A stretch of DNA of 64,000 nt, from positions 62,001-126,000 of the forward strand of contig NZ_BBXE01000028.1 of assembly GCF_001570565.1 (NCBI RefSeq). Direction: 5' to 3'. Below the pieces are notes generated by a model. It was given only the letters and a program-made list of their open reading frames with translations, was not told the origin of the DNA and did no database searches. Below, piece by piece: positions 1 to 64,000 of the stretch. Position 1 is the stretch's first letter. Each line of letters begins with the position of its first letter. The DNA comes from Herbidospora yilanensis. GTDB taxonomy: Bacteria; Actinomycetota; Actinomycetes; Streptosporangiales; Streptosporangiaceae. The position numbers and the translations under genes were made by a program.

Positions 1-343
1 GCACCGTGACGGCGGCGATGCGCGTCTGAGGGGCCGCCTCGACGGCCGCGCGGATCATCGCGGCGCCGCCGGAGGCGTGGACGGTCAGGAAGGCGGGCTT
101 GAGCCGGGCGACGGCCTTGGTGGCGCCGGCGACGGTGTTCGGGATGTCGTGGAGCTTCAGGTCGAGGAAGACCTGCACGCCGCTGGCGCCCCGCACGGAG
201 GCGATCACGTCGGGGCCGTAGCGGAGGTAGAGCTCCAGGCCGACCTTGACGGTCGAGACGTGGGGGGTCACCAGGCTCGCCCAGCGGGCCGCGGTCTCCA
301 GGTCGGGCGCGTCCAGGGCGACGGCGATGGGTGCGGGCGTCAC
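1..343 (-). CDS. pyrF: Orotidine 5'-phosphate decarboxylase, 3' end cut by the window
   Basis: Last enzyme of UMP synthesis, decarboxylating OMP to UMP in the cytosol. Only the first ~114 residues are present; the gene runs off the left edge. The N-terminal TIM-barrel strand (PIAVALDAPD), the KVGLELY strand and the catalytic D-x-K-x-x-D motif (DLKLHD, residues 61-66) are visible, followed by TVHASGG. The GTG start is set by the 4-bp GTGA overlap with the pyrD stop, so the two are translationally coupled. It is the last visible gene of the minus-strand pyr operon. The family call is secure; the C-terminal half cannot be judged. Confidence 0.95.
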   Translation of the reverse strand, partial: MTPAPIAVALDAPDLETAARWASLVTPHVSTVKVGLELYLRYGPDVIASVRGASGVQVFLDLKLHDIPNTVAGATKAVARLKPAFLTVHASGGAAMIRAAVEAAPQTRIAAVTV

Positions 344-1299
344 GGGGAAATCTCCTCACGGTCGGTGCGGTGGGACGGGCGGTGGGCCAGCCCCACCGCG
401 TCGGCGAGCCGGTCGAACCCGCGCTCCTGGAGGAGTTCCTCCAGCTCTCTGAGCACGCGGTGGCCGGCGTACGGGTCGTGGAACAGGACCGTACCCACCG
501 CGACCGCGCAGGCTCCGGCCAGGACCAGCTCAAGGGCGTCGCGGCCGCTCGTGACGCCGCCCATGCCGATGACGGGGGTGCCGGGCAGGGCGGCGTGCAC
601 CTGCCAGACGCACTTGACGGCCAGCGGCCGGATCGCGGGGCCCGACAACCCGCCGGTGCCGGCGGCCAGGGCGGGGCGCATGCGGTCGACGTCGATGGCC
701 ATGCCGACCGGATTGTTGATCATCGAGAGGGCCTCGGCGCCGCCGTCGACGCACGCCTTGGCGATGGCCACCACGTCGGCCACGTCGGGCGTGAGCTTGG
801 CGATCACGGGCAGGTCGTAGCGGGCGGCGGTCCGGACGGCCGAGACGACCTCGCCGGCGGCCGAGGGGTCGCGGGCGAAGACGCGGCCCCGGTCCTCGAC
901 GTTGGGGCACGACAGGTTGACCTCCAGCGCGGTCACGCCGGGGGCGTCGGTGAGCTTGCGGGCCAGCGCCGAGAACTCGGCGACGCTGCCGCCGCCGATC
1001 GACACGACGGTCCGGGCGCCGCGCTCGGCCAGCCAGGGCAGCTCGCGGTCCAGGAAGACGTCGACCCCCGGCCCCTGGAGCCCGACGGCGTTCAGAAGCC
1101 CTGAGGGCGTCTCGGCCATGCGGGGGGTGGGACGGCCCGCCCGGGGCGCCATCGTGATCGTACGGGTCGTCAGGGCCCCCAGGCGGGTCACGTCGGCGAA
1201 GGGGGCCAGCTCGCGGCCGGTCCCGGCGCAGCCGGAGGCGGTCAGGATCGGGTTGGGCAGCTCGACGTGCGCCAGGTAGGTGCGCATGTCAGCGGGCAC
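340..1299 (-). CDS. pyrD: Dihydroorotate dehydrogenase, class 1B catalytic subunit
   Basis: Oxidises dihydroorotate to orotate. The 319-residue FMN TIM barrel has the class 1 signature NLSCPN, whose Cys is the active-site base (class 2 enzymes carry Ser here). Other landmarks are IAKLTPDV, the NNPVGMAID region and the FMN phosphate-binding GMGGV and GTVLF segments. Class 1B is supported by pyrK immediately upstream, so the enzyme should be a PyrD2-PyrK2 NAD-linked complex. I chose the GTG at 1299 because GGGAGGCGACC sits at proper spacing; the ATG 12 nt later lacks a well-spaced site. It overlaps the pyrK end by 11 bp and the pyrF start by 4 bp. Confidence 0.95.
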   Translation of the reverse strand: MPADMRTYLAHVELPNPILTASGCAGTGRELAPFADVTRLGALTTRTITMAPRAGRPTPRMAETPSGLLNAVGLQGPGVDVFLDRELPWLAERGARTVVSIGGGSVAEFSALARKLTDAPGVTALEVNLSCPNVEDRGRVFARDPSAAGEVVSAVRTAARYDLPVIAKLTPDVADVVAIAKACVDGGAEALSMINNPVGMAIDVDRMRPALAAGTGGLSGPAIRPLAVKCVWQVHAALPGTPVIGMGGVTSGRDALELVLAGACAVAVGTVLFHDPYAGHRVLRELEELLQERGFDRLADAVGLAHRPSHRTDREEISP

Positions 1300-2149
1300 G
1301 GTCGCCTCCCGGCGCCCCGTGGGCGTCGAACGGGATCGTGCCGACGTCGTCGAACCGCACCCGCTCGCCCCGGAAGACCGGCCCGTCGACGCACGCCCTG
1401 GTCATGCGGGTGACGCCGTCGTCGCCGATCACGGGAACGGTACAGGTCATGCAGAGCCCGATCCCGCACGCCATCAGCTCCTCGACGCTCACCTGCACGG
1501 GGATGTCGAACTCGGCGCACACGGCGGTCACGCCGCCGAGCGTCGCCATCGGCCCGCAGGCGTAGACGACGTCGGCGTGCGTGTCGGCGATCACCCCGGG
1601 CAGCACGTCGACCACCGACCCGCGTACGCCGAGGGAGCCGTCGCGGGTCGTGAGGGTGGCCGTCTCGGCCATGCGGCGGGCGCGCAGAGCCCCGAAGACG
1701 CGGTCGGAGGAGGCCGCCCCGAGCACGAAGTCGACCCGGCAGTTGCGCTGCTGCAGCGCGTCGGCCAGGGCGAACAGCGCGGCGGCGCCGTACTCCGAGC
1801 CGACCAGCAGGCAGGTGGCGGGGTCGCGCGGCAGCGGGAAGGGCCGCCCCAGCGGGCCGATGAGATCCAGCGGATCACGGGCCCGCCGGTCGGCCAGCCA
1901 GGCGGTGCCCGCGCCGCGCACGGTGAAGACCAGCTCGACGGTGCCGCCGTAGTCGGGCTTCACGTCGTGGACGGCGAAGGCCCGGCGGGTGAGGGTGGAG
2001 GTGCGCGGCCCGCCCACGGCGACGGTGACGAAGTGGCCGGGCCGGAACCGGTCGGCGATGCCCGGCGCCACGACGGTCAGCGCGTGGTAGGCGTCGACCC
2101 GGCGCATGGTCAGCACCGTCCCCGTCACCTGCACCGGGCTCCCGGCCAC
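1289..2149 (-). CDS. pyrK: Dihydroorotate dehydrogenase electron-transfer subunit
   Basis: FAD and [2Fe-2S] subunit that passes electrons from PyrD to NAD+. The order is a ferredoxin-reductase-like FAD barrel (RAFAVHD), an NAD-binding domain (LLVGSEYGAAALFALADAL, YACGPM) and a C-terminal iron-sulfur site with four cysteines in CGIGLCMTC and RACVDGPVF. Length 286 residues, normal for PyrK. The GTG start at 2149 lies 14 bp after the carB stop and is preceded by GGGAG; an upstream in-frame extension into carB has no family-like sequence and was not used. It sits between carB and pyrD in the operon. Confidence 0.94.
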   Translation of the reverse strand: MAGSPVQVTGTVLTMRRVDAYHALTVVAPGIADRFRPGHFVTVAVGGPRTSTLTRRAFAVHDVKPDYGGTVELVFTVRGAGTAWLADRRARDPLDLIGPLGRPFPLPRDPATCLLVGSEYGAAALFALADALQQRNCRVDFVLGAASSDRVFGALRARRMAETATLTTRDGSLGVRGSVVDVLPGVIADTHADVVYACGPMATLGGVTAVCAEFDIPVQVSVEELMACGIGLCMTCTVPVIGDDGVTRMTRACVDGPVFRGERVRFDDVGTIPFDAHGAPGGDRAR

Positions 2150-2163
2150 GTCGTACTCCCTTG

Positions 2164-5434
<3,271 letters not shown>

Positions 5435-5442
<8 letters not shown>

Positions 5443-6538
5443 CCATGACCTCACAGAACTCGTCGAACAGGTAGGCCGCGTCGTGGGGTCCGGCGGCCGC
5501 CTCGGGGTGGTATTGCACGCTGAACACCGGCCGGTCGAGCAGGCGCAGGCCCTCGACGCAGTCGTCGTTCAGGTTGACGTGGCTCACTTCGGCCCGCCCG
5601 TAGGGGGTGTCGAAGGGACCGTCGAGGGGGGCGTCGACGGCGAAGCCGTGGTTGTGGGCGCTGATCTCGACCTTGCCGGTCCGCCGGTCCTGGACGGGCT
5701 GGTTGACGCCGCGGTGGCCGTAGCGGAGCTTGTAGGTCCCGAGGCCCAGCGCGCGGCCGAGGATCTGGTTGCCGAAGCAGATGCCGAAGAACGGCTTCCC
5801 GGCGTCCAGAACCTTTCGCAGGGTCTCCACCGCGTGGTCGGCGGCGGCGGGGTCGCCGGGGCCGTTGGAGAAGAACACCCCGTCGGGGTCGAGCGCGAGG
5901 ATCTCCTCGGCGGTCGCCGTGGCGGGCAGCACGTGCACCTCGCAGCCGCGCTCGGCCATGCGGTGGGGCGTCATGCCCTTGATGCCGAGGTCGACGGCGG
6001 CGACGGTGAACCGCTTCCCACCGATCGCCGGGACCACGTAGGCCTCGGTGGTGGCGACCTCGGCCGCGAGGTCGGCCCCGGTCATCTCGGGGCTGCGCCG
6101 GACCCTCTCGACCAGTTCCGGTACGGGGGGCAGCGCGTCGCCCGAGAAGATGCCGGCCCGCATCGCGCCCCGCTCGCGCAGGTGGCGGGTGAGGGCGCGG
6201 GTGCCGCGCATGGCGATCCCGACCACGTTCTGCTCGCGCAGGTAGTCGTCGAGCGACCGGTTGGCGCGCCAGTTGGAGTGGACGCGGGCGGGTTCGCGGA
6301 CGACGTACCCGGCGACCCAGACGCGGCCCGACTCGGGGTCTTCGTCGTTGACGCCGGTGTTGCCGATGTGCGGCGCGGTCATCGCGACGATCTGGCGGTG
6401 GTAGGAGGGGTCGGTGAGGGTCTCCTGGTAGCCGGTCATGCCGGTGTTGAAGACCATCTCCCCGAACGTCTCCCCGACGGCGCCGTAGGGCACCCCCTCG
6501 AAGACGCGGCCGTCCTCCAGAACCAAGAGCGCGGTCAT
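5435..6538 (-). CDS. carA: Carbamoyl-phosphate synthase small (glutaminase) subunit
   Basis: Class I glutamine amidotransferase that supplies ammonia to CarB. 367 residues: the N-terminal CarA domain ([23 protein letters not shown]) and the GATase domain with nucleophile Cys near residue 253 in FFGICFGNQ and the His of [12 protein letters not shown]. The start ATG overlaps the pyrC stop (ATGA). In Streptomyces I recall an extra small membrane-associated gene between pyrC and carA; none is present here. Confidence 0.96.
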
Positions 6539-7820
6539 ACCAACTTCCCATCCAGAACAGTGGGGCGGCCCCGCAGGAGGGTCGCGACGACGCGGCCCGG
6601 CAGGGTGAGGCCCTCGTAGGGCGTGTTGCGGCTGCGGGACACCATCGCCGTCGGGTCGACCGGGGTGCGGACCGCCGGGTCGTACAGGGTGATGTTCGCG
6701 GGCGAGCCCACTTCGAGCGGCAGGCCCTGGCCCGAGAGGCGGCCGATGCGCGCCGGTCGGGCCGACATGCGGTCGGCGACGCCGGCCCAGTCGAGCAGGC
6801 CCGTCTCGACCATGGCCTCCTGGACGACGCTGAGCGCCGTCTCCAGGCCGATCATGCCCATGGCCGCCGCGGCCCACTCGGTCTCCTTGTCCTCCACCGG
6901 GTGGGGCGCGTGGTCGGTGGCGACGCAGTCGATCGTGCCGTCGGCGAGGGCCTCGCGCAGGGCGGTGACGTCGTCGTGGGTGCGCAGCGGCGGGTTGACC
7001 TTGTAGATCGGGTTGTACGGCCCCACCGGCGACGCCTCGGCGCAGGAGTCGGTGAGCAGCAGGTGATGAGGGGTGACCTCGGCGGTCACGTTCCAGCCCT
7101 TGGACTTGGCCCACCGGATGATCTCGACGGAACCGGCGGTCGACACGTGGCAGACGTGCAGCCGCGACCCGACGTGGGCGGCCAGCAGGCAGTCACGCGC
7201 GATGATCGCCTCCTCGGCTACCGCCGGCCATCCGGTGAGCCCGAGCCGCCCCGAGACCTCCCCCTCGTTGAGCTGGGCGCCCTCGGTCAGGCGCGGCTCC
7301 TGGGCGTGCTGGGCCACCACTCCGTCGAAGGCCTTCACGTATTCGAGCGCCCGCCGCATCAGCACGGCGTCGCTGACGCACTTGCCGTCGTCGGAGAACA
7401 CCCGCACGCGGGCCTGGGAGTCGGCCATCGCGCCGAGCTCGGCCAGGTGCTTGCCCTCCAGGCCGCTGGTCACCGCCCCGACGGGGTGGACGTCGCAGTG
7501 GCCGGCCTCCTGGCCGCGCCGCCAGACCTGCTCGACCACGCCGGCCGTGTCGGCCACCGGGGAGGTGTTGGCCATCGCGTGGACGGCCGTGAACCCGCCC
7601 ATGGCGGCGGCGCGGGTGCCGGTCTCGACGGTCTCGGCGTCTTCGCGGCCGGGCTCGCGCAGGTGGGTGTGGAGGTCGACGAGGCCCGGCAGGGCGATGA
7701 GCCCGTCGGCCTCGATGACGGTGTCGCCGCCGAGCCCGGCGCCGATCTCGGAGATCAGCCCGTTCGCGATGAGGATGTCGCGCGGCTCGCCGCCCAGGAT
7801 GCGGGCGTTCCTGATCACGA

Positions 7821-7824
<4 letters not shown>
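6535..7824 (-). CDS. pyrC: Dihydroorotase, class I
   Basis: Zn-dependent amidohydrolase that closes carbamoyl aspartate to dihydroorotate. 429 residues. The metal motif H-x-H is at residues 52-54 in [12 protein letters not shown]; later landmarks are the catalytic ATDHAPH loop and the [10 protein letters not shown] strand. The GTG at 7824 overlaps the pyrB stop by 4 bp (GTGA). An upstream in-frame extension runs antisense-like through pyrB and was rejected. The type I barrel is the actinobacterial/Bacillus form and differs from E. coli PyrC. Confidence 0.96.
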
Positions 7825-9331
<1,507 letters not shown>

Positions 9332-9355
9332 TTAAAAGGGTGTCTGGCCACCGAA

Positions 9356-9364
9356 ACCCTACCA
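9356..9364 (-). promoter_or_regulatory. Candidate pyr operon promoter, extended -10
   Basis: On the minus strand TGGTAGGGT gives a TGN-TANNNT extended -10. A CTGGCA about 16 nt upstream is a weak -35 candidate. A start about 7 nt downstream would make a leader of about 45 nt that holds just the PyrR hairpin and the ribosome site. Confidence 0.45.
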
Positions 9365-9494
9365 GGCCCCCTACCGCTGCCAGCGGGGACGGGTCCCATG
9401 GCAGGTAGGAGGGCGCCCGGTGTGGAGCGCCCGAAATCCGAAGGATGCTCGGTTCTCGCCGAGAGCACGGTTTCGCCATCTTTTCCCAATCGAC

Positions 9495-9585
9495 TTGACC
9501 TTTGACTGTGACGGCTTTACCGTCACTGTCCGTAACCACAACTCTCGACCTTCCTGGGTAAAACCCGACGCAACGGTCACCGTTG
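9495..9585 (+). promoter_or_regulatory. bldD promoter region with two palindromes
   Basis: TTGACC (9495-9500), a 17-bp spacer and TACCGT (9518-9523) form a plausible promoter toward bldD. The inverted repeat GTGACGG-N5-CCGTCAC (9508-9526) covers the -10 element, and a second palindrome CAACGGTCACCGTTG (9571-9585) follows. Both share a CGGT/ACCG core. BldD is known to repress its own gene in Streptomyces, so these are candidate operators, although neither is an exact match to the published BldD box as I remember it. The rest of 9305-9682 holds the pyr leader and promoter, and nothing else I can identify. Confidence 0.5.
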
Positions 9586-9682
9586 GTACCTGCCCCCAGG
9601 TGCCGCACCCGGTGAACCGGGCATACGGGACGTGGGCACACAATCAAGTAAGAACAGACATAGAAAGCCGGGGGCCCAAACG

Positions 9683-10177
9683 ATGCCGTCTGACTACGCC
9701 AAGTCGCTTGGCGCGCGGCTGCGCGCGATCCGAACACAGCAGGGCTTGTCGCTGCACGGGGTGGAGGAGAAGTCCCGCGGCCGCTGGAAGGCCGTCGTGG
9801 TGGGCTCCTACGAGCGTGGCGACCGCGCGGTGACCGTGCAGAAGCTCGCCGAGCTGGCCGATTTCTACGGGGTGCCGGTGTCCGAGCTGCTTCCCGGGGG
9901 CACCGCGCCCTCCCCGCTGCTGCCCACGCCGAAGCTCGTGATCGACCTTGAGCGCCTTGGCCAGTTGCCGAAGGACAAGGCCGGCCCGCTTGCCCGCTAC
10001 GCGCAGACCATCCAGTCGCAGCGTGGTGACTACAACGGCAAGGTGCTGAGCATCCGCCAGGAGGACCTGCGCTCCCTGGCCGTCATATACGACCGGTCCC
10101 CGGCCGAGCTGACGGAGGAGTTCATCGCCTGGGGCGTCCTCGACGCCGAGGCCCGCCGCGCCGTCGAGTCGTTCTGA
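9683..10177 (+). CDS. bldD: BldD, c-di-GMP-responsive developmental regulator
   Basis: Master repressor of sporulation genes, active as a dimer bridged by tetrameric c-di-GMP. 164 residues: an N-terminal XRE helix-turn-helix (about 8-70; GLSLHGVEEKSRGRWKAVVVGSYERGDRAV is almost the Streptomyces sequence) and a C-terminal domain. The c-di-GMP signature R114-G-D116 and R125-Q-E-D128 has the same residue numbers as in S. coelicolor BldD. The start at 9683 gives MPSDYAK, matching the family MSSEYAK; a GTG 51 nt earlier is less likely. Its position next to pyrR is the conserved actinomycete arrangement. Developmental capacity is inferred from this gene. Confidence 0.96.
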   Translation: MPSDYAKSLGARLRAIRTQQGLSLHGVEEKSRGRWKAVVVGSYERGDRAVTVQKLAELADFYGVPVSELLPGGTAPSPLLPTPKLVIDLERLGQLPKDKAGPLARYAQTIQSQRGDYNGKVLSIRQEDLRSLAVIYDRSPAELTEEFIAWGVLDAEARRAVESF

Positions 10178-10180
10178 CCC

Positions 10181-10215
10181 CGCGATCACCCCTTCCGCGA
10201 GCCGGGGTGATCGCG
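10181..10215 (+). terminator. bldD terminator
   Basis: Perfect 12-bp inverted repeat CGCGATCACCCC (10181-10192) / GGGGTGATCGCG (10204-10215) with an 11-nt loop, 3 nt after the bldD stop. It lacks a U-tract, as is common in actinobacteria. Confidence 0.75.
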
Positions 10216-10280
10216 CTGGCCATTTCGGACAAACAACGCTAAAACTTCCTTCACGGTTTCCCCAGGTGGAGGAAGATCAC

Positions 10281-10493
10281 ATGAGGCTGTCCCGGGCCGA
10301 GCGGCGCGTTCTCGACGAGATCGCGCGGCAGTTCCGCCAGAGCGACCCCCAGCTCGCCCAGGACCTCGCCGGGCCCCCCGAGGAGCGGCAGGTCCCCATC
10401 CTCCCCGCCTTCATGACCGGCCGTCCCGCCATGGCCGTGGCCGGAATCGTGCTGATTACCGCGTTTCTGATGCCCTTTATGGCTATCAACTAG
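10281..10493 (+). CDS. DUF3040-like small membrane protein
   Basis: 70 residues. The N-terminal helix MRLSRAERRVLDEIARQFRQSDPQLAQDL fits the DUF3040 pattern of actinobacterial small membrane proteins (an S-x-x-E-x-x-x-L-x-E-I motif followed by x-x-D-P). It is followed by a short linker and one hydrophobic segment (about 50-67, MAVAGIVLITAFLMPFM). The ATG at 10281 has GGAGGA 8 nt upstream; an in-frame GTG at 10266 falls on that site and was not used. Function unknown. It lies between bldD's terminator and arcA on the same strand. Confidence 0.75.
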   Translation: MRLSRAERRVLDEIARQFRQSDPQLAQDLAGPPEERQVPILPAFMTGRPAMAVAGIVLITAFLMPFMAIN

Positions 10494-10530
10494 CGTTTGA
10501 CCACATTCGGTGACGGGCAGGTCGCCGAGC

Positions 10531-11754
10531 ATGACGTTCACCGTCGCCTCCGAGGTCGGGCGCCTCCACCACGTGCTGCTGCACGCCCCCGACCTGGCGC
10601 TGAAACGGCTCACCCCCACCAACATGGCCGATCTGCTCTTCGACGACGTGTTGTGGGTCGCACGGGCCGTCGAGGAGCACGAGGAGTTCCAGCGCGTCCT
10701 GCGCGAGCGGGGCGTGCGGGTCACCCTGCTGCACGACCTGCTGCGCGAGACCGCCGAGATCCCCGAGGCCCGCAAGCACATCCTCGACGGCAGCGTGGAG
10801 GAGCGGTTCTTCGGCCCGATGGCGGCCGACGCGATCCGCAACACCCTCGACTCCCTGTCGGCCGCCGGCCTCGCCTCCCACCTGACCGGCGGGCTGACCA
10901 AACGGGAGACCCTCGACCTCGGCTGCGACCCCAAGTCGCTGTTCTTCCACTCCCTCGACCCCGACGACTTCGTGCTGCCGCCGCTGCCCAACCACCTCTA
11001 CACGCGCGACACCTCGTGCTGGGTCTACGACGGCGTCTCGGTCAACACGATGCGCAAACGGGCCCGCCGCCGCGAGACGGTCAACATGGAGGCCGTCTAC
11101 CGCTTCCACCCGATGTTCGCCGGCGAGCGGTTCGGGGTCTGGTATCCCGGCACGTCCATGGCGCCCGCCACCATCGAGGGCGGCGACGTGCTGGTGCTCG
11201 GACGGGGGGCCGTGCTGGTCGGGATGAGCGAGCGCACCCAGCCGCAGGCGATCGAGATGCTGGCCAAGAACCTGTTCGCGGCCGGTTCGGCCTCGGTGAT
11301 CGTGGCCCTGCGGCTGCCGCAGGCCCGCGCGTTCATGCACCTCGACACGGTGATGACCAACGTGGACGTCGGGGTGTTCACCAAGTACGCGGGGCTGGGC
11401 ATGTTGCCGTCGTACACGATCGAACCCGGCGACACCGAGAAGGAGCTGAAGGTCACCGACCACCCGCCCGAGGACATGCACCGCGCCATCGCCCGCGCCG
11501 TCGGCCTCGACGACATCCGGGTGCTGACCCCGACCCAGGACGTGCACGCCGCCGAACGCGAGCAGTGGGACGACGGCTGCAACGTGCTGGCCGTCGAACC
11601 CGGCGTGGTCATCGGCTACGAGCGCAACACCACCACCAACAACTTCCTGCGCGCCAGCGGGATCGAGGTCGTCACGATCAGGGGCAGCGAACTGGGCCGG
11701 GGGCGGGGCGGCCCGCGCTGCATGAGCTGCCCGCTGCTGCGCGACGGGATCTGA
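10531..11754 (+). CDS. arcA: Arginine deiminase
   Basis: Hydrolyses arginine to citrulline and ammonia. 407 residues, the usual length. Family motifs: [19 protein letters not shown] (substrate loop), [21 protein letters not shown], the catalytic His in [12 protein letters not shown], and nucleophile Cys397 in the terminal [12 protein letters not shown]. An in-frame GTG exists 21 nt upstream, but the ATG at 10531 gives the typical N-terminus ([19 protein letters not shown]). No arcB, arcC or antiporter gene follows; instead a universal stress protein gene starts 6 bp later, suggesting a stress-related rather than full energy-yielding pathway (inference). Confidence 0.93.
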
Positions 11755-11760
11755 GCCGGC

Positions 11761-12645
11761 GTGAACATCGTCACCGGGTTCGCCCCCGACGACCGGGGCC
11801 ACGACGCCCTGGCGCTGTCGGGTGTCATCGCGCGGGCGCTGGACGCGCACGTGACCGTCGCGAACGTGCGCCCGGCGGCGTGGGAGACGCCCGGCCCCGG
11901 AGGGGCCGACGCCGAGTGGAAGGCCTACCTGCGGGAGCGGTGGTCGGCGGCCCTGAGCGCGGCGGAGAAGGCCGCGGAGGAGGCCGGCTTCGACGACGCG
12001 GAGGCGGCCACCACCGCCCACCGCAGCGCGGGCCTGGGCCTGATCCGGCTGGCCGCCCAGGGGAACGGCGACCTGATCGTCATCGGCTCGGCCCCCCACG
12101 GCCCCGCCGGCCGCATCGCCGTCGGCGGCACCGCCGACCAGCTCCTGCACAGCAGCCGCACCCCCGTGGGCATCGCCCCGAAGGGCTACGCGACCGACCC
12201 GCCGGCCACCCTGACCCGGATCACCTTCGCCTACCATAAGTCCCCCGCCTGCGAAGACGCGCTCCTGCTGGCGATCCGGGCGGCCGGGCGACTCCAGATC
12301 CCGCTCCGCCTGCTCACGGTCCTGCTGAAGGAACGCGGCACCCCCCGCGTGCCGGAGGACGTCCTGGAGCAGGTCCACGCCCGCTGTGAACACGACCTCC
12401 GGGCGGCCGTCCGCAGCCCCCGCCGGACCGCCGCCCTCCCCCGGGGCGTCACCACCGAGGTGGTGGCCGGCCCCGACGCGGCAAAGGCGCTGGCGGAGAC
12501 CGGCTGGGTGCCCGGCGAACTGCTGGTCTGCGGTTCGAGCTCGGCGGGCCCGCTGCGCCGCGTGTTCCTCGGCGACATGTCGCTGAAGATCCTCCGGGCG
12601 GCCCCCTGCCCCGTGGTCGTGCTCCCCCGCTCGGCCACCCACTAG
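11761..12645 (+). CDS. Tandem-domain universal stress protein
   Basis: 294 residues, two Usp domains (about 1-140 and 153-291). The first ends in DLIVIGSAPHGPAGRIAVGGTADQLLHSSRTPVGIAP and the second in LLVCGSSSAGPLRRVFLGDMSLKILRAAPCPVVVLP; both echo the Usp ATP-site pattern G-x2-G-x9-G-S/T. GTG start 6 bp after the arcA stop, so the two genes are probably cotranscribed. Its last 4 bp overlap the convergent glyoxalase-like gene. The biochemical role is not predictable from sequence. Confidence 0.88.
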   Translation: MNIVTGFAPDDRGHDALALSGVIARALDAHVTVANVRPAAWETPGPGGADAEWKAYLRERWSAALSAAEKAAEEAGFDDAEAATTAHRSAGLGLIRLAAQGNGDLIVIGSAPHGPAGRIAVGGTADQLLHSSRTPVGIAPKGYATDPPATLTRITFAYHKSPACEDALLLAIRAAGRLQIPLRLLTVLLKERGTPRVPEDVLEQVHARCEHDLRAAVRSPRRTAALPRGVTTEVVAGPDAAKALAETGWVPGELLVCGSSSAGPLRRVFLGDMSLKILRAAPCPVVVLPRSATH

Positions 12646-13028
12646 CCGAGCAGGTCCCAGCGGTTGCCCGCGACGTCGAGGAAGACCGCCACCCGGCCGT
12701 ACGGCTCGGTGCGCGGCACGGTGACGAACTCGACACCCGCGTCGGTCATCTTCCGGTACGCGCCGTCGAAGTCGCCGACCCGCAGGAAGAACCCGACCCG
12801 TCCGGCGACCTGGTCACCGACGACGGCCCGCTGGCGCTCGCCGTCGGCCCGCGCCAGCAGGATGCCGGTGTGCCCGCCGGGCGGGCGCACCACGACCCAG
12901 CGCTTCGGGCGCCCGTCGTTGGTGAACGACGGCGAATCCTCGGCCAGGTCGAAGCCCAGGACTCCGACGAAGAACGCGATGGCGGCGTCGTAGTCGTCGA
13001 CGACGATCGTGACCAGGTCGATGCGCAC
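12642..13028 (-). CDS. VOC/glyoxalase-fold protein
   Basis: 128 residues with the paired beta-alpha-beta-beta-beta units of the vicinal oxygen chelate superfamily (IDLVTIVVDDYDAAIAFFVGVLGFDL opening, GRVAVFLDVAGNRWDLLG closing). The C-terminal metal-ligand position usually held by Glu is followed by the typical D-x-x-G-N-x-W motif. The substrate is unknown; such proteins include dioxygenases, glyoxalases and antibiotic-resistance binders. GTG start. 43 bp downstream of the FMN reductase on the same strand, possibly cotranscribed. Confidence 0.85.
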   Translation of the reverse strand: MRIDLVTIVVDDYDAAIAFFVGVLGFDLAEDSPSFTNDGRPKRWVVVRPPGGHTGILLARADGERQRAVVGDQVAGRVGFFLRVGDFDGAYRKMTDAGVEFVTVPRTEPYGRVAVFLDVAGNRWDLLG

Positions 13029-13071
13029 GAGCGGCGATCGTACCGGCGCCCCGGCCTCGCGGGGGTCCGGT

Positions 13072-13635
13072 TCAGGAGGCCTGGCGCAGGGGCGCCAGCG
13101 CGCGGCTCCAGGCGACGACCTCGTCGAGCATGGTGGTGAGCGTCGCGACCTGGTAGGCGCTGGCGTTCAGCTTGGTGAACTCGACGAAGTCGGTGAACAA
13201 CGACAGCGCCACGTTGGTGCGCACGTCGGCGAGCTTGAGCTCCCCGCCGATCAGCCGCAGGTGCTCGGCCGCCCGCGCCCCGCCCACGCCCCCGTAGGAG
13301 ACGACGCCGAACGCCTTGTTGTTCCACTCGGCGAACAGGTAGTCGATGGCGTTCTTCAGCACACCCGAGGTCGAGTGGTTGTATTCGGGCGTCACCATGA
13401 CGAAGCCGTCGTAGGAGGCGATCTTCGCGGCCCACGCCTTGGTGTGGTCGTTCTTGTACTGGCCCATGAGCGGGGAGACGGGCTCGTCGAAGTGCGGGAG
13501 CGGGTAGTCGAGCAGGTCGATGATCTCGAAGGTGGCGTCGGTGCGCTGCGATGCGTGGTCGTACACCCATCGGGCGACCTGCTCGCCGTTGCGTCCGGGC
13601 CGGGTGCTGCCGAGGATGATGCCGATGCGCGTCAT
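13072..13635 (-). CDS. NAD(P)H-dependent FMN reductase
   Basis: 187-residue flavodoxin-fold enzyme of the NADPH-dependent FMN reductase / quinone reductase family. It has the FMN phosphate loop GSTRPGRNGEQVARW near the N-terminus and the T-P-E-Y-N-H-S motif (VMVTPEYNHSTSGVLKNAIDYL), then GVVSYGGVGG. Probably reduces quinones or other electrophiles. Its promoter contains a palindrome shared with the neighbouring HxlR regulator gene, so it is probably that regulator's target. Confidence 0.9.
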   Translation of the reverse strand: MTRIGIILGSTRPGRNGEQVARWVYDHASQRTDATFEIIDLLDYPLPHFDEPVSPLMGQYKNDHTKAWAAKIASYDGFVMVTPEYNHSTSGVLKNAIDYLFAEWNNKAFGVVSYGGVGGARAAEHLRLIGGELKLADVRTNVALSLFTDFVEFTKLNASAYQVATLTTMLDEVVAWSRALAPLRQAS

Positions 13636-13700
13636 GGGGAGAGATCCTCTCGCCGAAGGCGGCGATCAAGCTCGCCACCTGCTCAGTAACTTATGAGTAC

Positions 13701-13730
13701 TGAGTACACGCCGGTAACCGGTTACTTCAA
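13701..13730 (-). promoter_or_regulatory. FMN reductase promoter with HxlR-type operator
   Basis: On the minus strand a TTGAAG (13730-13725) and TACTCA (13706-13701) with an 18-bp spacer form a possible promoter. The spacer carries the perfect 12-bp palindrome GTAACCGGTTAC (13714-13725). The same GGTAACCG/CGGTTACC words occur in front of the HxlR gene (14198-14236). Confidence 0.55.
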
Positions 13731-13763
13731 CTAAACCCGGTCACACCAAGTGGACCGCCCTCG

Positions 13764-14174
13764 TCATTCGAGCTCGCCGGCCGCCGCGTCGAACGCGCAG
13801 CGGTTGGCGACGATCGTGTCCTGGTTGTCGGCGGCCCACTGGGCGAGGCCGATGACCGGGGCGGTGAGGGTGTGCCCGAAAGGGGTGACCTCGTATTCGA
13901 CGCGGGGCGGGATCTCGGGGTAGATCGTGCGCTTGACGATGCCGTCGCGTTCGAGGTTGCGCAGCGTCAGGGTGAGCATCCGGCGGGAGATGCCCGGGGT
14001 GGTGTTGAGCAGCTCGGTGAAGCGCATCGACCCGGTGTCGAGCAGGCCGATCAGGATCAGGGACCACTTGTCGCCGATGCGGTCGAGGACGGAGCGGAAG
14101 ACGTCGGGGTCGTGTTCGAGACACAACCGCCCCATGGAACGCATGACCCGGTCGGCTTCGACTTCGTGAGACAT
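13764..14174 (-). CDS. HxlR-family winged-helix regulator
   Basis: 136 residues. Typical HxlR order: C-x-H near the N-terminus (LCLEHDP), then DKWSLILIGLLDTGSMRFTELLNTTPGISRRMLTLTLRNLERDGIVKRTIYPEIPPRVEYEVTPFGHTL. Such proteins sense quinones, aldehydes or other electrophiles, sometimes through the N-terminal Cys. The gene lies directly upstream of the FMN reductase on the same strand, and the two promoters share an operator-like word; autoregulation and control of the reductase are inferred. Confidence 0.9.
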   Translation of the reverse strand: MSHEVEADRVMRSMGRLCLEHDPDVFRSVLDRIGDKWSLILIGLLDTGSMRFTELLNTTPGISRRMLTLTLRNLERDGIVKRTIYPEIPPRVEYEVTPFGHTLTAPVIGLAQWAADNQDTIVANRCAFDAAAGELE

Positions 14175-14197
14175 GACGGCACCCCGCTATCGCTTTT

Positions 14198-14236
14198 CGG
14201 TTACCAAACCATACCTCAGGTGTGAAGCGGTAACCG
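14198..14236 (-). promoter_or_regulatory. Candidate HxlR autoregulatory operator
   Basis: Inverted 8-bp half-sites CGGTTACC (14198-14205) and GGTAACCG (14229-14236) are 23 bp apart, 24-62 bp upstream of the hxlR start. They flank a -10-like TATGGT (minus strand, 14213-14208). The same word forms the head-to-head palindrome before the FMN reductase gene. Confidence 0.5.
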
Positions 14237-14298
14237 ACCAGCTCAGGCGAGACCGGGTGCGGCCGGATGCGGCGGGGAAACACATCCGGACGCCCGCG

Positions 14299-14760
14299 CT
14301 ATCCCGCCATGGGCAGGGTCTCCTGGGTGGTCACGCCGAGGGTGGACTCGATGATGGTCACGAACGCCGTCGCCTCGGCGATGAGCTCCTCCGCGTCGTG
14401 GACGCTCACCAGGTGGACCAGCCCGGCCTCGGCCGCGGCGCGCTTCTTGGCGCTGACGGCGAAGTAGGCGGCCCACTGGGACAGTTCGGGCTGGACTTCG
14501 GGAAGGAGCTCCCACGCGCTGCGCAGGCGGCGGCGACGGCCGTCGATCGGCTGGGGGCGGGCGGCGAGGATGGCCGCGGCCGAGCGGAGGGCGGCGAGAT
14601 GGGCGTGGATGTAGCGGTCGGCCGGGTTGCCCGCCTGTGCCGCGTCGGCGAGGCAGGCGCGTGCGTCGGTGAGATGCGCGAGGACGGTCCGCGACACCTT
14701 GGGCCCGCTGGCGGGCCCGGTCGGGGCGGCCCCGTTGCCGTTCTGCTGCGGTCCGGTCAT
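14299..14760 (-). CDS. SAV_6107-type HEPN-domain protein
   Basis: 153 residues. A disordered Gly/Pro/Asn-rich start is followed by an all-helical domain matching what I know of the SAV_6107 family: VLAHLTDARACLADAAQAGNPADRYIHAHLAALRSAAAILAARP, then R-rich RRRRLRSAWELLPEV and a helix ending in FVTIIESTLGV. The segment RYIHAH is an R-x4-H arrangement compatible with the HEPN ribonuclease motif, although activity is not established for this family. ATG at 14760 with AGGAGG upstream. About 225 bp upstream is a strong-looking promoter with two LexA-type boxes, so the gene is probably DNA-damage inducible. Confidence 0.8.
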   Translation of the reverse strand: MTGPQQNGNGAAPTGPASGPKVSRTVLAHLTDARACLADAAQAGNPADRYIHAHLAALRSAAAILAARPQPIDGRRRRLRSAWELLPEVQPELSQWAAYFAVSAKKRAAAEAGLVHLVSVHDAEELIAEATAFVTIIESTLGVTTQETLPMAG

Positions 14761-14856
14761 GGTGGTTCGGCCTCCTAAACGAGTGGCCACCGGCGGTCTC
14801 GTCGCCGGTCAGGGTCAACAGTCGCAGACCCCACCGACATTTCCGCCGGATCGGGC

Positions 14857-14892
14857 GGCCGGACGAGGAGCTTCCCCTCTCCCCGTCCGGCC
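14857..14892 (-). other. Long hairpin in the HEPN gene leader
   Basis: Complementary 14-nt arms (14857-14870 and 14879-14892, core GGCCGGACG/CGTCCGGCC) with an 8-nt loop lie between the predicted transcription start and the HEPN start codon. No U-tract follows. Could be an attenuator-like or stabilising element; role unknown. The rest of 14761-15054 holds only the promoter and LexA-like boxes. Confidence 0.4.
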
Positions 14893-14987
14893 CGAAGCTG
14901 TGGGGCCGCGACACCCGCCCTTCCGCCGATGGCCGGCGCCCGGACCCACGCGGTGAGAGCGAGCCGCGAGTCCCGCTCCCACCTTCA

Positions 14988-15041
14988 TCGAACATAGTTT
15001 CGATCAACATCAAAGTCAAGAAACTTCGAAAGCCCGTTCGA
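14988..15041 (-). promoter_or_regulatory. SOS-type promoter with two LexA-box-like sites
   Basis: On the minus strand TTGACT (15019-15014) and TATGTT (14996-14991) are separated by exactly 17 bp. TCGAACATAGTTTCGA (14988-15003) overlaps the -10, and TCGAAAGCCCGTTCGA (15026-15041) lies just upstream of the -35. Each differs by one base from the actinobacterial LexA consensus TCGAAC-N4-GTTCGA. Transcription would run toward the HEPN gene. Confidence 0.65.
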
Positions 15042-15054
15042 CAGGAGGCAACGG

Positions 15055-15084
15055 AAAAGGCCCCGCCGACCGGCGGGGCCTTTT
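15055..15084. terminator. Bidirectional rho-independent terminator
   Basis: Perfect 13-bp stem AAAAGGCCCCGCC / GGCGGGGCCTTTT with loop GACC, with U-tracts on both strands. It ends the L,D-transpeptidase transcript and insulates the HEPN promoter from it. Confidence 0.9.
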
Positions 15085-15098
15085 CGAGAAATTGGGTG

Positions 15099-15872
15099 TC
15101 AGCGCTGGAACTTCCCGCGCACGTGGACCGGCACGCCCTTGCCCAGGAGGCCGGGCAGGACCTCGGCGACGTGCATGGGGAGGCGCACGCAGCCGTGGGA
15201 GGCCGGGTAGAGGGGGACCGACAACGCGCCGTGGAAGGCGATGCCGCCGTTGAAGAAGATGGGGTTGTAGAGCTGGCCCAGGTAGGACCTGTGCCAGCCG
15301 TCGCGCCGCCACGTCGTCTTGAAGTTCCCCGTCGGGGTGCGGGCGTCGCCGGTGAACTTCTGGCGGGTGCCGTTCCACGTCGCGTATTCGACGTAGGGGA
15401 CGCCGCTGCCGCTGGAGATGTGCGAGATCAGCTTGATTCGGCCCTTGACGTACAGGACCAGGATCTGGGTCGTCAGGTTGACCTCGGCGCGGGTCGGCCT
15501 GCCGTTCGGGACCAGGACCTTCGGGAGCTTGGGGTTCTCCAGGGCGCGCCAGGTCCTGGACGCGATGGTGCTGGTCGGCTTGATGCCGTTGACCTTCTGG
15601 AAGGCCCAGACGGCCGACTGCGTGGCGCCGCCGTAGCGGCCGTCGATCTTGCCGGGCAGGTAGCCCAGTTCCCTCAGGCGCGCCTGCAGGGTCTTGACGA
15701 CGCTGCCCTTCGCGCCGATTTTCAGCGTCTTGCCGGGTGAGATCCAGTCAGCGGCCGTCTGTACGGTCTGCTGCACGGCCACCGGCGCCGCCATGGCCGG
15801 TGGTGACATCGCCAGCACGGCCCCCGCCGTGACCATGGCGGCGGCGACAGCCAGATGCTGCCGAACCCCCAT
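15099..15872 (-). CDS. Secreted L,D-transpeptidase with peptidoglycan-binding domain
   Basis: Cross-links or remodels peptidoglycan outside the membrane. 257 residues: signal peptide (about 1-28, MGVRQHLAVAAAMVTAGAVLAMSPPAMA), PG_binding_1 domain (about 45-100, GSVVKTLQARLRELGYLPGKIDGRYGGATQSAVWAFQKVNG), and YkuD domain with the catalytic motif HGALSVPLYPASHGCVRLP (His and Cys present). The ATG at 15872 has GGAGG upstream and starts the signal peptide; the long upstream open frame is antisense to the next gene. Divergent from the YbaK gene. Confidence 0.92.
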   Translation of the reverse strand: MGVRQHLAVAAAMVTAGAVLAMSPPAMAAPVAVQQTVQTAADWISPGKTLKIGAKGSVVKTLQARLRELGYLPGKIDGRYGGATQSAVWAFQKVNGIKPTSTIASRTWRALENPKLPKVLVPNGRPTRAEVNLTTQILVLYVKGRIKLISHISSGSGVPYVEYATWNGTRQKFTGDARTPTGNFKTTWRRDGWHRSYLGQLYNPIFFNGGIAFHGALSVPLYPASHGCVRLPMHVAEVLPGLLGKGVPVHVRGKFQR

Positions 15873-16004
15873 TGCTACCAACCCCTCCAAAAGTGCACAA
15901 ACTCGGGTCAATGGACCATAACCCAAGGGCCGATTGGTCCAAGTGGAGGGCATGGTGTCGTTATCAACACGCCATGTCCCATCCGATCTGTTTAGAGTTG
16001 GCGC

Positions 16005-16481
16005 GTGCCAGAAAAGTTGCCGCCGAGCGCTGTCCATATCGCCGGAATCCTCCGGGCCCACGGGGCTACGGGAGAGGTCGTGCTCCTGGAGGACGCGGCG
16101 CCGACCGCCGCGACGGCCGCCGCCCAGCTCGGGTGCGAGGTCGGCGCGATCGCCAACAGCCTCGTCTTCGACGCCGACGGGGCCCCGCTGCTGGTCCTGA
16201 CCAGCGGCGCCCACCGGGTCGACACCGGCCTGGTCGCGTCGCTGATCGGGGTGGCGAAGGTACGCCGGGCCACCCCCGAGTTCGTCCGCGAGCACACCGG
16301 GCACCCCATCGGCGGGGTGGCGCCCATCGGCCATCCGGCGCCGGTGCGCACCCTCGTCGACACCTGGCTCGGCAAGCACCCGGTCGTCTGGGCCGCCGCC
16401 GGCCATCCCCACACGGTCTTCCCGACGACGTTCGACGAGCTCGTCGCCCTGACCGGGGGTACACCCGCCGACGTGGCGTGA
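16005..16481 (+). CDS. YbaK/ProX-type aminoacyl-tRNA deacylase
   Basis: 158 residues of the YbaK/aminoacyl-tRNA-synthetase-associated fold, which hydrolyses mischarged tRNA such as Ala- or Cys-tRNAPro. Seen: the core IANSLVFDADGAPLLVLTSGAHRVDT, the conserved Lys in GVAKVRRATPEFV, and GGVAPIGHPAPVRTLVD, with AAGHPHTVFPTTFDELVALTGG closing the active site. GTG start. A -10-like TAGAGT ends 6 nt before it, so the mRNA is probably leaderless. 18 bp upstream of the GNAT gene. Confidence 0.9.
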   Translation: MPEKLPPSAVHIAGILRAHGATGEVVLLEDAAPTAATAAAQLGCEVGAIANSLVFDADGAPLLVLTSGAHRVDTGLVASLIGVAKVRRATPEFVREHTGHPIGGVAPIGHPAPVRTLVDTWLGKHPVVWAAAGHPHTVFPTTFDELVALTGGTPADVA

Positions 16482-16499
16482 TCGGCTAGGGTGCGGAGG

Positions 16500-17081
16500 A
16501 TGATCGAGATGCGCCGGGTGGGGCCCGAGGACTTCACCTCGGAACTGCGCACGGTCCTGGGCATCTACACCGCCGCCATGCGCCCGCCGCCCGACCAGTT
16601 GTCGGGGCGGCTGGCCATAATGCGCAACCACACCACCTACCCGGCCTTCGCCGCGGTGCTGGCCACGACGGAGAGCGGCGAGATCGCCGGGTTCGCCTAC
16701 GGCTTCCACGGCGCCCACGGCCAGTGGTGGCACGACGTGGTCAAGCGGGCCCTGTTCGAACGCGCGGGCCCGCTGGTGGCCGACGACTGGTTCGGCGACG
16801 CGCTGGAGCTGGCCGAGATCCACGTCCACCCCGACCACCAGAGCAAGGGCATCGGCCGCCGCATGATCCACACGATGTGCGCGGGGCGGCCGGAACGCAC
16901 AGCCGTGCTGTCCACCCACGACGCCCCGACGGCGGCCCGGCACCTCTACGCGAGCCTCGGCTTCTACGACCTGATGACGGCCTTCGCCTTCCCGGGCGGC
17001 TCAGAGCTCTACGCCATCGCCGGCGCCCGCCTCCCCCTCGCGCCGCCCACGTTCCCCGAGGCCCGATCAGCCGGAGTGTGA
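16500..17081 (+). CDS. GNAT-family N-acetyltransferase
   Basis: 193 residues. GNAT motif A is present as ALELAEIHVHPDHQSKGIGRRMIHTM (acetyl-CoA pyrophosphate loop Q-x-x-G-I-G), with motif B TAARHLYASLGFYDL. The substrate is unknown. TAGGGT (16487-16492) followed by 7 nt and ATG suggests a leaderless transcript starting at 16500; the second ATG at 16509 has a better-spaced GGAGG and is the alternative. It lies 178 bp upstream of the double-glycine-leader peptide gene on the same strand; a modifying or immunity role is only speculation. Confidence 0.85.
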   Translation: MIEMRRVGPEDFTSELRTVLGIYTAAMRPPPDQLSGRLAIMRNHTTYPAFAAVLATTESGEIAGFAYGFHGAHGQWWHDVVKRALFERAGPLVADDWFGDALELAEIHVHPDHQSKGIGRRMIHTMCAGRPERTAVLSTHDAPTAARHLYASLGFYDLMTAFAFPGGSELYAIAGARLPLAPPTFPEARSAGV

Positions 17082-17259
17082 TCCGGACGAAGGCCCGCAA
17101 GCACCGCCCACCCGCTCGGCATCGTCGCCGGGTCGGCCCCTGAGCCTGAGCCTCGTTTTCGCACGCCGGAGGGTGAACGGCAGTGATCCCCAAGACGATT
17201 GCAAGATCGCTTTGGCAGCGTGGACGCGGACGAGATCCCTCCCGACCGAAAGGGTTCAC

Positions 17260-17391
17260 ATGAGCGACTTCGCATCCTCCGCCCGCCCGCTCGACGAAGC
17301 CGAGCTCGCCGAGATCACCGGCGGCCACGCCCCCGACTACAACTGGGCCGAGTACGACTGGCGCGACGCGGTGATGTGCGCTCTGCCGTAG
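17260..17391 (+). CDS. Small peptide with double-glycine leader, RiPP/bacteriocin-precursor-like
   Basis: 43 residues. The leader MSDFASSARPLDEAELAEITGG (22 residues) carries the L-x-x-x-E-L-x-x-I-x-G-G pattern of bacteriocin and lanthipeptide leaders. The 21-residue core HAPDYNWAEYDWRDAVMCALP is rich in Trp/Tyr and acidic residues and has a single Cys, so it cannot form several lanthionines. ATG with AAGG 6 nt upstream. A strong terminator follows within 10 nt, which supports a real transcription unit. No modification enzyme, peptidase-transporter or immunity gene is adjacent apart from an upstream GNAT gene. Precursor status is inferred from the leader alone. Confidence 0.55.
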   Translation: MSDFASSARPLDEAELAEITGGHAPDYNWAEYDWRDAVMCALP

Positions 17392-17398
17392 TCACGCG

Positions 17399-17434
17399 AA
17401 AGGCGGGGCCGTCCACCGGGACGGCCCCGCCTTT
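17399..17434. terminator. Bidirectional terminator between peptide gene and metF
   Basis: Perfect 16-bp stem AAAGGCGGGGCCGTCC / GGACGGCCCCGCCTTT with loop ACCG, flanked by A and T runs, between two convergent genes. Confidence 0.92.
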
Positions 17435-17440
17435 TCGTTG

Positions 17441-18361
17441 TCAGACCGCGGGGACGGCCGGCATCAGCGCCTGGTAGACCTCGCGCGTCGCGTTCGACCG
17501 GTTGAACGTGATGAAGTGGATGCCCGGCGCCCCTTCGTCGAGGAGGCGGCGGCACAACTCCACGCCGTGCTCGATGCCGAGCTGGTAGACGGCGTCGGGG
17601 TCGTCTTTGACCCGTTCGAACCGTTCGGCCACCTTCGCGGGGAACGGTGCCCCGGAAAGCTGCTCGGAGCGGGCGATCGTGCCGAATTTGGTCACCGGCA
17701 TGATGCCGGGGATGATCGGCGTCTCGCAGCCCGAGGCCGCGACCCGGTCGCGCAGCCGCAGGTAGTCGTCGGCCTCGAAGAACATCTGGGTGATCGCGTA
17801 GTCGGCGCCGGCCCGGCATTTGCGGACGAAGTAGTCGACGTCGGACTCGATCGACGGTGACCGGGGGTGCTTGTAGGGGAAGGCCGCCACCCCCACGCAG
17901 AACTCGCCCGACTGACGGATCAGCCGGACCAGGTCTTCGGCGTAGTGGACGCCCTCCGGATGGGCGATCCACTCGCCCATCGGGTCGCCGGGCGGGTCGC
18001 CCCGCACGGCCAGGATGTTGCGCACGCCCGCGTCGGCGAAGCGGCCGATGAGGTGGCGCAGTTCGCGGACCGAGTGGTTGACGGCGGTGAAGTGGGCGAC
18101 CGGCGTCAGCGTCGTGCTGTGGGCGATGCGCTCGACGATGTCGACGGTCCGGTCGCGGGTGGAGCCCCCCGCGCCGTAGGTGACCGAGACGAAGGTCGGC
18201 TTCAGCGACTCCAGCTCCCGGATCACCCGCCAGAGCTGACGTTCCGCCTCGGGTGTCTTGGGCGGCATGAACTCGAACGAGAACGACCGCTCGCCGGCCG
18301 CGAGCAGTTCCCTCACGGTGGCGACACGGTCGGGAAAGCGTGAGGGGAGACCCAGAGCCAT
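17441..18361 (-). CDS. metF: 5,10-methylenetetrahydrofolate reductase
   Basis: Flavoprotein that makes 5-methyl-THF for methionine synthesis. 306 residues, with the family opening [46 protein letters not shown] (catalytic Glu in FEFMPPK), AVRGDPP (folate-site Asp), and [31 protein letters not shown] at 18361. A minus-strand TAACCT lies 7 nt before the ATG, so the transcript is probably leaderless. Convergent with the peptide gene, divergent from the prenyl synthase. Confidence 0.96.
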
Positions 18362-18490
18362 GCGGCCAAGGTTACTAGTCTCACCGGAAAGACGGCAGAA
18401 AGCGTCTTACGGGATGATCAAATCTCGGCTCACCAATCACAACCACCCCGCCAGATGAACGAATCGATCACCGGCATATACCCTCATTAC

Positions 18491-19558
18491 ATGACAAATG
18501 CCACCGCGCCTTTGGACTTCATCCGTCCCGAGGTGGACCAGGCCCTCCAGCGCTTCGTCGACCGCCGCCGGGCGGCGTTCGACGATCCCGATCTGGCGGC
18601 CGTACTGGGCGCGGTGCGCGACTTCCTGGCGGGCGGCAAACGGCTGCGGCCGGCCTTCTGCTACTGGGGCTGGCGGGCCGCCGGAGGGGCCGACGACCCC
18701 GGCGTGATCTCCGCCGCGTCGGCGCTGGAGCTGCTCCAGGCCAGCGCGCTCGTCCACGACGACGTGATGGACTCCAGCGACATGCGGCGCGGCATGCCCT
18801 CCGCCCACCGGCGCTTCGAGAAGCTCCACGTCGACTCCGGGTGGCACGGGTCGGCGGTGCAGTTCGGCGAGGGCGCGGCGATCCTGGTCGGGAACCTGCT
18901 CCTCATCTGGTCGGGCGAGTTGTGGCGGACCTCCGGCCTGCCCGCCGAGAGCCTCGCGGCGGCGCAGCCCGTCTTCGACCACATGCTGACCGAGCTGATG
19001 AACGGCCAGTACCTCGACCTGCTGGCGCAGGCCCACGGCGAGAACTCCTTCGAGAGCGCGCGGCGGGTGGCCCTGTTCAAGAGCGGCAAGTACTCCGTCG
19101 AGCACCCGCTGCGCCTCGGCATGACCCTGGCGGCCCAGTCGCGCGATTCGTGGATCGACCAGGTCTGCGCCGGCTACGGGCAGAACGTCGGCATCGCCTT
19201 CCAGCTCCGCGACGACGTCCTGGGCGTCTTCGGCGACCCGGCCGAGACCGGCAAGCCCGCGGGCGACGACCTCCGCGAGGGCAAGCGCACGATGCTCATC
19301 GCGCGCACCCTGGAGCTGGCCTCCCCCGCCCAGGCCCGTTCGGTTCGGGCCCTCGTCGGTGACCCCAAGCTCGACGAAGAGGGCGTGGCCACCCTGCGGG
19401 CCGTCATCGAGGACACCGGCGCGCTCGCCTCGGCCGAGGAGCTCATCACGACGTATGTGAAGGAGGCCATCGCGGTCCTGGACGCCGCCCCCATCGAGGC
19501 GGAGGCGCGGGAGGCCCTGAAGGCCCTGGCCATCGCGGCCACGACCCGCCGCAACTAG
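18491..19558 (+). CDS. Polyprenyl (geranylgeranyl-type) diphosphate synthase
   Basis: Trans-prenyltransferase of 355 residues. GGKRLRP (about 48-54, IPP site), first Asp-rich motif H-DDVMD at 90-94, and second motif [14 protein letters not shown] are present. Two small residues and no bulky aromatic immediately before the first motif would favour a longer chain (C20 or more), but chain length cannot be fixed by eye. Start at the second candidate, ATG 18491, where a -10-like TACCCT ends 6 nt before (leaderless). The Rv2175c gene nearby resembles the idsA2-Rv2175c-pknL order of mycobacteria. Confidence 0.93.
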
Positions 19559-20208
19559 CGCCGGAGTCGGCGGGCGAACTCCCCGGCGGCCGCCTTGGGG
19601 TCGGCGGCCTCGGTGATGGCGCGCACGACCACGACCCGGGTCGCCCCCTGGGCCAGGACCTCGTCGAGGTTGCCCAGGTCGATGCCGCCGATGGCGAACC
19701 ACGGCCGGTCGGAGGGCAGCGCCGAGGCGTGCGCGAGCAGCGGCAGGCCCGGCGCGGGACGTCCCGGCTTCGTCGGGGTCGGCCAGGTCGGCCCGCAGCA
19801 GTAGTAGTCGACGCCCGGCTCGGTCGAGGCCGCCTCGGCCTCGACCGCGGCGTGGGTCGAGCGGCCGATCAGCATCTCGGCCCCGACGATCTCCCGGGCC
19901 AGGGGCACCGGCAGGTCGTCCTGTCCGAGGTGGAGCACGTCGGCCCGCGCCGCGTAGGCGATGTCCGCGCGGTCGTTGACGGCCAGCAGCGCGCCGTGCC
20001 GGTCGCAGGCCGCGCGGAACACCCGGAGAAGGGCGAGTTCCTCCCGGGCCTCCAGGCCCTTCTCCCGGAGCTGGACGATGTCCACCCCGCCGGAGAGCGC
20101 CGCGTCGAGGAATTCGACCAGGTCGCCGCGCTCCCGGCGGCCGTCGGTGCACAGATAGAGGCGGGAGTCGGCGAGTCTGCGCCGGGAGGAGTCGGTCACC
20201 CGCCCCAC
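19555..20208 (-). CDS. thiE: Thiamine-phosphate synthase
   Basis: Joins HMP-PP and the thiazole phosphate to make thiamine phosphate. 217-residue TIM barrel with [43 protein letters not shown], the PPi loop [18 protein letters not shown] and [19 protein letters not shown] start. It begins 15 bp after the Rv2175c gene on the same strand and has no riboswitch of its own. Its last 4 bp overlap the convergent prenyl synthase. Confidence 0.94.
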
Positions 20209-20223
20209 GATGTCATGGGACCA

Positions 20224-20598
20224 CTAGAAGCCGAGCGCCTGGGCTCTCCGCTTCACCTCGGTGTGGCGGCCGGCCTTGATGGCCTCGATCGGGGCGCCCG
20301 GCAGCGACTCGTCGGGAGTGAAGAGCCACCGGATCGACTCGACCTCGCTGTAGCCCGCGTCGGCGAGCACGGTCAGCGTGCCGGGAAGGCCCTTGATGAC
20401 GTCGTCTCCGGCGATGAAGACCGCCGGGATCTGGGGCTCGCCACCGCCTCTGCGGGCGCCCACGAGCTTCTTGTCCTTGATGAGCTGCTTCGCCCTGCCG
20501 ATGCTGAGCTGGAGCTTTTTCGCGACTTCCGAGAGAGGGAGCCACTCCCCCACGAGCTGGTCGGTGTCTCGGTCGATCTGCGCAACTGTAAGCGTCAC
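20224..20598 (-). CDS. Rv2175c-family DNA-binding protein
   Basis: 124 residues. An N-terminal helix-turn-helix (EWLPLSEVAKKLQLSIGRAKQLIKDKKLVG) and a C-terminal domain ending ALGF match the Rv2175c family, which binds DNA and in M. tuberculosis is phosphorylated by PknL on a threonine near the N-terminus. Thr residues at positions 2, 4 and 12 are available here. The PASTA kinase gene lies 3.5 kb away instead of adjacent. GTG start with a weak GGTGGA upstream. First gene of a two-gene unit with thiE. Confidence 0.88.
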   Translation of the reverse strand: MTLTVAQIDRDTDQLVGEWLPLSEVAKKLQLSIGRAKQLIKDKKLVGARRGGGEPQIPAVFIAGDDVIKGLPGTLTVLADAGYSEVESIRWLFTPDESLPGAPIEAIKAGRHTEVKRRAQALGF

Positions 20599-20641
20599 GA
20601 ATCCACCATTACCACACGTCCGCCACCATGAAACACCCAGT

Positions 20642-21811
20642 TTACGCCACGGTGCAGTCTCGAAGGGTAACGCTTGGGTCGGCGAGGCGGGCCGCGTCGA
20701 GCCTTTGCCGTCCTTCGACGAGACGTCGGCCTTGCACCAGATCGCGCGGTCTGTCGACCGTGAGGATCGCGGTCAGCCGGTGGTCGCGGGTGAGCCAGCA
20801 GGCCGCCCACTTGGCGTCGGTCTCGGGGTCGCCGCGCAGCACCAGGCGGGCGCCGTGGTGGTGGCCGGCGTACTGCACCATGCGGCCGAACTGCTCGGAC
20901 CAGAAGTAGGGCACCGGGTCGTAGACGGCGTTCTCGCCCATCAGGGTCGCGGCGGCGGTGTCGGGGGCGCCCAGGGCGGTGTCCCAGTGTTCGACGCGCA
21001 TGCGGCGGCCGAACCGGCGGCTGTACCAGTTGGCGCAGTCGCCCACGGCGACCACGTTGGGCACGAAGCTGCGCAGGTGCTCGTCGACCAGGACGCCGTT
21101 GTCGAGCTCCACGCCGGAGCCGTCGAGCCAGCCGACGTTGGGGCGCACGCCCACGCCGGTGACGACGACGTCGGCCTCGATCCGGCCGCCGTTCATCAGG
21201 GTCAGGCCGTCGGGGTCGACGCTGCCCACGGGGGCGTCGAGCACGAGGTCGACGCCGGCCTCGGCGTACCAGGGGATCATGTGGCGGCCGATCGGCAGCG
21301 CCGCCGCGACCGGGGCGTCGGCCGCCTCGACGACCGTGACCCGGCAGCCCGCGCGGGCCGCCGCCGTGGCCACCTCGGCGCCGATCCAGCCCGCCCCGAT
21401 GACGGCCACGCGGGCGCCCTCGACCAGCGCCTCGCGCAGCGCCAGGGCGTCGTCGATGGTGCGCAGCACGTGCTGGTGGCCCTCGCCGCGCAGCCGGACG
21501 GGGGTGGCGCCGGTCGCGACGACCAGGCCGTCGAAGGCGATCTCGCCGTCGGTGGTCGACAGGACGCCGTCGTGGAGGCCCTTGGCGGCGGTGCCGAGCA
21601 TGAGGCGGACGTCGAGCGCCTCCAGGTCGGAGTCGACCACGGTGGAGTCGGCGTCACCGAGGAGGACCGCCTTCGACAGGGGCGGGCGGTCGTAGGGGCG
21701 ATGGGGTTCCTCGCCGATGAGGGTGATCCGGCCCTGGTACCCGTGGGCCCGCAAAGCCTCGACACTCCGGACACCGGCCAGGCCGGCGCCCACCACCACG
21801 ACGTGATCCAC
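20642..21811 (-). CDS. FAD-dependent pyridine nucleotide-disulfide-type oxidoreductase
   Basis: 389 residues, with an N-terminal FAD dinucleotide fold (VVVVGAGLAGVRSVEALRAHGY), a second NAD(P) fold (ARVAVIGAGWIGAEVATAAARAG) and the FAD site VVAVGDCANW. No redox-active Cys pair, so it resembles ferredoxin/rubredoxin/putidaredoxin reductases (RPYDRPPLSKAVL, YFWSEQFG). The partner is unknown. GTG start; a minus-strand TAGGGT lies 6 nt upstream, indicating a leaderless transcript. Divergent from the thiO riboswitch. Confidence 0.9.
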   Translation of the reverse strand: MDHVVVVGAGLAGVRSVEALRAHGYQGRITLIGEEPHRPYDRPPLSKAVLLGDADSTVVDSDLEALDVRLMLGTAAKGLHDGVLSTTDGEIAFDGLVVATGATPVRLRGEGHQHVLRTIDDALALREALVEGARVAVIGAGWIGAEVATAAARAGCRVTVVEAADAPVAAALPIGRHMIPWYAEAGVDLVLDAPVGSVDPDGLTLMNGGRIEADVVVTGVGVRPNVGWLDGSGVELDNGVLVDEHLRSFVPNVVAVGDCANWYSRRFGRRMRVEHWDTALGAPDTAAATLMGENAVYDPVPYFWSEQFGRMVQYAGHHHGARLVLRGDPETDAKWAACWLTRDHRLTAILTVDRPRDLVQGRRLVEGRQRLDAARLADPSVTLRDCTVA

Positions 21812-21942
21812 GAGTAGACCCTAGATTGCCGACGGGCCCACCCGCCAATGGAGATTCGGTAACGAATTGAGTAAGTAGCTCGCACAGTGGGGCTATTCCG
21901 TGTTGTGCGAATCAGATCAATTCGCATTACTCTGGACAAAGA

Positions 21943-22038
21943 CGCGCGGGAGTCCGGCTGACCGGGCTGAGAGGGGAACTCCACAGGTTCCCGACCGCTA
22001 TCGAACCTGATCCGGATCATGCCGGCGAAGGGAGCGCG
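21943..22038 (+). ncRNA. TPP riboswitch (THI element)
   Basis: Contains both conserved THI-box halves: GGGCTGAGAGG on the pyrimidine-sensing arm and CGAACCTGATCCGGATCATG followed by CCGGCGAAGGGA on the other. The ends CGCGC (21943-21947) and GCGCG (22034-22038) can pair as P1. The thiO ribosome site GAAGGGAG lies inside the 3' part, and no terminator follows, so TPP should block translation initiation. TTGTGC/TTACTC with an 18-bp spacer upstream is a possible promoter. Confidence 0.95.
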
Positions 22039-22039
22039 G

Positions 22040-24063
<2,024 letters not shown>

Positions 24064-24135
24064 ACCTTCCTGTTTCGGTCTCGGTTTGGGATTCCTGCAC
24101 TCAGCACGTGGCAAATCACCCGTAAACTCGAGGCC

Positions 24136-26052
24136 GTGGACACGACGCTTTCCGATCCGCTCGTCGGGCATACGCTCGACGGTCGCTACCGCGTCGAGTC
24201 CCGGATCGCCCGGGGCGGCATGGCGTCCGTCTATCTGGCTCTGGACGTCCGGCTCGACCGCATGGTCGCGATCAAGGTGATGCACCGGTCGCTGGCGGAG
24301 GACCCGCAGTTCGTCCGGCGCTTCATCGGCGAGGCCAAATCGGTCGCCTCGCTGTCGCATCCCAACATCGTGCACGTCTTCGACCAGGGCACCGACGGCG
24401 ACCACGTCTACCTGTCGATGGAATACTTCCCGGGCAAGACGTTGCGGGCGGTGCTCGACGAGCGGGGGCCGCTGGCCCCGCGCGAGGCCCTGGAGATCAT
24501 GATCCCGGTGCTGGCGGCGCTCGGCAGCGCCCACCAGGCCGGGCTGATCCACCGCGACGTGAAGCCCGAGAACGTGCTGATGACCGACGACGGCCGGGTC
24601 AAGGTCGTCGACTTCGGGCTCGTCCGGGCCATCGAGGGCGGCAACCAGACCCGCTCCGGCGTGATGATCGGCACGGTCGGCTACATGGCCCCCGAGCAGG
24701 TCACCACCGGCCAGGCCGACGTCCGGGCCGACGTCTACGCCGCCGGGATCATGCTGTTCGAGCTGCTCACCGGGCGTCAGCCGTTCGGCGGCGAGAGCCC
24801 GGTGTCGGTCGCCTACCGCCACGTCCACGAGTCGGTGCCCGCGCCGTCGTCGTTCTCCTACGACATCGCGCCCGCGCTCGACGCGCTGGTGGCCGCCGCC
24901 ACCGCCAAAGACCCGGCCGACCGGCCGCGCGACGCCAACGCGATGCTGGTGGCGGCCGTCGAGGTGCACCGCACCCTCCCCGCCGCCGTGACCGGGCGCC
25001 ACTCGGTCCCGCCCCGGCCCGCCCCGGTGGACCAGGCGTTCCACACCGGCTCCCACACGATGATCCAGCCGGCCATCCAGATCCCGCCGACCACGCCGCC
25101 GAAGTCGCGGCGCGGGTTCCGGGTCAACTGGGGCATCGTCGCGCTGGCCCTGGTGATGGTGGGCGGCATCGCGTTCAGCGGGTGGTATTTCACGACGCCG
25201 CGCACCGCGATCGTGCCCGACCTGGTGCAGCGCAACGTCGAGGCGGCCCGCCAGCTCGCCGAGAGCAACGGCTTCACCATCAAGATCGCCGAAGGCCGCT
25301 ACGACGCCAAGGTGCCCAAGGACATGGTGCTGGAGACCAGCCCGGTCAAGGGCGTCGAGGCCGAGCGCGGCTCGATCATCACGATCATCGCCTCGCGCGG
25401 CCCCGAGATGGTGACCGTGCCGAAGGTCGAGGGCAAGACCGAGGCCGACGCCCGGGTGACGATCTCCGACGCGGGGCTCAACGTCTCCCGCGTCCGCCGC
25501 ACCCCGAGCGACACCATCGCGCGCGGCCTGGTGATCAGGACCGACCCCGTCGTCGGCAAGAAGGTCGAGAAGGGCTCCAACGTCATCCTCGCCGTCAGCA
25601 TGGGCCTGCTGCTGCCCGACGTGGTCAACATGCCGCGCGACCAGGCCGAGGCGCTGATGCGCGAGAACGGCTTCGACCCGAGCTGCGTCAACGAGGTCGT
25701 CGACGACACCCAGCAGGGCACCGTCATCGCCCAGGAGCCGATCGCCGGCGCCGAGGTCGACAAGGGCGCCCGGGTCTGCCTGACCGTCTCGCGCGGCCCC
25801 GACACCGGCTGGAAGTGGCCCTGGGAGCAGGACCCGTCGGTCGCCGCGCCCGACTTCGTGCCCGTCCCCGACGTGCGGTTCAAAGACGTCAAGGAGGCCA
25901 AGCGCGAGTTAGAGGCGGCCGGCTTCAAGGTGGCGGTCCACAAGCTGTTCTCCCGGGGCCGTCCCGGGGGCGACGGCGCGGGCAAGCGCGTGCGCGGCCA
26001 GAACCCGCTCGGCCAGGTGCCCGCGGGCAGCACGATCAATCTCTGGTACTAG
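24136..26052 (+). CDS. PASTA-domain Ser/Thr protein kinase (PknL/PknB type)
   Basis: 638-residue membrane sensor kinase. Kinase domain about 17-280: Gly loop ARGGMASVY, Lys47 in VAIKVM, H139-R-D, DFG at 159-161, activation loop with TRSGVMIGTVGYMAPEQ. A Pro-rich juxtamembrane linker precedes one TM helix at about 332-354, then four PASTA repeats (starting near VPDLVQRN, VPKVEGKT, LPDVVNMP and VPDVRFKD) that would sense peptidoglycan fragments. GTG start; TAAACT ends 7 nt before it, so leaderless. The Rv2175c-like protein encoded nearby is a plausible substrate. Confidence 0.95.
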   Translation: MDTTLSDPLVGHTLDGRYRVESRIARGGMASVYLALDVRLDRMVAIKVMHRSLAEDPQFVRRFIGEAKSVASLSHPNIVHVFDQGTDGDHVYLSMEYFPGKTLRAVLDERGPLAPREALEIMIPVLAALGSAHQAGLIHRDVKPENVLMTDDGRVKVVDFGLVRAIEGGNQTRSGVMIGTVGYMAPEQVTTGQADVRADVYAAGIMLFELLTGRQPFGGESPVSVAYRHVHESVPAPSSFSYDIAPALDALVAAATAKDPADRPRDANAMLVAAVEVHRTLPAAVTGRHSVPPRPAPVDQAFHTGSHTMIQPAIQIPPTTPPKSRRGFRVNWGIVALALVMVGGIAFSGWYFTTPRTAIVPDLVQRNVEAARQLAESNGFTIKIAEGRYDAKVPKDMVLETSPVKGVEAERGSIITIIASRGPEMVTVPKVEGKTEADARVTISDAGLNVSRVRRTPSDTIARGLVIRTDPVVGKKVEKGSNVILAVSMGLLLPDVVNMPRDQAEALMRENGFDPSCVNEVVDDTQQGTVIAQEPIAGAEVDKGARVCLTVSRGPDTGWKWPWEQDPSVAAPDFVPVPDVRFKDVKEAKRELEAAGFKVAVHKLFSRGRPGGDGAGKRVRGQNPLGQVPAGSTINLWY

Positions 26053-26057
26053 CCCAA

Positions 26058-26094
26058 GCGAGCCGCGGACGGCCGAAGGCCGGCCGTGGCTCGC
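26058..26094. terminator. Terminator between kinase and allantoicase genes
   Basis: 17-bp stem (GCGAGCC outer arm, GGCC inner arm; one mismatch and one wobble) with loop GAA between convergent genes. Confidence 0.7.
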
Positions 26095-26108
26095 GCCATG
26101 AATCTGCC

Positions 26109-27050
26109 TCAGAAAACCAGACGGCCTGGCAGGCGTAGCCGCGCCAGGCCTCCGTCGGGGTAGATGTCGCACTTCACGTGGGTCACCGGGCGGTCGCTGT
26201 CGAGGCGGAAGCGGTGCTGCGCGTCCGGCTGGAGGCGGGTCTTGCCGAGCAGGCTGAACCAGTCGCCGTCGCCGTCGCGGCCCGACAGCGACACCCAGCC
26301 CGGGGCGTTGAAGACCAGGTGGGTGGTGTCGATCTCGGCGACGGTGACGGTGCCGCGCCCGGCCAGCCGGACCACCAGCCAGTCGTTGCCGTCGTCGCGG
26401 CGGCGCGCGGTCTCCCAGCCTTCGGCCTGGTGGCGGGCGAGACCGGGGGCGATGACGTTGTTGGGCGAGCTGTAGAACTGGTTGGAGCAGTCGATCACCC
26501 GGGCGCCGTTGGAGAGCGCGGCCAGGTCGACGGTGAGGCCGTGCAGGAACCGGGGGTCGGGCACGACCTCCCCGTGCACCCGGAACCGGGCCACTCCCCC
26601 GTCGGGGTAGATGTTGAGCCGCACGTGCGTGTAGCGGTTCGGGTCGCCGACGGCGAACTCGTGCTCGCGGTCGCCGCCGAGCGGGCTCTTGGGCAGGATC
26701 TCGGTCCAGCCGGTCAGCTCGTGGTGGGCCAGCGGCTCGTCGACGGCGCAGGCGTCGACCGAGGCGTAGGGCGGGTAGTTGCCCTTGAACCAGGCGGTGT
26801 CGATCACCAGGCCGTGGACGACGCCGGGCAGCCCGAGCCGGACGATCGCCCAGTCGTGCCCGGTGGTGCGCCGGCGGCGGGTCTCCCAGCCGTCGTAGAT
26901 CTGGCCCTTGGCGCCGAAGTCGTGGGTGTGGAACTGGGCGGCGTGCGGCAGGATCAGCGCCTGGCGTTCGGCGAAGGCCTCGTCGTTGGCGGCGATCACC
27001 GAGCCGCCGTTGCCGCGCAGGGCGAGGTCGGGCAGGTGGCGGAAGGTCAT
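26109..27050 (-). CDS. alc: Allantoicase
   Basis: Hydrolyses allantoate to ureidoglycolate and urea. 313 residues, made of two homologous jelly-roll repeats with the twin motifs [25 protein letters not shown] and [23 protein letters not shown], each ending in [11 protein letters not shown]. Last gene of the purine-catabolic operon, overlapping allB by 4 bp (ATGA). No ureidoglycolate lyase or urease gene is in the window. Confidence 0.94.
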
Positions 27051-28327
27051 CGGGCACCTCTCGTCAGGAACCGGCCGTGGCCGGGGGTCTCACCGCGAAG
27101 CCAGGTCCTCTGTACGACACCCCGGAGCGCCCGGCCCTGATAGGCGGTCACCGGGTTCTTGTGGGCGAGGTCCGCGGCCTCGACGACGAAGGCCGCCTCG
27201 GGATCGAAGGCCACGAGGTCGGCGTCCGCCCCGGCCTCGATCCGGCCCTTGTAGGACAACCCGGCGAAGTCGGCGGGGCCGCGCGCCATCCACCTGACGA
27301 CGTCCTCCAGGGAGAAGCCCCGCGCCGACGCCTCGGTCCAGACGACGGGCAGGCCGAGCTGGAGCGAGGAGATCCCGCCCCAGGCCGTGGCGAAGTCGCC
27401 GGGGCTCTTCATGTCGGCCGGGCACGGGGAGTGGTCGGAGACGACGCCCATCAGGGTGCCGTCGGCGAGCCCGGCCCACAACGCGTCGCGGTTGGCCGCC
27501 TCGCGGATCGGCGGGCAGCACTTGAACGCGGTGCCGGTGACCTCCTCGGCGCTGAGGGTCAGGTAGTGGGGGCAGGTCTCGGCGGTGATCCGCACCCCCT
27601 GCGACCGGGCCGCGCGCAGCACGGGGACGGCGTCGCCGGCGGAGACGTGCACGATGTGCGCCCGCGCGCCCGTCTCACGGGCCACCGCGATCACCGTCTC
27701 GATGGCCCTGACCTCGGCGTCCTGGGTGCGTGAGCCGAGGAACTCGGCGTAGGAGGGGCCGGTCGGCTCGGTGAGCGTCCGGGGGTCCTCGGCGTGGGCG
27801 ATCAGGAGGCCGTCGAAGCGGGCCAGTTCGCGCAGCGCCAGGGTGAGCCCGTCGCCGTCGAGGGCGGGGAACTCGTCGACGCCCGACGGGGACAGGAAGC
27901 ACTTCACCCCGAACACCCCGGCGTCCCAGAGGGGACGCAGGTCGCCGAGGTTGCCGGGGATCGCGCCGCCCCAGAAGCCGACGTCGACCGCGATCCGGCC
28001 CCGGGCGGCCTTCTTCTTGATCTCCAGGTTCGGCACGGTCGTGGTCGGCGGCAGCGAGTTGAGCGGCATGTCGACCATCGCGGTCACGCCCCCGGCCGCC
28101 GCCGCCCGGGTGGCCGTGGCGAAGCCCTCCCAGTGGGTGCGGCCGGGTTCGTTGACGTGGACGTGCGTGTCGACCAGGCCGGGCAGCAGCGCGACGTCAC
28201 CGAGGTCGAGTCCCTCGCCGGTGTCGTACGGCACCAGCCCCGCGATCCGCCCGCCGACGACGTCGACGCCGAGCGGCCGTACCCCTTCGGGGGTCACCAC
28301 CCGGCGTGACCGCACCAGAACCGTCAC
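27047..28327 (-). CDS. allB: Allantoinase
   Basis: Opens allantoin to allantoate. 426-residue amidohydrolase with metal ligands in [23 protein letters not shown], the carbamylated-Lys strand [45 protein letters not shown] and [13 protein letters not shown]. The SDHSP sequence separates allantoinase from dihydroorotase (ATDHAPH). GTG start overlaps the garK stop by 4 bp. Confidence 0.95.
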
Positions 28328-29463
28328 AGATGCTCCTTCACCACACTCGCCACGAGCCGCTCCAGCAGCGGCCCGGCCTGGGCCATGCAGATCTCGGGGT
28401 CGGGCTCGATGCCGGTGAGCGCGTACGCCGCGTCGATCCCGGCCTTGCGCAGGTCGTCGTCGCCGACGGCGCGCCGTCCGCAGACCGCGATCACCGGCAC
28501 GCCGTGCCGCATGGCCGCGGCGGCGACGCCGACGGGGGCCTTGCCGCGCAGCGACTGCTCGTCGAGGGAGCCCTCGCCGGTGACGACCAGGCGCGCGCCC
28601 TCGACGTGGGTCTCGAAGTCGAGCAGGCCGAGCAGGTAGGCGATGCCGGGCCGGATGGACGCGTTCAGGAACGCGAGCGCGGCGAAGCCGACGCCCCCGG
28701 CCGCCCCGGCGCCGGGCTGCCCGGCCACGCCCATCGCGCGGACGATCCCGTCGTGCTCGACCGAGCCGGTCAGGCCGTGGGTGTGGACGGCGACCGCGGC
28801 GAGCCGGGCGAGCCCGGTCTCCAGGAGCCTGACCTGGTCGGCGTCGGCCCCCTTCTGCGGGGCGTAGACGGCCGCCGCGCCGTGCGGGCCGAGCAGCGGG
28901 TTGTCGACGTCGGAGGCGACGACGTACTCGGCGGTTCCGGCGTCGAAGCCGGACAGGTCGATCGTGGCCAGGTCTTTCAGCGCGCCGCCGCCGGGCGGCA
29001 GCTCCTGACCGGAGGCGTCGAGGAAGCGGGCGCCCAGGGCGCGGGCCAGGCCGGTGCCGCCGTCGGTGCAGGCGCTCCCGCCCAGGCCCAGCACGATCCT
29101 GCCCGCGCCGCCCCGCAGGGCGTGGGCGATCAGTTCGCCGGTGCCGTAGCTGGTGGCGGTCAGCGGTTCGAGCCCGCCGGGCAGACGGCGCAGCCCCGAC
29201 GCCTCGGCCATCTCGACGACGGCGGTCTCGCCCCTGACCGCGTACGAGGCGCGGACCGGCCGGCCCGTCGGCCCGGTCACCTCCACCTCGACGCGGGTGA
29301 AACCGCAGGCCGCGACCGCGTCGACGGTGCCGTCGCCGCCGTCGGCGACCGGCAGCAGCACGACCGGCACGTCGCCGAGCCCGGCGGCGACGTGGCGGGC
29401 GACCTCGGGGGCGGTCAGCGAGCCCTTGAACTTGTCCGGTGCGATGACGACGTGATCCTTCAT
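28324..29463 (-). CDS. Glycerate kinase (GarK/GlxK type)
   Basis: Phosphorylates glycerate, here probably glycerate derived from glyoxylate released at the end of allantoin breakdown. 379 residues with the family opening [62 protein letters not shown] and [24 protein letters not shown]. Located inside the urate operon, 7 bp after the deaminase gene. The glyoxylate carboligase and semialdehyde reductase needed to join the two are not in the window. Confidence 0.93.
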
Positions 29464-29470
29464 CCCGTCA

Positions 29471-30799
29471 TCATGACCGAAGCAGTCTGGCGTGTGCCCG
29501 CGCCCCCGCCGCTCCGGCGGCCTCCCCGGAGACGGTCCGCAGGTCGCCGTCCTCGACCACGGTGACGCCGTTGACGATCAGCCGGGCCAGGGGCGGGGTC
29601 TGGCCGTAGCCGAGTGCCACGATCGGGTCGGAGGCGGCGGCGTAGGGGCCGTCGACCCGCCAGACCGCGACGTCGGCGAGCTTGCCGGGTTCGAGGGAGC
29701 CGATCTCGTTCTCGCGGCCCAGGCAGCGGGCGCCGCCGATGGTGGCGATCTCCAGGGCCTGACGGGCGGTCAGCGCGTGCGGGCCGTAGCGGGCGCGCTG
29801 CATGAGCATCGCCTGGCGGATCTCCCCGGCGAGCGGGATGAACTCGGCCGAGCCGGGGCCGTCGACGCCGAGCCCGACGGTCGCGCCCGCGCGCAGCAGT
29901 TCGCTGACCCGGGCGATCCCGGCGCCGAGGCGGCCGTTGGACGACGGGCAGTGGGCGGTGCCGGTGCCCGTCTCGGCGAAGCGGGCGATGTCGGCGTCGG
30001 TGAGGTGGACGCTGTGCGCGATCCACACGTCGGGGCCGAGCCAGCCGAGCGATTCGAGGTATTCGACGGGGAGCATGCCGAACTGCGCCTTGCAGTGGTC
30101 GTCCTCGTCGAGGGTCTCGGCGCCGTGGGTGTGCAGGCGGACCTTCAGGTCCCGGGCCAGCGCGGCGGCCTGGCGCATCAGGTCGCCGCTGACCGAGAAG
30201 GGCGAACAGGGCGCGACGGCCACCCGCAGCATCGAGTCGAACAGGGGGTCGTGGTACTTGCGCACCGCCGCCTCGGTCTCGGCCAGGATCTCGTCGAGGG
30301 TCTCGACCACCTCGTCGGGCGGCAGGCCGCCCTGGGAGCGGCCCCGGTCCATCGAGCCCCGGCACGGGTGGAACCGCAGGCCGACCTCGGCGGCGGCCTG
30401 GACCTCGGCGGCGAACAGGTCGCCCCGGCCCTTCGGGAAGACGTAGTGGTGGTCGGTCGTGGTGGTGCAGCCCGACAGCGCCAGCCAGGCCAGGCCGGCC
30501 GTCGCCGCGCCGTGCACGACCTCGGCGTCCATGCGCGCCCAGACCGGGTAGCTGGCCACCAGCCACTCGAACAGGGTGCCGTCGGGGGCGATGCCTTGGG
30601 AGGCCCACTGGTAGAGGTGGTGGTGGGTGTTGACCAGCCCGGGGGTGACCAGGCGGCCGCGCCCGTCGATCCGCTCGGCGTCGCCCTCGTAGGGCCCCGC
30701 GCCGACCGACACGATGCGGTTGCCCTCGATCGCGACGTGGCCGTCGGGGATCTCGGCGCCCACGACGGGGGCGACGTAGGCGTTCTCGATGACGATCAT
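29471..30799 (-). CDS. 8-oxoguanine deaminase (guanine deaminase/TrzN-like amidohydrolase)
   Basis: 442-residue amidohydrolase with Zn motif LVTPGLVNTHHHLYQWASQG, RLHTHGAETLDEDD, WIAHSVHLTDADI, GTAHCPSSNGRLG and GLGVDGPGSAEF. I assign 8-oxoguanine deaminase by the overall pattern (NTHHHLYQ, CRGSMDRGRSQGGLPPD, SSNGRLGAG) and by position: 8-oxoguanine deamination gives urate, the uricase substrate two genes upstream. Atrazine/cytosine-type deaminase is the alternative. The start ATG overlaps the 2Fe-2S gene stop by 4 bp. Confidence 0.85.
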   Translation of the reverse strand: MIVIENAYVAPVVGAEIPDGHVAIEGNRIVSVGAGPYEGDAERIDGRGRLVTPGLVNTHHHLYQWASQGIAPDGTLFEWLVASYPVWARMDAEVVHGAATAGLAWLALSGCTTTTDHHYVFPKGRGDLFAAEVQAAAEVGLRFHPCRGSMDRGRSQGGLPPDEVVETLDEILAETEAAVRKYHDPLFDSMLRVAVAPCSPFSVSGDLMRQAAALARDLKVRLHTHGAETLDEDDHCKAQFGMLPVEYLESLGWLGPDVWIAHSVHLTDADIARFAETGTGTAHCPSSNGRLGAGIARVSELLRAGATVGLGVDGPGSAEFIPLAGEIRQAMLMQRARYGPHALTARQALEIATIGGARCLGRENEIGSLEPGKLADVAVWRVDGPYAAASDPIVALGYGQTPPLARLIVNGVTVVEDGDLRTVSGEAAGAAGARAHARLLRS

Positions 30800-31272
30800 G
30801 AACCGGCCTTCCGGCGGGCGGCCAGGCGGACCGCGTCGAGGATCTTCTCGTAGCCCGTGCACCGGCACAGGTTGCCCGCCAGGTGCTCGCGGATCTCCGC
30901 GTCGGCGGGCACCCCGTCGTGCCGGGCGATCAGCGAATGGGCCTGGACGATCAGGCCGGGCGTACAGAATCCGCACTGGACGGCGCCGCACTCGACGAAC
31001 GCCTGCTGCACCGGATCGAGCTCCCCCTCGCCGGGGGCCAGCCCCTCGACGGTCAGCACCTCGCGGCCCTCGGCCTGGCCGGCCGCCACGAGGCAGGCGC
31101 AGACCGGCCGGCCGTCGAGATAGACCGTGCAGGAGCCGCACTCGCCCTGTTCGCAGGCGTTCTTCGCGCCCGGCAGGCCGAGCCGCTCCCGCAGGACGTA
31201 GAGCAGGCTCTCCCCCGGCCAGACGTCGTCGGCGGTCATCGGCGCGCCGTTGACGGTGACGTTGACCCTCAT
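30796..31272 (-). CDS. Xanthine dehydrogenase 2Fe-2S subunit
   Basis: 158 residues with both clusters of the XDH small subunit: plant-type Cys40/45/48/60 (CEQGECGSC...C) and the helical C-terminal cluster Cys100/103/136/138 (CGFC...CRC). Electrons would pass from molybdenum to FAD. Paired with the FAD subunit gene, but no molybdopterin-binding large subunit gene follows; an amidohydrolase comes instead. Confidence 0.93.
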   Translation of the reverse strand: MRVNVTVNGAPMTADDVWPGESLLYVLRERLGLPGAKNACEQGECGSCTVYLDGRPVCACLVAAGQAEGREVLTVEGLAPGEGELDPVQQAFVECGAVQCGFCTPGLIVQAHSLIARHDGVPADAEIREHLAGNLCRCTGYEKILDAVRLAARRKAGS

Positions 31273-32111
31273 GACGTCCTCCTGTGTTCTTCCCAGGCCC
31301 AGCCGAGCGTGCGGCGGGCCATCACGGCCAGAGCGTGGACGCGGTAGTCACGGCTGCCCCGGACGTCGTCGATGGGTGCGGCCGCGGCGGCGACGAGCTC
31401 TCCGAACCTCCTGCTCACCTCGGGGTCCCCGGGGGACCAGTTCTCGGCCAGGAAGGTCTCCGCCTCGGGGGCCCGGCGCGGCGTGGGGGCGGCCGAGCCG
31501 ATCCCGGTGCCGACCGTTCTCGCCGCCACGTCGAGGGCGATGCCGAACGAGCAGACCGCGATGACCATCGCGTTCCTGGTCCCGATCTTGGAGAAGTACT
31601 GCGGGCCCCGCCGCTCCGGCACGTGGACCGCCCGGATCAGTTCGCCGGGCGCCAGGGCGTTGCGCTTCACGCCGGTGTAGAAGTCGCCGATCGGGATCAT
31701 CCGGATGCCGCCCACCGACTCGGCCTCGACGATCGCGCCGGACGCCAGCAGCGGCGGGTGGCTGTCGCCCGCCGGGGAGGCCGCGCCGAGGTTACCGGCG
31801 ACGGTCCCCCGGTTGCGGATCTGCGGCGAGCCGACCGTGCGGGAGGCCTGGGCCAGGCCGGGCAGCCGGTCGGCCAGCTCGGCGATGACGCGGGTGTAGG
31901 TGACCCCGGCCCCGATCCGGACGATCCCCGAGTCGGCGGACCACTCGGTCAGCTCGGTCACCGGCGTGAGGTCGAGCAGCGCCTTCGGACGGCCCTTGTC
32001 GAGGTTGATCTCGACCATGACGTCGGTGCCGCCCTGGATCGGGGTCGCGTCGGGCCGGTCGGCCTTCATCCGCAGGGCCTCGGCCCAGGTGGTCGCGCGC
32101 AGGAAGTCCAT
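31269..32111 (-). CDS. Xanthine dehydrogenase FAD-binding subunit
   Basis: 280 residues of the CO/xanthine dehydrogenase medium-subunit type: MDFLRATTWAEALRM, the FAD pyrophosphate loops PIQGGTDVMVEI and GSPQIRNRGTVAGNLGAASPAGDSHPPLLA, and a C-terminal CODH_FAD domain. Start ATG 32111 overlaps the uricase stop by one base (TGATG). In a typical three-subunit enzyme this donates electrons to NAD+. Confidence 0.93.
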   Translation of the reverse strand: MDFLRATTWAEALRMKADRPDATPIQGGTDVMVEINLDKGRPKALLDLTPVTELTEWSADSGIVRIGAGVTYTRVIAELADRLPGLAQASRTVGSPQIRNRGTVAGNLGAASPAGDSHPPLLASGAIVEAESVGGIRMIPIGDFYTGVKRNALAPGELIRAVHVPERRGPQYFSKIGTRNAMVIAVCSFGIALDVAARTVGTGIGSAAPTPRRAPEAETFLAENWSPGDPEVSRRFGELVAAAAAPIDDVRGSRDYRVHALAVMARRTLGWAWEEHRRTS

Positions 32112-32965
32112 CAGTCCCACGCCTTTCCGGGGCCGGGCGCGTCCTCGCGCGACACGGCGCCCTCGATCAGGCCGTAGGGGCGGTCGGCGGCGAAGTAGAC
32201 CTCGCCGTCGTTGTCGAGGCCGAACGGGTCGAGGTCGACCAGGAAGTGGTGCTTGTTCGGCAGTTCGAGGCGGACCTCGCAGACGTCCGGGCAGTCGGTC
32301 AGCACCCGGGCGCCCATGGCGTAGAGGGTCTGCTGGAGCGACAGGCTGTGGGTGGTCGCGAAGGCGTCGAGCAGGGCCTCCCTGGCCGTCGCGTAGGAGG
32401 CCTCCCAGTCGCCGGGTTCGCCCGCGTGCCGCCAGCGGGCGGTCACGGCGGTGGCCAGCACGCGGTCGCGGGTCTCCGGCAGGGTCGTGTAGCCGTCCTT
32501 CAGGTAGCCCCAGAACTCCGAGCCGGTCGTGTTGAGGACCACCAGGTCCTTCAGCCCCGAGACCACGGTGGCCCGCTCGCCGTCGTAGTGGACCACGCAG
32601 GTGCGCACCTCCTGGCCCTTGCGGGCGAAGGAGTGACCGCCGCGGCGCTCCCAGGCGTACTCCTCGATCTCCACGCGGGCGTGGTGGATCGTGGGCTGCC
32701 CGTCGACGAAGTGGCGGGCCAGCAGCAGGGCGAACTCCTCGATCGCGCCGACGCCGTGCTTCCTGGCGAACGCGTAGACGGTGTTCTTCTGCGTGTCGGT
32801 CGGCAACACGGCCGCGTTGTCGCCGGTCAGGTGGACGTCGGTCATGTCCCCCGACAACGACGTGCTGACGTTCAGGTCCTTGATCTGGTGGGCGTCGCCG
32901 TGCCGGGTGACCCGCACGACCCGGGTCTCGGCTTTGCCGTAGCGGTTGGGGCCGAGCGTGAACAC
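32111..32965 (-). CDS. Urate oxidase (uricase)
   Basis: Cofactor-free oxidation of urate to 5-hydroxyisourate. 284 residues, two T-fold domains. Seen: LGPNRYGKAETRVVRV (Lys of the catalytic dyad), VLPTDTQKNTVYAFARKHG (active-site Thr of the NTDTQKNTVY-type motif), the F/Gln urate pocket region, and PNKHHFLVDLDPFG near the C-terminus. GTG start, 3 bp after the HIU hydrolase stop. Confidence 0.96.
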   Translation of the reverse strand: MFTLGPNRYGKAETRVVRVTRHGDAHQIKDLNVSTSLSGDMTDVHLTGDNAAVLPTDTQKNTVYAFARKHGVGAIEEFALLLARHFVDGQPTIHHARVEIEEYAWERRGGHSFARKGQEVRTCVVHYDGERATVVSGLKDLVVLNTTGSEFWGYLKDGYTTLPETRDRVLATAVTARWRHAGEPGDWEASYATAREALLDAFATTHSLSLQQTLYAMGARVLTDCPDVCEVRLELPNKHHFLVDLDPFGLDNDGEVYFAADRPYGLIEGAVSREDAPGPGKAWD

Positions 32966-32968
32966 TTT

Positions 32969-33310
32969 CTAACTCCCCCGGTAGGTCGAGTAGCCGAACG
33001 GGCTCAGCAGCAGCGGCACGTGGTGGTGCTGATCGGCGTCGGCGATGGTGAAGACGACGGTGACCTCGGGGAAGAACGCGTCGTCTCCCAGGTAGCCGCC
33101 GGTGTCGAAGATCAGCCGGTAGGTCGCCGCCTCCAGCGTGCCGGTCCACTCGCGGCCGAGCGGCGTCCACTCCCCGATGCGGCCGTCCTTGTCGGTGCGG
33201 GCTTCTGCGAGGGCGACGTACCCGTGGGCGGCCCGGCGGGCCAGCCGCACGTGGACGTCGGCGGCCGGGCAGCCGCGCGCGGTGTCGAGCACATGGGTGG
33301 ACAGGGTCAC
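32969..33310 (-). CDS. 5-hydroxyisourate hydrolase (transthyretin-like)
   Basis: 113 residues, transthyretin fold. The N-terminal active-site His is in LSTHVLDTARGCPA, the R in the middle in the W-T-G-T region, and the invariant C-terminal Y-R-G-S ends the protein (GYSTYRGS). Converts HIU to OHCU. GTG start overlaps the OHCU decarboxylase stop by 4 bp. Confidence 0.95.
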   Translation of the reverse strand: MTLSTHVLDTARGCPAADVHVRLARRAAHGYVALAEARTDKDGRIGEWTPLGREWTGTLEAATYRLIFDTGGYLGDDAFFPEVTVVFTIADADQHHHVPLLLSPFGYSTYRGS

Positions 33311-33780
33311 GCGCCCTCCTCCCACAACTTGGCCAGCCGCAGCCGGACGATCTTCCCGAGCTCGTCGCGCACGACCATCCGCTCCTTCTCCGGTACGTTG
33401 CCCAGACGATCCTCCAAGATCGCCAGCATCTCGGGGGCCGACTTCCCGGTCGCGCAGACGAGGTAGACGTGCCCGAACCGCTCCTCGTAGGCCGCGTTGC
33501 CCGCCTTCAGACGCCGCAGGACGTCCTCTTCGGCGGCGGCGGTGCCCGACTGCTCGTCGCGCGACCACGCCGACTCCCTCGACCCCCCTTCGGAGCGGTC
33601 GCCGATCCGGGGGTGCGCCGCCAGCGCCTCCTCGACGTCGGCCCAGTTCAGCATGGCCAGCACCCCGTCGCTGCGGTCGAGGAGACCGGCGAGGTCGGCA
33701 TAGGGCCGCCCGGCCACGCCGTCGGCCCAGCGGGCGGACGCGCAGCACGCCAGCAGGTCGTCGCGGCTCGGTTCACGCAT
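33307..33780 (-). CDS. 2-oxo-4-hydroxy-4-carboxy-5-ureidoimidazoline (OHCU) decarboxylase
   Basis: 157 helical residues giving S-allantoin. Motifs: LLACCASARWADGVAGRPY (W-in helix), ALAAHPRIGDR (catalytic His in the H-P-x-I-G motif), and YEERFGHVYLVCATGKSAPEMLAILEDRLGN. ATG at 33780 starts at MREPSRDDLLACCAS; an upstream extension lacks similarity. First gene of the nine-gene purine operon. Together with HIU hydrolase and uricase it makes the complete urate-to-allantoin route. Confidence 0.94.
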   Translation of the reverse strand: MREPSRDDLLACCASARWADGVAGRPYADLAGLLDRSDGVLAMLNWADVEEALAAHPRIGDRSEGGSRESAWSRDEQSGTAAAEEDVLRRLKAGNAAYEERFGHVYLVCATGKSAPEMLAILEDRLGNVPEKERMVVRDELGKIVRLRLAKLWEEGA

Positions 33781-33856
33781 GGTCGCCAGTACACAACGCG
33801 GCCCCGGCCGAATCCAGCAGCGGGAGCTCCCAAAGCCCCGTCCATGAGCGGCCGAT

Positions 33857-33878
33857 GGTTTGTACGTTGCCACAAACC
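33857..33878. promoter_or_regulatory. Inverted repeat between purine operon and endonuclease IV gene
   Basis: GGTTTGT-N8-ACAAACC in a 128-bp divergent region. It lies 77 bp upstream of the OHCU decarboxylase start and over the expected -35 of the nfo promoter (TAACCT at 33894-33899). Candidate operator; the regulator is unknown. Confidence 0.4.
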
Positions 33879-33908
33879 GCCGAAACCCCCGGGTAACCTG
33901 ATCCCACT

Positions 33909-34745
33909 ATGAGCACTGGAAACGCGATCGGCGGCCACGTCCTGGTGGCCGGCGGGCTGGCCACCGGAGGGCTGCGGTACGCCGCCGAGATCGGCGCCGA
34001 GATGGCCCAGGTCTTCGTCACCAACCCGCGCGGCTGGGCCCTCAACGAGGGCGACCCCGCCGAGGACGCCAAACTGCGCGAGGCCGGCCTGCCGGTCTAC
34101 GTCCACGCGAACTACCTGATCAACTTCGGCTCGCCGACCGAGGCGACGCTGGAGAACTCGATCGCCTCGGTCCGCCACACGCTGCGGCGGGGCCGCGAGG
34201 TCGGGGCGCTGGGCGTGGTCGTCCACACCGGCTCGGCGGTCAGCCAGCCGCGCGAGGCGGCCTTCCGGCAGTTGCGCGACCATTTGCTCCCCCTGCTGGA
34301 GGAGATCCCCGACGACGGCCCCGACCTGCTGCTGGAGCCGATGGCCGGGCAGGGCCAGATGCTCTGCGCGACCGTCCAGGATCTCGGCCCCTATCTGTCG
34401 GCGCTGGAGTGGCACCCGAAGGCCGGCGTCTGCCTCGACACCTGTCACGCCTTCGCCGCGGGCCACGACCTGTCGACCCCCGAGGGCGTCCGCGAGACCT
34501 TCGACGCCCTGCACACGATCGCGCCGGGCCGGCTGAAGCTGATCCACGCCAACGACTCCAAAGACGTGCTGGGCGCGAAGAAGGACCGTCACGAGAACAT
34601 CGGCGCGGGCCACATCGGGGCCCAGGGGTTCGCCGAGATCATGCGCCACCCGGCGGTGGCCGGGGTGCCGCTGTGCATCGAGACGCCCGGCAAGGCCGAC
34701 AAGCACCGTGAGGACATCGACCTGCTGAAGAAGCTCCGCGGATAG
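33909..34745 (+). CDS. nfo: Deoxyribonuclease IV (AP endonuclease IV)
   Basis: Cuts DNA at abasic sites in base excision repair. 278-residue TIM barrel with the three-Zn ligand motifs: VYVHANYLIN, GVVVHTGSAVS, LLLEPMAGQGQM (Glu ligand), GVCLDTCHAFAAGHDL, LKLIHANDSKDVLGAKKDRHENIGAGHIG and PLCIETPG. Length is normal. TAACCT ends 9 nt before the ATG, so the leader is very short or absent. Confidence 0.95.
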   Translation: MSTGNAIGGHVLVAGGLATGGLRYAAEIGAEMAQVFVTNPRGWALNEGDPAEDAKLREAGLPVYVHANYLINFGSPTEATLENSIASVRHTLRRGREVGALGVVVHTGSAVSQPREAAFRQLRDHLLPLLEEIPDDGPDLLLEPMAGQGQMLCATVQDLGPYLSALEWHPKAGVCLDTCHAFAAGHDLSTPEGVRETFDALHTIAPGRLKLIHANDSKDVLGAKKDRHENIGAGHIGAQGFAEIMRHPAVAGVPLCIETPGKADKHREDIDLLKKLRG

Positions 34746-34749
34746 CGGG

Positions 34750-34782
34750 CGGATCCGGCCGTCCCCCGAACGACCGGATCCG
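34750..34782. terminator. Terminator between nfo and LytTR gene
   Basis: Inverted 9-bp arms CGGATCCGG (34750-34758) / CCGGATCCG (34774-34782) between convergent genes; no U-tract. Confidence 0.65.
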
Positions 34783-34841
34783 TGACCGCAACCTTATTTC
34801 CCAGGTCAGCGCCACACCGGCTGATCACGACAGACGGCGTG

Positions 34842-35606
34842 TCAGGCGCGACGAGCGGTCAGCCGCTCCCTGACCTCCCGCGCGAGCCGCCGCGAGACCG
34901 GCAGCGTCTCGGTCCCGACCAGCAGCAGCGCCCGCCCGCCGGCGAACCTGAGTTCGCTGACGTGGCGGGCGTTGACGAGCGTGCTCCGGTGGGCCCGGAT
35001 GAACCCGGCCGCGGCCCACCGCTGCTCCAGCGCGGCCATGGAGGTCCGCACCAGGAAGCCGCCCTCGGCGGTCCGGAGCCGGACGTAGTCGCCGTGCGCC
35101 TCGGCGAACCAGACGGCGCCGGGGTCGATGAACCTGGTCCGGCCGCCCAGCTCAACCGGGATCGACTCGTGGGCGGTCTTCCTCCGCAGGTGATCCAGTT
35201 CGAGCTGGTCGGACAACCACCGGGCGGTCTTGAGAAGATCGCAGACCGGTTCGGCCGCGGGGCCGGCGCCTTCAGCGGGTGCGGTGGCGGCGCGATCCCG
35301 CCGGCATGCCCGACGGTCCGGCCGGACTCGGTTCCAGGGGGCGCCGGCCTCCCGGGGGAACTCCGGAGCCGGGGCATGGGCCACCAGGGCTCCCGCCACC
35401 GTGCCCATGATCGTCAAAGGCGCCGCCCCGCCCGGGGACCTCCCCCGCATGGCCGCCACCGCCGCGTCCCAGCCGTCGGCCCGGCCCGCCAGGACCTCGG
35501 TCGTGGAGGTGATCGTCAACGGGGCGCCGACGGCCCGCTCCAGGTGGGGCAGGGCCGCTCGGGCGGCCTCGGGGGTGAGCCGGAAGGGCACGTCGAAGCA
35601 GCACAC
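34842..35606 (-). CDS. LytTR-domain transcriptional regulator without receiver domain
   Basis: 254 residues. The C-terminal ~100 residues are a LytTR DNA-binding domain (ELGGRTRFIDPGAVWFAEAHGDYVRLRTAEGGFLVRTSMAALEQRWAAAGFIRAHRSTLVNARHVSEL). The N-terminal ~100 residues (CCFDVPFRLTPEAARAALPHLERAVGAPLTI) are not a response-regulator receiver: no DD/D/K pattern is visible. It may be a ligand or redox domain; two Cys lie at positions 2-3. GTG start; 28 bp after the sulfite-oxidase-like gene on the same strand, so probably cotranscribed. Confidence 0.8.
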   Translation of the reverse strand: MCCFDVPFRLTPEAARAALPHLERAVGAPLTITSTTEVLAGRADGWDAAVAAMRGRSPGGAAPLTIMGTVAGALVAHAPAPEFPREAGAPWNRVRPDRRACRRDRAATAPAEGAGPAAEPVCDLLKTARWLSDQLELDHLRRKTAHESIPVELGGRTRFIDPGAVWFAEAHGDYVRLRTAEGGFLVRTSMAALEQRWAAAGFIRAHRSTLVNARHVSELRFAGGRALLLVGTETLPVSRRLAREVRERLTARRA

Positions 35607-35634
35607 CCGGGCGAGACTAGACCTCCCGGCCCGG

Positions 35635-36246
35635 CTAGGGCGGGCCCTCGCCCGGGTCCTCCTGGTATGAGTAGCGCTGCTCCCGCCAGGGGTCGGCGAC
35701 GTTGTGGTAGCCCCGGTCCTCCCAGAAGCCGCGCCGGTCTTCGGTCAGGTATTCGATGGCGCGCACCCACTTGACGCTCTTCCAGGCGTACAGATGGGGG
35801 ACCACGGCCCTGACGGGGTGCCCGCGCTCGGGGCTGAGCGGCTTGCCGTCGAGCTCGGTCGCGAAGAGGGTCGAGTCGCGGTCGAAGTCGCTCATGCGGA
35901 CGTTGGCGCTGTAGCCGTATTCGGCCCAGATCATCACGTGGCCGACCCCGGCGGCGGGCGGCACGGCGGCCAGGAACGCCGACGCGGGCACGCCGGTCCA
36001 CTCGTTGCCCATGATCGAGAACTTGGTCACGCAGTGGAAGTCGGCCAGCACCGTCGAACGCGGCAACTGGCCGAAGTCGTCCCAGGTCAGGTAGTGCTGC
36101 TCGCCGGACGCGGTGGCGCCGAAGATCTGCAGGCGCCAGGTCGCGGGCCGGAACGTCGGCACCCTGCCGTAGTGCATCACGGGCCTGCCGCGCGGGACGT
36201 ACTGCCCCGGGGGCAGCCGGTTCTCCTCCTCGGGCGTCTCCGGCAC
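35635..36246 (-). CDS. Sulfite-oxidase-like molybdopterin enzyme
   Basis: 203 residues of the oxidoreductase molybdopterin-binding domain. The molybdenum-ligand Cys is in ADFHCVTKFSIMGNEWTGV, followed by the substrate/cofactor loop AEYGYSANVRMSDF and GHPVRAVVPHLYAWKSVKWV. There is no signal peptide or TAT motif and no dimerisation domain, so it is probably cytosolic and short compared with true sulfite oxidases. Substrate unknown. GTG start. Pairs with the LytTR regulator. Confidence 0.88.
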   Translation of the reverse strand: MPETPEEENRLPPGQYVPRGRPVMHYGRVPTFRPATWRLQIFGATASGEQHYLTWDDFGQLPRSTVLADFHCVTKFSIMGNEWTGVPASAFLAAVPPAAGVGHVMIWAEYGYSANVRMSDFDRDSTLFATELDGKPLSPERGHPVRAVVPHLYAWKSVKWVRAIEYLTEDRRGFWEDRGYHNVADPWREQRYSYQEDPGEGPP

Positions 36247-36297
36247 CCGCCCATCCTGTCACCCGCCCCGCGGTGCGCCCGCATCAGGGTTGTGCGA

Positions 36298-36303
36298 TAT
36301 ATT
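36298..36303 (+). promoter_or_regulatory. -10 element of the aroF leader transcript
   Basis: TATATT, a near-perfect -10, ends 6 nt before the leader-peptide ATG at 36310. Transcription should begin at or next to that ATG, making a leaderless leader-peptide mRNA. Confidence 0.6.
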
Positions 36304-36309
36304 TCGACC

Positions 36310-36381
36310 ATGCTTGGCGCAGTCTCGTTTTGGTATGGCGACGGACCCGTGAGGACCGTTCGCCATGAGGTTGTGCACTAG
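36310..36381 (+). CDS. aroF attenuator leader peptide with Phe-Trp-Tyr
   Basis: A 23-residue open frame MLGAVSFWYGDGPVRTVRHEVVH. Codons 7-9 are TTT-TGG-TAT, one for each aromatic amino acid, directly upstream of the gene for the first enzyme of aromatic synthesis. It begins 6 nt after TATATT. A 17-bp terminator hairpin follows 15 nt after its stop and precedes aroF. Stalling of the ribosome at Phe, Trp or Tyr codons would be expected to change folding and prevent termination (classical attenuation). Too short for most gene callers. The function is inferred from layout; I recall no exact precedent. Confidence 0.75.
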   Translation: MLGAVSFWYGDGPVRTVRHEVVH

Positions 36382-36395
36382 CAGCCACAGGCGGT

Positions 36396-36435
36396 CGAAA
36401 AGCCCCGGGTCCGATCTAGGACCCGGGGCTTTTCG
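36396..36435 (+). terminator. Attenuator terminator before aroF
   Basis: Perfect 17-bp stem (arms 36396-36412 and 36419-36435, core AAAAGCCCCGGGTCC) with loop GATCTA and a TTTT run within the 3' arm. It lies between the leader peptide and the aroF ribosome site AAGGAG, so it would end transcription before aroF. A competing hairpin CGCC...GGCG spanning 36361-36394 is possible. Confidence 0.85.
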
Positions 36436-36452
36436 CGTGTTAAGGAGAAATC

Positions 36453-37487
36453 ATGGTCATCGTCATGGCCCCTGAGGCCACCCAGGAAGACATCACCGAG
36501 GTCGTCGCGCTCGTCGCGTCGGCGGGTGGTGAGGCGTTCGTGTCCCGCGGCGTGAACCGCACGATCATCGGGCTGATCGGCGACGTTGAGCAGTTCGCCA
36601 GCCTCAACCTCCGCGGTCAGCGCGGCGTCGCCGACGTGATGCGCGTGTCCACCCCCTTCAAGCTCGTGAGCCGCGACAACCATCCCGTGCGGTCGACGGT
36701 CCGGGTGGGCGGGGTGCCGATCGGGCCCGACACGGTCACCCTCATCGCGGGGCCGTGCGCGGTCGAGACGCCGCAGCAGACCCTTGAGGCCGCCGAGATG
36801 GCCAAGGCCGCCGGGGCCACCCTGCTGCGCGGCGGCGCGTTCAAGCCGCGCACCTCGCCGTACGCCTTCCAGGGCCTCGGCGAGCAGGGGCTGCGCATCC
36901 TGGCCGACGTCCGGGAGAAGACCGGGCTGCCGATCGTGACCGAGGTGGTCGACGCCCATGACGTGCCGCTCGTGGCGTCGTACGCGGACATGCTGCAGGT
37001 CGGCACCCGCAACACGCAGAACTTCGCGCTCCTGCAGGCGGTCGGCGCGGCCGGGAAGCCGGTCATGCTGAAGCGCGGCATGAGCGGGACCATCGAGGAG
37101 TGGCTGATGTCGGCCGAGTACATCGCCCAGCGCGGCAACCTCGACATCGTGCTCTGCGAGCGCGGCATCCGCACCTTCGAGACGGCGACCCGCAACACCC
37201 TCGACGTGTCGGCGGTGCCGGTGGCGCAGCGGCTCTCCCATCTGCCGGTGATCATCGACCCGTCCCACTCGGGCGGGCGGCGCGACCTGGTGCTGCCGCT
37301 CACCCGGGCGGCCGTCGCGGTGGGCGCCGACGGCGTGATCATCGACGTCCACCCGCACCCCGAGCAGGCGCTCTGCGACGGCCCGCAGGCCCTGGTCGAC
37401 GGTGACCTGGAGGAACTGGCGAGGATCATGCGGAACTTCGCCCCGCTGATGGGCCGCACCCTGGCCGGTGAAGCGGTCGCGGTGTAG
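36453..37487 (+). CDS. aroF: 3-deoxy-7-phosphoheptulonate synthase, class I-beta with N-terminal ferredoxin-like domain
   Basis: Condenses PEP and erythrose 4-phosphate, opening the shikimate pathway. 344 residues: an N-terminal ferredoxin-like/ACT-like regulatory domain (about 1-70, VIVMAPEATQEDITEVVALVASAGGEAFVSRGVNRTIIGLIGD), as in the Thermotoga enzyme where it mediates Tyr inhibition, and the barrel with metal Cys102 in LIAGPCAVET, GGAFKPRTSPYAFQGL, VLKRG-type PVMLKRGMSGT and PVIIDPSHSGGRRD. ATG with AAGGAG 8 nt upstream, just after the attenuator. Class I-beta is less usual here than the class II enzyme of Streptomyces and mycobacteria. Confidence 0.95.
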   Translation: MVIVMAPEATQEDITEVVALVASAGGEAFVSRGVNRTIIGLIGDVEQFASLNLRGQRGVADVMRVSTPFKLVSRDNHPVRSTVRVGGVPIGPDTVTLIAGPCAVETPQQTLEAAEMAKAAGATLLRGGAFKPRTSPYAFQGLGEQGLRILADVREKTGLPIVTEVVDAHDVPLVASYADMLQVGTRNTQNFALLQAVGAAGKPVMLKRGMSGTIEEWLMSAEYIAQRGNLDIVLCERGIRTFETATRNTLDVSAVPVAQRLSHLPVIIDPSHSGGRRDLVLPLTRAAVAVGADGVIIDVHPHPEQALCDGPQALVDGDLEELARIMRNFAPLMGRTLAGEAVAV

Positions 37488-37498
37488 CCTCCGCCCTC

Positions 37499-38686
37499 GT
37501 GGCGTTTTCGGGGGATCTTTACCGCAACAAGAATTTCGTTCTCCTGCTCGGTGTTCAGACGTTGTCCGTGCTGGGCGACGCGTTCTCGACCGTGGCGGTG
37601 CCGCTGCTGGCGCTGCACGCGACCGGGTCCGTCGCCCAGATGGGCGTCCTCACCGCGCTGACGGGCGTCGCCTCCGTCGTGACCGGCACCTTCGCCGGAG
37701 GCATCGTCGACCGGTTCGACCGGCGGCGGGTGCTGGTCGTGTGCGACGTCGGCCGTTTCCTCCTGTACGGCCTGATCCCGGTCCTGTGGTGGGCGACACC
37801 GGCGATCTGGCCGCTCTACGTGATCGTCCCGCTGGCGGCCGCGCTCGGCATGGTCTTCAACGTCGCCTATGTGACCGTCCTGCCGTCGATCGTCGACCCG
37901 GGCGACATCACCCGGGCCAACGGCGTCCTGTACGGGGTCTTCGCCGTCGCGGGGGTGGCGGGCCCCGCCCTGGCGGGCGTGGTCTCGGGCGGGTACGGCC
38001 CGGCCGCCGCGATCGGGCTGGATTCGGTGACCTTCCTGATCTCCGCTTTCGGGCTGCGGTTCATCCGGCTGCGGCCGTACCGGAAGGAGGAGACCGGCGG
38101 CCGCCTCGCCGGAGCCAGGTTCCTGCTCGGGAACCCGGTGCTGCGGACCATGACGATCCTGCTCACCGCGCTCATCTTCCTCACGGCCGGGCTCGACGAC
38201 CTGGTCGTCTTCCACCTCAAGCAGAACCTGGAACAGGCCGACGCGGTGGTCGGCTATGTGCTGGGCGTGGGCGCGATCGGCACGATCATCGCATCGATGG
38301 CGGTGGCGCGGGTGCGGAAACGGCTCGGGTTCGGGCCGACGTGGTTGCTCTCGACCACCCTGGCGGGGCTGGCGGTGGTGGTCATCGGGCTCTCGCCCGG
38401 CGTGGCCGGGATCGGGGCGCTGATGGCGCTGTTCAGCCTGGCGATCACGGTCGGCGCGATCTGCTCGATGTCGCTGCGCCAGGAGATCACCCCGGCCCAC
38501 CTGCTCGGCCGGGTGACGGCCGCGTTCTGGACCATCCACTTCGCCCTGGGGCCGCTGGGGGCGACCCTGGCGACGTGGACGGCGGCCGGGCAGGGCGTGG
38601 CGCCGGTCGTGACCGTGATGGGGGCCGGGCTGCTGCTGACCGCGCTGGGCGGGGCGTTCAGCCCGGTCAGGCGGTCAGGTCTCTAG
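37499..38686 (+). CDS. MFS transporter
   Basis: 395 residues, about 11-12 TM helices. The N-half has FVLLLGVQTLSVLGDAFSTVAVPLLAL and the GGIVDRFDRRRVLVVCDVGRF loop typical of the enterobactin-exporter/MFS_3 type, and a middle loop of basic residues (LRPYRKEETGGRL). GTG start 12 bp after aroF; cotranscription with aroF is possible, which would put it under the attenuator. Substrate unknown. Its last 12 bp overlap the convergent thiI. Confidence 0.9.
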   Translation: MAFSGDLYRNKNFVLLLGVQTLSVLGDAFSTVAVPLLALHATGSVAQMGVLTALTGVASVVTGTFAGGIVDRFDRRRVLVVCDVGRFLLYGLIPVLWWATPAIWPLYVIVPLAAALGMVFNVAYVTVLPSIVDPGDITRANGVLYGVFAVAGVAGPALAGVVSGGYGPAAAIGLDSVTFLISAFGLRFIRLRPYRKEETGGRLAGARFLLGNPVLRTMTILLTALIFLTAGLDDLVVFHLKQNLEQADAVVGYVLGVGAIGTIIASMAVARVRKRLGFGPTWLLSTTLAGLAVVVIGLSPGVAGIGALMALFSLAITVGAICSMSLRQEITPAHLLGRVTAAFWTIHFALGPLGATLATWTAAGQGVAPVVTVMGAGLLLTALGGAFSPVRRSGL

Positions 38687-39871
38687 CTTGTAGGCCTGGA
38701 TCGAGTCGGCGAGCTGCACCGCGAGCTCCTCGGCGTCGAGCCGCTTCTCGATCAGCTTCAGGTCTTCGATCTTGGCGGCCAGCTCGGGCTGGCGGGAGGC
38801 CAGGATCGTGCAGCAGTCTTCGTCGGGCAGCTCGGAGATGGCCAGCGTGCCGATGCGGCGGGCCTCGGCGATGACCTCCATCTTGTCGAGCCCGATCAGG
38901 GGCCGCAGGATCGGCAGGTCGGTCGCGCTGTCCTGGGCCGCGATGTTGGCCATCGTCTGCGACGACACCTGGCCGAGCGAGTCGCCGGTGATCAGGGCGG
39001 TCGCCTTGTGGCGGTGGGCGACCTCTTCGGCGGTCTTCAGCATCAGGCGGCGCTGGGCGATCATCGCCAGGCGGTCGCTGCCGGAGGTGCGGATCGACTG
39101 CTGGGCCTTGCCGAACGGCACCACCCACAACCGCGAGCGCCCCTGGAAGGCGTCGAGGCGGCGGACCAGCGCGTAGGCCTTGTAGATCGACTCGGTGGTG
39201 GTGAACGGGATGCCGGAGAAGTGCAGGAAGTCGACCCGCAGGCCGCGGCGCATCATGCGGTAGGCGGCCACCGGGGAGTCGATGCCGCCCGACAGCAGCG
39301 CCAGGCCCCGGCCGCTGGTGCCGACCGGGAGGCCGCCCTGGCCGGGGCGGCTGTCGACGTAGACGAAGACCTCGTCGCGGTCGACCTCGATGGCCATGGT
39401 GAGCTCGGGGTTCTTCAGGCTGACCGGCAGGCCGTAGGTGTCGTTGATCTCGCCGCCGACGTGCCGGTCGAGCTCGGCGGAGGTCATCGGGAAACGCTTG
39501 TCGCGGCGGCGCGAGCGGACCGCGAAGGTGGCCTTGCGGGCCGCCTCGGGGGTCTCCCTGACCAGTTCGAGCGCGGCCTTGGTGACGACCGACGGGTCTT
39601 TGGCGACCCGCCAGGCCAGGTGGACCAGCACGATGCCGGGCACCTCGCTGACCCGCTTGGCGACCGCCTCGGCGACCTCGACGCCGGTGCCCTCGGGCAG
39701 GAACAGGGCGATCACGCCGTGGCGCTGGCGCAGGTCGATCTCGAAGCCCGACAGGGCGAATTTGATGTTCGCGCGCAGCCGGACCTCGAACTGCTCCCGG
39801 TTCTTTCCTTTCAGGACGATCTCGCCCAGTTTGAGCAGCACACAGGGCTCACCCAGAGCGGTCATGGTCAT
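38675..39871 (-). CDS. thiI: tRNA 4-thiouridine sulfurtransferase
   Basis: 398 residues: N-terminal ferredoxin-like domain, THUMP domain (about 60-165), and PP-loop pyrophosphatase domain with ALLSGGIDSPVAAYRMMRRG. The E. coli rhodanese extension is absent, so sulfur transfer must use another Cys or protein. A DCCTIL motif near the C-terminus could serve. Acts in s4U8 formation in tRNA and, in some bacteria, in thiazole synthesis. ATG with GAAGGA upstream. Confidence 0.92.
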   Translation of the reverse strand: MTMTALGEPCVLLKLGEIVLKGKNREQFEVRLRANIKFALSGFEIDLRQRHGVIALFLPEGTGVEVAEAVAKRVSEVPGIVLVHLAWRVAKDPSVVTKAALELVRETPEAARKATFAVRSRRRDKRFPMTSAELDRHVGGEINDTYGLPVSLKNPELTMAIEVDRDEVFVYVDSRPGQGGLPVGTSGRGLALLSGGIDSPVAAYRMMRRGLRVDFLHFSGIPFTTTESIYKAYALVRRLDAFQGRSRLWVVPFGKAQQSIRTSGSDRLAMIAQRRLMLKTAEEVAHRHKATALITGDSLGQVSSQTMANIAAQDSATDLPILRPLIGLDKMEVIAEARRIGTLAISELPDEDCCTILASRQPELAAKIEDLKLIEKRLDAEELAVQLADSIQAYKLET

Positions 39872-39913
39872 GGTGATGGTCCTTCGGGAACGACTGGCGG
39901 GAACCTTTTAACT

Positions 39914-40564
39914 CTAGTCGAGGTCCGCCAGACCTTTTTCGATCGCGTAGCGGACCAGCTCGACGCGGTTGTGGAGCTGAAGCTTGCTCAGGGTGTTCTG
40001 CACGTGGTTCTGGACCGTCCGGTGCGACAACACGAGCCGTTCGGCGATCTGCTTGTACGACAGCCCCTTCGCCACCAGCCGCAGCACCTCGGTCTCCCGG
40101 TCGGTCAGCCGGGGACCCTCCTCGGCGGCCTTCGGCTGGGCGGCCAGACGGCGGTACTCCCCCAGCACCAGCCCGGCCAGGCCCGGCGTGAAGACGGCGT
40201 CGCCCTGGGCGGTGCGGGCCACGGCCTCCAGGAAGTCGGCCTGGCTCGCCGACTTCACCAGGTAGCCCGACGCGCCCGCCTTCACCGCCTCCAGCACGTC
40301 GTCGTGCTCGGCGCTGGCCGACAACACCAGCACCTTCGGCGGGTGCTCCGAGGCCCCCAGGCCCCGGGCCACCTCGACCCCGCGCAGGTCGGGCAACTGG
40401 AGATCGAGCACGACCACGTCGGGCCGCACGGCCGCCGCGACCCGCAGCGCCTGGCGGCCCTCGCCGCAGGTCGCCACGATCTCGTAGCCGGCCTCGGCGA
40501 GGTCGCGGGCCACGCCCTCCCGCCACATCGGGTGGTCGTCGACGACCATGACGCGCACGCTCAT
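39914..40564 (-). CDS. NarL/LuxR-family response regulator
   Basis: 216 residues. Receiver domain with the acidic pocket VVDDHP, phospho-Asp in VVVLDLQLPD, Thr/Ser in VLVLSASAE and Lys in YLVKSAS. C-terminal LuxR HTH: LTDRETEVLRLVAKGLSYKQIAERLVLSHRTVQNHVQNTLSKLQLHNR. ATG overlaps the kinase stop by 4 bp, forming a two-component pair. Target genes cannot be told from sequence. Confidence 0.94.
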   Translation of the reverse strand: MSVRVMVVDDHPMWREGVARDLAEAGYEIVATCGEGRQALRVAAAVRPDVVVLDLQLPDLRGVEVARGLGASEHPPKVLVLSASAEHDDVLEAVKAGASGYLVKSASQADFLEAVARTAQGDAVFTPGLAGLVLGEYRRLAAQPKAAEEGPRLTDRETEVLRLVAKGLSYKQIAERLVLSHRTVQNHVQNTLSKLQLHNRVELVRYAIEKGLADLD

Positions 40565-41676
40565 GGCGCCACGATAACCATCTCGATCTCGGTGCCATCA
40601 GGGGAGGAGGCGATCGTGACCCGGCCGCCCAGAGCGGCCACCCGGCCCCTGATCGACTGCGAGACGCCCAGGCGGCCCCGCCGCTCGGCCTCCTCCAGGC
40701 GGCCCTCCGGCATGCCGGGGCCGTCGTCGCGGACGGTCACCGTCACCTCGCCGTCCTCGGCCTCGACGAGGATCCACGCCCTGGTCCCCTCGGGGCAGTG
40801 CCGGCGCACGTTGTCGAGCGCGTTGCCGACGGCGGCCGACAACTCCTCGACGGTGCGGGCGGGCAGGTCGACCGGGGTCGCGGGGGTGGCGACGGTGACC
40901 GCGGCCGAGGCGTGGCGGCGCAGCGCGTCGTTGAGGTCGGCCGACTCGGCGGCGGGGGGCCGGGGCGCGGTCCTGACCAGCTCGCGCAGCACGGCCTCCT
41001 GCTCGCCCGCCAGGCGGCCCAGCTCGGCCGCCTCTCCCCCGATCTCGGCGCCCCTGCGCTGGACCAGGGCGAGGACCTGCAGGACCGAGTCGTGGATGCC
41101 GCGCGCCAGGCGTTCGCGTTCGCGTCCGGCCGCCTCGATCTCGACCGCCCGCTGCATGCGGGCCTCGGCCTGCTTGGCCAGCCGGGCGACGTGGCCGATC
41201 ACGACGCCGGCGAGGAACAGCAGGACCGCGCCGTTGACCGGGACGGTGTTCAGGTCGAGCACGCCGACCCCGCGCAGCCACACGTCCAGCGCCGCGATGA
41301 CCGCCGCGGCGGCGGCGCCCGCGCGGCGGCCCGCGTAGACGGCCCAGGCGACCACCGGGGCGGCCACCCAGGTCGCGGTGATCGGCATGGCGCCGCGCGG
41401 GCCGTCGAACCCCTGGACCCAGACCGACGACAGCAGGCAGGCGGCGGTGACGAGGAGGTCGGCGGTCAGCAGCGGCCAGCCGCGCAGGCGCTCGCGGGAG
41501 TAGGCGTAGGTGGCGAACACCGTCCAGGCGGTCATGAGGACCAGCACCGACCAGGCGGGCCCCGGGTTGCCGTAACCGTCGGCCTCGATCACCAGCACGG
41601 CGGCGTAGCCGAGGGAGCAGAACCGGTAGACGGCGATCGCCCGCCAGAAGGGCGTCTCGATGGTCATTTCGGTCAT
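40561..41676 (-). CDS. MacS-type sensor histidine kinase
   Basis: 371 residues: an N-terminal membrane region with about five TM helices (about 12-170; DUF5931-like), then HisKA_3 with phospho-His in RERERLARGIHDSVLQVLALVQRRG, and an HATPase with N-box NALDNVRRH and G-box VRDDGPGMPEG and RGRLGVSQSIRGRVAALGG. The pattern resembles MacS of the actinobacterial MacRS system. The short extracytoplasmic loops argue for a membrane or intramembrane signal. Divergent from the MHYT gene. Confidence 0.9.
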   Translation of the reverse strand: MTEMTIETPFWRAIAVYRFCSLGYAAVLVIEADGYGNPGPAWSVLVLMTAWTVFATYAYSRERLRGWPLLTADLLVTAACLLSSVWVQGFDGPRGAMPITATWVAAPVVAWAVYAGRRAGAAAAAVIAALDVWLRGVGVLDLNTVPVNGAVLLFLAGVVIGHVARLAKQAEARMQRAVEIEAAGRERERLARGIHDSVLQVLALVQRRGAEIGGEAAELGRLAGEQEAVLRELVRTAPRPPAAESADLNDALRRHASAAVTVATPATPVDLPARTVEELSAAVGNALDNVRRHCPEGTRAWILVEAEDGEVTVTVRDDGPGMPEGRLEEAERRGRLGVSQSIRGRVAALGGRVTIASSPDGTEIEMVIVAP

Positions 41677-41777
41677 CGTACGACTACCTAACGAACGTCA
41701 CATGAACCCTTGAACCGGACAAAGTCCCCAGATGGAGCGATGCAATAATTTTGTTGCAACCACAACGAGGAGAACGC

Positions 41778-42614
41778 ATGTCCCATATCAATCACTTCTC
41801 GCACGGAGCGTGGACTCCTCTCCTCGCCTACCTGATGTCCGTCGTCGGCTCACTGCTCGGCCTCATCCTCACGGCCAGGGCACGTTCGGCGCAGGGCGCC
41901 TCCCGCTACCGCTGGCTGGCCGGGGGCGCGCTGGCCATCGGCGGCACCGGCATCTGGGTCATGCACTTCATCGCCATGATGGGCTTCGACGTGAACAGCG
42001 AGATCCGCTTCGACGTCGGGCTGACCACGATCTCGGCGGTCGTGGCGGTCGCCGTCGTCTACGGCGGGCTCCACGTCGTCTCGCGGGGCGACGGACTGCC
42101 GCGCCTGCTCGCCGGCGGCCTGCTGGCCGGCACCGGCGTCGGCGCCATGCACTACATCGGCATGTTCGCGATGAGCATGTCGGGCACCCTGACCTACGAC
42201 CCGGTGATGGTGGCGCTCTCGGTGCTGATCGCGATCGTCGCGGCCACCGTCGCCCTCTGGTTCACCCTGAAGGTCGAGGGCCCGCTGGCCACCACCGGCG
42301 CGGCCCTCATGATGGGGGTGGCCGTCACGGGCATGCACTACACCGGCATGTACGGCCTCAGTGTCGCCCCCGGCGACAACGTCCCCCAGGGCGCCAGGGC
42401 CATGGACTTCCTGCTGCCGCTCATCGCCGGCATCAGCCTGATCACCGTGGGCCTGCTGCTCGCGATCCTGCTCTCGCCCTCGGCCCGCGAGATGCGCGAG
42501 GACAGCGAGCTGCTGGAGCGCCTGCGGCACCGCGGGAACACCCCGGCGACGCCGCCCCCGCCCGCGCCGCAGCGCCGGCAGGACGGCGACGACCTGTTCA
42601 CGCCGCGCAGGTGA
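41778..42614 (+). CDS. MHYT-domain integral membrane protein without output domain
   Basis: 278 residues with seven predicted TM helices. Three MHYT-type motifs occur at helix ends: GIWVMHFIAMMGF, GAMHYIGMFAMSM and GMHYTGMYGLSV, thought to bind copper and sense O2, CO or NO. Unlike many relatives there is no GGDEF/EAL domain; the ~50-residue C-terminal tail is Pro/Arg-rich and disordered. ATG with GAGGAG 5 nt upstream. The palindrome TGCAATAATTTTGTTGCA lies just before it (41740-41757). Confidence 0.88.
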   Translation: MSHINHFSHGAWTPLLAYLMSVVGSLLGLILTARARSAQGASRYRWLAGGALAIGGTGIWVMHFIAMMGFDVNSEIRFDVGLTTISAVVAVAVVYGGLHVVSRGDGLPRLLAGGLLAGTGVGAMHYIGMFAMSMSGTLTYDPVMVALSVLIAIVAATVALWFTLKVEGPLATTGAALMMGVAVTGMHYTGMYGLSVAPGDNVPQGARAMDFLLPLIAGISLITVGLLLAILLSPSAREMREDSELLERLRHRGNTPATPPPPAPQRRQDGDDLFTPRR

Positions 42615-42639
42615 ACCCCGCGCGGCGCGTCGAGGGTCT

Positions 42640-43665
42640 TTAGCCGAAGAAGACCTCGGCCTCGGCGTAGCGGTGGACGGGCACGGTCTTGAGCTCGGCC
42701 GTCGCGGCGTCGAGGCCGTTGCGCACGATCTCGGTGCCCTGGAGGCCGACCATCTTGCCGAAGTCGCCCTCGTGGACGGCGTCGATCGCGGCGAGGCCGA
42801 AGCGGGTGGCCAGCACGCGGTCGTAGGCGGTCGGGGTGCCGCCGCGCTGGATGTGGCCGAGGACCGTGGTGCGGGCCTCCTTGCCGGTGCGCTTCTCGAT
42901 CTCCTGGGCGAGACGGTCGCCGATGCCGCCGAGGCGGACGTGGCCGAACGCGTCGAGCTCGCCGGCCTGCAGCTCCATCTGGCCGTCGACCGGGTGGGCG
43001 CCCTCGGCGACCACGATGATCGGGGCGTAGCGGGTCTTGAAGCGCGACTCGACGTACTCGCAGACCTTGTCGATGTCGAACGGCTTCTCGGGGATCAGGA
43101 TGACGTTGGCCCCGGCGGCCATGCCGGCGTGCAGCGCGATCCAGCCGGCGTGGCGGCCCATGACCTCGCAGATCAGGGCGCGGTGGTGGGACTCGGCGGT
43201 GGTGTGGAGGCGGTCGATGGCCTCCATCGCGATGTTCACCGCGGTGTCGAAACCGAAGGTGTAGTCGGTCGCGTTGAGGTCGTTGTCGATCGTCTTCGGC
43301 ACGCCCACGACGTTCACGCCACGGTCGAAGAGCTGCTTGGCGACGCCAAGGGTGTCCTCACCGCCGATGGCGACCAGGGCGTCGACGCCCTGCGCGGCAA
43401 GGTTCTCCTTGATGCGCTCGACGCCACCCTCGATCTTGATCGGGTTGGTGCGCGAGGAGCCAAGGATGGTGCCACCGCGCGGCAGGATGCCGCGCACGGA
43501 CTGAACGTCGAGGGGCATCGTCTCGCCCTCGAGCGGGCCGCGCCAGCCGTCGCGGAACCCCACGAACTCGTGACCGTAGACCGTGACGCCCTTGCGGACC
43601 ACGGCCCGGATCACGGCGTTCAGACCGGGGCAGTCGCCGCCGCCGGTGAGCACTCCAATACGCAT
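42640..43665 (-). CDS. 6-phosphofructokinase, PPi-dependent by specificity residues
   Basis: 341-residue group III phosphofructokinase: IGVLTGGGDCPGLNAVIR, PRGGTILGSSRTNP, catalytic TIDND, MGRHAGWIA, VVAEGAHPV, LGHIQRGGTP. Position 104 is Asp (GGED, 101-104) and position 124 is Lys (P-K-TIDND); ATP-dependent enzymes carry Gly at both. This combination marks PPi-using enzymes such as that of Amycolatopsis methanolica. ATG at 43665 with GGAGG upstream. Divergent from glpK across a dre-like palindrome. The family is sure; the phosphate donor is inferred. Confidence 0.9.
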   Translation of the reverse strand: MRIGVLTGGGDCPGLNAVIRAVVRKGVTVYGHEFVGFRDGWRGPLEGETMPLDVQSVRGILPRGGTILGSSRTNPIKIEGGVERIKENLAAQGVDALVAIGGEDTLGVAKQLFDRGVNVVGVPKTIDNDLNATDYTFGFDTAVNIAMEAIDRLHTTAESHHRALICEVMGRHAGWIALHAGMAAGANVILIPEKPFDIDKVCEYVESRFKTRYAPIIVVAEGAHPVDGQMELQAGELDAFGHVRLGGIGDRLAQEIEKRTGKEARTTVLGHIQRGGTPTAYDRVLATRFGLAAIDAVHEGDFGKMVGLQGTEIVRNGLDAATAELKTVPVHRYAEAEVFFG

Positions 43666-43746
43666 GTCGGGTTCCTCCATATGAGATAGCGCGGCCAGAC
43701 TGTGTCTGGACGCCGACGGTGGCATTCTGCCGTGACGGCGCAACAA

Positions 43747-43758
43747 TGGTCTAGACCA
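43747..43758. promoter_or_regulatory. DasR-type dre palindrome
   Basis: TGGTCTAGACCA, the exact core of the DasR-responsive element, lies 14 bp before the glpK start and 81 bp before the pfk start. DasR is the GntR-family GlcNAc-responsive regulator of Streptomyces. A second inverted repeat CCAGAC-TGT-GTCTGG lies nearer to the pfk start. Confidence 0.6.
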
Positions 43759-43772
43759 AAAAGTGAGGCGCC

Positions 43773-45227
43773 GTGGCGGTTTTGGCGATAGACGCTGGTA
43801 CGACCGGTGTGACCGCACTCGTGGTGGGTGAGGACGGCCACATCGACTCGCGCGGGTACCAGGAGTTCGAGCAACGGTTCCCGGAACCCGGATGGGTCGA
43901 GCACGCGCCCGACGACATCTGGCGCGCGACGCTCGCAGCCTGCCGCACCGCTCTGGCCAGGGCAAGCACCACTGTGCGGTGCGTCGGCCTGACCAACCAG
44001 CGCGAGACGGCGGTGCTCTGGAACGCCACCACCCTCGACGCGCCGCGTCATGCCATTGTCTGGCAAGACCGCAGGTCCTCCGGCATCTGCGCCCGTCTTC
44101 GTGACGAAGGTCACGAACCCCGTGTGAGCGAACTCACCGGCCTGCGGCTCGACCCCTACTTCACCGGCACCAAGCTGACCTGGCTGGCCGAGCACGACCC
44201 CGAGGCCTGGGCGGCGAAGGACCTGGCGATCGGGACGGTCGACAGCTACCTGGTGGCCCGGCTGACCGGCGGCGCCCGCCACGTGACCGACCCGTCGAAC
44301 GCCTCCCGCACCCTTCTCTACGACATCCACGCGGGCGCCTGGTCGCCCGAGTTGTGCGACCTGTTCGGGGTGCCGATCGACGCGCTGCCCGAGGTGGTGC
44401 CCAACTACGGCGAGATCGCCCGCACCGATCCCGCCCACTTCCTCGGCCTCGACCTGCCGGTCAGCGGCATGGCCGGCGACCAGCAGGCGGCCCTGTTCGG
44501 CCAGACCTGCTTCGAGGTCGGCGACGTCAAGTGCACGTACGGGACCGGCTCGTTCGTCCTGGTCAACACCGGCCGCGAGGCGGTGGCTTCGGACGCGGGC
44601 CTGCTGACCACGGTCGCCTGGCAGGAGCCCTCCGGCGAGCTGACCTACGCCCTCGAAGGCGCGATCTTCGTGACCGGCGCGGCGGTCCAGTGGCTGCGCG
44701 ACGGGCTCGGCCTGATCGGCACCGCCGCCGAGTCGGAGGAGCTGGCCCGCTCGGTGCCCGACGCGGGCGGCGTGGTGTTCGTGCCCGCGCTCACCGGCCT
44801 CGGGGCGCCGCACTGGGATCCCGACGCCCGGGGCACGATCACCGGCCTCACGCGGGGGACGACCAAGGCCCACCTGGCCCGTGCCACCCTCGACGCGATC
44901 GCCTACGAGGTGCGCGACATCGTGGCCACCATGTCCGGGGAGGTGACCGTGCTCAAGGCCGACGGCGGCGGCAGCGCCAACGACCTGCTCATGCAGGTCC
45001 AGGCCGACCAGCTCGGCATCCCGGTCGAGCGCCCGGTCGTCCAGGAGACGACCGCGCTCGGCGCGGCGTTCCTGGCCGGCCTGGGCGCGGGGGTGTGGTC
45101 GACGCGCGAGGAGCTCAGGCACACCTGGCGGCTCGACAAGCGGTTCGAACCCGGCCCCCGCGACGAACGCGCCTACGACGACTGGCTGCGCGCGGTGAGC
45201 CGGTCGCGGGGGTGGGCCACGCGGTGA
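43773..45227 (+). CDS. glpK: Glycerol kinase (FGGY family)
   Basis: 484 residues: LAIDAGTTGVTALVVGEDG, GLTNQRETAVLW, IVWQDRRSSGIC, YFTGTKLTWLAEHDPEAW, GTVDSYLVARLTGG, the family signature GMAGDQQAALFGQTCFEVGDVKCTYGTGSFVLVNTG, and ADGGGSANDLLMQVQADQLGIPVERP. GTG start with GAGG upstream. No glpF or glpD is adjacent; instead the next gene, an NTPase-PBP membrane protein, overlaps its stop by 4 bp. Confidence 0.94.
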   Translation: MAVLAIDAGTTGVTALVVGEDGHIDSRGYQEFEQRFPEPGWVEHAPDDIWRATLAACRTALARASTTVRCVGLTNQRETAVLWNATTLDAPRHAIVWQDRRSSGICARLRDEGHEPRVSELTGLRLDPYFTGTKLTWLAEHDPEAWAAKDLAIGTVDSYLVARLTGGARHVTDPSNASRTLLYDIHAGAWSPELCDLFGVPIDALPEVVPNYGEIARTDPAHFLGLDLPVSGMAGDQQAALFGQTCFEVGDVKCTYGTGSFVLVNTGREAVASDAGLLTTVAWQEPSGELTYALEGAIFVTGAAVQWLRDGLGLIGTAAESEELARSVPDAGGVVFVPALTGLGAPHWDPDARGTITGLTRGTTKAHLARATLDAIAYEVRDIVATMSGEVTVLKADGGGSANDLLMQVQADQLGIPVERPVVQETTALGAAFLAGLGAGVWSTREELRHTWRLDKRFEPGPRDERAYDDWLRAVSRSRGWATR

Positions 45228-47770
45228 CGGCCGACCTTCGCGGCGATTTAGCCGGATTCCTGCGCCGCCCCTGGTTCTGGCGGCGCGACCAGCAGTTGCC
45301 CGTCGTGCTGGTGACCGGCGACGACGGGCCCGCCGTGGTCGCCGAACTGGCCGCCCCGTTCGTCGACCACCTGCCGACCGCGCTGGTCCGCGACGGCGAG
45401 CAGGGCTCGGTGCTCGCGCTGGTGGCGGCGCTGGCCGGGCCGCGCGGCCAGCTCGGGCGGCCGGTCGGCGGCTCGTTCCTGCCGCCGCCCCGGTTCCCGC
45501 TGGCCCAGTTCGTGCTCTGGGCCGCCGGGCAGCACCACGCGCCCGAACCCCGGTCCCACGAGGGCTACCAGGAGTTCCGCCGTCGGCTGCGCGACCGCCG
45601 GCGCGGCCCCGCCGACGCCTCGCTCCGCCTGGTCGCCGACTTCTTCATCGGCCGGGCCGCGCTGACCTGGGTGCCGATCGGCACGATCGTGGTCTGGCTG
45701 CTGGCCGGGCCGACCGACCTGGTCGGGGTGATCCCGTGGGTGCTGGGCGCGCTGGTGACCGTGCTCGGCATCGGCGGCCAGGGCTTCGCCACGATCCGGG
45801 GCTGGTTCTTCTACGGCTGGTTCCGCCGCCAGCCGGTGCTGCGCCGCAACCCCTGGGAGAGGCTCGCCTGGTACGCCCTGCGGCTGGCCAACGCCACGCC
45901 CGAGGAGATCGAACGGCTGGCGGTCAACGCCATGTGCGAGGACCTGCGGCAGGCGTACAAGAAATGGCGCATCCCGTGGCCGAGCTGGGGCCGCGGGCTC
46001 TACTGCCTGCTGCGATTACAGATCGCCGACCCCCACGGGGTGACCGCCCGGTTCCTGCGGCTGCTGGAGGACGCCGCCGCGCTGACCGGTCGTCCGGTGC
46101 CCGTGGTGGTGGTCGCCTCCGTGCCCGCCGAGCTGGCCGATCCCCGGCCGATCGCGGCGACCCCGCTCGCCGACATCACCGGCCACGTCGCGACCTGGCG
46201 GCGGGAGCACCGGGGCCGCCGGATGCCGGTCCGGCTCGTGATCGGCCCCGGCGACCACGCCGCCCATCCCGGTGTCCCCCACCGCTTCCGGCCCATCGCC
46301 CACCAGGCGCGGGCGTGGATCTACTGGGCGGTCGTGCTGGCGGTGCTGCCCGGCCTGATCATCGGGTTCGTGGTGGTCAACCTGTCGGAACGCGCCGCCC
46401 ACTGCGGCGGCCTCCCCTACGTCGACCGCGTGGGCGGCGAGTGCGTGGGCGTGGTCAACGCCGCCGGACCCGCCCCGGACGGCCTGTTCGCCAAGCCGAT
46501 CGCCGACCTGGTCGGGCGGATCGACGCCAACAACACCTACGCCGTCGAGTCGGAGCAGTACGTCACCCTGGCCCTGTTCGGCGAGTACTCGGTCCGGCAG
46601 ACCGCCCAGGACGACACCCGCTTCCCCAGCATGGTCTCCGAGCTGACGGCCGCCGAGGAGTACCAGCGGACCCTGCAGAACCCGCTCCGGCTGCGCATCC
46701 TGATCGTCAACGCGGGCGACAACTTCGTGCACGGCGGCCGGGCCGCCGACCTGGTGGCGCGGCTGGCCGACGACGACCCCCACATGGTCGGGGTGGTGGG
46801 CCTGGGCCGCAGCGTCGGCGGGGTCGAGCAGGCGGTCGAGCGGTTCGACGCCGCCAAGATCCCCGTGATGACCACCACGGCCACGGCCGACGACCTCGGG
46901 ATCGTCGGCGACCGGCCCTCGCCCTACTTCTTCCGGGTCGGCCCCACCAACTTCCGTGAGGCCACCCTGTCGGCCCGGTTCGCCCGCCGCACCCTCGGGG
47001 CGGACACCGCGGTGATCGTCCAGGACGGAACGGCCGACGACACCTACACCAACAACCTGGCCGGCGACTTCGCCGCGGCGCTCGCCGCCGAGGGCGTCGA
47101 GGTCGGCGCGCCGGTCGCCTACGGCGTCTCGCGCGAGGGCATGTCGGGCGCGGTCGCCGCGGCCTGCGCCCGCGGGGCCGACGTCTTCATGTACGCCGGC
47201 CGCGCCCGCGAGTTCGTCGGCTTCCTGAAGTCGCTGGAGGGCGGCAGCGCGTGCGGCGCCGGGGTGCTCAAGGTGGTCGCGGGCGACGACGTGATCAGGG
47301 TGGTCGCCGACCATCGGGCCGAGATCGCGGCGATGACCCAGACCGAGGTCTACCACGCCGCCCTGGCCAGCCGGGAGATGTGGGTCGGCGTCAACCCGAC
47401 CGGTTTCGTCACCGCGCTGCGCGACGGCGCGCACCCCGGCGCGGCCGACGACAACCTGATCCTGACCTACGACGCCGTCGACGTCGTCTACCGGGCGGCC
47501 GACCGCGCCTACCGGCCGGGCGACGACCTGCCCAGCCGGGGCGACGTCCTCTACCGCCTGGCCCGCACGTCGGGCCCGTCGGCGTGGAACGGATCGAGCG
47601 GCGTGATCGACTTCGGCCACGGCGAACGGCACGACCCAGTCGACAAGGCGATCGCCATCATGAAGGTCGAGGAGGAGCCGACACCCCCGCTGGTCCGCTG
47701 CGGCCCGCTCGACGCCGACGAGAAACCCGCGCGTGACCCGCTCTGCGAGAAGCTGCCCGATGCCCCTTAG
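45224..47770 (+). CDS. Membrane protein: degenerate NTPase-like region fused to extracellular type-1 periplasmic-binding domain
   Basis: 848 residues. Cytosolic N-terminus (1-145) contains a strand-loop LPVVLVTGDDGPAVVAELAAPF that resembles a P-loop without the GK[ST]. Two TM helices (about 146-163 and 168-188), a second cytosolic part (190-360, with LANATPEEIERLAVNAMCEDLRQAYKK and the strand PVPVVVVASVPAELADP), a third TM (365-388), then ~450 extracellular residues homologous to Leu/Ile/Val-binding proteins (LRILIVNAG, VVGVVGLGRSVGGVEQAVERFDAAKIPVMTTTATADDL, YFFRVGPTN, ANNLAGDF-like, LTYDAVDVVYRAADRA). GTG start overlaps the glpK stop. A ligand-sensing membrane receptor is inferred; it is not an ABC transporter component, since no permease or ATPase is near. 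Confidence 0.75.
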   Translation: MTADLRGDLAGFLRRPWFWRRDQQLPVVLVTGDDGPAVVAELAAPFVDHLPTALVRDGEQGSVLALVAALAGPRGQLGRPVGGSFLPPPRFPLAQFVLWAAGQHHAPEPRSHEGYQEFRRRLRDRRRGPADASLRLVADFFIGRAALTWVPIGTIVVWLLAGPTDLVGVIPWVLGALVTVLGIGGQGFATIRGWFFYGWFRRQPVLRRNPWERLAWYALRLANATPEEIERLAVNAMCEDLRQAYKKWRIPWPSWGRGLYCLLRLQIADPHGVTARFLRLLEDAAALTGRPVPVVVVASVPAELADPRPIAATPLADITGHVATWRREHRGRRMPVRLVIGPGDHAAHPGVPHRFRPIAHQARAWIYWAVVLAVLPGLIIGFVVVNLSERAAHCGGLPYVDRVGGECVGVVNAAGPAPDGLFAKPIADLVGRIDANNTYAVESEQYVTLALFGEYSVRQTAQDDTRFPSMVSELTAAEEYQRTLQNPLRLRILIVNAGDNFVHGGRAADLVARLADDDPHMVGVVGLGRSVGGVEQAVERFDAAKIPVMTTTATADDLGIVGDRPSPYFFRVGPTNFREATLSARFARRTLGADTAVIVQDGTADDTYTNNLAGDFAAALAAEGVEVGAPVAYGVSREGMSGAVAAACARGADVFMYAGRAREFVGFLKSLEGGSACGAGVLKVVAGDDVIRVVADHRAEIAAMTQTEVYHAALASREMWVGVNPTGFVTALRDGAHPGAADDNLILTYDAVDVVYRAADRAYRPGDDLPSRGDVLYRLARTSGPSAWNGSSGVIDFGHGERHDPVDKAIAIMKVEEEPTPPLVRCGPLDADEKPARDPLCEKLPDAP

Positions 47771-47787
47771 ACCCGATGCCCCTTAGA
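47756..47787. repeat. Exact 16-bp tandem duplication
   Basis: CCCGATGCCCCTTAGA occurs twice back to back (47756-47771, 47772-47787). Copy 1 holds the stop of the NTPase-PBP gene, copy 2 that of the convergent lactonase gene. Confidence 0.9.
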
Positions 47788-48736
47788 GGAGGACGCAGGT
47801 CGGGGCCGGCACGGCCAGCACATGGCCGGTCGGCTCCGGCACGCCGCCCGTCAGCCGGAAGTGGACCACACCGCCCGAACGCTGGTTGGCGACGTAGAGA
47901 TCGTCGCCGTCGATCGCGAAGTGGCGGGGCCAGTCGCCGCCGCAGTCGACCTCGGCGACCATCTTGAACGTCTCGGGGTCGAAGACGCTGATCGTGTTGG
48001 GGCCGCGGTTGGCCACATAGAGCCGGTCGCGGTGGAGCTGGATGTGGGAGGGGTAGTTGGCGCTGTCGCGGCCGCTCGCGGCGAACTGGCCGGTCGGGTG
48101 CCATTTCGGGTCGAAGGCGTGGATCTGGCCGTCGAGCTCGCCGGTGACGAACCAGCCGGTCGGAGCGCCGGCCAGGTGGCGGGGGCCGGTGCCGGGGGCG
48201 AGCACGAGGGGTTCGAGCTCGGTGACCTCGGTCTGGACCCGCCACTGGCGGATCTGGTCGGCGCCCAGGTCGGTGACGTAGAGGACGCCGGACACGAAGA
48301 CGGCCTGGTGGGCGTGGGGGCCGCGCTGGCGGTCGGGGTCGGGGCCGGAGCCGAAGCCCGGGAAGAGCAGCGGCGGGCCGGTGAACAGGCCTTCGTCGTC
48401 GAGGGCGTGGAGGGCCACCGTGCCGTCGCCGTAGTTGGCCACGGCCAGCCAGCGGTCGGCCACGGCCACGTGGCACGGGGAGTCTCCGCCGCTCGACCGG
48501 GTCGCCAGGCGCTCGGGCTCGGCCGTCGCGGTGAAGGCGGTGATCGTGCCGTGGGCCGCCTCGCCGACGGCGTAGAGGATCGGGAGCGTCGGGTGGGCGG
48601 CGAGGAACGAGGGGCCGGAGGCGGCGGCGGTGCCGGCCTCGGTGAGGGCGCCCGTCCCGGCGCGGGCGGCGACGGTGACACCGGCCCCCGCCCCTCCGGT
48701 GTCGGGGGTGTAACCCCCGATGTAGACCGTGCTCAC
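47783..48736 (-). CDS. Lactonase-family seven-bladed propeller protein
   Basis: 317 residues of the Pgl/YbhE-type lactonase family: MSTVYIGGYTPDTGG opening, PSFLAAHPTLPILYAVGE, SPCHVAVADRWLAVANYGDGTVALHAL, PHAHQAVFVSGVLYVTDLGADQI, GPRHLAGAP and WPRHFAIDGDDLYVANQRSGGVV. These are the repeated H/ANYG blades of the family. It may hydrolyse 6-phosphogluconolactone or another lactone. No signal peptide. GTG start with AAGGAG upstream. Confidence 0.88.
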   Translation of the reverse strand: MSTVYIGGYTPDTGGAGAGVTVAARAGTGALTEAGTAAASGPSFLAAHPTLPILYAVGEAAHGTITAFTATAEPERLATRSSGGDSPCHVAVADRWLAVANYGDGTVALHALDDEGLFTGPPLLFPGFGSGPDPDRQRGPHAHQAVFVSGVLYVTDLGADQIRQWRVQTEVTELEPLVLAPGTGPRHLAGAPTGWFVTGELDGQIHAFDPKWHPTGQFAASGRDSANYPSHIQLHRDRLYVANRGPNTISVFDPETFKMVAEVDCGGDWPRHFAIDGDDLYVANQRSGGVVHFRLTGGVPEPTGHVLAVPAPTCVLL

Positions 48737-48788
48737 GTCGCTCCTTCGAGAAGGCTGGCGGGGTTTCGAACCCTAGCGCATCGGGTCT

Positions 48789-48809
48789 ATCGTTGCCTGA
48801 GTCAACGAT
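48789..48809. promoter_or_regulatory. Candidate MarR operator
   Basis: Perfect inverted repeat ATCGTTG-N7-CAACGAT, 16 bp before the MarR-GNAT start and within the region divergent to the lactonase gene. Such spacing suits a MarR dimer that represses itself and perhaps the lactonase gene. Confidence 0.6.
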
Positions 48810-48825
48810 TTACTTGAGGAGAGCA

Positions 48826-49737
48826 ATGGACGCCATCGCGGAGGTCCGCGCGTTCAACCGCTTCTACACCGAGGTCATCGGCGTGCTCGGTCCCGGCATG
48901 CACGACTCGCCCTATTCGCTGACCGAGGCCAGGGTCCTGTACGAACTGGGCCAGACCCCCCGCCCCATGGAGACCGGGGAGATCCGCAGGGCGCTCGGCC
49001 TCGACGCCGGCTACCTCAGCCGCCTGCTGACCCGGCTGGAGACCGACGGGATGGTGACCCGCGAACGGGCCGGCCACGACGCCCGCCGCCAGGTCGTGTC
49101 GCTCACCGAGGCCGGGAGGAAGACGTACACGGATCTGGACGAGAAGTCGGCGGCCCAGGTCGCCGGCCTGCTCGACGGGGCCGACCTCGCGCGCCTGCTG
49201 GGCAGCATGGCCGCGATCAGGGAGATCCTCGGCGGCGGGCCCAAGAGCGACACCGTGGTCATCCGGCCACCCCGGCCCGGCGACCTCGGCTGGGTGGTGC
49301 AGCGGCACGGCGCGATCTACGCCCGCGAGCAGGGCTGGGGGCCCGGCTTCGAGGCCCTGGTGGCGCGGATCTGCGCCGACTTCCTGGACGCCCGCGACGA
49401 CCCCGGCCAGGCCGGATGGATCGCCGAGGTCGACGGCCGCCCGGCGGGGTGCGTGTTCTGCGTCCGGAACGACGGCGAGACGGCCCAGTTGCGGCTGCTG
49501 CTCGTCGAACCGTGGGCACGCGGGCGCGGGGTGGGCGCGCGGCTGGTCGAGGAGTGCCTGCGCTTCGCCGCCGACGCCGGATACGCGCGGATCCGGTTGT
49601 GGACGCGCGACGTGCTGACCTCCGCCCGGCGGATCTACCGCGCGGCCGGATTCGAGGTCACCGGCACCGAGCGGGCCGACGGCTTCACGGACGAGATCTG
49701 GGAGCGCGATATTCCCCGCTTTACTGATGGGAATTAG
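48826..49737 (+). CDS. MarR-GNAT fusion protein
   Basis: 303 residues. N-terminal MarR winged helix (about 1-140: SPYSLTEARVLYELGQT, GEIRRALGLDAGYLSRLLTRLETDGMVTRERAGHDARRQVVSLTEAGR) fused to a GNAT acetyltransferase (about 150-303: QLRLLLVEPWARGRGVGARLVEECLRFA with the Q/R-x-x-G-x-G/A acetyl-CoA loop, and ARRIYRAAGFEVTGTE). The fusion is a known family. ATG with GAGGAG 5 nt upstream. Ends 17 bp before ssuD; the ssu promoter lies partly in its last codons. Confidence 0.9.
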   Translation: MDAIAEVRAFNRFYTEVIGVLGPGMHDSPYSLTEARVLYELGQTPRPMETGEIRRALGLDAGYLSRLLTRLETDGMVTRERAGHDARRQVVSLTEAGRKTYTDLDEKSAAQVAGLLDGADLARLLGSMAAIREILGGGPKSDTVVIRPPRPGDLGWVVQRHGAIYAREQGWGPGFEALVARICADFLDARDDPGQAGWIAEVDGRPAGCVFCVRNDGETAQLRLLLVEPWARGRGVGARLVEECLRFAADAGYARIRLWTRDVLTSARRIYRAAGFEVTGTERADGFTDEIWERDIPRFTDGN

Positions 49738-49748
49738 CGGAATATGCT
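49711..49748 (+). promoter_or_regulatory. ssu operon promoter, leaderless
   Basis: TTTACT and TATGCT (49743-49748) with a 17-bp spacer; the -10 ends 6 nt before the ssuD ATG. An inverted repeat ATTCCC-N12-GGGAAT (49711-49734) overlaps the -35 and may be a control site. Confidence 0.5.
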
Positions 49749-49754
49749 CCCGGC

Positions 49755-50819
49755 ATGCGGTTCCACTGGTTCCTCCCGACCTCGGGCGACGGCCACCACG
49801 TCCGCCCGGCGACCACCACGGTGGCGGCCGGCGCGGCGCCGGTCCGGCACCCCACGCTGCGATATCTCACCCAGGTCGCCCAGGCGTCCGAGTCGGCCGG
49901 CTTCGAGGCCGTGCTCACCCCCGTCGGCCTGGGTTGCCCCGACCCGCTCGTCACCTGCGCGGCCGTGGCGGCCCGCACCGACCGGCTCGGCCTGCTGGTC
50001 GCCTTCCGGCCCGGCTTCACCCTGCCGACCCTGCTCGCCCAGCAGGCCGAGGCGTTCCAGGAGATCAGCGGCGGGCGGCTGCGCCTCAACGTCGTCACCG
50101 GCGGCGACCCGGCCGAGCAGCGCGCCTACGGCGACTTCCTGAACCACGACGAGCGCTACGCCCGCACCGCCGAATACCTCCACGTGCTGCGCCGCACCTG
50201 GGAGGGCGAACCCTTCTCCTTCACCGGTGACCACTACCGGGTCGAGAACGCGGGCCTGGCCACGCCGCTGGCGAACCCGCCGGAGATCTACTTCGGCGGC
50301 GCCTCCCCGGCGGCCGAACGGGTCGCGGCCGGGCACGCCGACGTCTACCTGATGTGGGGCGAGCCGCCGGCGATGATCGCCGAGCGCCTGGAGCGCATGC
50401 GCAAGCTCACCGCCGAGACCGGCCGCACTCTGCGCTACGGCATCCGCCTCCACGTCATCGCCCGCGACACCTCCGAGGAGGCCTGGGCGTACGCCCGGCG
50501 CCTGCTGTCGGGCATGGACCCCGACCGGATCGCCGCCGCGCAGGCCCGATTCGCCCGCATGGACTCCGTCGGCCAGTCCCGCATGGCCGGCCTGCACGGC
50601 GGCAGCGCCGACGACCTGGAGATCTCCCCCGGCCTGTGGGCGGGCGTCGGGCTGGTCCGCGAGGGCGCCGGAACCGCGCTCGTGGGGTCCTACGCCGAGG
50701 TGGCGAGGCTGATCCGCGAGTACGCCGCCCTCGGCCTCGACGAGTTCATCCTGTCGGGCTGGCCGCACCTGGAGGAGTCGATCCGGGCCGGCGAGTTCCT
50801 GCTGCCGCTGCTCGGATGA
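49755..50819 (+). CDS. ssuD: FMNH2-dependent alkanesulfonate monooxygenase-type (LLM) enzyme
   Basis: 354-residue luciferase-like barrel that would release sulfite from organosulfonates. MRFHWFLPTSGDGHHV opening, RYLTQVAQASESAGFEAVLTPVGLGCPDPLVTCAAVAARTDRLGLLVAFRPGF, RLRLNVVTGGDPAEQRAYGDFLNHDERYARTAEYL and PPEIYFGGASPAAERVAAGHADVYLMWGEPP are close to SsuD. The flavin reductase partner is not in the operon. ATG start; overlaps the permease start by 4 bp (ATGA). Confidence 0.9.
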   Translation: MRFHWFLPTSGDGHHVRPATTTVAAGAAPVRHPTLRYLTQVAQASESAGFEAVLTPVGLGCPDPLVTCAAVAARTDRLGLLVAFRPGFTLPTLLAQQAEAFQEISGGRLRLNVVTGGDPAEQRAYGDFLNHDERYARTAEYLHVLRRTWEGEPFSFTGDHYRVENAGLATPLANPPEIYFGGASPAAERVAAGHADVYLMWGEPPAMIAERLERMRKLTAETGRTLRYGIRLHVIARDTSEEAWAYARRLLSGMDPDRIAAAQARFARMDSVGQSRMAGLHGGSADDLEISPGLWAGVGLVREGAGTALVGSYAEVARLIREYAALGLDEFILSGWPHLEESIRAGEFLLPLLG

Positions 50820-51577
50820 ACCTCGCCCTGCGCCTCGGGGCCGTCCTCTTCCTGCTCGCGGTCTGGCAGGTGGTGGCCTGGCTGAAGATCTGGCCGCCGG
50901 TGTTCGTGCCCGAACCGGTCGCGGTCTGGGACCAGTTGCTGCGCACCTCCACCGAGGGCTACAGCGGTTACACCCTGGCCGGTCACCTGCTGGCCAGCCT
51001 GCGCCGGATCGTCCTCGGCTGCCTCTACGGCATCGGCGGCGGCATCGTGCTCGGGCTGCTCATCGGGGTCGTCCCGGTGTTGCGCACGCTGCTCAACCCG
51101 CTGGTCACCTTCGTGCGCACGCTGCCGCCGCTGGCCTACCTGAGCCTGCTCGTCATCTGGTTCGGCATCGGCGAGGAGCCCAAGGTGTGGCTGCTGCTGC
51201 TCGCGGCGCTGCCGCCCGTGGCCGTCGCCACCGCCGACGCCGTCAGGGGCGTGCACGACGACTACCTGAACGCCGCCCGCTCGCTGGGCGCCCGCCCGTG
51301 GGAGATCCCCTACCGGGTGGTGCTGCCCAGCGCCCTGCCCGAGATCGTGACCGGGGTGCGGGTGGCGGTCGGGGTGGCGTACACGACCGTCGTGGCCGCC
51401 GAGACCGTCAACGGCGTGCCCGGCATCGGCGGGATGGTCCGCGACGCCCAGCGCTACAACCAGACCGACGTCGTCGTGCTGGGGATCATCGTCATCGGCC
51501 TGTCCGGCCTGCTCATCGACTACCTGCTGCAAACGCTCGACCGGCGGCTCGTGCCCTGGCGCGGCCGTCACATCTGA
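50816..51577 (+). CDS. ssuC: Sulfonate/taurine-type ABC transporter permease
   Basis: 253 residues, about six TM helices, with the binding-protein-dependent EAA loop AARSLGARPWEIPYRVVLPSALPEIVTGVRVAVGVAYTTVVAAE and the family-typical LRTLLNPLVTFVRTLPPLAYLSLLVIWFGIGEEPK. Belongs to the SsuC/TauC/ThiX permease group. Start overlaps the ssuD stop. Substrate is inferred from ssuD. Confidence 0.92.
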   Translation: MNLALRLGAVLFLLAVWQVVAWLKIWPPVFVPEPVAVWDQLLRTSTEGYSGYTLAGHLLASLRRIVLGCLYGIGGGIVLGLLIGVVPVLRTLLNPLVTFVRTLPPLAYLSLLVIWFGIGEEPKVWLLLLAALPPVAVATADAVRGVHDDYLNAARSLGARPWEIPYRVVLPSALPEIVTGVRVAVGVAYTTVVAAETVNGVPGIGGMVRDAQRYNQTDVVVLGIIVIGLSGLLIDYLLQTLDRRLVPWRGRHI

Positions 51578-51588
51578 AGGAGCCCCCC

Positions 51589-52569
51589 TTGAAACGCGTC
51601 ATAGCGGCGCTGCTTTTGCTGGCCACGGCCTGCTCCGCCCCCGCCGACGAACCGGCCGGGACCGCGCTGCGGATCGGCTACCAGCTCATCCCCAACGGCG
51701 ACCTCATCGTGAAAGACCAGAAGTGGCTGGAGCAGGCGCTTCCGGACACCGAGATCACCTGGAGCAAGTTCGACTCCGGCGGCGACGTCAACACGGCCAT
51801 GATCGCGGGGGCGATCGACATCGGCCTGGCCGGCAGCTCGCCGGTGACCCGCGGCCTCTCGGCGCCGCTCAGCATCCCCTACCGGGTGCCGTGGATCTTC
51901 GACGTGATCGGCGACAACGAGGCCCTGGTCGCCAAGAAGGAGATCACCTCGGTCGCCGGCCTGGCCGGGAAGACGATCGCGACCCCGTTCGCGTCGACCG
52001 CCCACTACAGCCTCCTCGCGATCCTGGCGGAGGCCGGCGTGACCGACGCCAAGGTCATCGACCTCCAGCCGCCGGACATCCAGGCCGCGTGGGTGCGCGG
52101 CGACATCGACGCCGCCTACGTCTGGACGCCGGTCCTGGCCGAACTGGAGAAGGACGGCGCCGTCCTGGCCACCAGCCGCGAACTGGCCGGGAAGGGCAAG
52201 CTCACCGCCGACCTGGCGGTGGTCCGCGACGAATTCGCCGACAAGCATCCCGAGATCCTCCAGGAGTGGCTCAGGCAGCAGGACCGGGCGGTCAAGCTGA
52301 CCCGCACCGACCCGGCGGCAGCGGCGGCGGCCATCGGCCGCCAGCTCAACCTCGACCCCGCCGAGGCCGGCCGCCAGCTCGGCCAGCTCGTCCTCCTCGA
52401 CGCCGCCGAGCAGCGCTCCCCCGACTACCTGGGCACCGCGGAGGCGCCCGGCAAGCTGGCGGAGAACCTGCGCAGCGCGGCGGAGTTCCTGGTGGGCCAG
52501 AAGCAGCTCGACGCGGTCCCGGAACTGACGGTCTTCCAGAAGGGCCTGCTGCCCAATGCCCTCCCCTGA
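51589..52569 (+). CDS. ssuA: Sulfonate/taurine-type substrate-binding lipoprotein
   Basis: 326 residues. TTG start, chosen because AAGGAG sits 6 nt upstream and the signal peptide KRVIAALLLLATAC begins there, with a lipobox (ATAC) giving a lipid-anchored Cys. Mature protein: LRIGYQLIPNGDLIVKDQKWLEQALPDTEITWSKFDSGGDVNTAMIAGAIDIGLAGSSPVTRGLSAPL, typical of TauA/SsuA. Overlaps the ATPase gene start by 14 bp. Confidence 0.9.
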   Translation: MKRVIAALLLLATACSAPADEPAGTALRIGYQLIPNGDLIVKDQKWLEQALPDTEITWSKFDSGGDVNTAMIAGAIDIGLAGSSPVTRGLSAPLSIPYRVPWIFDVIGDNEALVAKKEITSVAGLAGKTIATPFASTAHYSLLAILAEAGVTDAKVIDLQPPDIQAAWVRGDIDAAYVWTPVLAELEKDGAVLATSRELAGKGKLTADLAVVRDEFADKHPEILQEWLRQQDRAVKLTRTDPAAAAAAIGRQLNLDPAEAGRQLGQLVLLDAAEQRSPDYLGTAEAPGKLAENLRSAAEFLVGQKQLDAVPELTVFQKGLLPNALP

Positions 52570-53308
52570 CCGCAGGGCCGACGAGACCCCGGCGGCGATC
52601 GAGCTCCGGGCGGTGACGCGGGTCTACCGCGACCGCCCGGCGCTCGGGCCGGTCGACCTGGCCATCCCCGCCGGGGAGTTCCTGACCGTGGTCGGCCCGT
52701 CCGGCTGCGGCAAGAGCACGCTGTTGAGCCTGGTGGCGGGGTTCGCGCCGCCGACGGCCGGGACCGTGCTGGCCGACGGGGCGCCGGTGACCGGGCCGGG
52801 GCCCTCGCGGGGCGTGGTGTTCCAGCAGCCCCGGTTGTTCCCGTGGTTGTCCGTGTCGGGGAACATCGGTTTCGGGCTGCGGCGGCTGCCCAAGGCCATC
52901 CGGAAGGAGCGCGTCGCCGAACTGCTGGCCATGACCGGGCTCGAGAACGCGGCCCGGCTGAAGCCCTACGAGTTGTCCGGCGGGATGCGGCAGCGGGCCG
53001 CCATCGCGCGGGCGCTCGCGCCCCGGCCGAAGGTCCTGCTGATGGACGAGCCCTTCGGCGCCCTCGACGCCTTCACCCGCGAACGCATGCAGGGAGAGAT
53101 CCGGGACCTGTGGCGGAGCACCGGGGTGACGGTCCTGTTCATCACCCACGACGTCACCGAGGCGACCACTCTGGGCACCCGGGTCATCGCCCTGGCGGGG
53201 CCGCCCGGCCGCATCACCCTCGACGCCCCCGTGAGCGAGGACCTGCGCGAGAAGGTGGAGGCCGCGATCAGGGACGCGGCCTCGGCCCGCGCCGGGGCGG
53301 CCTCCTGA
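52556..53308 (+). CDS. ssuB: Sulfonate/taurine-type ABC transporter ATPase
   Basis: 250 residues: Walker A GPSGCGKS, Q-loop FQQPRLFPWLSV, signature LSGGMRQRAAIARAL, Walker B LLMDEPFGALD and H-loop THDVTEA. Belongs to the nitrate/sulfonate/taurine (SsuB/TauB) group by the FPWLSV Q-loop region. Last gene of ssuD-C-A-B; convergent with the PhoX-like gene 12 bp away. Confidence 0.95.
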   Translation: MPSPDRRADETPAAIELRAVTRVYRDRPALGPVDLAIPAGEFLTVVGPSGCGKSTLLSLVAGFAPPTAGTVLADGAPVTGPGPSRGVVFQQPRLFPWLSVSGNIGFGLRRLPKAIRKERVAELLAMTGLENAARLKPYELSGGMRQRAAIARALAPRPKVLLMDEPFGALDAFTRERMQGEIRDLWRSTGVTVLFITHDVTEATTLGTRVIALAGPPGRITLDAPVSEDLREKVEAAIRDAASARAGAAS

Positions 53309-53320
53309 AGAGAACCCGGG

Positions 53321-54334
53321 TCAGCGACCGCGGAGGGCCGCCTCGGCCCCCTCGGAGCCTTTGAAAGGACCGGTCACCTCGTAGGTGACCCCGCCCGCCC
53401 GGGAGGAGAAGTAGAGGCGCTCCCCGTCCGGGGAGAACGCCAGGCCGGTGATCGTCTTCTCCGGCCCGCCGACGCGCAGCAGCGGGGTCACCGCGCCGTC
53501 GTCGCCGATGATGTTGATCCCGCCGTCACGCGTGACGAACAGGTCGCCCGCGCCGGCCAGCAGCCTCGGGTCGGCCCCGTAGAGGACCGAGAGCTCGCCC
53601 GCCGCCGGGTCGTACGACCACACCCGGTCGTCGTCGGTCGAGAAGTAGCAGAAGCCGCCCGACGTCGAGCAGCGCCCGGCCCGCTCGAAGCGCACCGCGC
53701 CCTCGACCTGGTCGCGGGTGGGCGCGTCGGTGGCGGCCGGGTTGGGCACCCGCGTCCAGGTCACCTTCCCGGCGCCCGAGCCGACCATGACCTCCAGGAC
53801 CCCGGTCGTGAGGTCGCCCCAGTCGTCGGGGCGGAACCGGTAGAAACACCCCTCGGGGTGGTCTTCGGTCAGGTAGACCACCTGGCCGGCCTCGTCGCAG
53901 ACGGCGCTCTCGTGCCGGAACAGGCCCATGGCCAGGCGCGGCATGGCGGCGAAGTGGCCGTAGGGGTCGCACTCGAAGACCCGGCCGCGGCCGGTGTCCT
54001 CACACGACAACCACGTGTTCCACGACGTCGCTCCCCCGGCCCGGTTGCTGTCGGTGCCCGACAGGATGCGGTAGCCGCTGCGGATCGACCCGTCGGGGCC
54101 GAACCTCAGCGCCGACACCCCGCCGAGGAGCGGGATCTCGGAGTTGGAGACGTAGATCCAGCCGTCGCCGTCGGCGAAGCACGCGCCGTCGTCGGGCGCC
54201 TGGTGCCAGGTGAGCCCGCCGACCCGTTCGCCCGTGCGGCCGACCACGCGGCTGGTGAAACCCTCGGCCAGCTCGATGGCGGGATCTCCAGGTGTTCTCA
54301 TCAGGGCCGCGAACCTCCCCGAACCGGCAACCAT
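53321..54334 (-). CDS. Short PhoX/DUF839-family protein
   Basis: 337 residues of the PhoX beta-propeller family: GGLTWHQAPDDGACFADGDGWIYVSNSEI, RAGGATSWNTWLSCEDT, VFECDPYGHFAAMPRLAMGLFRHESAVCDEAGQVVYLTEDHPEGCFYRFRPDDWGDL. True PhoX phosphatases are longer, with a TAT signal; this has neither, so it should be cytosolic and may not be a phosphatase. ATG at 54334 with GGGAGG; a longer in-frame start was rejected. Divergent from the KAP NTPase. Confidence 0.85.
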   Translation of the reverse strand: MVAGSGRFAALMRTPGDPAIELAEGFTSRVVGRTGERVGGLTWHQAPDDGACFADGDGWIYVSNSEIPLLGGVSALRFGPDGSIRSGYRILSGTDSNRAGGATSWNTWLSCEDTGRGRVFECDPYGHFAAMPRLAMGLFRHESAVCDEAGQVVYLTEDHPEGCFYRFRPDDWGDLTTGVLEVMVGSGAGKVTWTRVPNPAATDAPTRDQVEGAVRFERAGRCSTSGGFCYFSTDDDRVWSYDPAAGELSVLYGADPRLLAGAGDLFVTRDGGINIIGDDGAVTPLLRVGGPEKTITGLAFSPDGERLYFSSRAGGVTYEVTGPFKGSEGAEAALRGR

Positions 54335-54486
54335 GTGACCTCCCTCGCAAATCACGCTACGCGCGGCAGGCGGGGCCAGTCGAACCGAGCGACGTGAACT
54401 TACGGGGAATCGGCGCGGGTCCCCGGCTAAAACTTTGCCCAAACCACGGGCGGCGGAGACCTGGACCATTTCTAAAGTGATCGGCC

Positions 54487-57312
54487 ATGCCCCTTCCTCC
54501 CGGCGACGTGCTCGCGCCCGCGGTCACCTCGCGCCGCGCCCTCGTCTTCCTCGACCAGGATCCACCGGGCCGCCGGCTCGCGAGTGCCCTCAGGTCGTCC
54601 GGCTACGCCGTCGAGACCTGCCCGTCGGGCCGGCGCGACCACGAGCGGCTGGCCTCCTTCCTCGCCTCCGGCCGGCCGGGTGACCTGCTGCTAGTGCGCT
54701 GGCCGTCGACCGCGACCTGGTCGGGGGCCGACTTCGCGACGCTGGTGAAGCGGTTCGGGGCCTCCGTCGGCGAGACCACCGCCTCGGCCGTGCTGATGAT
54801 CGTCGACTTCGGGTGGATCGGCAGCGCCTCACCCGACGAGCAGACCGTCAGCGCCCTGCTGACCCCGCCGGGCATCGCCGCCGCGGCGCTGACCACGGGC
54901 CTGGCCCTCGGCGCGGAGGTGCGGCCGGGGGCGCCCTCCCTGACCGAGGTGGTCGCCGACGGGCTGCTGACCTTCGACGCCGACCTCGGCGGCGACGGCG
55001 TGGTCTCGGTCGCCGACCTGCTGGCCCACGCCCTGGCGGCCTTCGGCGAGCACGCCGAGTTCCTGCCCCATCTGCTGACCTCGCCGGAGGCGCTCGACGT
55101 GGCGGTGGCGGTGCGTGGCACCGTGTCCGGCACGCTGCCCACGGTGTTCGAGCGGGCCGCCGCGACGCTGGGCGGCCCCCGGCCGAAGTCGGCCGAGCAG
55201 GCGGTCGCCCGGATCTACGACGAGCACCTGTCGGCGGAGGCCCAACTGCTGCTGCGGCGCGGCAGCCTGCTGGCCGAGGGAGAGCGGCTGACCGGCGAGG
55301 TGGCCGAGGTGCTCGGCGGCACCAGGAAGGGCCGCACCGAGCTCGCCGAGTGGGGCCTGCTGGGTGAACCGTTCAGCCACCCGGCGGTGGCCGCCTTCGG
55401 CCGGGCCCGGCTCGACGGCGACGAGCGGGCCACCCTGCCGGGCGCGCTGCGGCGCTGGCGGGCCCGCCGCCGGGCCACCCGCCCCCGCGCGCGGCTGACC
55501 CCCGACCGGTGGACCGTCGACGACCATCTCGGCCACCGCGTCTACGCCGAGGCCATCGCCGCGTTCATCCGGCACGCCGAGACCCGGCCGCCGCTGACGA
55601 TCGGGGTCAAGGGCCCGTGGGGCACCGGCAAGACCTCGCTGATGCGGATGATCCAGGAGGAACTCGACCCCGGCGCCCCGGCGGGCAAGGCCCGCGAGTT
55701 GCGGCTGCCCCGCAGCCTCCCGGCGCGCCCGCCGGCCCGGCTGATCCGGCTGCTGGCCCGGTTGTGGCCGGGCAGCCGGGCCGCCGAGGGCGTCACCAAC
55801 GCCGAGGTCCGCGCCGCCGCCAAGGAGTCCGACGGGGAGCCCGCGCCGGTCGAGGCGGCCTCGGGGAGCTGGCGTCCGACGGTCTGGTTCAACCCGTGGA
55901 TGTACCAGAACGACGAGCAGGTCTGGGCCGGGCTGGCCCACGAGATCATCACCCAGATCACCGACCGGCTGCCCCGCACCGAGCGGGAGCGCTTCTGGTT
56001 GCGGCTGAACCTGGCCCGCGTCGACCGCGAGGCGGTCCGCCGCCGCGCCTACCACCTGGCGCTCATGCGGCTCGGCCCGGCGCTGCTGGGGCTGGTGTTG
56101 ACGCTGCTGCTGTCGGGCGCGTCCCTGCTGGCCGCCCCCTTGCTCCCGGTCCTGCACGGCGCGGCCGGCGCGCTCGCCTCGGGTGGCGCGGTGGCCGCGG
56201 TCTTCGCGGCCTCTGTACGTCTTGCGCGCTTCCTCACCGAATCGGCTGAGTCGGCCTTCGCGTCCCTGGTCCGGGCTCCCGACCCGCTGAGCGGAGACGG
56301 GCCGGGCTACGGGGCGCGCACGGGCTTCCTGCATCTCGTCCAGACCGACATGGGCCACGTGCTCGACCTGGTCGCCACCTCCGAGCGCCCCCTGGTGGTC
56401 TTCGTGGACGACCTCGACCGGTGCTCGTCGGGCGCGGTCGCCCAGGTGATCGAGGCGATCAACCTGTTCCTGGCCGGGGAGTTCCCCAACTGCGTGTTCG
56501 TGCTGGCCATGGAGCCGGAGGTGGTGGCCGCGCACGTCGAGGTGGCCTACCGCGACCTGGCCGAGAGCATGCCCGCCCACCTGCGCGAGGACCTCGGCTG
56601 GCGGTTCCTGGAGAAGATCGTGCAGCTCCCGCTGCGGGTGCCGCTGCTCGACGAGGACGCCCGCCTGCCCGAATACGTGCGCGCCCTGATGGACATCCCG
56701 GCCCAGCGCCGGGCGCCGGTCGCCGCGCCGGTCCGCCCGTCGGTCGACCTGGCGATGGTGGCCCGCATCGAGCGGCAGATCCGGGGCTCCGGCGCGCGGG
56801 TCGACACCCTCGACGAGGCGGCCCGCGCCGCCCAGGACACGGTGGCCGTGGCGGAGGGCGAGACCTCGGCGCTCGGCGGCCTGTGGGCGGAGACCCGCCT
56901 GGCCGCCGACCGGGTGTTCGACGACCTCTACAGCGACGAGAACGCCTACCGGGCGATCCGGGGGGCGCTGCCGGTGCTGACGGCGTCGAACCCGCGCGAG
57001 CTCAAGCGTTATGTGAACGTCTTCCGGTTCTACTCGTTCGTCACCTACCGCCAGCGGCTGGCCGGGGAACGCGCCGCCTCCGACGCCGAGGTGGCGAAGC
57101 TGGCGGCCCTCACGGTCCGCTGGCCGCACCTGCTGTCGCGTCTGTCGGGCGGCACCGTGCTGGGGAGACTGGAGGAGGCCGCCCGAGACGGCGGCCGGTG
57201 GGAGCAGGCCCTGACCGACGCGGGCCTGGAACCGGGCCCGCGATGGGAGCCACTGAAGGTGCTGCTGGCCGCCCCGCCGTCGGTGACCGACCTGGCCAGA
57301 CGCCTGCTGTGA
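54487..57312 (+). CDS. KAP-family P-loop NTPase with degenerate caspase-like N-terminal domain
   Basis: 941 residues. KAP domain: Walker A GPWGTGKT (about 376-383), the KAP marker WFNPWMYQNDEQVWAGLAHEI, a TM hairpin inserted in the NTPase (about 528-582), Walker B LVVFVDDLDRCS (about 635-646), LAGEFPNCVFVLAMEPEVVAAHVE and a C-terminal NPRELKRYVNVFRFYSF. KAP proteins are membrane-tethered NTPases linked to conflict systems. Residues 1-190 follow the caspase (C14) fold order: ALVFLDQD, GDLLLVRWPST where His should be (65-75), VLMIVDFGWIGS where the D-x-C-x-S/G Cys should be (102-113), and GVVSVADLLAHAL (171-183), as in the D-G-x-x-T/S-V-x-E-L end of bacterial caspases. It would then be inactive. 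ATG start; TAAAGT ends 8 nt before. Confidence 0.8.
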   Translation: MPLPPGDVLAPAVTSRRALVFLDQDPPGRRLASALRSSGYAVETCPSGRRDHERLASFLASGRPGDLLLVRWPSTATWSGADFATLVKRFGASVGETTASAVLMIVDFGWIGSASPDEQTVSALLTPPGIAAAALTTGLALGAEVRPGAPSLTEVVADGLLTFDADLGGDGVVSVADLLAHALAAFGEHAEFLPHLLTSPEALDVAVAVRGTVSGTLPTVFERAAATLGGPRPKSAEQAVARIYDEHLSAEAQLLLRRGSLLAEGERLTGEVAEVLGGTRKGRTELAEWGLLGEPFSHPAVAAFGRARLDGDERATLPGALRRWRARRRATRPRARLTPDRWTVDDHLGHRVYAEAIAAFIRHAETRPPLTIGVKGPWGTGKTSLMRMIQEELDPGAPAGKARELRLPRSLPARPPARLIRLLARLWPGSRAAEGVTNAEVRAAAKESDGEPAPVEAASGSWRPTVWFNPWMYQNDEQVWAGLAHEIITQITDRLPRTERERFWLRLNLARVDREAVRRRAYHLALMRLGPALLGLVLTLLLSGASLLAAPLLPVLHGAAGALASGGAVAAVFAASVRLARFLTESAESAFASLVRAPDPLSGDGPGYGARTGFLHLVQTDMGHVLDLVATSERPLVVFVDDLDRCSSGAVAQVIEAINLFLAGEFPNCVFVLAMEPEVVAAHVEVAYRDLAESMPAHLREDLGWRFLEKIVQLPLRVPLLDEDARLPEYVRALMDIPAQRRAPVAAPVRPSVDLAMVARIERQIRGSGARVDTLDEAARAAQDTVAVAEGETSALGGLWAETRLAADRVFDDLYSDENAYRAIRGALPVLTASNPRELKRYVNVFRFYSFVTYRQRLAGERAASDAEVAKLAALTVRWPHLLSRLSGGTVLGRLEEAARDGGRWEQALTDAGLEPGPRWEPLKVLLAAPPSVTDLARRLL

Positions 57313-57316
57313 ACAC

Positions 57317-57352
57317 ACCGATGCCGCGGCCTCGAAAGACCGCGGCATCGGT
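57317..57352 (+). terminator. KAP NTPase gene terminator
   Basis: Perfect 13-bp stem ACCGATGCCGCGG / CCGCGGCATCGGT with a 10-nt loop, 5 nt after the stop. A second GC-rich repeat before 57420 may serve the convergent dps gene. Confidence 0.8.
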
Positions 57353-57434
57353 TCCCGGTGACCCAGGTTGGCGCCGCCGCTCCTGAAAGGATCCAGCCAA
57401 TCACGTCAGGCGCGGCGGCCGTCTCAGTCGGGGG

Positions 57435-57902
57435 TCAGCGCTGGGCCTGGATCATCCAGTGCTGCTTCTCCAGCTCGCGGGTGATCCCGATCAGGAGGTC
57501 CTGGCTCGGCAGGTCGCTCTTCTCCGTCGCCTCGATGCGCTCGCGCATGCGGCGCACGATCGACTCCAGGATGTCGGTCATCGCGGCGATGACCTTGCCG
57601 TCCTCGATGTATCCGGGGTCGAGCTGGTGCAGGTGCGTGTGCTCGGCCAGCGTGCGCGCCCGGCCGTCGGGGTTGACGCCGACGGCGATGGCCCGCTCGG
57701 CCACGCTGTCGGCGCTGTCGCGCGCCAGGCTGACGATCTCGTCGAGTTGCAGGTGCAGCGAACGGAACGACCGTCCGATGATGTTCCAGTGGGCCTGCTT
57801 GCCGAGCAACGACAGGTCCAGCAGATCGACGAGGGCCCCCTGAAGCGCCTCAGCTGTGACCTTCTTGTCCTCCGCGCTCAGAAGGCTGGTGATCGAAGCC
57901 AT
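57435..57902 (-). CDS. dps: Dps-family DNA-protecting ferritin
   Basis: 155-residue four-helix ferritin-like protein that oxidises and stores iron and protects DNA. The inter-subunit ferroxidase ligands are in LLGKQAHWNIIGRSFRSLHLQLDEIV (His, Asp and Glu of the H-x(11)-D-x3-E-like pattern), with SVAERAIAVGVNPDGRA following. ATG at 57902 (MASITSLLSAEDKK) with GGAGG upstream; a longer in-frame start exists but lacks similarity. Divergent from merR. Confidence 0.93.
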   Translation of the reverse strand: MASITSLLSAEDKKVTAEALQGALVDLLDLSLLGKQAHWNIIGRSFRSLHLQLDEIVSLARDSADSVAERAIAVGVNPDGRARTLAEHTHLHQLDPGYIEDGKVIAAMTDILESIVRRMRERIEATEKSDLPSQDLLIGITRELEKQHWMIQAQR

Positions 57903-57975
57903 GAAAGCGGATCTCCCTCCTACATAAGTCGGTCTATTCCGCACAACAGAGGACGAATCAGTCATATTCCCTAGT

Positions 57976-58000
57976 TGACAGTGTCATCGTGACAGTGTCA
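57976..58000. promoter_or_regulatory. Tandem palindromic operators upstream of merR
   Basis: TGACAGTGTCA occurs twice (57976-57986 and 57990-58000) with a 14-bp period, 10 bp before the merR start; the first copy includes TTGACA, a -35-like hexamer. It also lies 74 bp upstream of dps on the other strand. Probable autoregulatory operators. Confidence 0.65.
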
Positions 58001-58010
58001 CTGTGGAGGC

Positions 58011-58799
58011 ATGGACGAGACCTGGACCATCGCCGAACTGGCCGAGCGCGCGACCGCCGCGCTCGCCGGGCTGGCGCCCGCCAACGGCCGGGTCAGCGAC
58101 GTGCCGAACGAACGCCTGATCCGCTATTACACGACGATCGGCCTGCTCGACCCGCCTCTCGCCCGCCGCGGCCGGATCGCCCTCTACGGCAGGCGGCACC
58201 TGCTGCAACTGGTGGCGGTCAAGCGCCGCCAGGCCGAGGGGGCGTCCAACGCGGCCATCCAGACCGAACTCCTCGGCGCGACCGACGACCGCCTCGCCGA
58301 ACTGGCGGGCGGGCGCGCGGCCTCCCTGAGCGCACAGGACCTGAGCGCGCAGGACGCCGGACTCGCCACGGGCGCGGCCGGCACGGCCAGGCTCCCGGGT
58401 GACGCCGGCAACGGTTCCACCCCCGGTGCCAGAGACTCCGGACGAGCCGGGGGCGGCGATCCCGCCTCCGGCGCCGCGAACTCCGGGAACCCCGCGCGCA
58501 ACGCTCCCGCCCCCGGTTCCGGCGAGTCCAGTCGTCCGGCGGGCCGGCAGGCCACCGGCACCGACACGAAGGCGGCGCTCGCGGAATCCCGGCCCCGGTT
58601 CTGGGCCACCCCGCCCCTCCCGTCGCCGCCCCGCCCGATCTTCCCGTCCGCTTTCCACGGCATCAGCCTGACCCCGGAGGCGGCGCTGCTGCTCCCCCGT
58701 CCGCTCACCGACGACGAACACGCGGCCGTCACGCTGGCCGCCCAGCCGTTGATCGACCTCCTGACCGAGCTCGGTCTCACCGAAGGGATCCCGTCATGA
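58011..58799 (+). CDS. MerR-family regulator with long low-complexity linker
   Basis: 262 residues. N-terminal MerR HTH (about 5-85: TIAELAERA, NERLIRYYTTIGLLDPPLARRGRIALYGRRHLLQLVAVKRRQAEGASNAAIQTELLG). A disordered Ala/Gly/Ser/Pro linker (about 105-190) and a C-terminal segment with GISLTPEAALLLPRPLTDDEHAAV follow. No Cys suitable for metal sensing. ATG with GGAGG 2 nt from the second operator. Overlaps the VIT-VWA gene by 4 bp (ATGA), so it likely controls that gene. Confidence 0.85.
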   Translation: MDETWTIAELAERATAALAGLAPANGRVSDVPNERLIRYYTTIGLLDPPLARRGRIALYGRRHLLQLVAVKRRQAEGASNAAIQTELLGATDDRLAELAGGRAASLSAQDLSAQDAGLATGAAGTARLPGDAGNGSTPGARDSGRAGGGDPASGAANSGNPARNAPAPGSGESSRPAGRQATGTDTKAALAESRPRFWATPPLPSPPRPIFPSAFHGISLTPEAALLLPRPLTDDEHAAVTLAAQPLIDLLTELGLTEGIPS

Positions 58800-61198
58800 C
58801 CGTTCCCATCACGCCGATCAGGCCCGATGAGGTGCTGCCGGTTCCCGACGCGGGGTTCGGCGCCCTGGAGACCGAGAAGGGCAACCTGCCCCTGGAGTCG
58901 GTCGACGTCCGGGCTTCGATCTCGGCCCTCACCGCCGGGGTCGAGGTCGTGCAGGGGTTCCGCAACCCGCACGACGTGCCCCTCGAAGCCACCTACGTCT
59001 TCCCGCTGCCGCCGCGTGCGGCCGTCACCGCGTTCCGCATGGAGGCCGACGGCCACGTGGTCGAGGGTGTGCTCAAGGAGCGCGGCCAGGCCAGGGCCGA
59101 CTACACGCGGGCCCTCCAGGAGGGCAGGCGGGCCGCCATCGCCGAGGAGGACCGGCCCGACGTCTTCGCCATCAGGGTCGGCAACATCGTGCCGGGCGAG
59201 CGGGTGACCGTCCACCTCGACCTGAGCCAGCCGCTCCCCTACGAGGACGGCGCGGCCGAGTTCCGCTTCCCGCTGGTCGTGGCCCCGCGCTACATCCCGG
59301 GCGCGCCCCTCGACGGCGAGCCCGCCGGGCCCGGCGTCGAACCCGACACCGACGCGGTCCCCGACGCCTCCCGGATCACGCCGCCGGTGCTGCTGCCCGG
59401 CTTCCCCAGCCCGGTCCGCCTCGGCCTGAGCGCGACCGTCGACCCGGCCGGTCTGGACATCACCGAGATCCAGAGCAGCCTGCACGACGTCGACCGCGAG
59501 GGCGACACCCTCACGGTCCGGCCGGGCGAGCGGCTCGACCGCGACTTCATCCTCCGGCTCCGCTACGCCGCCTCGACCTCCCTCACGCTCACCCCCGACG
59601 CCGAGGGCGAGGAGGGCACGTTCGCGCTGACCGTCCTGCCGCCCGAGGTGGAGCGGCGGCGCACCCCGCGTGACGTGGTGCTGCTGCTCGACCGGTCGGG
59701 CAGCATGTCGGGCTGGAAGATGGTGGCCGCCCGCCGGGCCGCCGCCCGGATCGTCGACACCCTCACCGCCGACGACCGCTTCGCGGTGATCTCGTTCGAC
59801 CACGTCGTCGAGCAGCCGTTCCCCGGCCTGGCCGAGGCGACCGATCGCACCCGCTACCGTGCGGTCGAACACCTGGCCCGCCTGGAGGCCCGGGGCGGCA
59901 CCGAGATGCTCCAGCCGCTGGAGACCGCGCTGACCCTGCTGGCCGACCCCGGCCGCGACCGGGTGCTGGTCATGGTCACCGACGGCCAGGTCGGCAACGA
60001 AGACCAGATCATCGAACGCGTCGGCGCCCGCCTCACCGGCGACGTCCGTGTCCACACGGTCGGCATCGACCAGGCGGTCAACGCCGGTTTCCTCGGCCGC
60101 CTGGCGCTGCTCGGCGGCGGCCGCTGCGAGCTCGTCGAGTCCGAAGACCGTCTCGACGCCGCGATGGAGCACATCCACCGCCGCATCGGCGCCCCCCTCG
60201 TCACCGACGTGACCCTCCACCCCGAGGGCCTGACCGTCTCCGGCGTCACCCACGTCGGCTCGCTGTTCCCGGGTGTCCCGCTCACCGCCTGGGGCCGCTA
60301 CCGGGCGGCGTCCGGAAAGGCCTCGATCTCGGTACGCGGCCAGGCGGCCACCCCTTGGTCGCAGACCGTGACCGCGCGGGAGACGGCCAACCCGGCCGTC
60401 CGGGCGATCTGGGCGCGCGCCGAGCTGCGGCGGCTGGAAGACCGGTACACGATCGGCGAGCACACCCTGGAGCAGCGCATCGTCGAGACGTCGCTGGCGT
60501 TCGGGGTGCTCTGCCGGTTCACCGCGTTCGTGGCGGTCGACGCGCGGGTGGTCGGCGACGGCCCGCCCGTGCACCAGGTGATCCAGCCGGTGGAGACCCC
60601 GTCGGGCTGGGAGACGGCCTCGCCCGTGCACCTGACCGCCGCCGGCGGCGCGATGCCCATGATGGCCCAGGCCAGCCTCGGGTTCAGCGCCCCGCCTCCG
60701 CCGCCCGCCGCACCCGGCGCGCCGATGCCGGCGCCGATGTCCCCGCCCATGCCCCCGCCCATGCCCCCGCCCATGTCCCCGCCGATGCCGGCGCCGCGCT
60801 CGGCCCCGGCGCCCAAGGCCGCGGGCAGGCTGCGCCGGGCGTTCGGCGGCGGTGGCGGAGGGGCCGACCGCATGATGCCGCACCCGGGCCGGGAGCAGGC
60901 GCCGCAGACCGACCTGAGCGGGATCGTGCCGCTGCTGAAGGGTGAGCTGACCCGGCTCGCCCAGGCGAAGGGACGGCCCGACGACGAGCGCCGCCGCTAC
61001 CTGGCCGACCTGGCGAGCCGGTTGCGGGTGGCCGCCCAGATGGTCGGCGGGCACCACGAGCTGACCGCGCTGGCCAGCGAGCTCGAATGGGCCGAGCGCC
61101 CCGAGTTCGACCTCGCGCGCGGGTGGGCCAAGACCGAGGAGGTGCTGACCCGGCTGGCGGGCGGCGGCCCGGAGCCGAAGCCCTTCTGGAAGCGCTGA
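58796..61198 (+). CDS. VIT and von Willebrand factor A domain protein
   Basis: 800 residues. VIT domain about 25-150 (VDVRASISALTAGVEVVQGFRNPHDVPLEATYVFPLPPRAAVTAFRMEADG), VWA domain about 290-460 with MIDAS DRSGSMS at about 299-305, the T in GGTEM and D in VMVTDGQVGNED, then a beta-rich segment. A Pro/Met-rich stretch (about 634-668, repeats of PMPPPMPPPMSPP type) links to a C-terminal helical part. No signal peptide, so presumably cytosolic. Such MerR/VIT-VWA pairs recur in actinobacteria; the partner is unknown. Confidence 0.88.
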   Translation: MTVPITPIRPDEVLPVPDAGFGALETEKGNLPLESVDVRASISALTAGVEVVQGFRNPHDVPLEATYVFPLPPRAAVTAFRMEADGHVVEGVLKERGQARADYTRALQEGRRAAIAEEDRPDVFAIRVGNIVPGERVTVHLDLSQPLPYEDGAAEFRFPLVVAPRYIPGAPLDGEPAGPGVEPDTDAVPDASRITPPVLLPGFPSPVRLGLSATVDPAGLDITEIQSSLHDVDREGDTLTVRPGERLDRDFILRLRYAASTSLTLTPDAEGEEGTFALTVLPPEVERRRTPRDVVLLLDRSGSMSGWKMVAARRAAARIVDTLTADDRFAVISFDHVVEQPFPGLAEATDRTRYRAVEHLARLEARGGTEMLQPLETALTLLADPGRDRVLVMVTDGQVGNEDQIIERVGARLTGDVRVHTVGIDQAVNAGFLGRLALLGGGRCELVESEDRLDAAMEHIHRRIGAPLVTDVTLHPEGLTVSGVTHVGSLFPGVPLTAWGRYRAASGKASISVRGQAATPWSQTVTARETANPAVRAIWARAELRRLEDRYTIGEHTLEQRIVETSLAFGVLCRFTAFVAVDARVVGDGPPVHQVIQPVETPSGWETASPVHLTAAGGAMPMMAQASLGFSAPPPPPAAPGAPMPAPMSPPMPPPMPPPMSPPMPAPRSAPAPKAAGRLRRAFGGGGGGADRMMPHPGREQAPQTDLSGIVPLLKGELTRLAQAKGRPDDERRRYLADLASRLRVAAQMVGGHHELTALASELEWAERPEFDLARGWAKTEEVLTRLAGGGPEPKPFWKR

Positions 61199-61204
61199 AC
61201 ACGA

Positions 61205-61239
61205 TAAAGGGCCCGGACTTCGAGAAGCCGGGCCCTTTA
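61205..61239. terminator. Bidirectional terminator
   Basis: Perfect 12-bp stem TAAAGGGCCCGG / CCGGGCCCTTTA, with the loop also self-complementary (CTTC/GAAG), between the convergent VWA and acyltransferase genes. Confidence 0.9.
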
Positions 61240-61248
61240 CGAAGTAGA

Positions 61249-61956
61249 TTACTGGCCTTCTCTGGCCGCCTTCGCGGCGCGGACCATCTCGACCTTCGCG
61301 CTGGCCGCGTACTTGTCGACGTATTCCTGACCGGAGAGTTCCATGAGGGCGTACATGATCTCGTCGGTGACCGCCCGCAGCACGTGGAAGTCGTTCTCCA
61401 TCCCGTAGTAACGCGAGAAGTCGAGCGGCTTGCCGTAGCGGACGCCGGGACGGATGCCGAGCTTGGGGATCAGCCGGCCGGGGGGCATCATCTCGAACGT
61501 GTTGACCATCGCCCACGGGATGACCGGCGCCCGCGACTCCAGAGCGAGCCGGGCCACCCCGGTCTTGCCCTTGTAGAGGCGGCCGTCGGGCGAGCGGGTG
61601 CCCTCGGGGTAGATGCCCAGGACGTTGTCCTCGCCCAGCACCCGCAGGCCGGTGTTGAGCGCGGCCTCACTGGCCTTGCCGCCCGACCGGTCGATCGGGA
61701 CGGTGCCGACCCCGGAGAAGAACGCCCGGCTGACCAGGCCCTTCAGGCCGGAACCGGTGAAGTAGTCGGACTTGCCGAGGGAGATGACCTTACGGGGCAG
61801 GAACAACGCCCCGAAGAAGTGGTCGGCGAACGACAGGTGATTTCCGGCCAGGATGACCGGCCCCTCTTTGGGCACGTTGTCCACCCCTTCCGCCCACGGG
61901 CGGAAGACGAAGTGGAGGAAGGGCCAGAGGATGGCCTTGACCACCCAGTAGAACAC
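61249..61956 (-). CDS. 1-acyl-sn-glycerol-3-phosphate acyltransferase-like protein
   Basis: 235-residue PlsC-family acyltransferase: motif I NHLSFADH (N-H-x4-D variant), motif II region GVGTVPIDRSGG, motif III IYPEGTRSPDG and motif IV VIPWAMV. One N-terminal amphipathic/hydrophobic segment (MFYWVVKAILWPFLHFVF). Makes phosphatidate or another acylated lipid at the membrane. Divergent from the esterase gene. Confidence 0.93.
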   Translation of the reverse strand: MFYWVVKAILWPFLHFVFRPWAEGVDNVPKEGPVILAGNHLSFADHFFGALFLPRKVISLGKSDYFTGSGLKGLVSRAFFSGVGTVPIDRSGGKASEAALNTGLRVLGEDNVLGIYPEGTRSPDGRLYKGKTGVARLALESRAPVIPWAMVNTFEMMPPGRLIPKLGIRPGVRYGKPLDFSRYYGMENDFHVLRAVTDEIMYALMELSGQEYVDKYAASAKVEMVRAAKAAREGQ

Positions 61957-62079
61957 TCAGGGCTCCTTCTCTCGGCATTGCCTGTGCCATCTGTTCGTGT
62001 CATCTTGCCACGCCGACTCCCCTCGCACGACTACGGCTTAACGTGCGACTATCGGGCATATTTCCCATCGGGAGGTGCC

Positions 62080-62844
62080 ATGCCGTTGTTGCCGGGGGCG
62101 GAGCCCTACCATCACGAGGGCGGACCCGTCGGGGTGCTGCTCTGCCATGGCTTCACGGGGACGCCGCAGTCGCTGCGCCCGTGGGGTGAACACCTCGCGG
62201 ATGCCGGGCTGACGGTCTCACTGCCCCGATTGCCGGGGCATGGAACCACCTGGCAGGAAATGAACCGCACCCGCTGGGAAGACTGGTACGCCGAAATAGA
62301 CCGGGCCTTCACGGTGCTGAAGTCGAAGTGCGCGGACGTTTTCGTGATGGGCCTGTCGATGGGCGGCTGCATGGGCCTGCGGCTGGCCGAGGTCCACGGC
62401 CCCGCCGTGCGGGGGCTGGTGCTGGTCAACCCGTCGGTCGTGAACGACAACCCGGCGCTGAACTTCGCGCCCGTCCTCAAGTGGGTGCTGCCCTCGGTGG
62501 CGGGGGTGGCCAACGACATCAAGAAGGCGGGGGCGACCGAGCTGGCGTACACGCGCACGCCGGTGCGGGCGGCGGCCACGCTGCCGAAGCTCTGGCGGCT
62601 CACCCAGTCGCAACTGTCGAAGATCACCCAGCCGGTGCTCGTCTACCGGTCCCCGGAAGATCATGTGGTCAAAGAGGCCAGCGTGGCGTTCCTGCGCGAC
62701 AGAATGGGAGAGAACCTGGAAATCCGGGAGTGCGTGAACAGCTATCACGTGGCGACGCTCGACAACGACGCCCCGCTCATCTTCTCGGGGAGCCTCGACT
62801 TCGTCCGCGCGCACGCCTCGGTACCCTTGACCAAAGACATGTGA
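62080..62844 (+). CDS. Carboxylesterase / monoacylglycerol lipase-type alpha/beta hydrolase
   Basis: 254 residues: oxyanion HGFTGTPQSLRPWGEHLADAGLTVSLPRLPGHG, nucleophile elbow GLSMGG, acid in VYRSPEDHVV and catalytic His in NSYHVATLDND. Close to the EstA/YvaK carboxylesterase group. ATG with GGGAGG. Its partner in a divergent pair is an acyltransferase, suggesting lipid turnover (inference). 12 bp before the next gene. Confidence 0.9.
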   Translation: MPLLPGAEPYHHEGGPVGVLLCHGFTGTPQSLRPWGEHLADAGLTVSLPRLPGHGTTWQEMNRTRWEDWYAEIDRAFTVLKSKCADVFVMGLSMGGCMGLRLAEVHGPAVRGLVLVNPSVVNDNPALNFAPVLKWVLPSVAGVANDIKKAGATELAYTRTPVRAAATLPKLWRLTQSQLSKITQPVLVYRSPEDHVVKEASVAFLRDRMGENLEIRECVNSYHVATLDNDAPLIFSGSLDFVRAHASVPLTKDM

Positions 62845-62856
62845 CCTGGGATCGAT

Positions 62857-63324
62857 GTGACGCCGCAGAGTGACGAGGACGAGGTCTGGCGTCAAATCGT
62901 CGCCTCATTCAACGAGAGCGCCGGAGACGATCCGGCCGACCGGCCATGGCCCGACCGGGAGAACGTCCCGGAGGGCGAGGAGCCTGCGCCCAAGCCCGCG
63001 GAGCTCGACGAGCTCGATGAGCTCGACGACGAGGCCCGCGAGGAGCCGCGCGAGGAACCGTCCGAGGCCGACGACCACGACCACTACATCCCGCCGCCTC
63101 CGCCGCCCCTGCCGAAGGCCGACCTGGTGACCCGGGTGGCCTGGACGGCCCTGTTCGGCGGGCCCGCCTACCTGCTGCTGGCCGCGATGCTGAAGCTCCC
63201 GATGGATCCGTGGATCGTGTTCGCGGCGGTGGCCTCGTTCATCGGCGGCTTCGTGGCCCTGGTCGTCCGCATGGGCGACGGCCCCCCGAACGACTCGGGC
63301 TGGGACGACGGGGCCGTGATCTGA
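62857..63324 (+). CDS. Small membrane protein with acidic N-terminus
   Basis: 155 residues. The first ~85 are strongly acidic and disordered (ELDELDELDDEAREEPREEPSEADDHDHY), then PPPPPPLPK and two TM helices (about 92-110 WTALFGGPAYLLLAAML and 117-135 WIVFAAVASFIGGFVALVVRMG), with a short acidic tail (GDGPPNDSGWDDGAVI). It looks like a conserved actinobacterial hypothetical; function unknown. GTG start 12 bp after the esterase stop. Confidence 0.7.
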   Translation: MTPQSDEDEVWRQIVASFNESAGDDPADRPWPDRENVPEGEEPAPKPAELDELDELDDEAREEPREEPSEADDHDHYIPPPPPPLPKADLVTRVAWTALFGGPAYLLLAAMLKLPMDPWIVFAAVASFIGGFVALVVRMGDGPPNDSGWDDGAVI

Positions 63325-63335
63325 GCTCGGGCGTC

Positions 63336-64000
63336 CTAACGGACGGGTGAGCCGGGCACCGGGCCGAAGGTCTCGACCAGGTCGCTGTAATGGTCGTCGG
63401 CGAGCACGTGGCCGACGGCCATCGTCACGTCGTCGGCCCGCACGACCGCCTGGAGCCGCACCGACCGGTCGCCGGTGCCGGCCTCGCCGCGCAGCGGCTT
63501 CCACTTCTTGTCGGTGTAGCGGAGCAGGAAGGCCTCGCCGGGGCGTTCGGCGTCGTAGCCCGACGCCCAGTAACCGCCCTTGCCGTCGCCGGTCACGCCG
63601 TAGAGTTCGGCGTCGCCGTCGGGCAGGGTCTCGCGGTGCCACTTCCGGCCGTCCCAGCGCAGGATCAGCGGGAGGGTGGTGCCGTCTTCGGTGAACACGC
63701 CGCCGACCGCGACGGCGCGCCTGGCGCTGGTGATATAGACGTCGCGCAGGTAGCCGCCCTCGATGCCGGGCAGGCTCACCGGCTTCCAGGACCCGCCCGA
63801 CAGCCGCATGATCAGCGGCTCGTCGCCATTGTTGCCGACGGCCCAGCCGTCCTTGCCGCGCAGCGCGACGCCGTGGAGGACCCCGTCGGGGCCTTCGTGC
63901 ACCTTCCACGCGGGCCCGCTCGTCACCACGAGCACCCGCCCGCCGCGGCTGCCGACGATCACCGCCCGGCCGGGTTCCGCCGCCACCGCACGCAGCCAGT
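63336..64000 (-). CDS. Propeller-like protein, 5' end outside the window
   Basis: The frame is open to the right edge (about 221 residues), so the start is not seen; an internal GTG at 63986 is not necessarily the start. Repeats of about 50 residues (GVALRGKDGWAVGNNGDEPLIMRLSGGSWKPV; DVYITSARRAVAVGGVFTEDGTTLPLILRWDGRKWHRETLP; GVTGDGKGGYWASGYDAERPGEAFLLRYTDKKWKPL) suggest a beta-propeller of the YCF48/kelch-like kind. Function unknown. Confidence 0.6.
   Translation of the reverse strand, partial: WLRAVAAEPGRAVIVGSRGGRVLVVTSGPAWKVHEGPDGVLHGVALRGKDGWAVGNNGDEPLIMRLSGGSWKPVSLPGIEGGYLRDVYITSARRAVAVGGVFTEDGTTLPLILRWDGRKWHRETLPDGDAELYGVTGDGKGGYWASGYDAERPGEAFLLRYTDKKWKPLRGEAGTGDRSVRLQAVVRADDVTMAVGHVLADDHYSDLVETFGPVPGSPVR

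Follow-up and report, generated by a model that had tools for sequence, protein, structure and literature searches.

Consecutive Phe, Trp and Tyr codons in a probable transcription attenuator upstream of a class I-beta DAHP synthase gene of actinomycetes

Introduction

Three end products depend on the enzyme at the entry of the shikimate pathway, and the way in which their supply is reported to a single gene is mostly told in terms of repressors and allostery. A locus of Herbidospora yilanensis raises the question of whether one short leader peptide could report all three. In the window, by which we mean the whole stretch of 64,000 nucleotides analysed here (contig NZ_BBXE01000028.1, positions 62,001 to 126,000), a frame with Phe, Trp and Tyr codons in a row is found upstream of aroF, encoding a DAHP synthase. 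In the trp and pheA attenuators of E. coli, the leader carries codons for the end product, antiterminator and terminator are alternative folds, and the position of the ribosome decides between them. These systems are also covered in PMC11802643; this and the other papers given here by PMC number were available to us in part, and statements on them are limited to those parts.

An earlier note on this DNA proposed that shortage of any of the three charged tRNAs is sensed through a leader peptide translated from a leaderless mRNA. It took runs of one amino acid to be the usual form of such leaders; mixed leaders have a precedent in ilvL of Streptomyces lividans (PMC8079986).

Results

The leader, the hairpin and the start of aroF

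The following features were assigned at the window locus.

36298-36303, + strand: -10 hexamer TATATT, read directly
36310-36381, + strand: leader peptide frame MLGAVSFWYGDGPVRTVRHEVVH including its stop codon, read directly
36328-36336, + strand: regulatory codons TTT-TGG-TAT (Phe7, Trp8, Tyr9), read directly
36396-36435, + strand: putative terminator hairpin with a perfect 17-bp stem and a 6-nt loop, read directly
36442-36447, + strand: Shine-Dalgarno sequence AAGGAG of aroF, read directly
36453-37487, + strand: aroF, class I-beta DAHP synthase (344 aa), assigned by NCBIfam and Pfam
37499-38686, + strand: MFS transporter gene, 11 nt downstream of aroF and a possible co-transcript, only in Herbidospora among the loci searched

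The leader frame opens with the ATG at 36310, 6 nt past TATATT, and runs for 23 codons to the TAG at 36379-36381, with the three aromatic codons at 36328-36330 (TTT), 36331-36333 (TGG) and 36334-36336 (TAT). The hairpin arms, CGAAAAGCCCCGGGTCC (36396-36412) and GGACCCGGGGCTTTTCG (36419-36435), form 17 of 17 pairs around the loop GATCTA. At the 3' end four Ts lie inside the stem, followed by the tail CGTGTTAA, and the U-tract is short (CTTTTCG); because of these four Ts inside the stem, the hairpin was not listed in a scan for consensus terminators. Frame, codons, perfect hairpin and aroF ribosome site, all described in the earlier note, were thereby read again directly. The consensus scan for promoters returned no sigma-70-type promoter and no -35/-10 match at the leader. 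A leaderless transcript, starting at or next to 36310 with TATATT as -10 hexamer, is predicted. With no more than 17 nt between the hairpin and the aroF ATG (36453), transcription is unlikely to start 3' of the leader.

AroF scores above the cut-offs of NCBIfam NF006421 and TIGR01361, contains the Pfam domain DAHP_synth_1 and a ferredoxin-like domain, and reaches 626.6 with the BagF/FevY exception model, under the cut-off of 700. Among 202 loci longer than 2 kb, the MFS neighbour is confined to Herbidospora (the window genome and six others), and the MFS gene therefore lies outside the conserved unit. The suggestion that this gene shares the control of aroF is thus possible for Herbidospora, but finds no counterpart elsewhere in these loci.

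Several side observations concern the surroundings. A divergent gene for a molybdopterin-domain protein (35635-36246, - strand) seems, by eye, to start a few nucleotides past a CAGGAT hexamer (within 36220-36280), and both divergent transcripts, this one and that of the aroF leader, may be leaderless judging from their starts. The stretch CCATCCTG (window 36220-36280, - strand) was seen again by eye 5' of leaders in relatives. Many leaders of family f1 (e.g. L027, L028, L030) have, by eye, GTGCG[CT]TA or ATGCG[CT]TA just 5' of the -10 hexamer or overlapping it, which could be an extra promoter element. At the leader, Rfam gave no match at gathering score, the weak matches (E 0.045 to 3.4) lying far below the gathering scores, and a T-box, a riboswitch or another Rfam cis-regulator was rejected there on this basis. 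The only Rfam match above gathering score in the window is a TPP riboswitch (RF00059) at 21936-22050 (+ strand).

Conservation of the leader

Sixty related genomes were searched for aroF, of which 51 matched at E <= 0.001. All upstream regions of family aroF genes with a full-length match were read, and each had an aromatic leader and a hairpin (35/35); G021, with only a weak match, and G035, with aroF in two pieces, were left out of this reading. In a class-wide sample, class I-beta genes were identified in 79 of 197 genomes at E <= 1e-100, and 78 upstream regions were taken (without G368), of which those of L025 and L044 were too short, leaving 76 usable. The leader was called in 37 of the 76, with a strict terminator call in 24 and without one in 13, and no leader was called in 39. 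Among these 39, L070 and L075 display by eye the hexamer, a sub-threshold frame with F and Y, and a hairpin. Four false positives of the aromatic scan that lack the TANNNT hexamer (L045, L099, L113, L117) were dropped from the counts.

By family, in our own numbering, the class-wide sample has the leader throughout in f1 (16/16), f26 and f40 (2/2 each) and f4, f10, f29 and f33 (1/1 each), and partially in f28 (4/6), f16 (5/9), f30 (3/5) and f22 (1/2); no I-beta leader was found in its members of f11 (6), f13 (3), f21 (15), f31 (2) and f14, f19, f23 and f37 (1 each). The families with a leader number 11 in this sample and 12 in all, with f3 added from the relatives. Aromatic codons and terminator are hence conserved upstream of aroF orthologues far beyond the genus, in line with the comparison that the earlier note had suggested.

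Within the first 13 residues, 61 of 69 distinct leaders contain F, W and Y, and eight only F and Y. The peptide cores with Trp include FWYGDGP, FWFWYGDGP, FWFWYGYRP, FWRFYGYRP, RWFFYCGRPG, RWFGYFTGSG, YYWFTDGAS, SWFFGYYRPG and GWFYFYGVGS, and those without Trp in the cluster TYFFGHLPG, RFFSYGDAP and RFYFYGDRP. A C-terminal LR-stop is common to most leaders of the family. This shared end would suit a TnaC-like arrest peptide, sensing free aromatic amino acids in the ribosome and not tRNA charging. We regard such a peptide as highly unlikely: the residues around the cluster and at the C-terminus vary among families (YGDGP, YGYRP, YFTGSG, HLPGAP), and the stop region is part of the apical hairpin predicted for the antiterminator, a possible reason for conservation at the level of the RNA.

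A TANNNT hexamer is placed 6-8 nt 5' of the start codon in 73 of 73 accepted leaders, where the hexamer itself aided the choice of start, and this supports the leaderless translation proposed earlier. Together with the conservation at the level of codons, the spacing also favours a leader that is transcribed and translated. A hairpin follows 72 of the 73 according to a loose caller, mostly of the GCCCCGGG type; L047, without a terminator call, was left out of the 72-row folding and z tables.

Searching the genome contigs with the 20-base motif TTYTGGTAYGGCGACGGNCC returned 109 stretches, 94 of them followed by an aroF start at a distance of at most 400 nt. The remaining 15 comprise six that carry the leader at a locus ending too early or holding a partial aroF, and nine at other places. 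A related pattern is present in 108 of 297 genomes of the order. G176:C11 was rejected as an extra copy of the motif, being in unrelated sequence. As a side observation, one of the nine is a decayed copy of leader and terminator, with the start codon lost and the hairpin arms diverging, in Acrocarpospora macrocephala (L120, also L144; G246:C46), where it precedes a frame that by eye resembles an ArsR-type regulator.

In a chance check on both strands of the 64-kb window, two frames of 12-39 codons start with ATG or GTG 6-8 nt past a TANNNT hexamer, and only the leader is aromatic-rich. In 106 loci from the motif search (1.65 Mb, both strands), the FWYGDG leader is present in 93, and the other aromatic-rich frames of the same kind number five, all at L241, a locus without aroF. 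A chance frame between the divergent promoter and an ordinary terminator would explain why the window hairpin is unlisted in the terminator scan and why there is no consensus promoter; it is hardly credible in view of these background counts and the conservation in 12 families, as well as the codon bias and covariation described below.

Codon choice

The leaders use codons that the genes themselves avoid. For Phe, the 69 distinct leaders have 76 TTT and 52 TTC, compared with 0 TTT and 76 TTC in 13 family aroF genes; for Tyr, the leaders have 61 TAT and 44 TAC, and the same genes 3 TAT and 57 TAC. Seven neighbouring frames of the window contain 1 TTT, 63 TTC, 3 TAT and 34 TAC. It appears that the rare TTT and TAT are placed where the ribosome is to wait.

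Pairing between leader and terminator

Four further segments, which could form competing helices, were defined in the window.

36337-36344, + strand: R1, GGCGACGG, complementary to 36356-36364 as seen in the sequence; ON-OFF gap data
36342-36349, + strand: R1', CGGACCCG, pairing with the terminator 5' arm at 36406-36413 (outer helix of the antiterminator); covariation and swap tests
36356-36364, + strand: R2, CCGTTCGCC, able to pair with either R1 or R3; predicted folds and R2 x R3 swap test
36390-36394, + strand: R3, GGCGG, pairing with UCGCC at 36360-36364 inside the antiterminator; predicted folds and swap test

If free of the ribosome, R1 would pair with R2 as an anti-antiterminator. The stretch 3' of the aromatic cluster complements the terminator 5' arm and changes along with it. 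Codons 12-13 form all six pairs with the arm, G-U allowed, in 118 of 129 distinct leaders matching the GGC-NAC frame, and the change is compensatory, with GGA-CCC/GGGTCC in 92 of the 129 and CGG-CCC/GGGCCG in 15. Other families pair with other letters, namely GGCTCCGAG/CTCGGAGCC, CCCGGGGCTC/GAGCCCCGGG and CGGGGCCT/AGGCCCCG.

When the arms of 69 leaders were swapped, uncorrected for relatedness, none of 2000 permutations reached the native complementarity of leader and terminator; the control segment, the 21 nt before the start codon, had no signal (1251 of 2000). The sole control for relatedness was a set of 12 representatives of 11 families, picked by hand with one per family and two in f1. 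Out of 100,000 permutations of this set, the native value was reached by 0 for the whole region and by 73 for R2 x R3, two tests in which the segments are of unequal length, by 36 for R1 x T5, where T5 is the terminator 5' arm, and by 131 for the contiguous helix score. For three of the 12 (L042, L073 and L094), the native arm is not a better partner than the majority of the foreign arms, L073 ranking 8 of 12 and L094 12 of 12 by contiguous helix. Duplex z values against shuffled leaders average -2.09, with 66 of 72 below -1 and L021 above 0.

A trp-like layout, with R2:R3 alone as the antiterminator, was rejected for the main helix: R3 is in most cases directly adjacent to the terminator and, judged partly by eye, R2 of the GYRP type is not complementary to the arm, whereas codons 12-13 are.

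The pairing also bears on the idea that translation or RNA stability is the target of the leader, or that the switch is an RNA binding a metabolite or tRNA. There is reason to consider this in actinomycetes, as mutations of leader codons of ilvB in Streptomyces coelicolor are reported to have had no effect, and the results on leuA to disagree with classical attenuation (PMC1262725). At the present locus we consider it very unlikely: the hairpin is upstream of the Shine-Dalgarno sequence, its arm covaries with leader codons, and Rfam has no match at gathering score at the leader.

Ribosome position and predicted folds

Waiting of the ribosome was modelled by mask folding, in which the RNA is cut off 16 nt 3' of the first base of the codon in the P site, and only the part from there to the terminator loop is folded. 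For the window, this predicts a capture of T5 by upstream RNA of 0.98 at Phe7, 0.87 at Trp8 and 0.57 at Tyr9 and codons 10-11. Capture falls to 0.01 at codon 12, recovers to 0.27-0.42 over codons 15-22 and ends at 0.04 with the ribosome on the stop codon; in this model, then, it does not fall in one clean step where the aromatic codons are. Across 72 leaders, capture at the first aromatic codon averages 0.87 and exceeds 0.5 in 72 of 72, and at the last aromatic codon, which in GYRP leaders is the Tyr of GYR, it averages 0.40 and exceeds 0.5 in 37 of 72. At the stop codon the mean is 0.11, with values above 0.5 in 2 of 67 leaders. The ON-OFF energy gap of the window is minimal with the ribosome at Ser6/Phe7, over the 5' part of R1, and in 63 of 72 leaders the minimum is a plateau that includes an aromatic codon, a figure that comes without a null model. 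Codons for the end products stand in the leader frame, and covariation and mask folding, both computational, find a mutually exclusive antiterminator that depends on the position of the ribosome.

By residue, capture is 0.82 for F (n = 131), 0.83 for W (82) and 0.53 for Y (108, the Tyr of GYRP included). Together with the window values at codons 7 to 9, this agrees with the same attenuator serving in practice as a sensor of Phe (and Trp), Tyr9 being too near the antiterminator arm and its codon conserved for other reasons. AroR of Corynebacterium glutamicum has likewise been reported to respond to limitation of Phe and not of Tyr (PMC11802643), and the lack of Trp in 8 of 69 leaders would make Trp dispensable too. 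We consider such a sensor quite possible, if somewhat short of probable, as a Tyr codon is found within the first 13 residues of all 69 distinct leaders, with TAT (61) exceeding TAC (44), and as Tyr comes first in some leaders (e.g. L014, L031, L081), where capture, as at the first aromatic codon of all 72, is above 0.5. The earlier proposal that shortage of any of the three tRNAs is sensed is thus supported, but probably not with equal weight; the attenuator is probably weighted towards Phe and Trp over Tyr.

At equilibrium, even with the ribosome at Phe7, the full hairpin of the window lies 21.7 kcal/mol below the antiterminator. As the finished terminator is more stable, the decision would have to fall while the RNA grows, i.e. 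by kinetic antitermination. Without a ribosome T5 is still captured, at 0.93 in the window (truncated transcript) and at a mean of 0.66 across leaders, so that the folds predict the gene to be ON after loss of leader translation, unlike in the E. coli trp paradigm.

Class I-alpha, I-beta and class II isoenzymes

The window genome encodes a class II DAHP synthase and has a single PF00793 match, which is aroF; the I-alpha query found no match there at 1e-60. As a side observation, six other Herbidospora genomes (G001-G006) have a second PF00793 gene beside I-beta, and the window genome (G000) only the one. In eight family genomes, no aromatic leader was found at the class II DAHP synthase genes.

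I-alpha genes were identified in 36 of 197 class genomes at 1e-60, 30 of them with loci, and in 21 of the 30 loci an aromatic leader stands behind a TANNNT hexamer (e.g. MTNRWYAYFSLALEGPASN and MVEIRWYWRFTSAPGGAGGQTR). Ten of these leaders have F, W and Y and 11 have F and Y, and I-alpha leaders with hairpins are found in families f5, f38, f21 and f6 (L273-L302, L265/L269). In 33 genomes both class I isoenzymes are present with both upstream regions read, and the leader is never before both. In the window's family, the leader of 18 such genomes stands before I-beta, with none before I-alpha, the second gene in 10 of the 18 being taken as I-alpha on a PF00793 match alone. In f21, 15 genomes have no I-beta leader, and the I-alpha leader was called by the scan in 14, with a weaker SSYF frame in G417. 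Since members of one family are not independent, this exclusivity represents two patterns and not 33 events.

T5 capture at the first aromatic codon is 0.00-0.13 in the 21 I-alpha leaders, compared with the mean of 0.87 in the 72 I-beta leaders, and reaches up to 0.77 at a later Phe. The capture pattern of the I-beta leaders, by which they differ from these I-alpha leaders of other actinomycetes (AroR not among them), is therefore not automatic. Either the RNA of the I-alpha leaders works differently, or the folding model misses their antiterminator. The enzyme controlled by AroR in C. glutamicum is presumably of class I-alpha, and the window leader would differ from AroR-type aroF leaders in preceding a class I-beta gene. 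Tentatively, actinomycetes might share one mode of regulation, in which the supply of Phe, Tyr and in most cases Trp is read with unequal weight by a leaderless peptide, attached to whichever class I DAHP synthase is regulated; the function of the attenuator would then be conserved, with different RNA folds, and the enzyme exchanged.

Discussion

Based on conservation, codon bias, covariation and predicted folds, which support the aromatic attenuator before the DAHP synthase gene as first noted, we propose that the aroF leader is very probably a ribosome-mediated transcription attenuator; leader transcription start, translation, termination and starvation response are what we infer from sequence. 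Transcription would start at or next to the leader ATG, and a ribosome would load on the leaderless 5' end. With Phe-, Trp- and Tyr-tRNA charged, the ribosome would pass codons 7-9, covering and melting the region able to capture the terminator 5' arm. On reaching the leader stop codon, the ribosome is expected to cover R3 as well, allowing the hairpin at 36396-36435 to form and RNA polymerase to halt before aroF. A shortage of charged Phe- or Trp-tRNA would hold the ribosome at codon 7 or 8, where it lies over the 5' part of R1 and leaves R1' (36342-36349) wholly or partly free and R2 wholly free. R1' and R2 could then form a nested antiterminator with the terminator 5' arm and R3, letting polymerase read into aroF. 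The effect of Tyr codon 9 is predicted to be weaker, because a ribosome there already covers most of R1'.

The closest known system is the AroR-aroF attenuator of C. glutamicum, reportedly described by Neshat et al. in 2014. AroR is an aromatic leader peptide with Phe-Tyr-Phe before aroF (PMC4046766, PMC7356990, PMC11802643), and stalling under Phe limitation raises expression, Phe but not Tyr limitation being reported as effective (PMC11802643). The window leader is likewise a short aromatic leader upstream of an actinobacterial DAHP synthase gene, but has Phe-Trp-Tyr, whereas AroR, in the available parts of these sources, has no Trp. As AroR is already known, the window attenuator is to be seen as a variant. 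Within the literature searched, what is new is the three-amino-acid form, seen in 12 families, together with the covarying switch and the isoenzyme exclusivity in 33 genomes; no Phe-Trp-Tyr leader on a class I-beta aroF was found described there, most subscription papers lying outside this search.

With E. coli trp and pheA the proposed attenuator shares end-product codons, alternative folds and a decision by ribosome position. It differs in combining three end products in one leader, in its leaderless start, and in an antiterminator strand within the leader frame, directly 3' of the regulatory codons, with nested capture of the terminator arm. Leaderless transcripts, short leaders and hairpins are also seen in S. 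lividans, where trpL1, ilvL and leuL are leaderless leaders and ilvL mixes codons of several amino acids, but none of the eight leaders in the available part of that study controls a DAHP synthase gene (PMC8079986). The uORFC-13-1 motif, proposed for Acholeplasma and unassigned environmental sequences, similarly consists of an upstream frame with at least one Phe codon, followed by a terminator and aroF; unlike the window leader it has a ribosome binding site, and the available text makes no mention of Trp or Tyr codons (PMC8632094). Attenuation of a DAHP synthase gene has been proposed as well for aroF of E. coli and Shewanella, sensing Tyr-tRNA (PMC2659441, citing Camakaris 1980), but this concerns gammaproteobacteria and Tyr only, with no three-amino-acid leader in the part of the source available. 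Cysteine-rich upstream frames of mycobacteria are likewise actinobacterial frames proposed as nutrient sensors; they use cysteine, however, and the accessible portion of the paper describes no competing hairpin (PMC4633059). For operons of phenylalanine or tyrosine, a 2005 survey of actinobacteria, as far as available, did not find a conserved RNA element (PMC1262725).

In conclusion, one leader reading three tRNAs in a row, shared by numerous families of actinomycetes, would integrate three supplies in a compact and testable manner, and its codon order directly predicts the weights of Phe, Trp and Tyr. Many antibiotics of actinomycetes derive from aromatics, and the leader would therefore also be a handle on precursor supply. 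If the exclusivity of I-alpha and I-beta leaders is true, it would allow the regulated DAHP synthase of an actinomycete to be read from its sequence.
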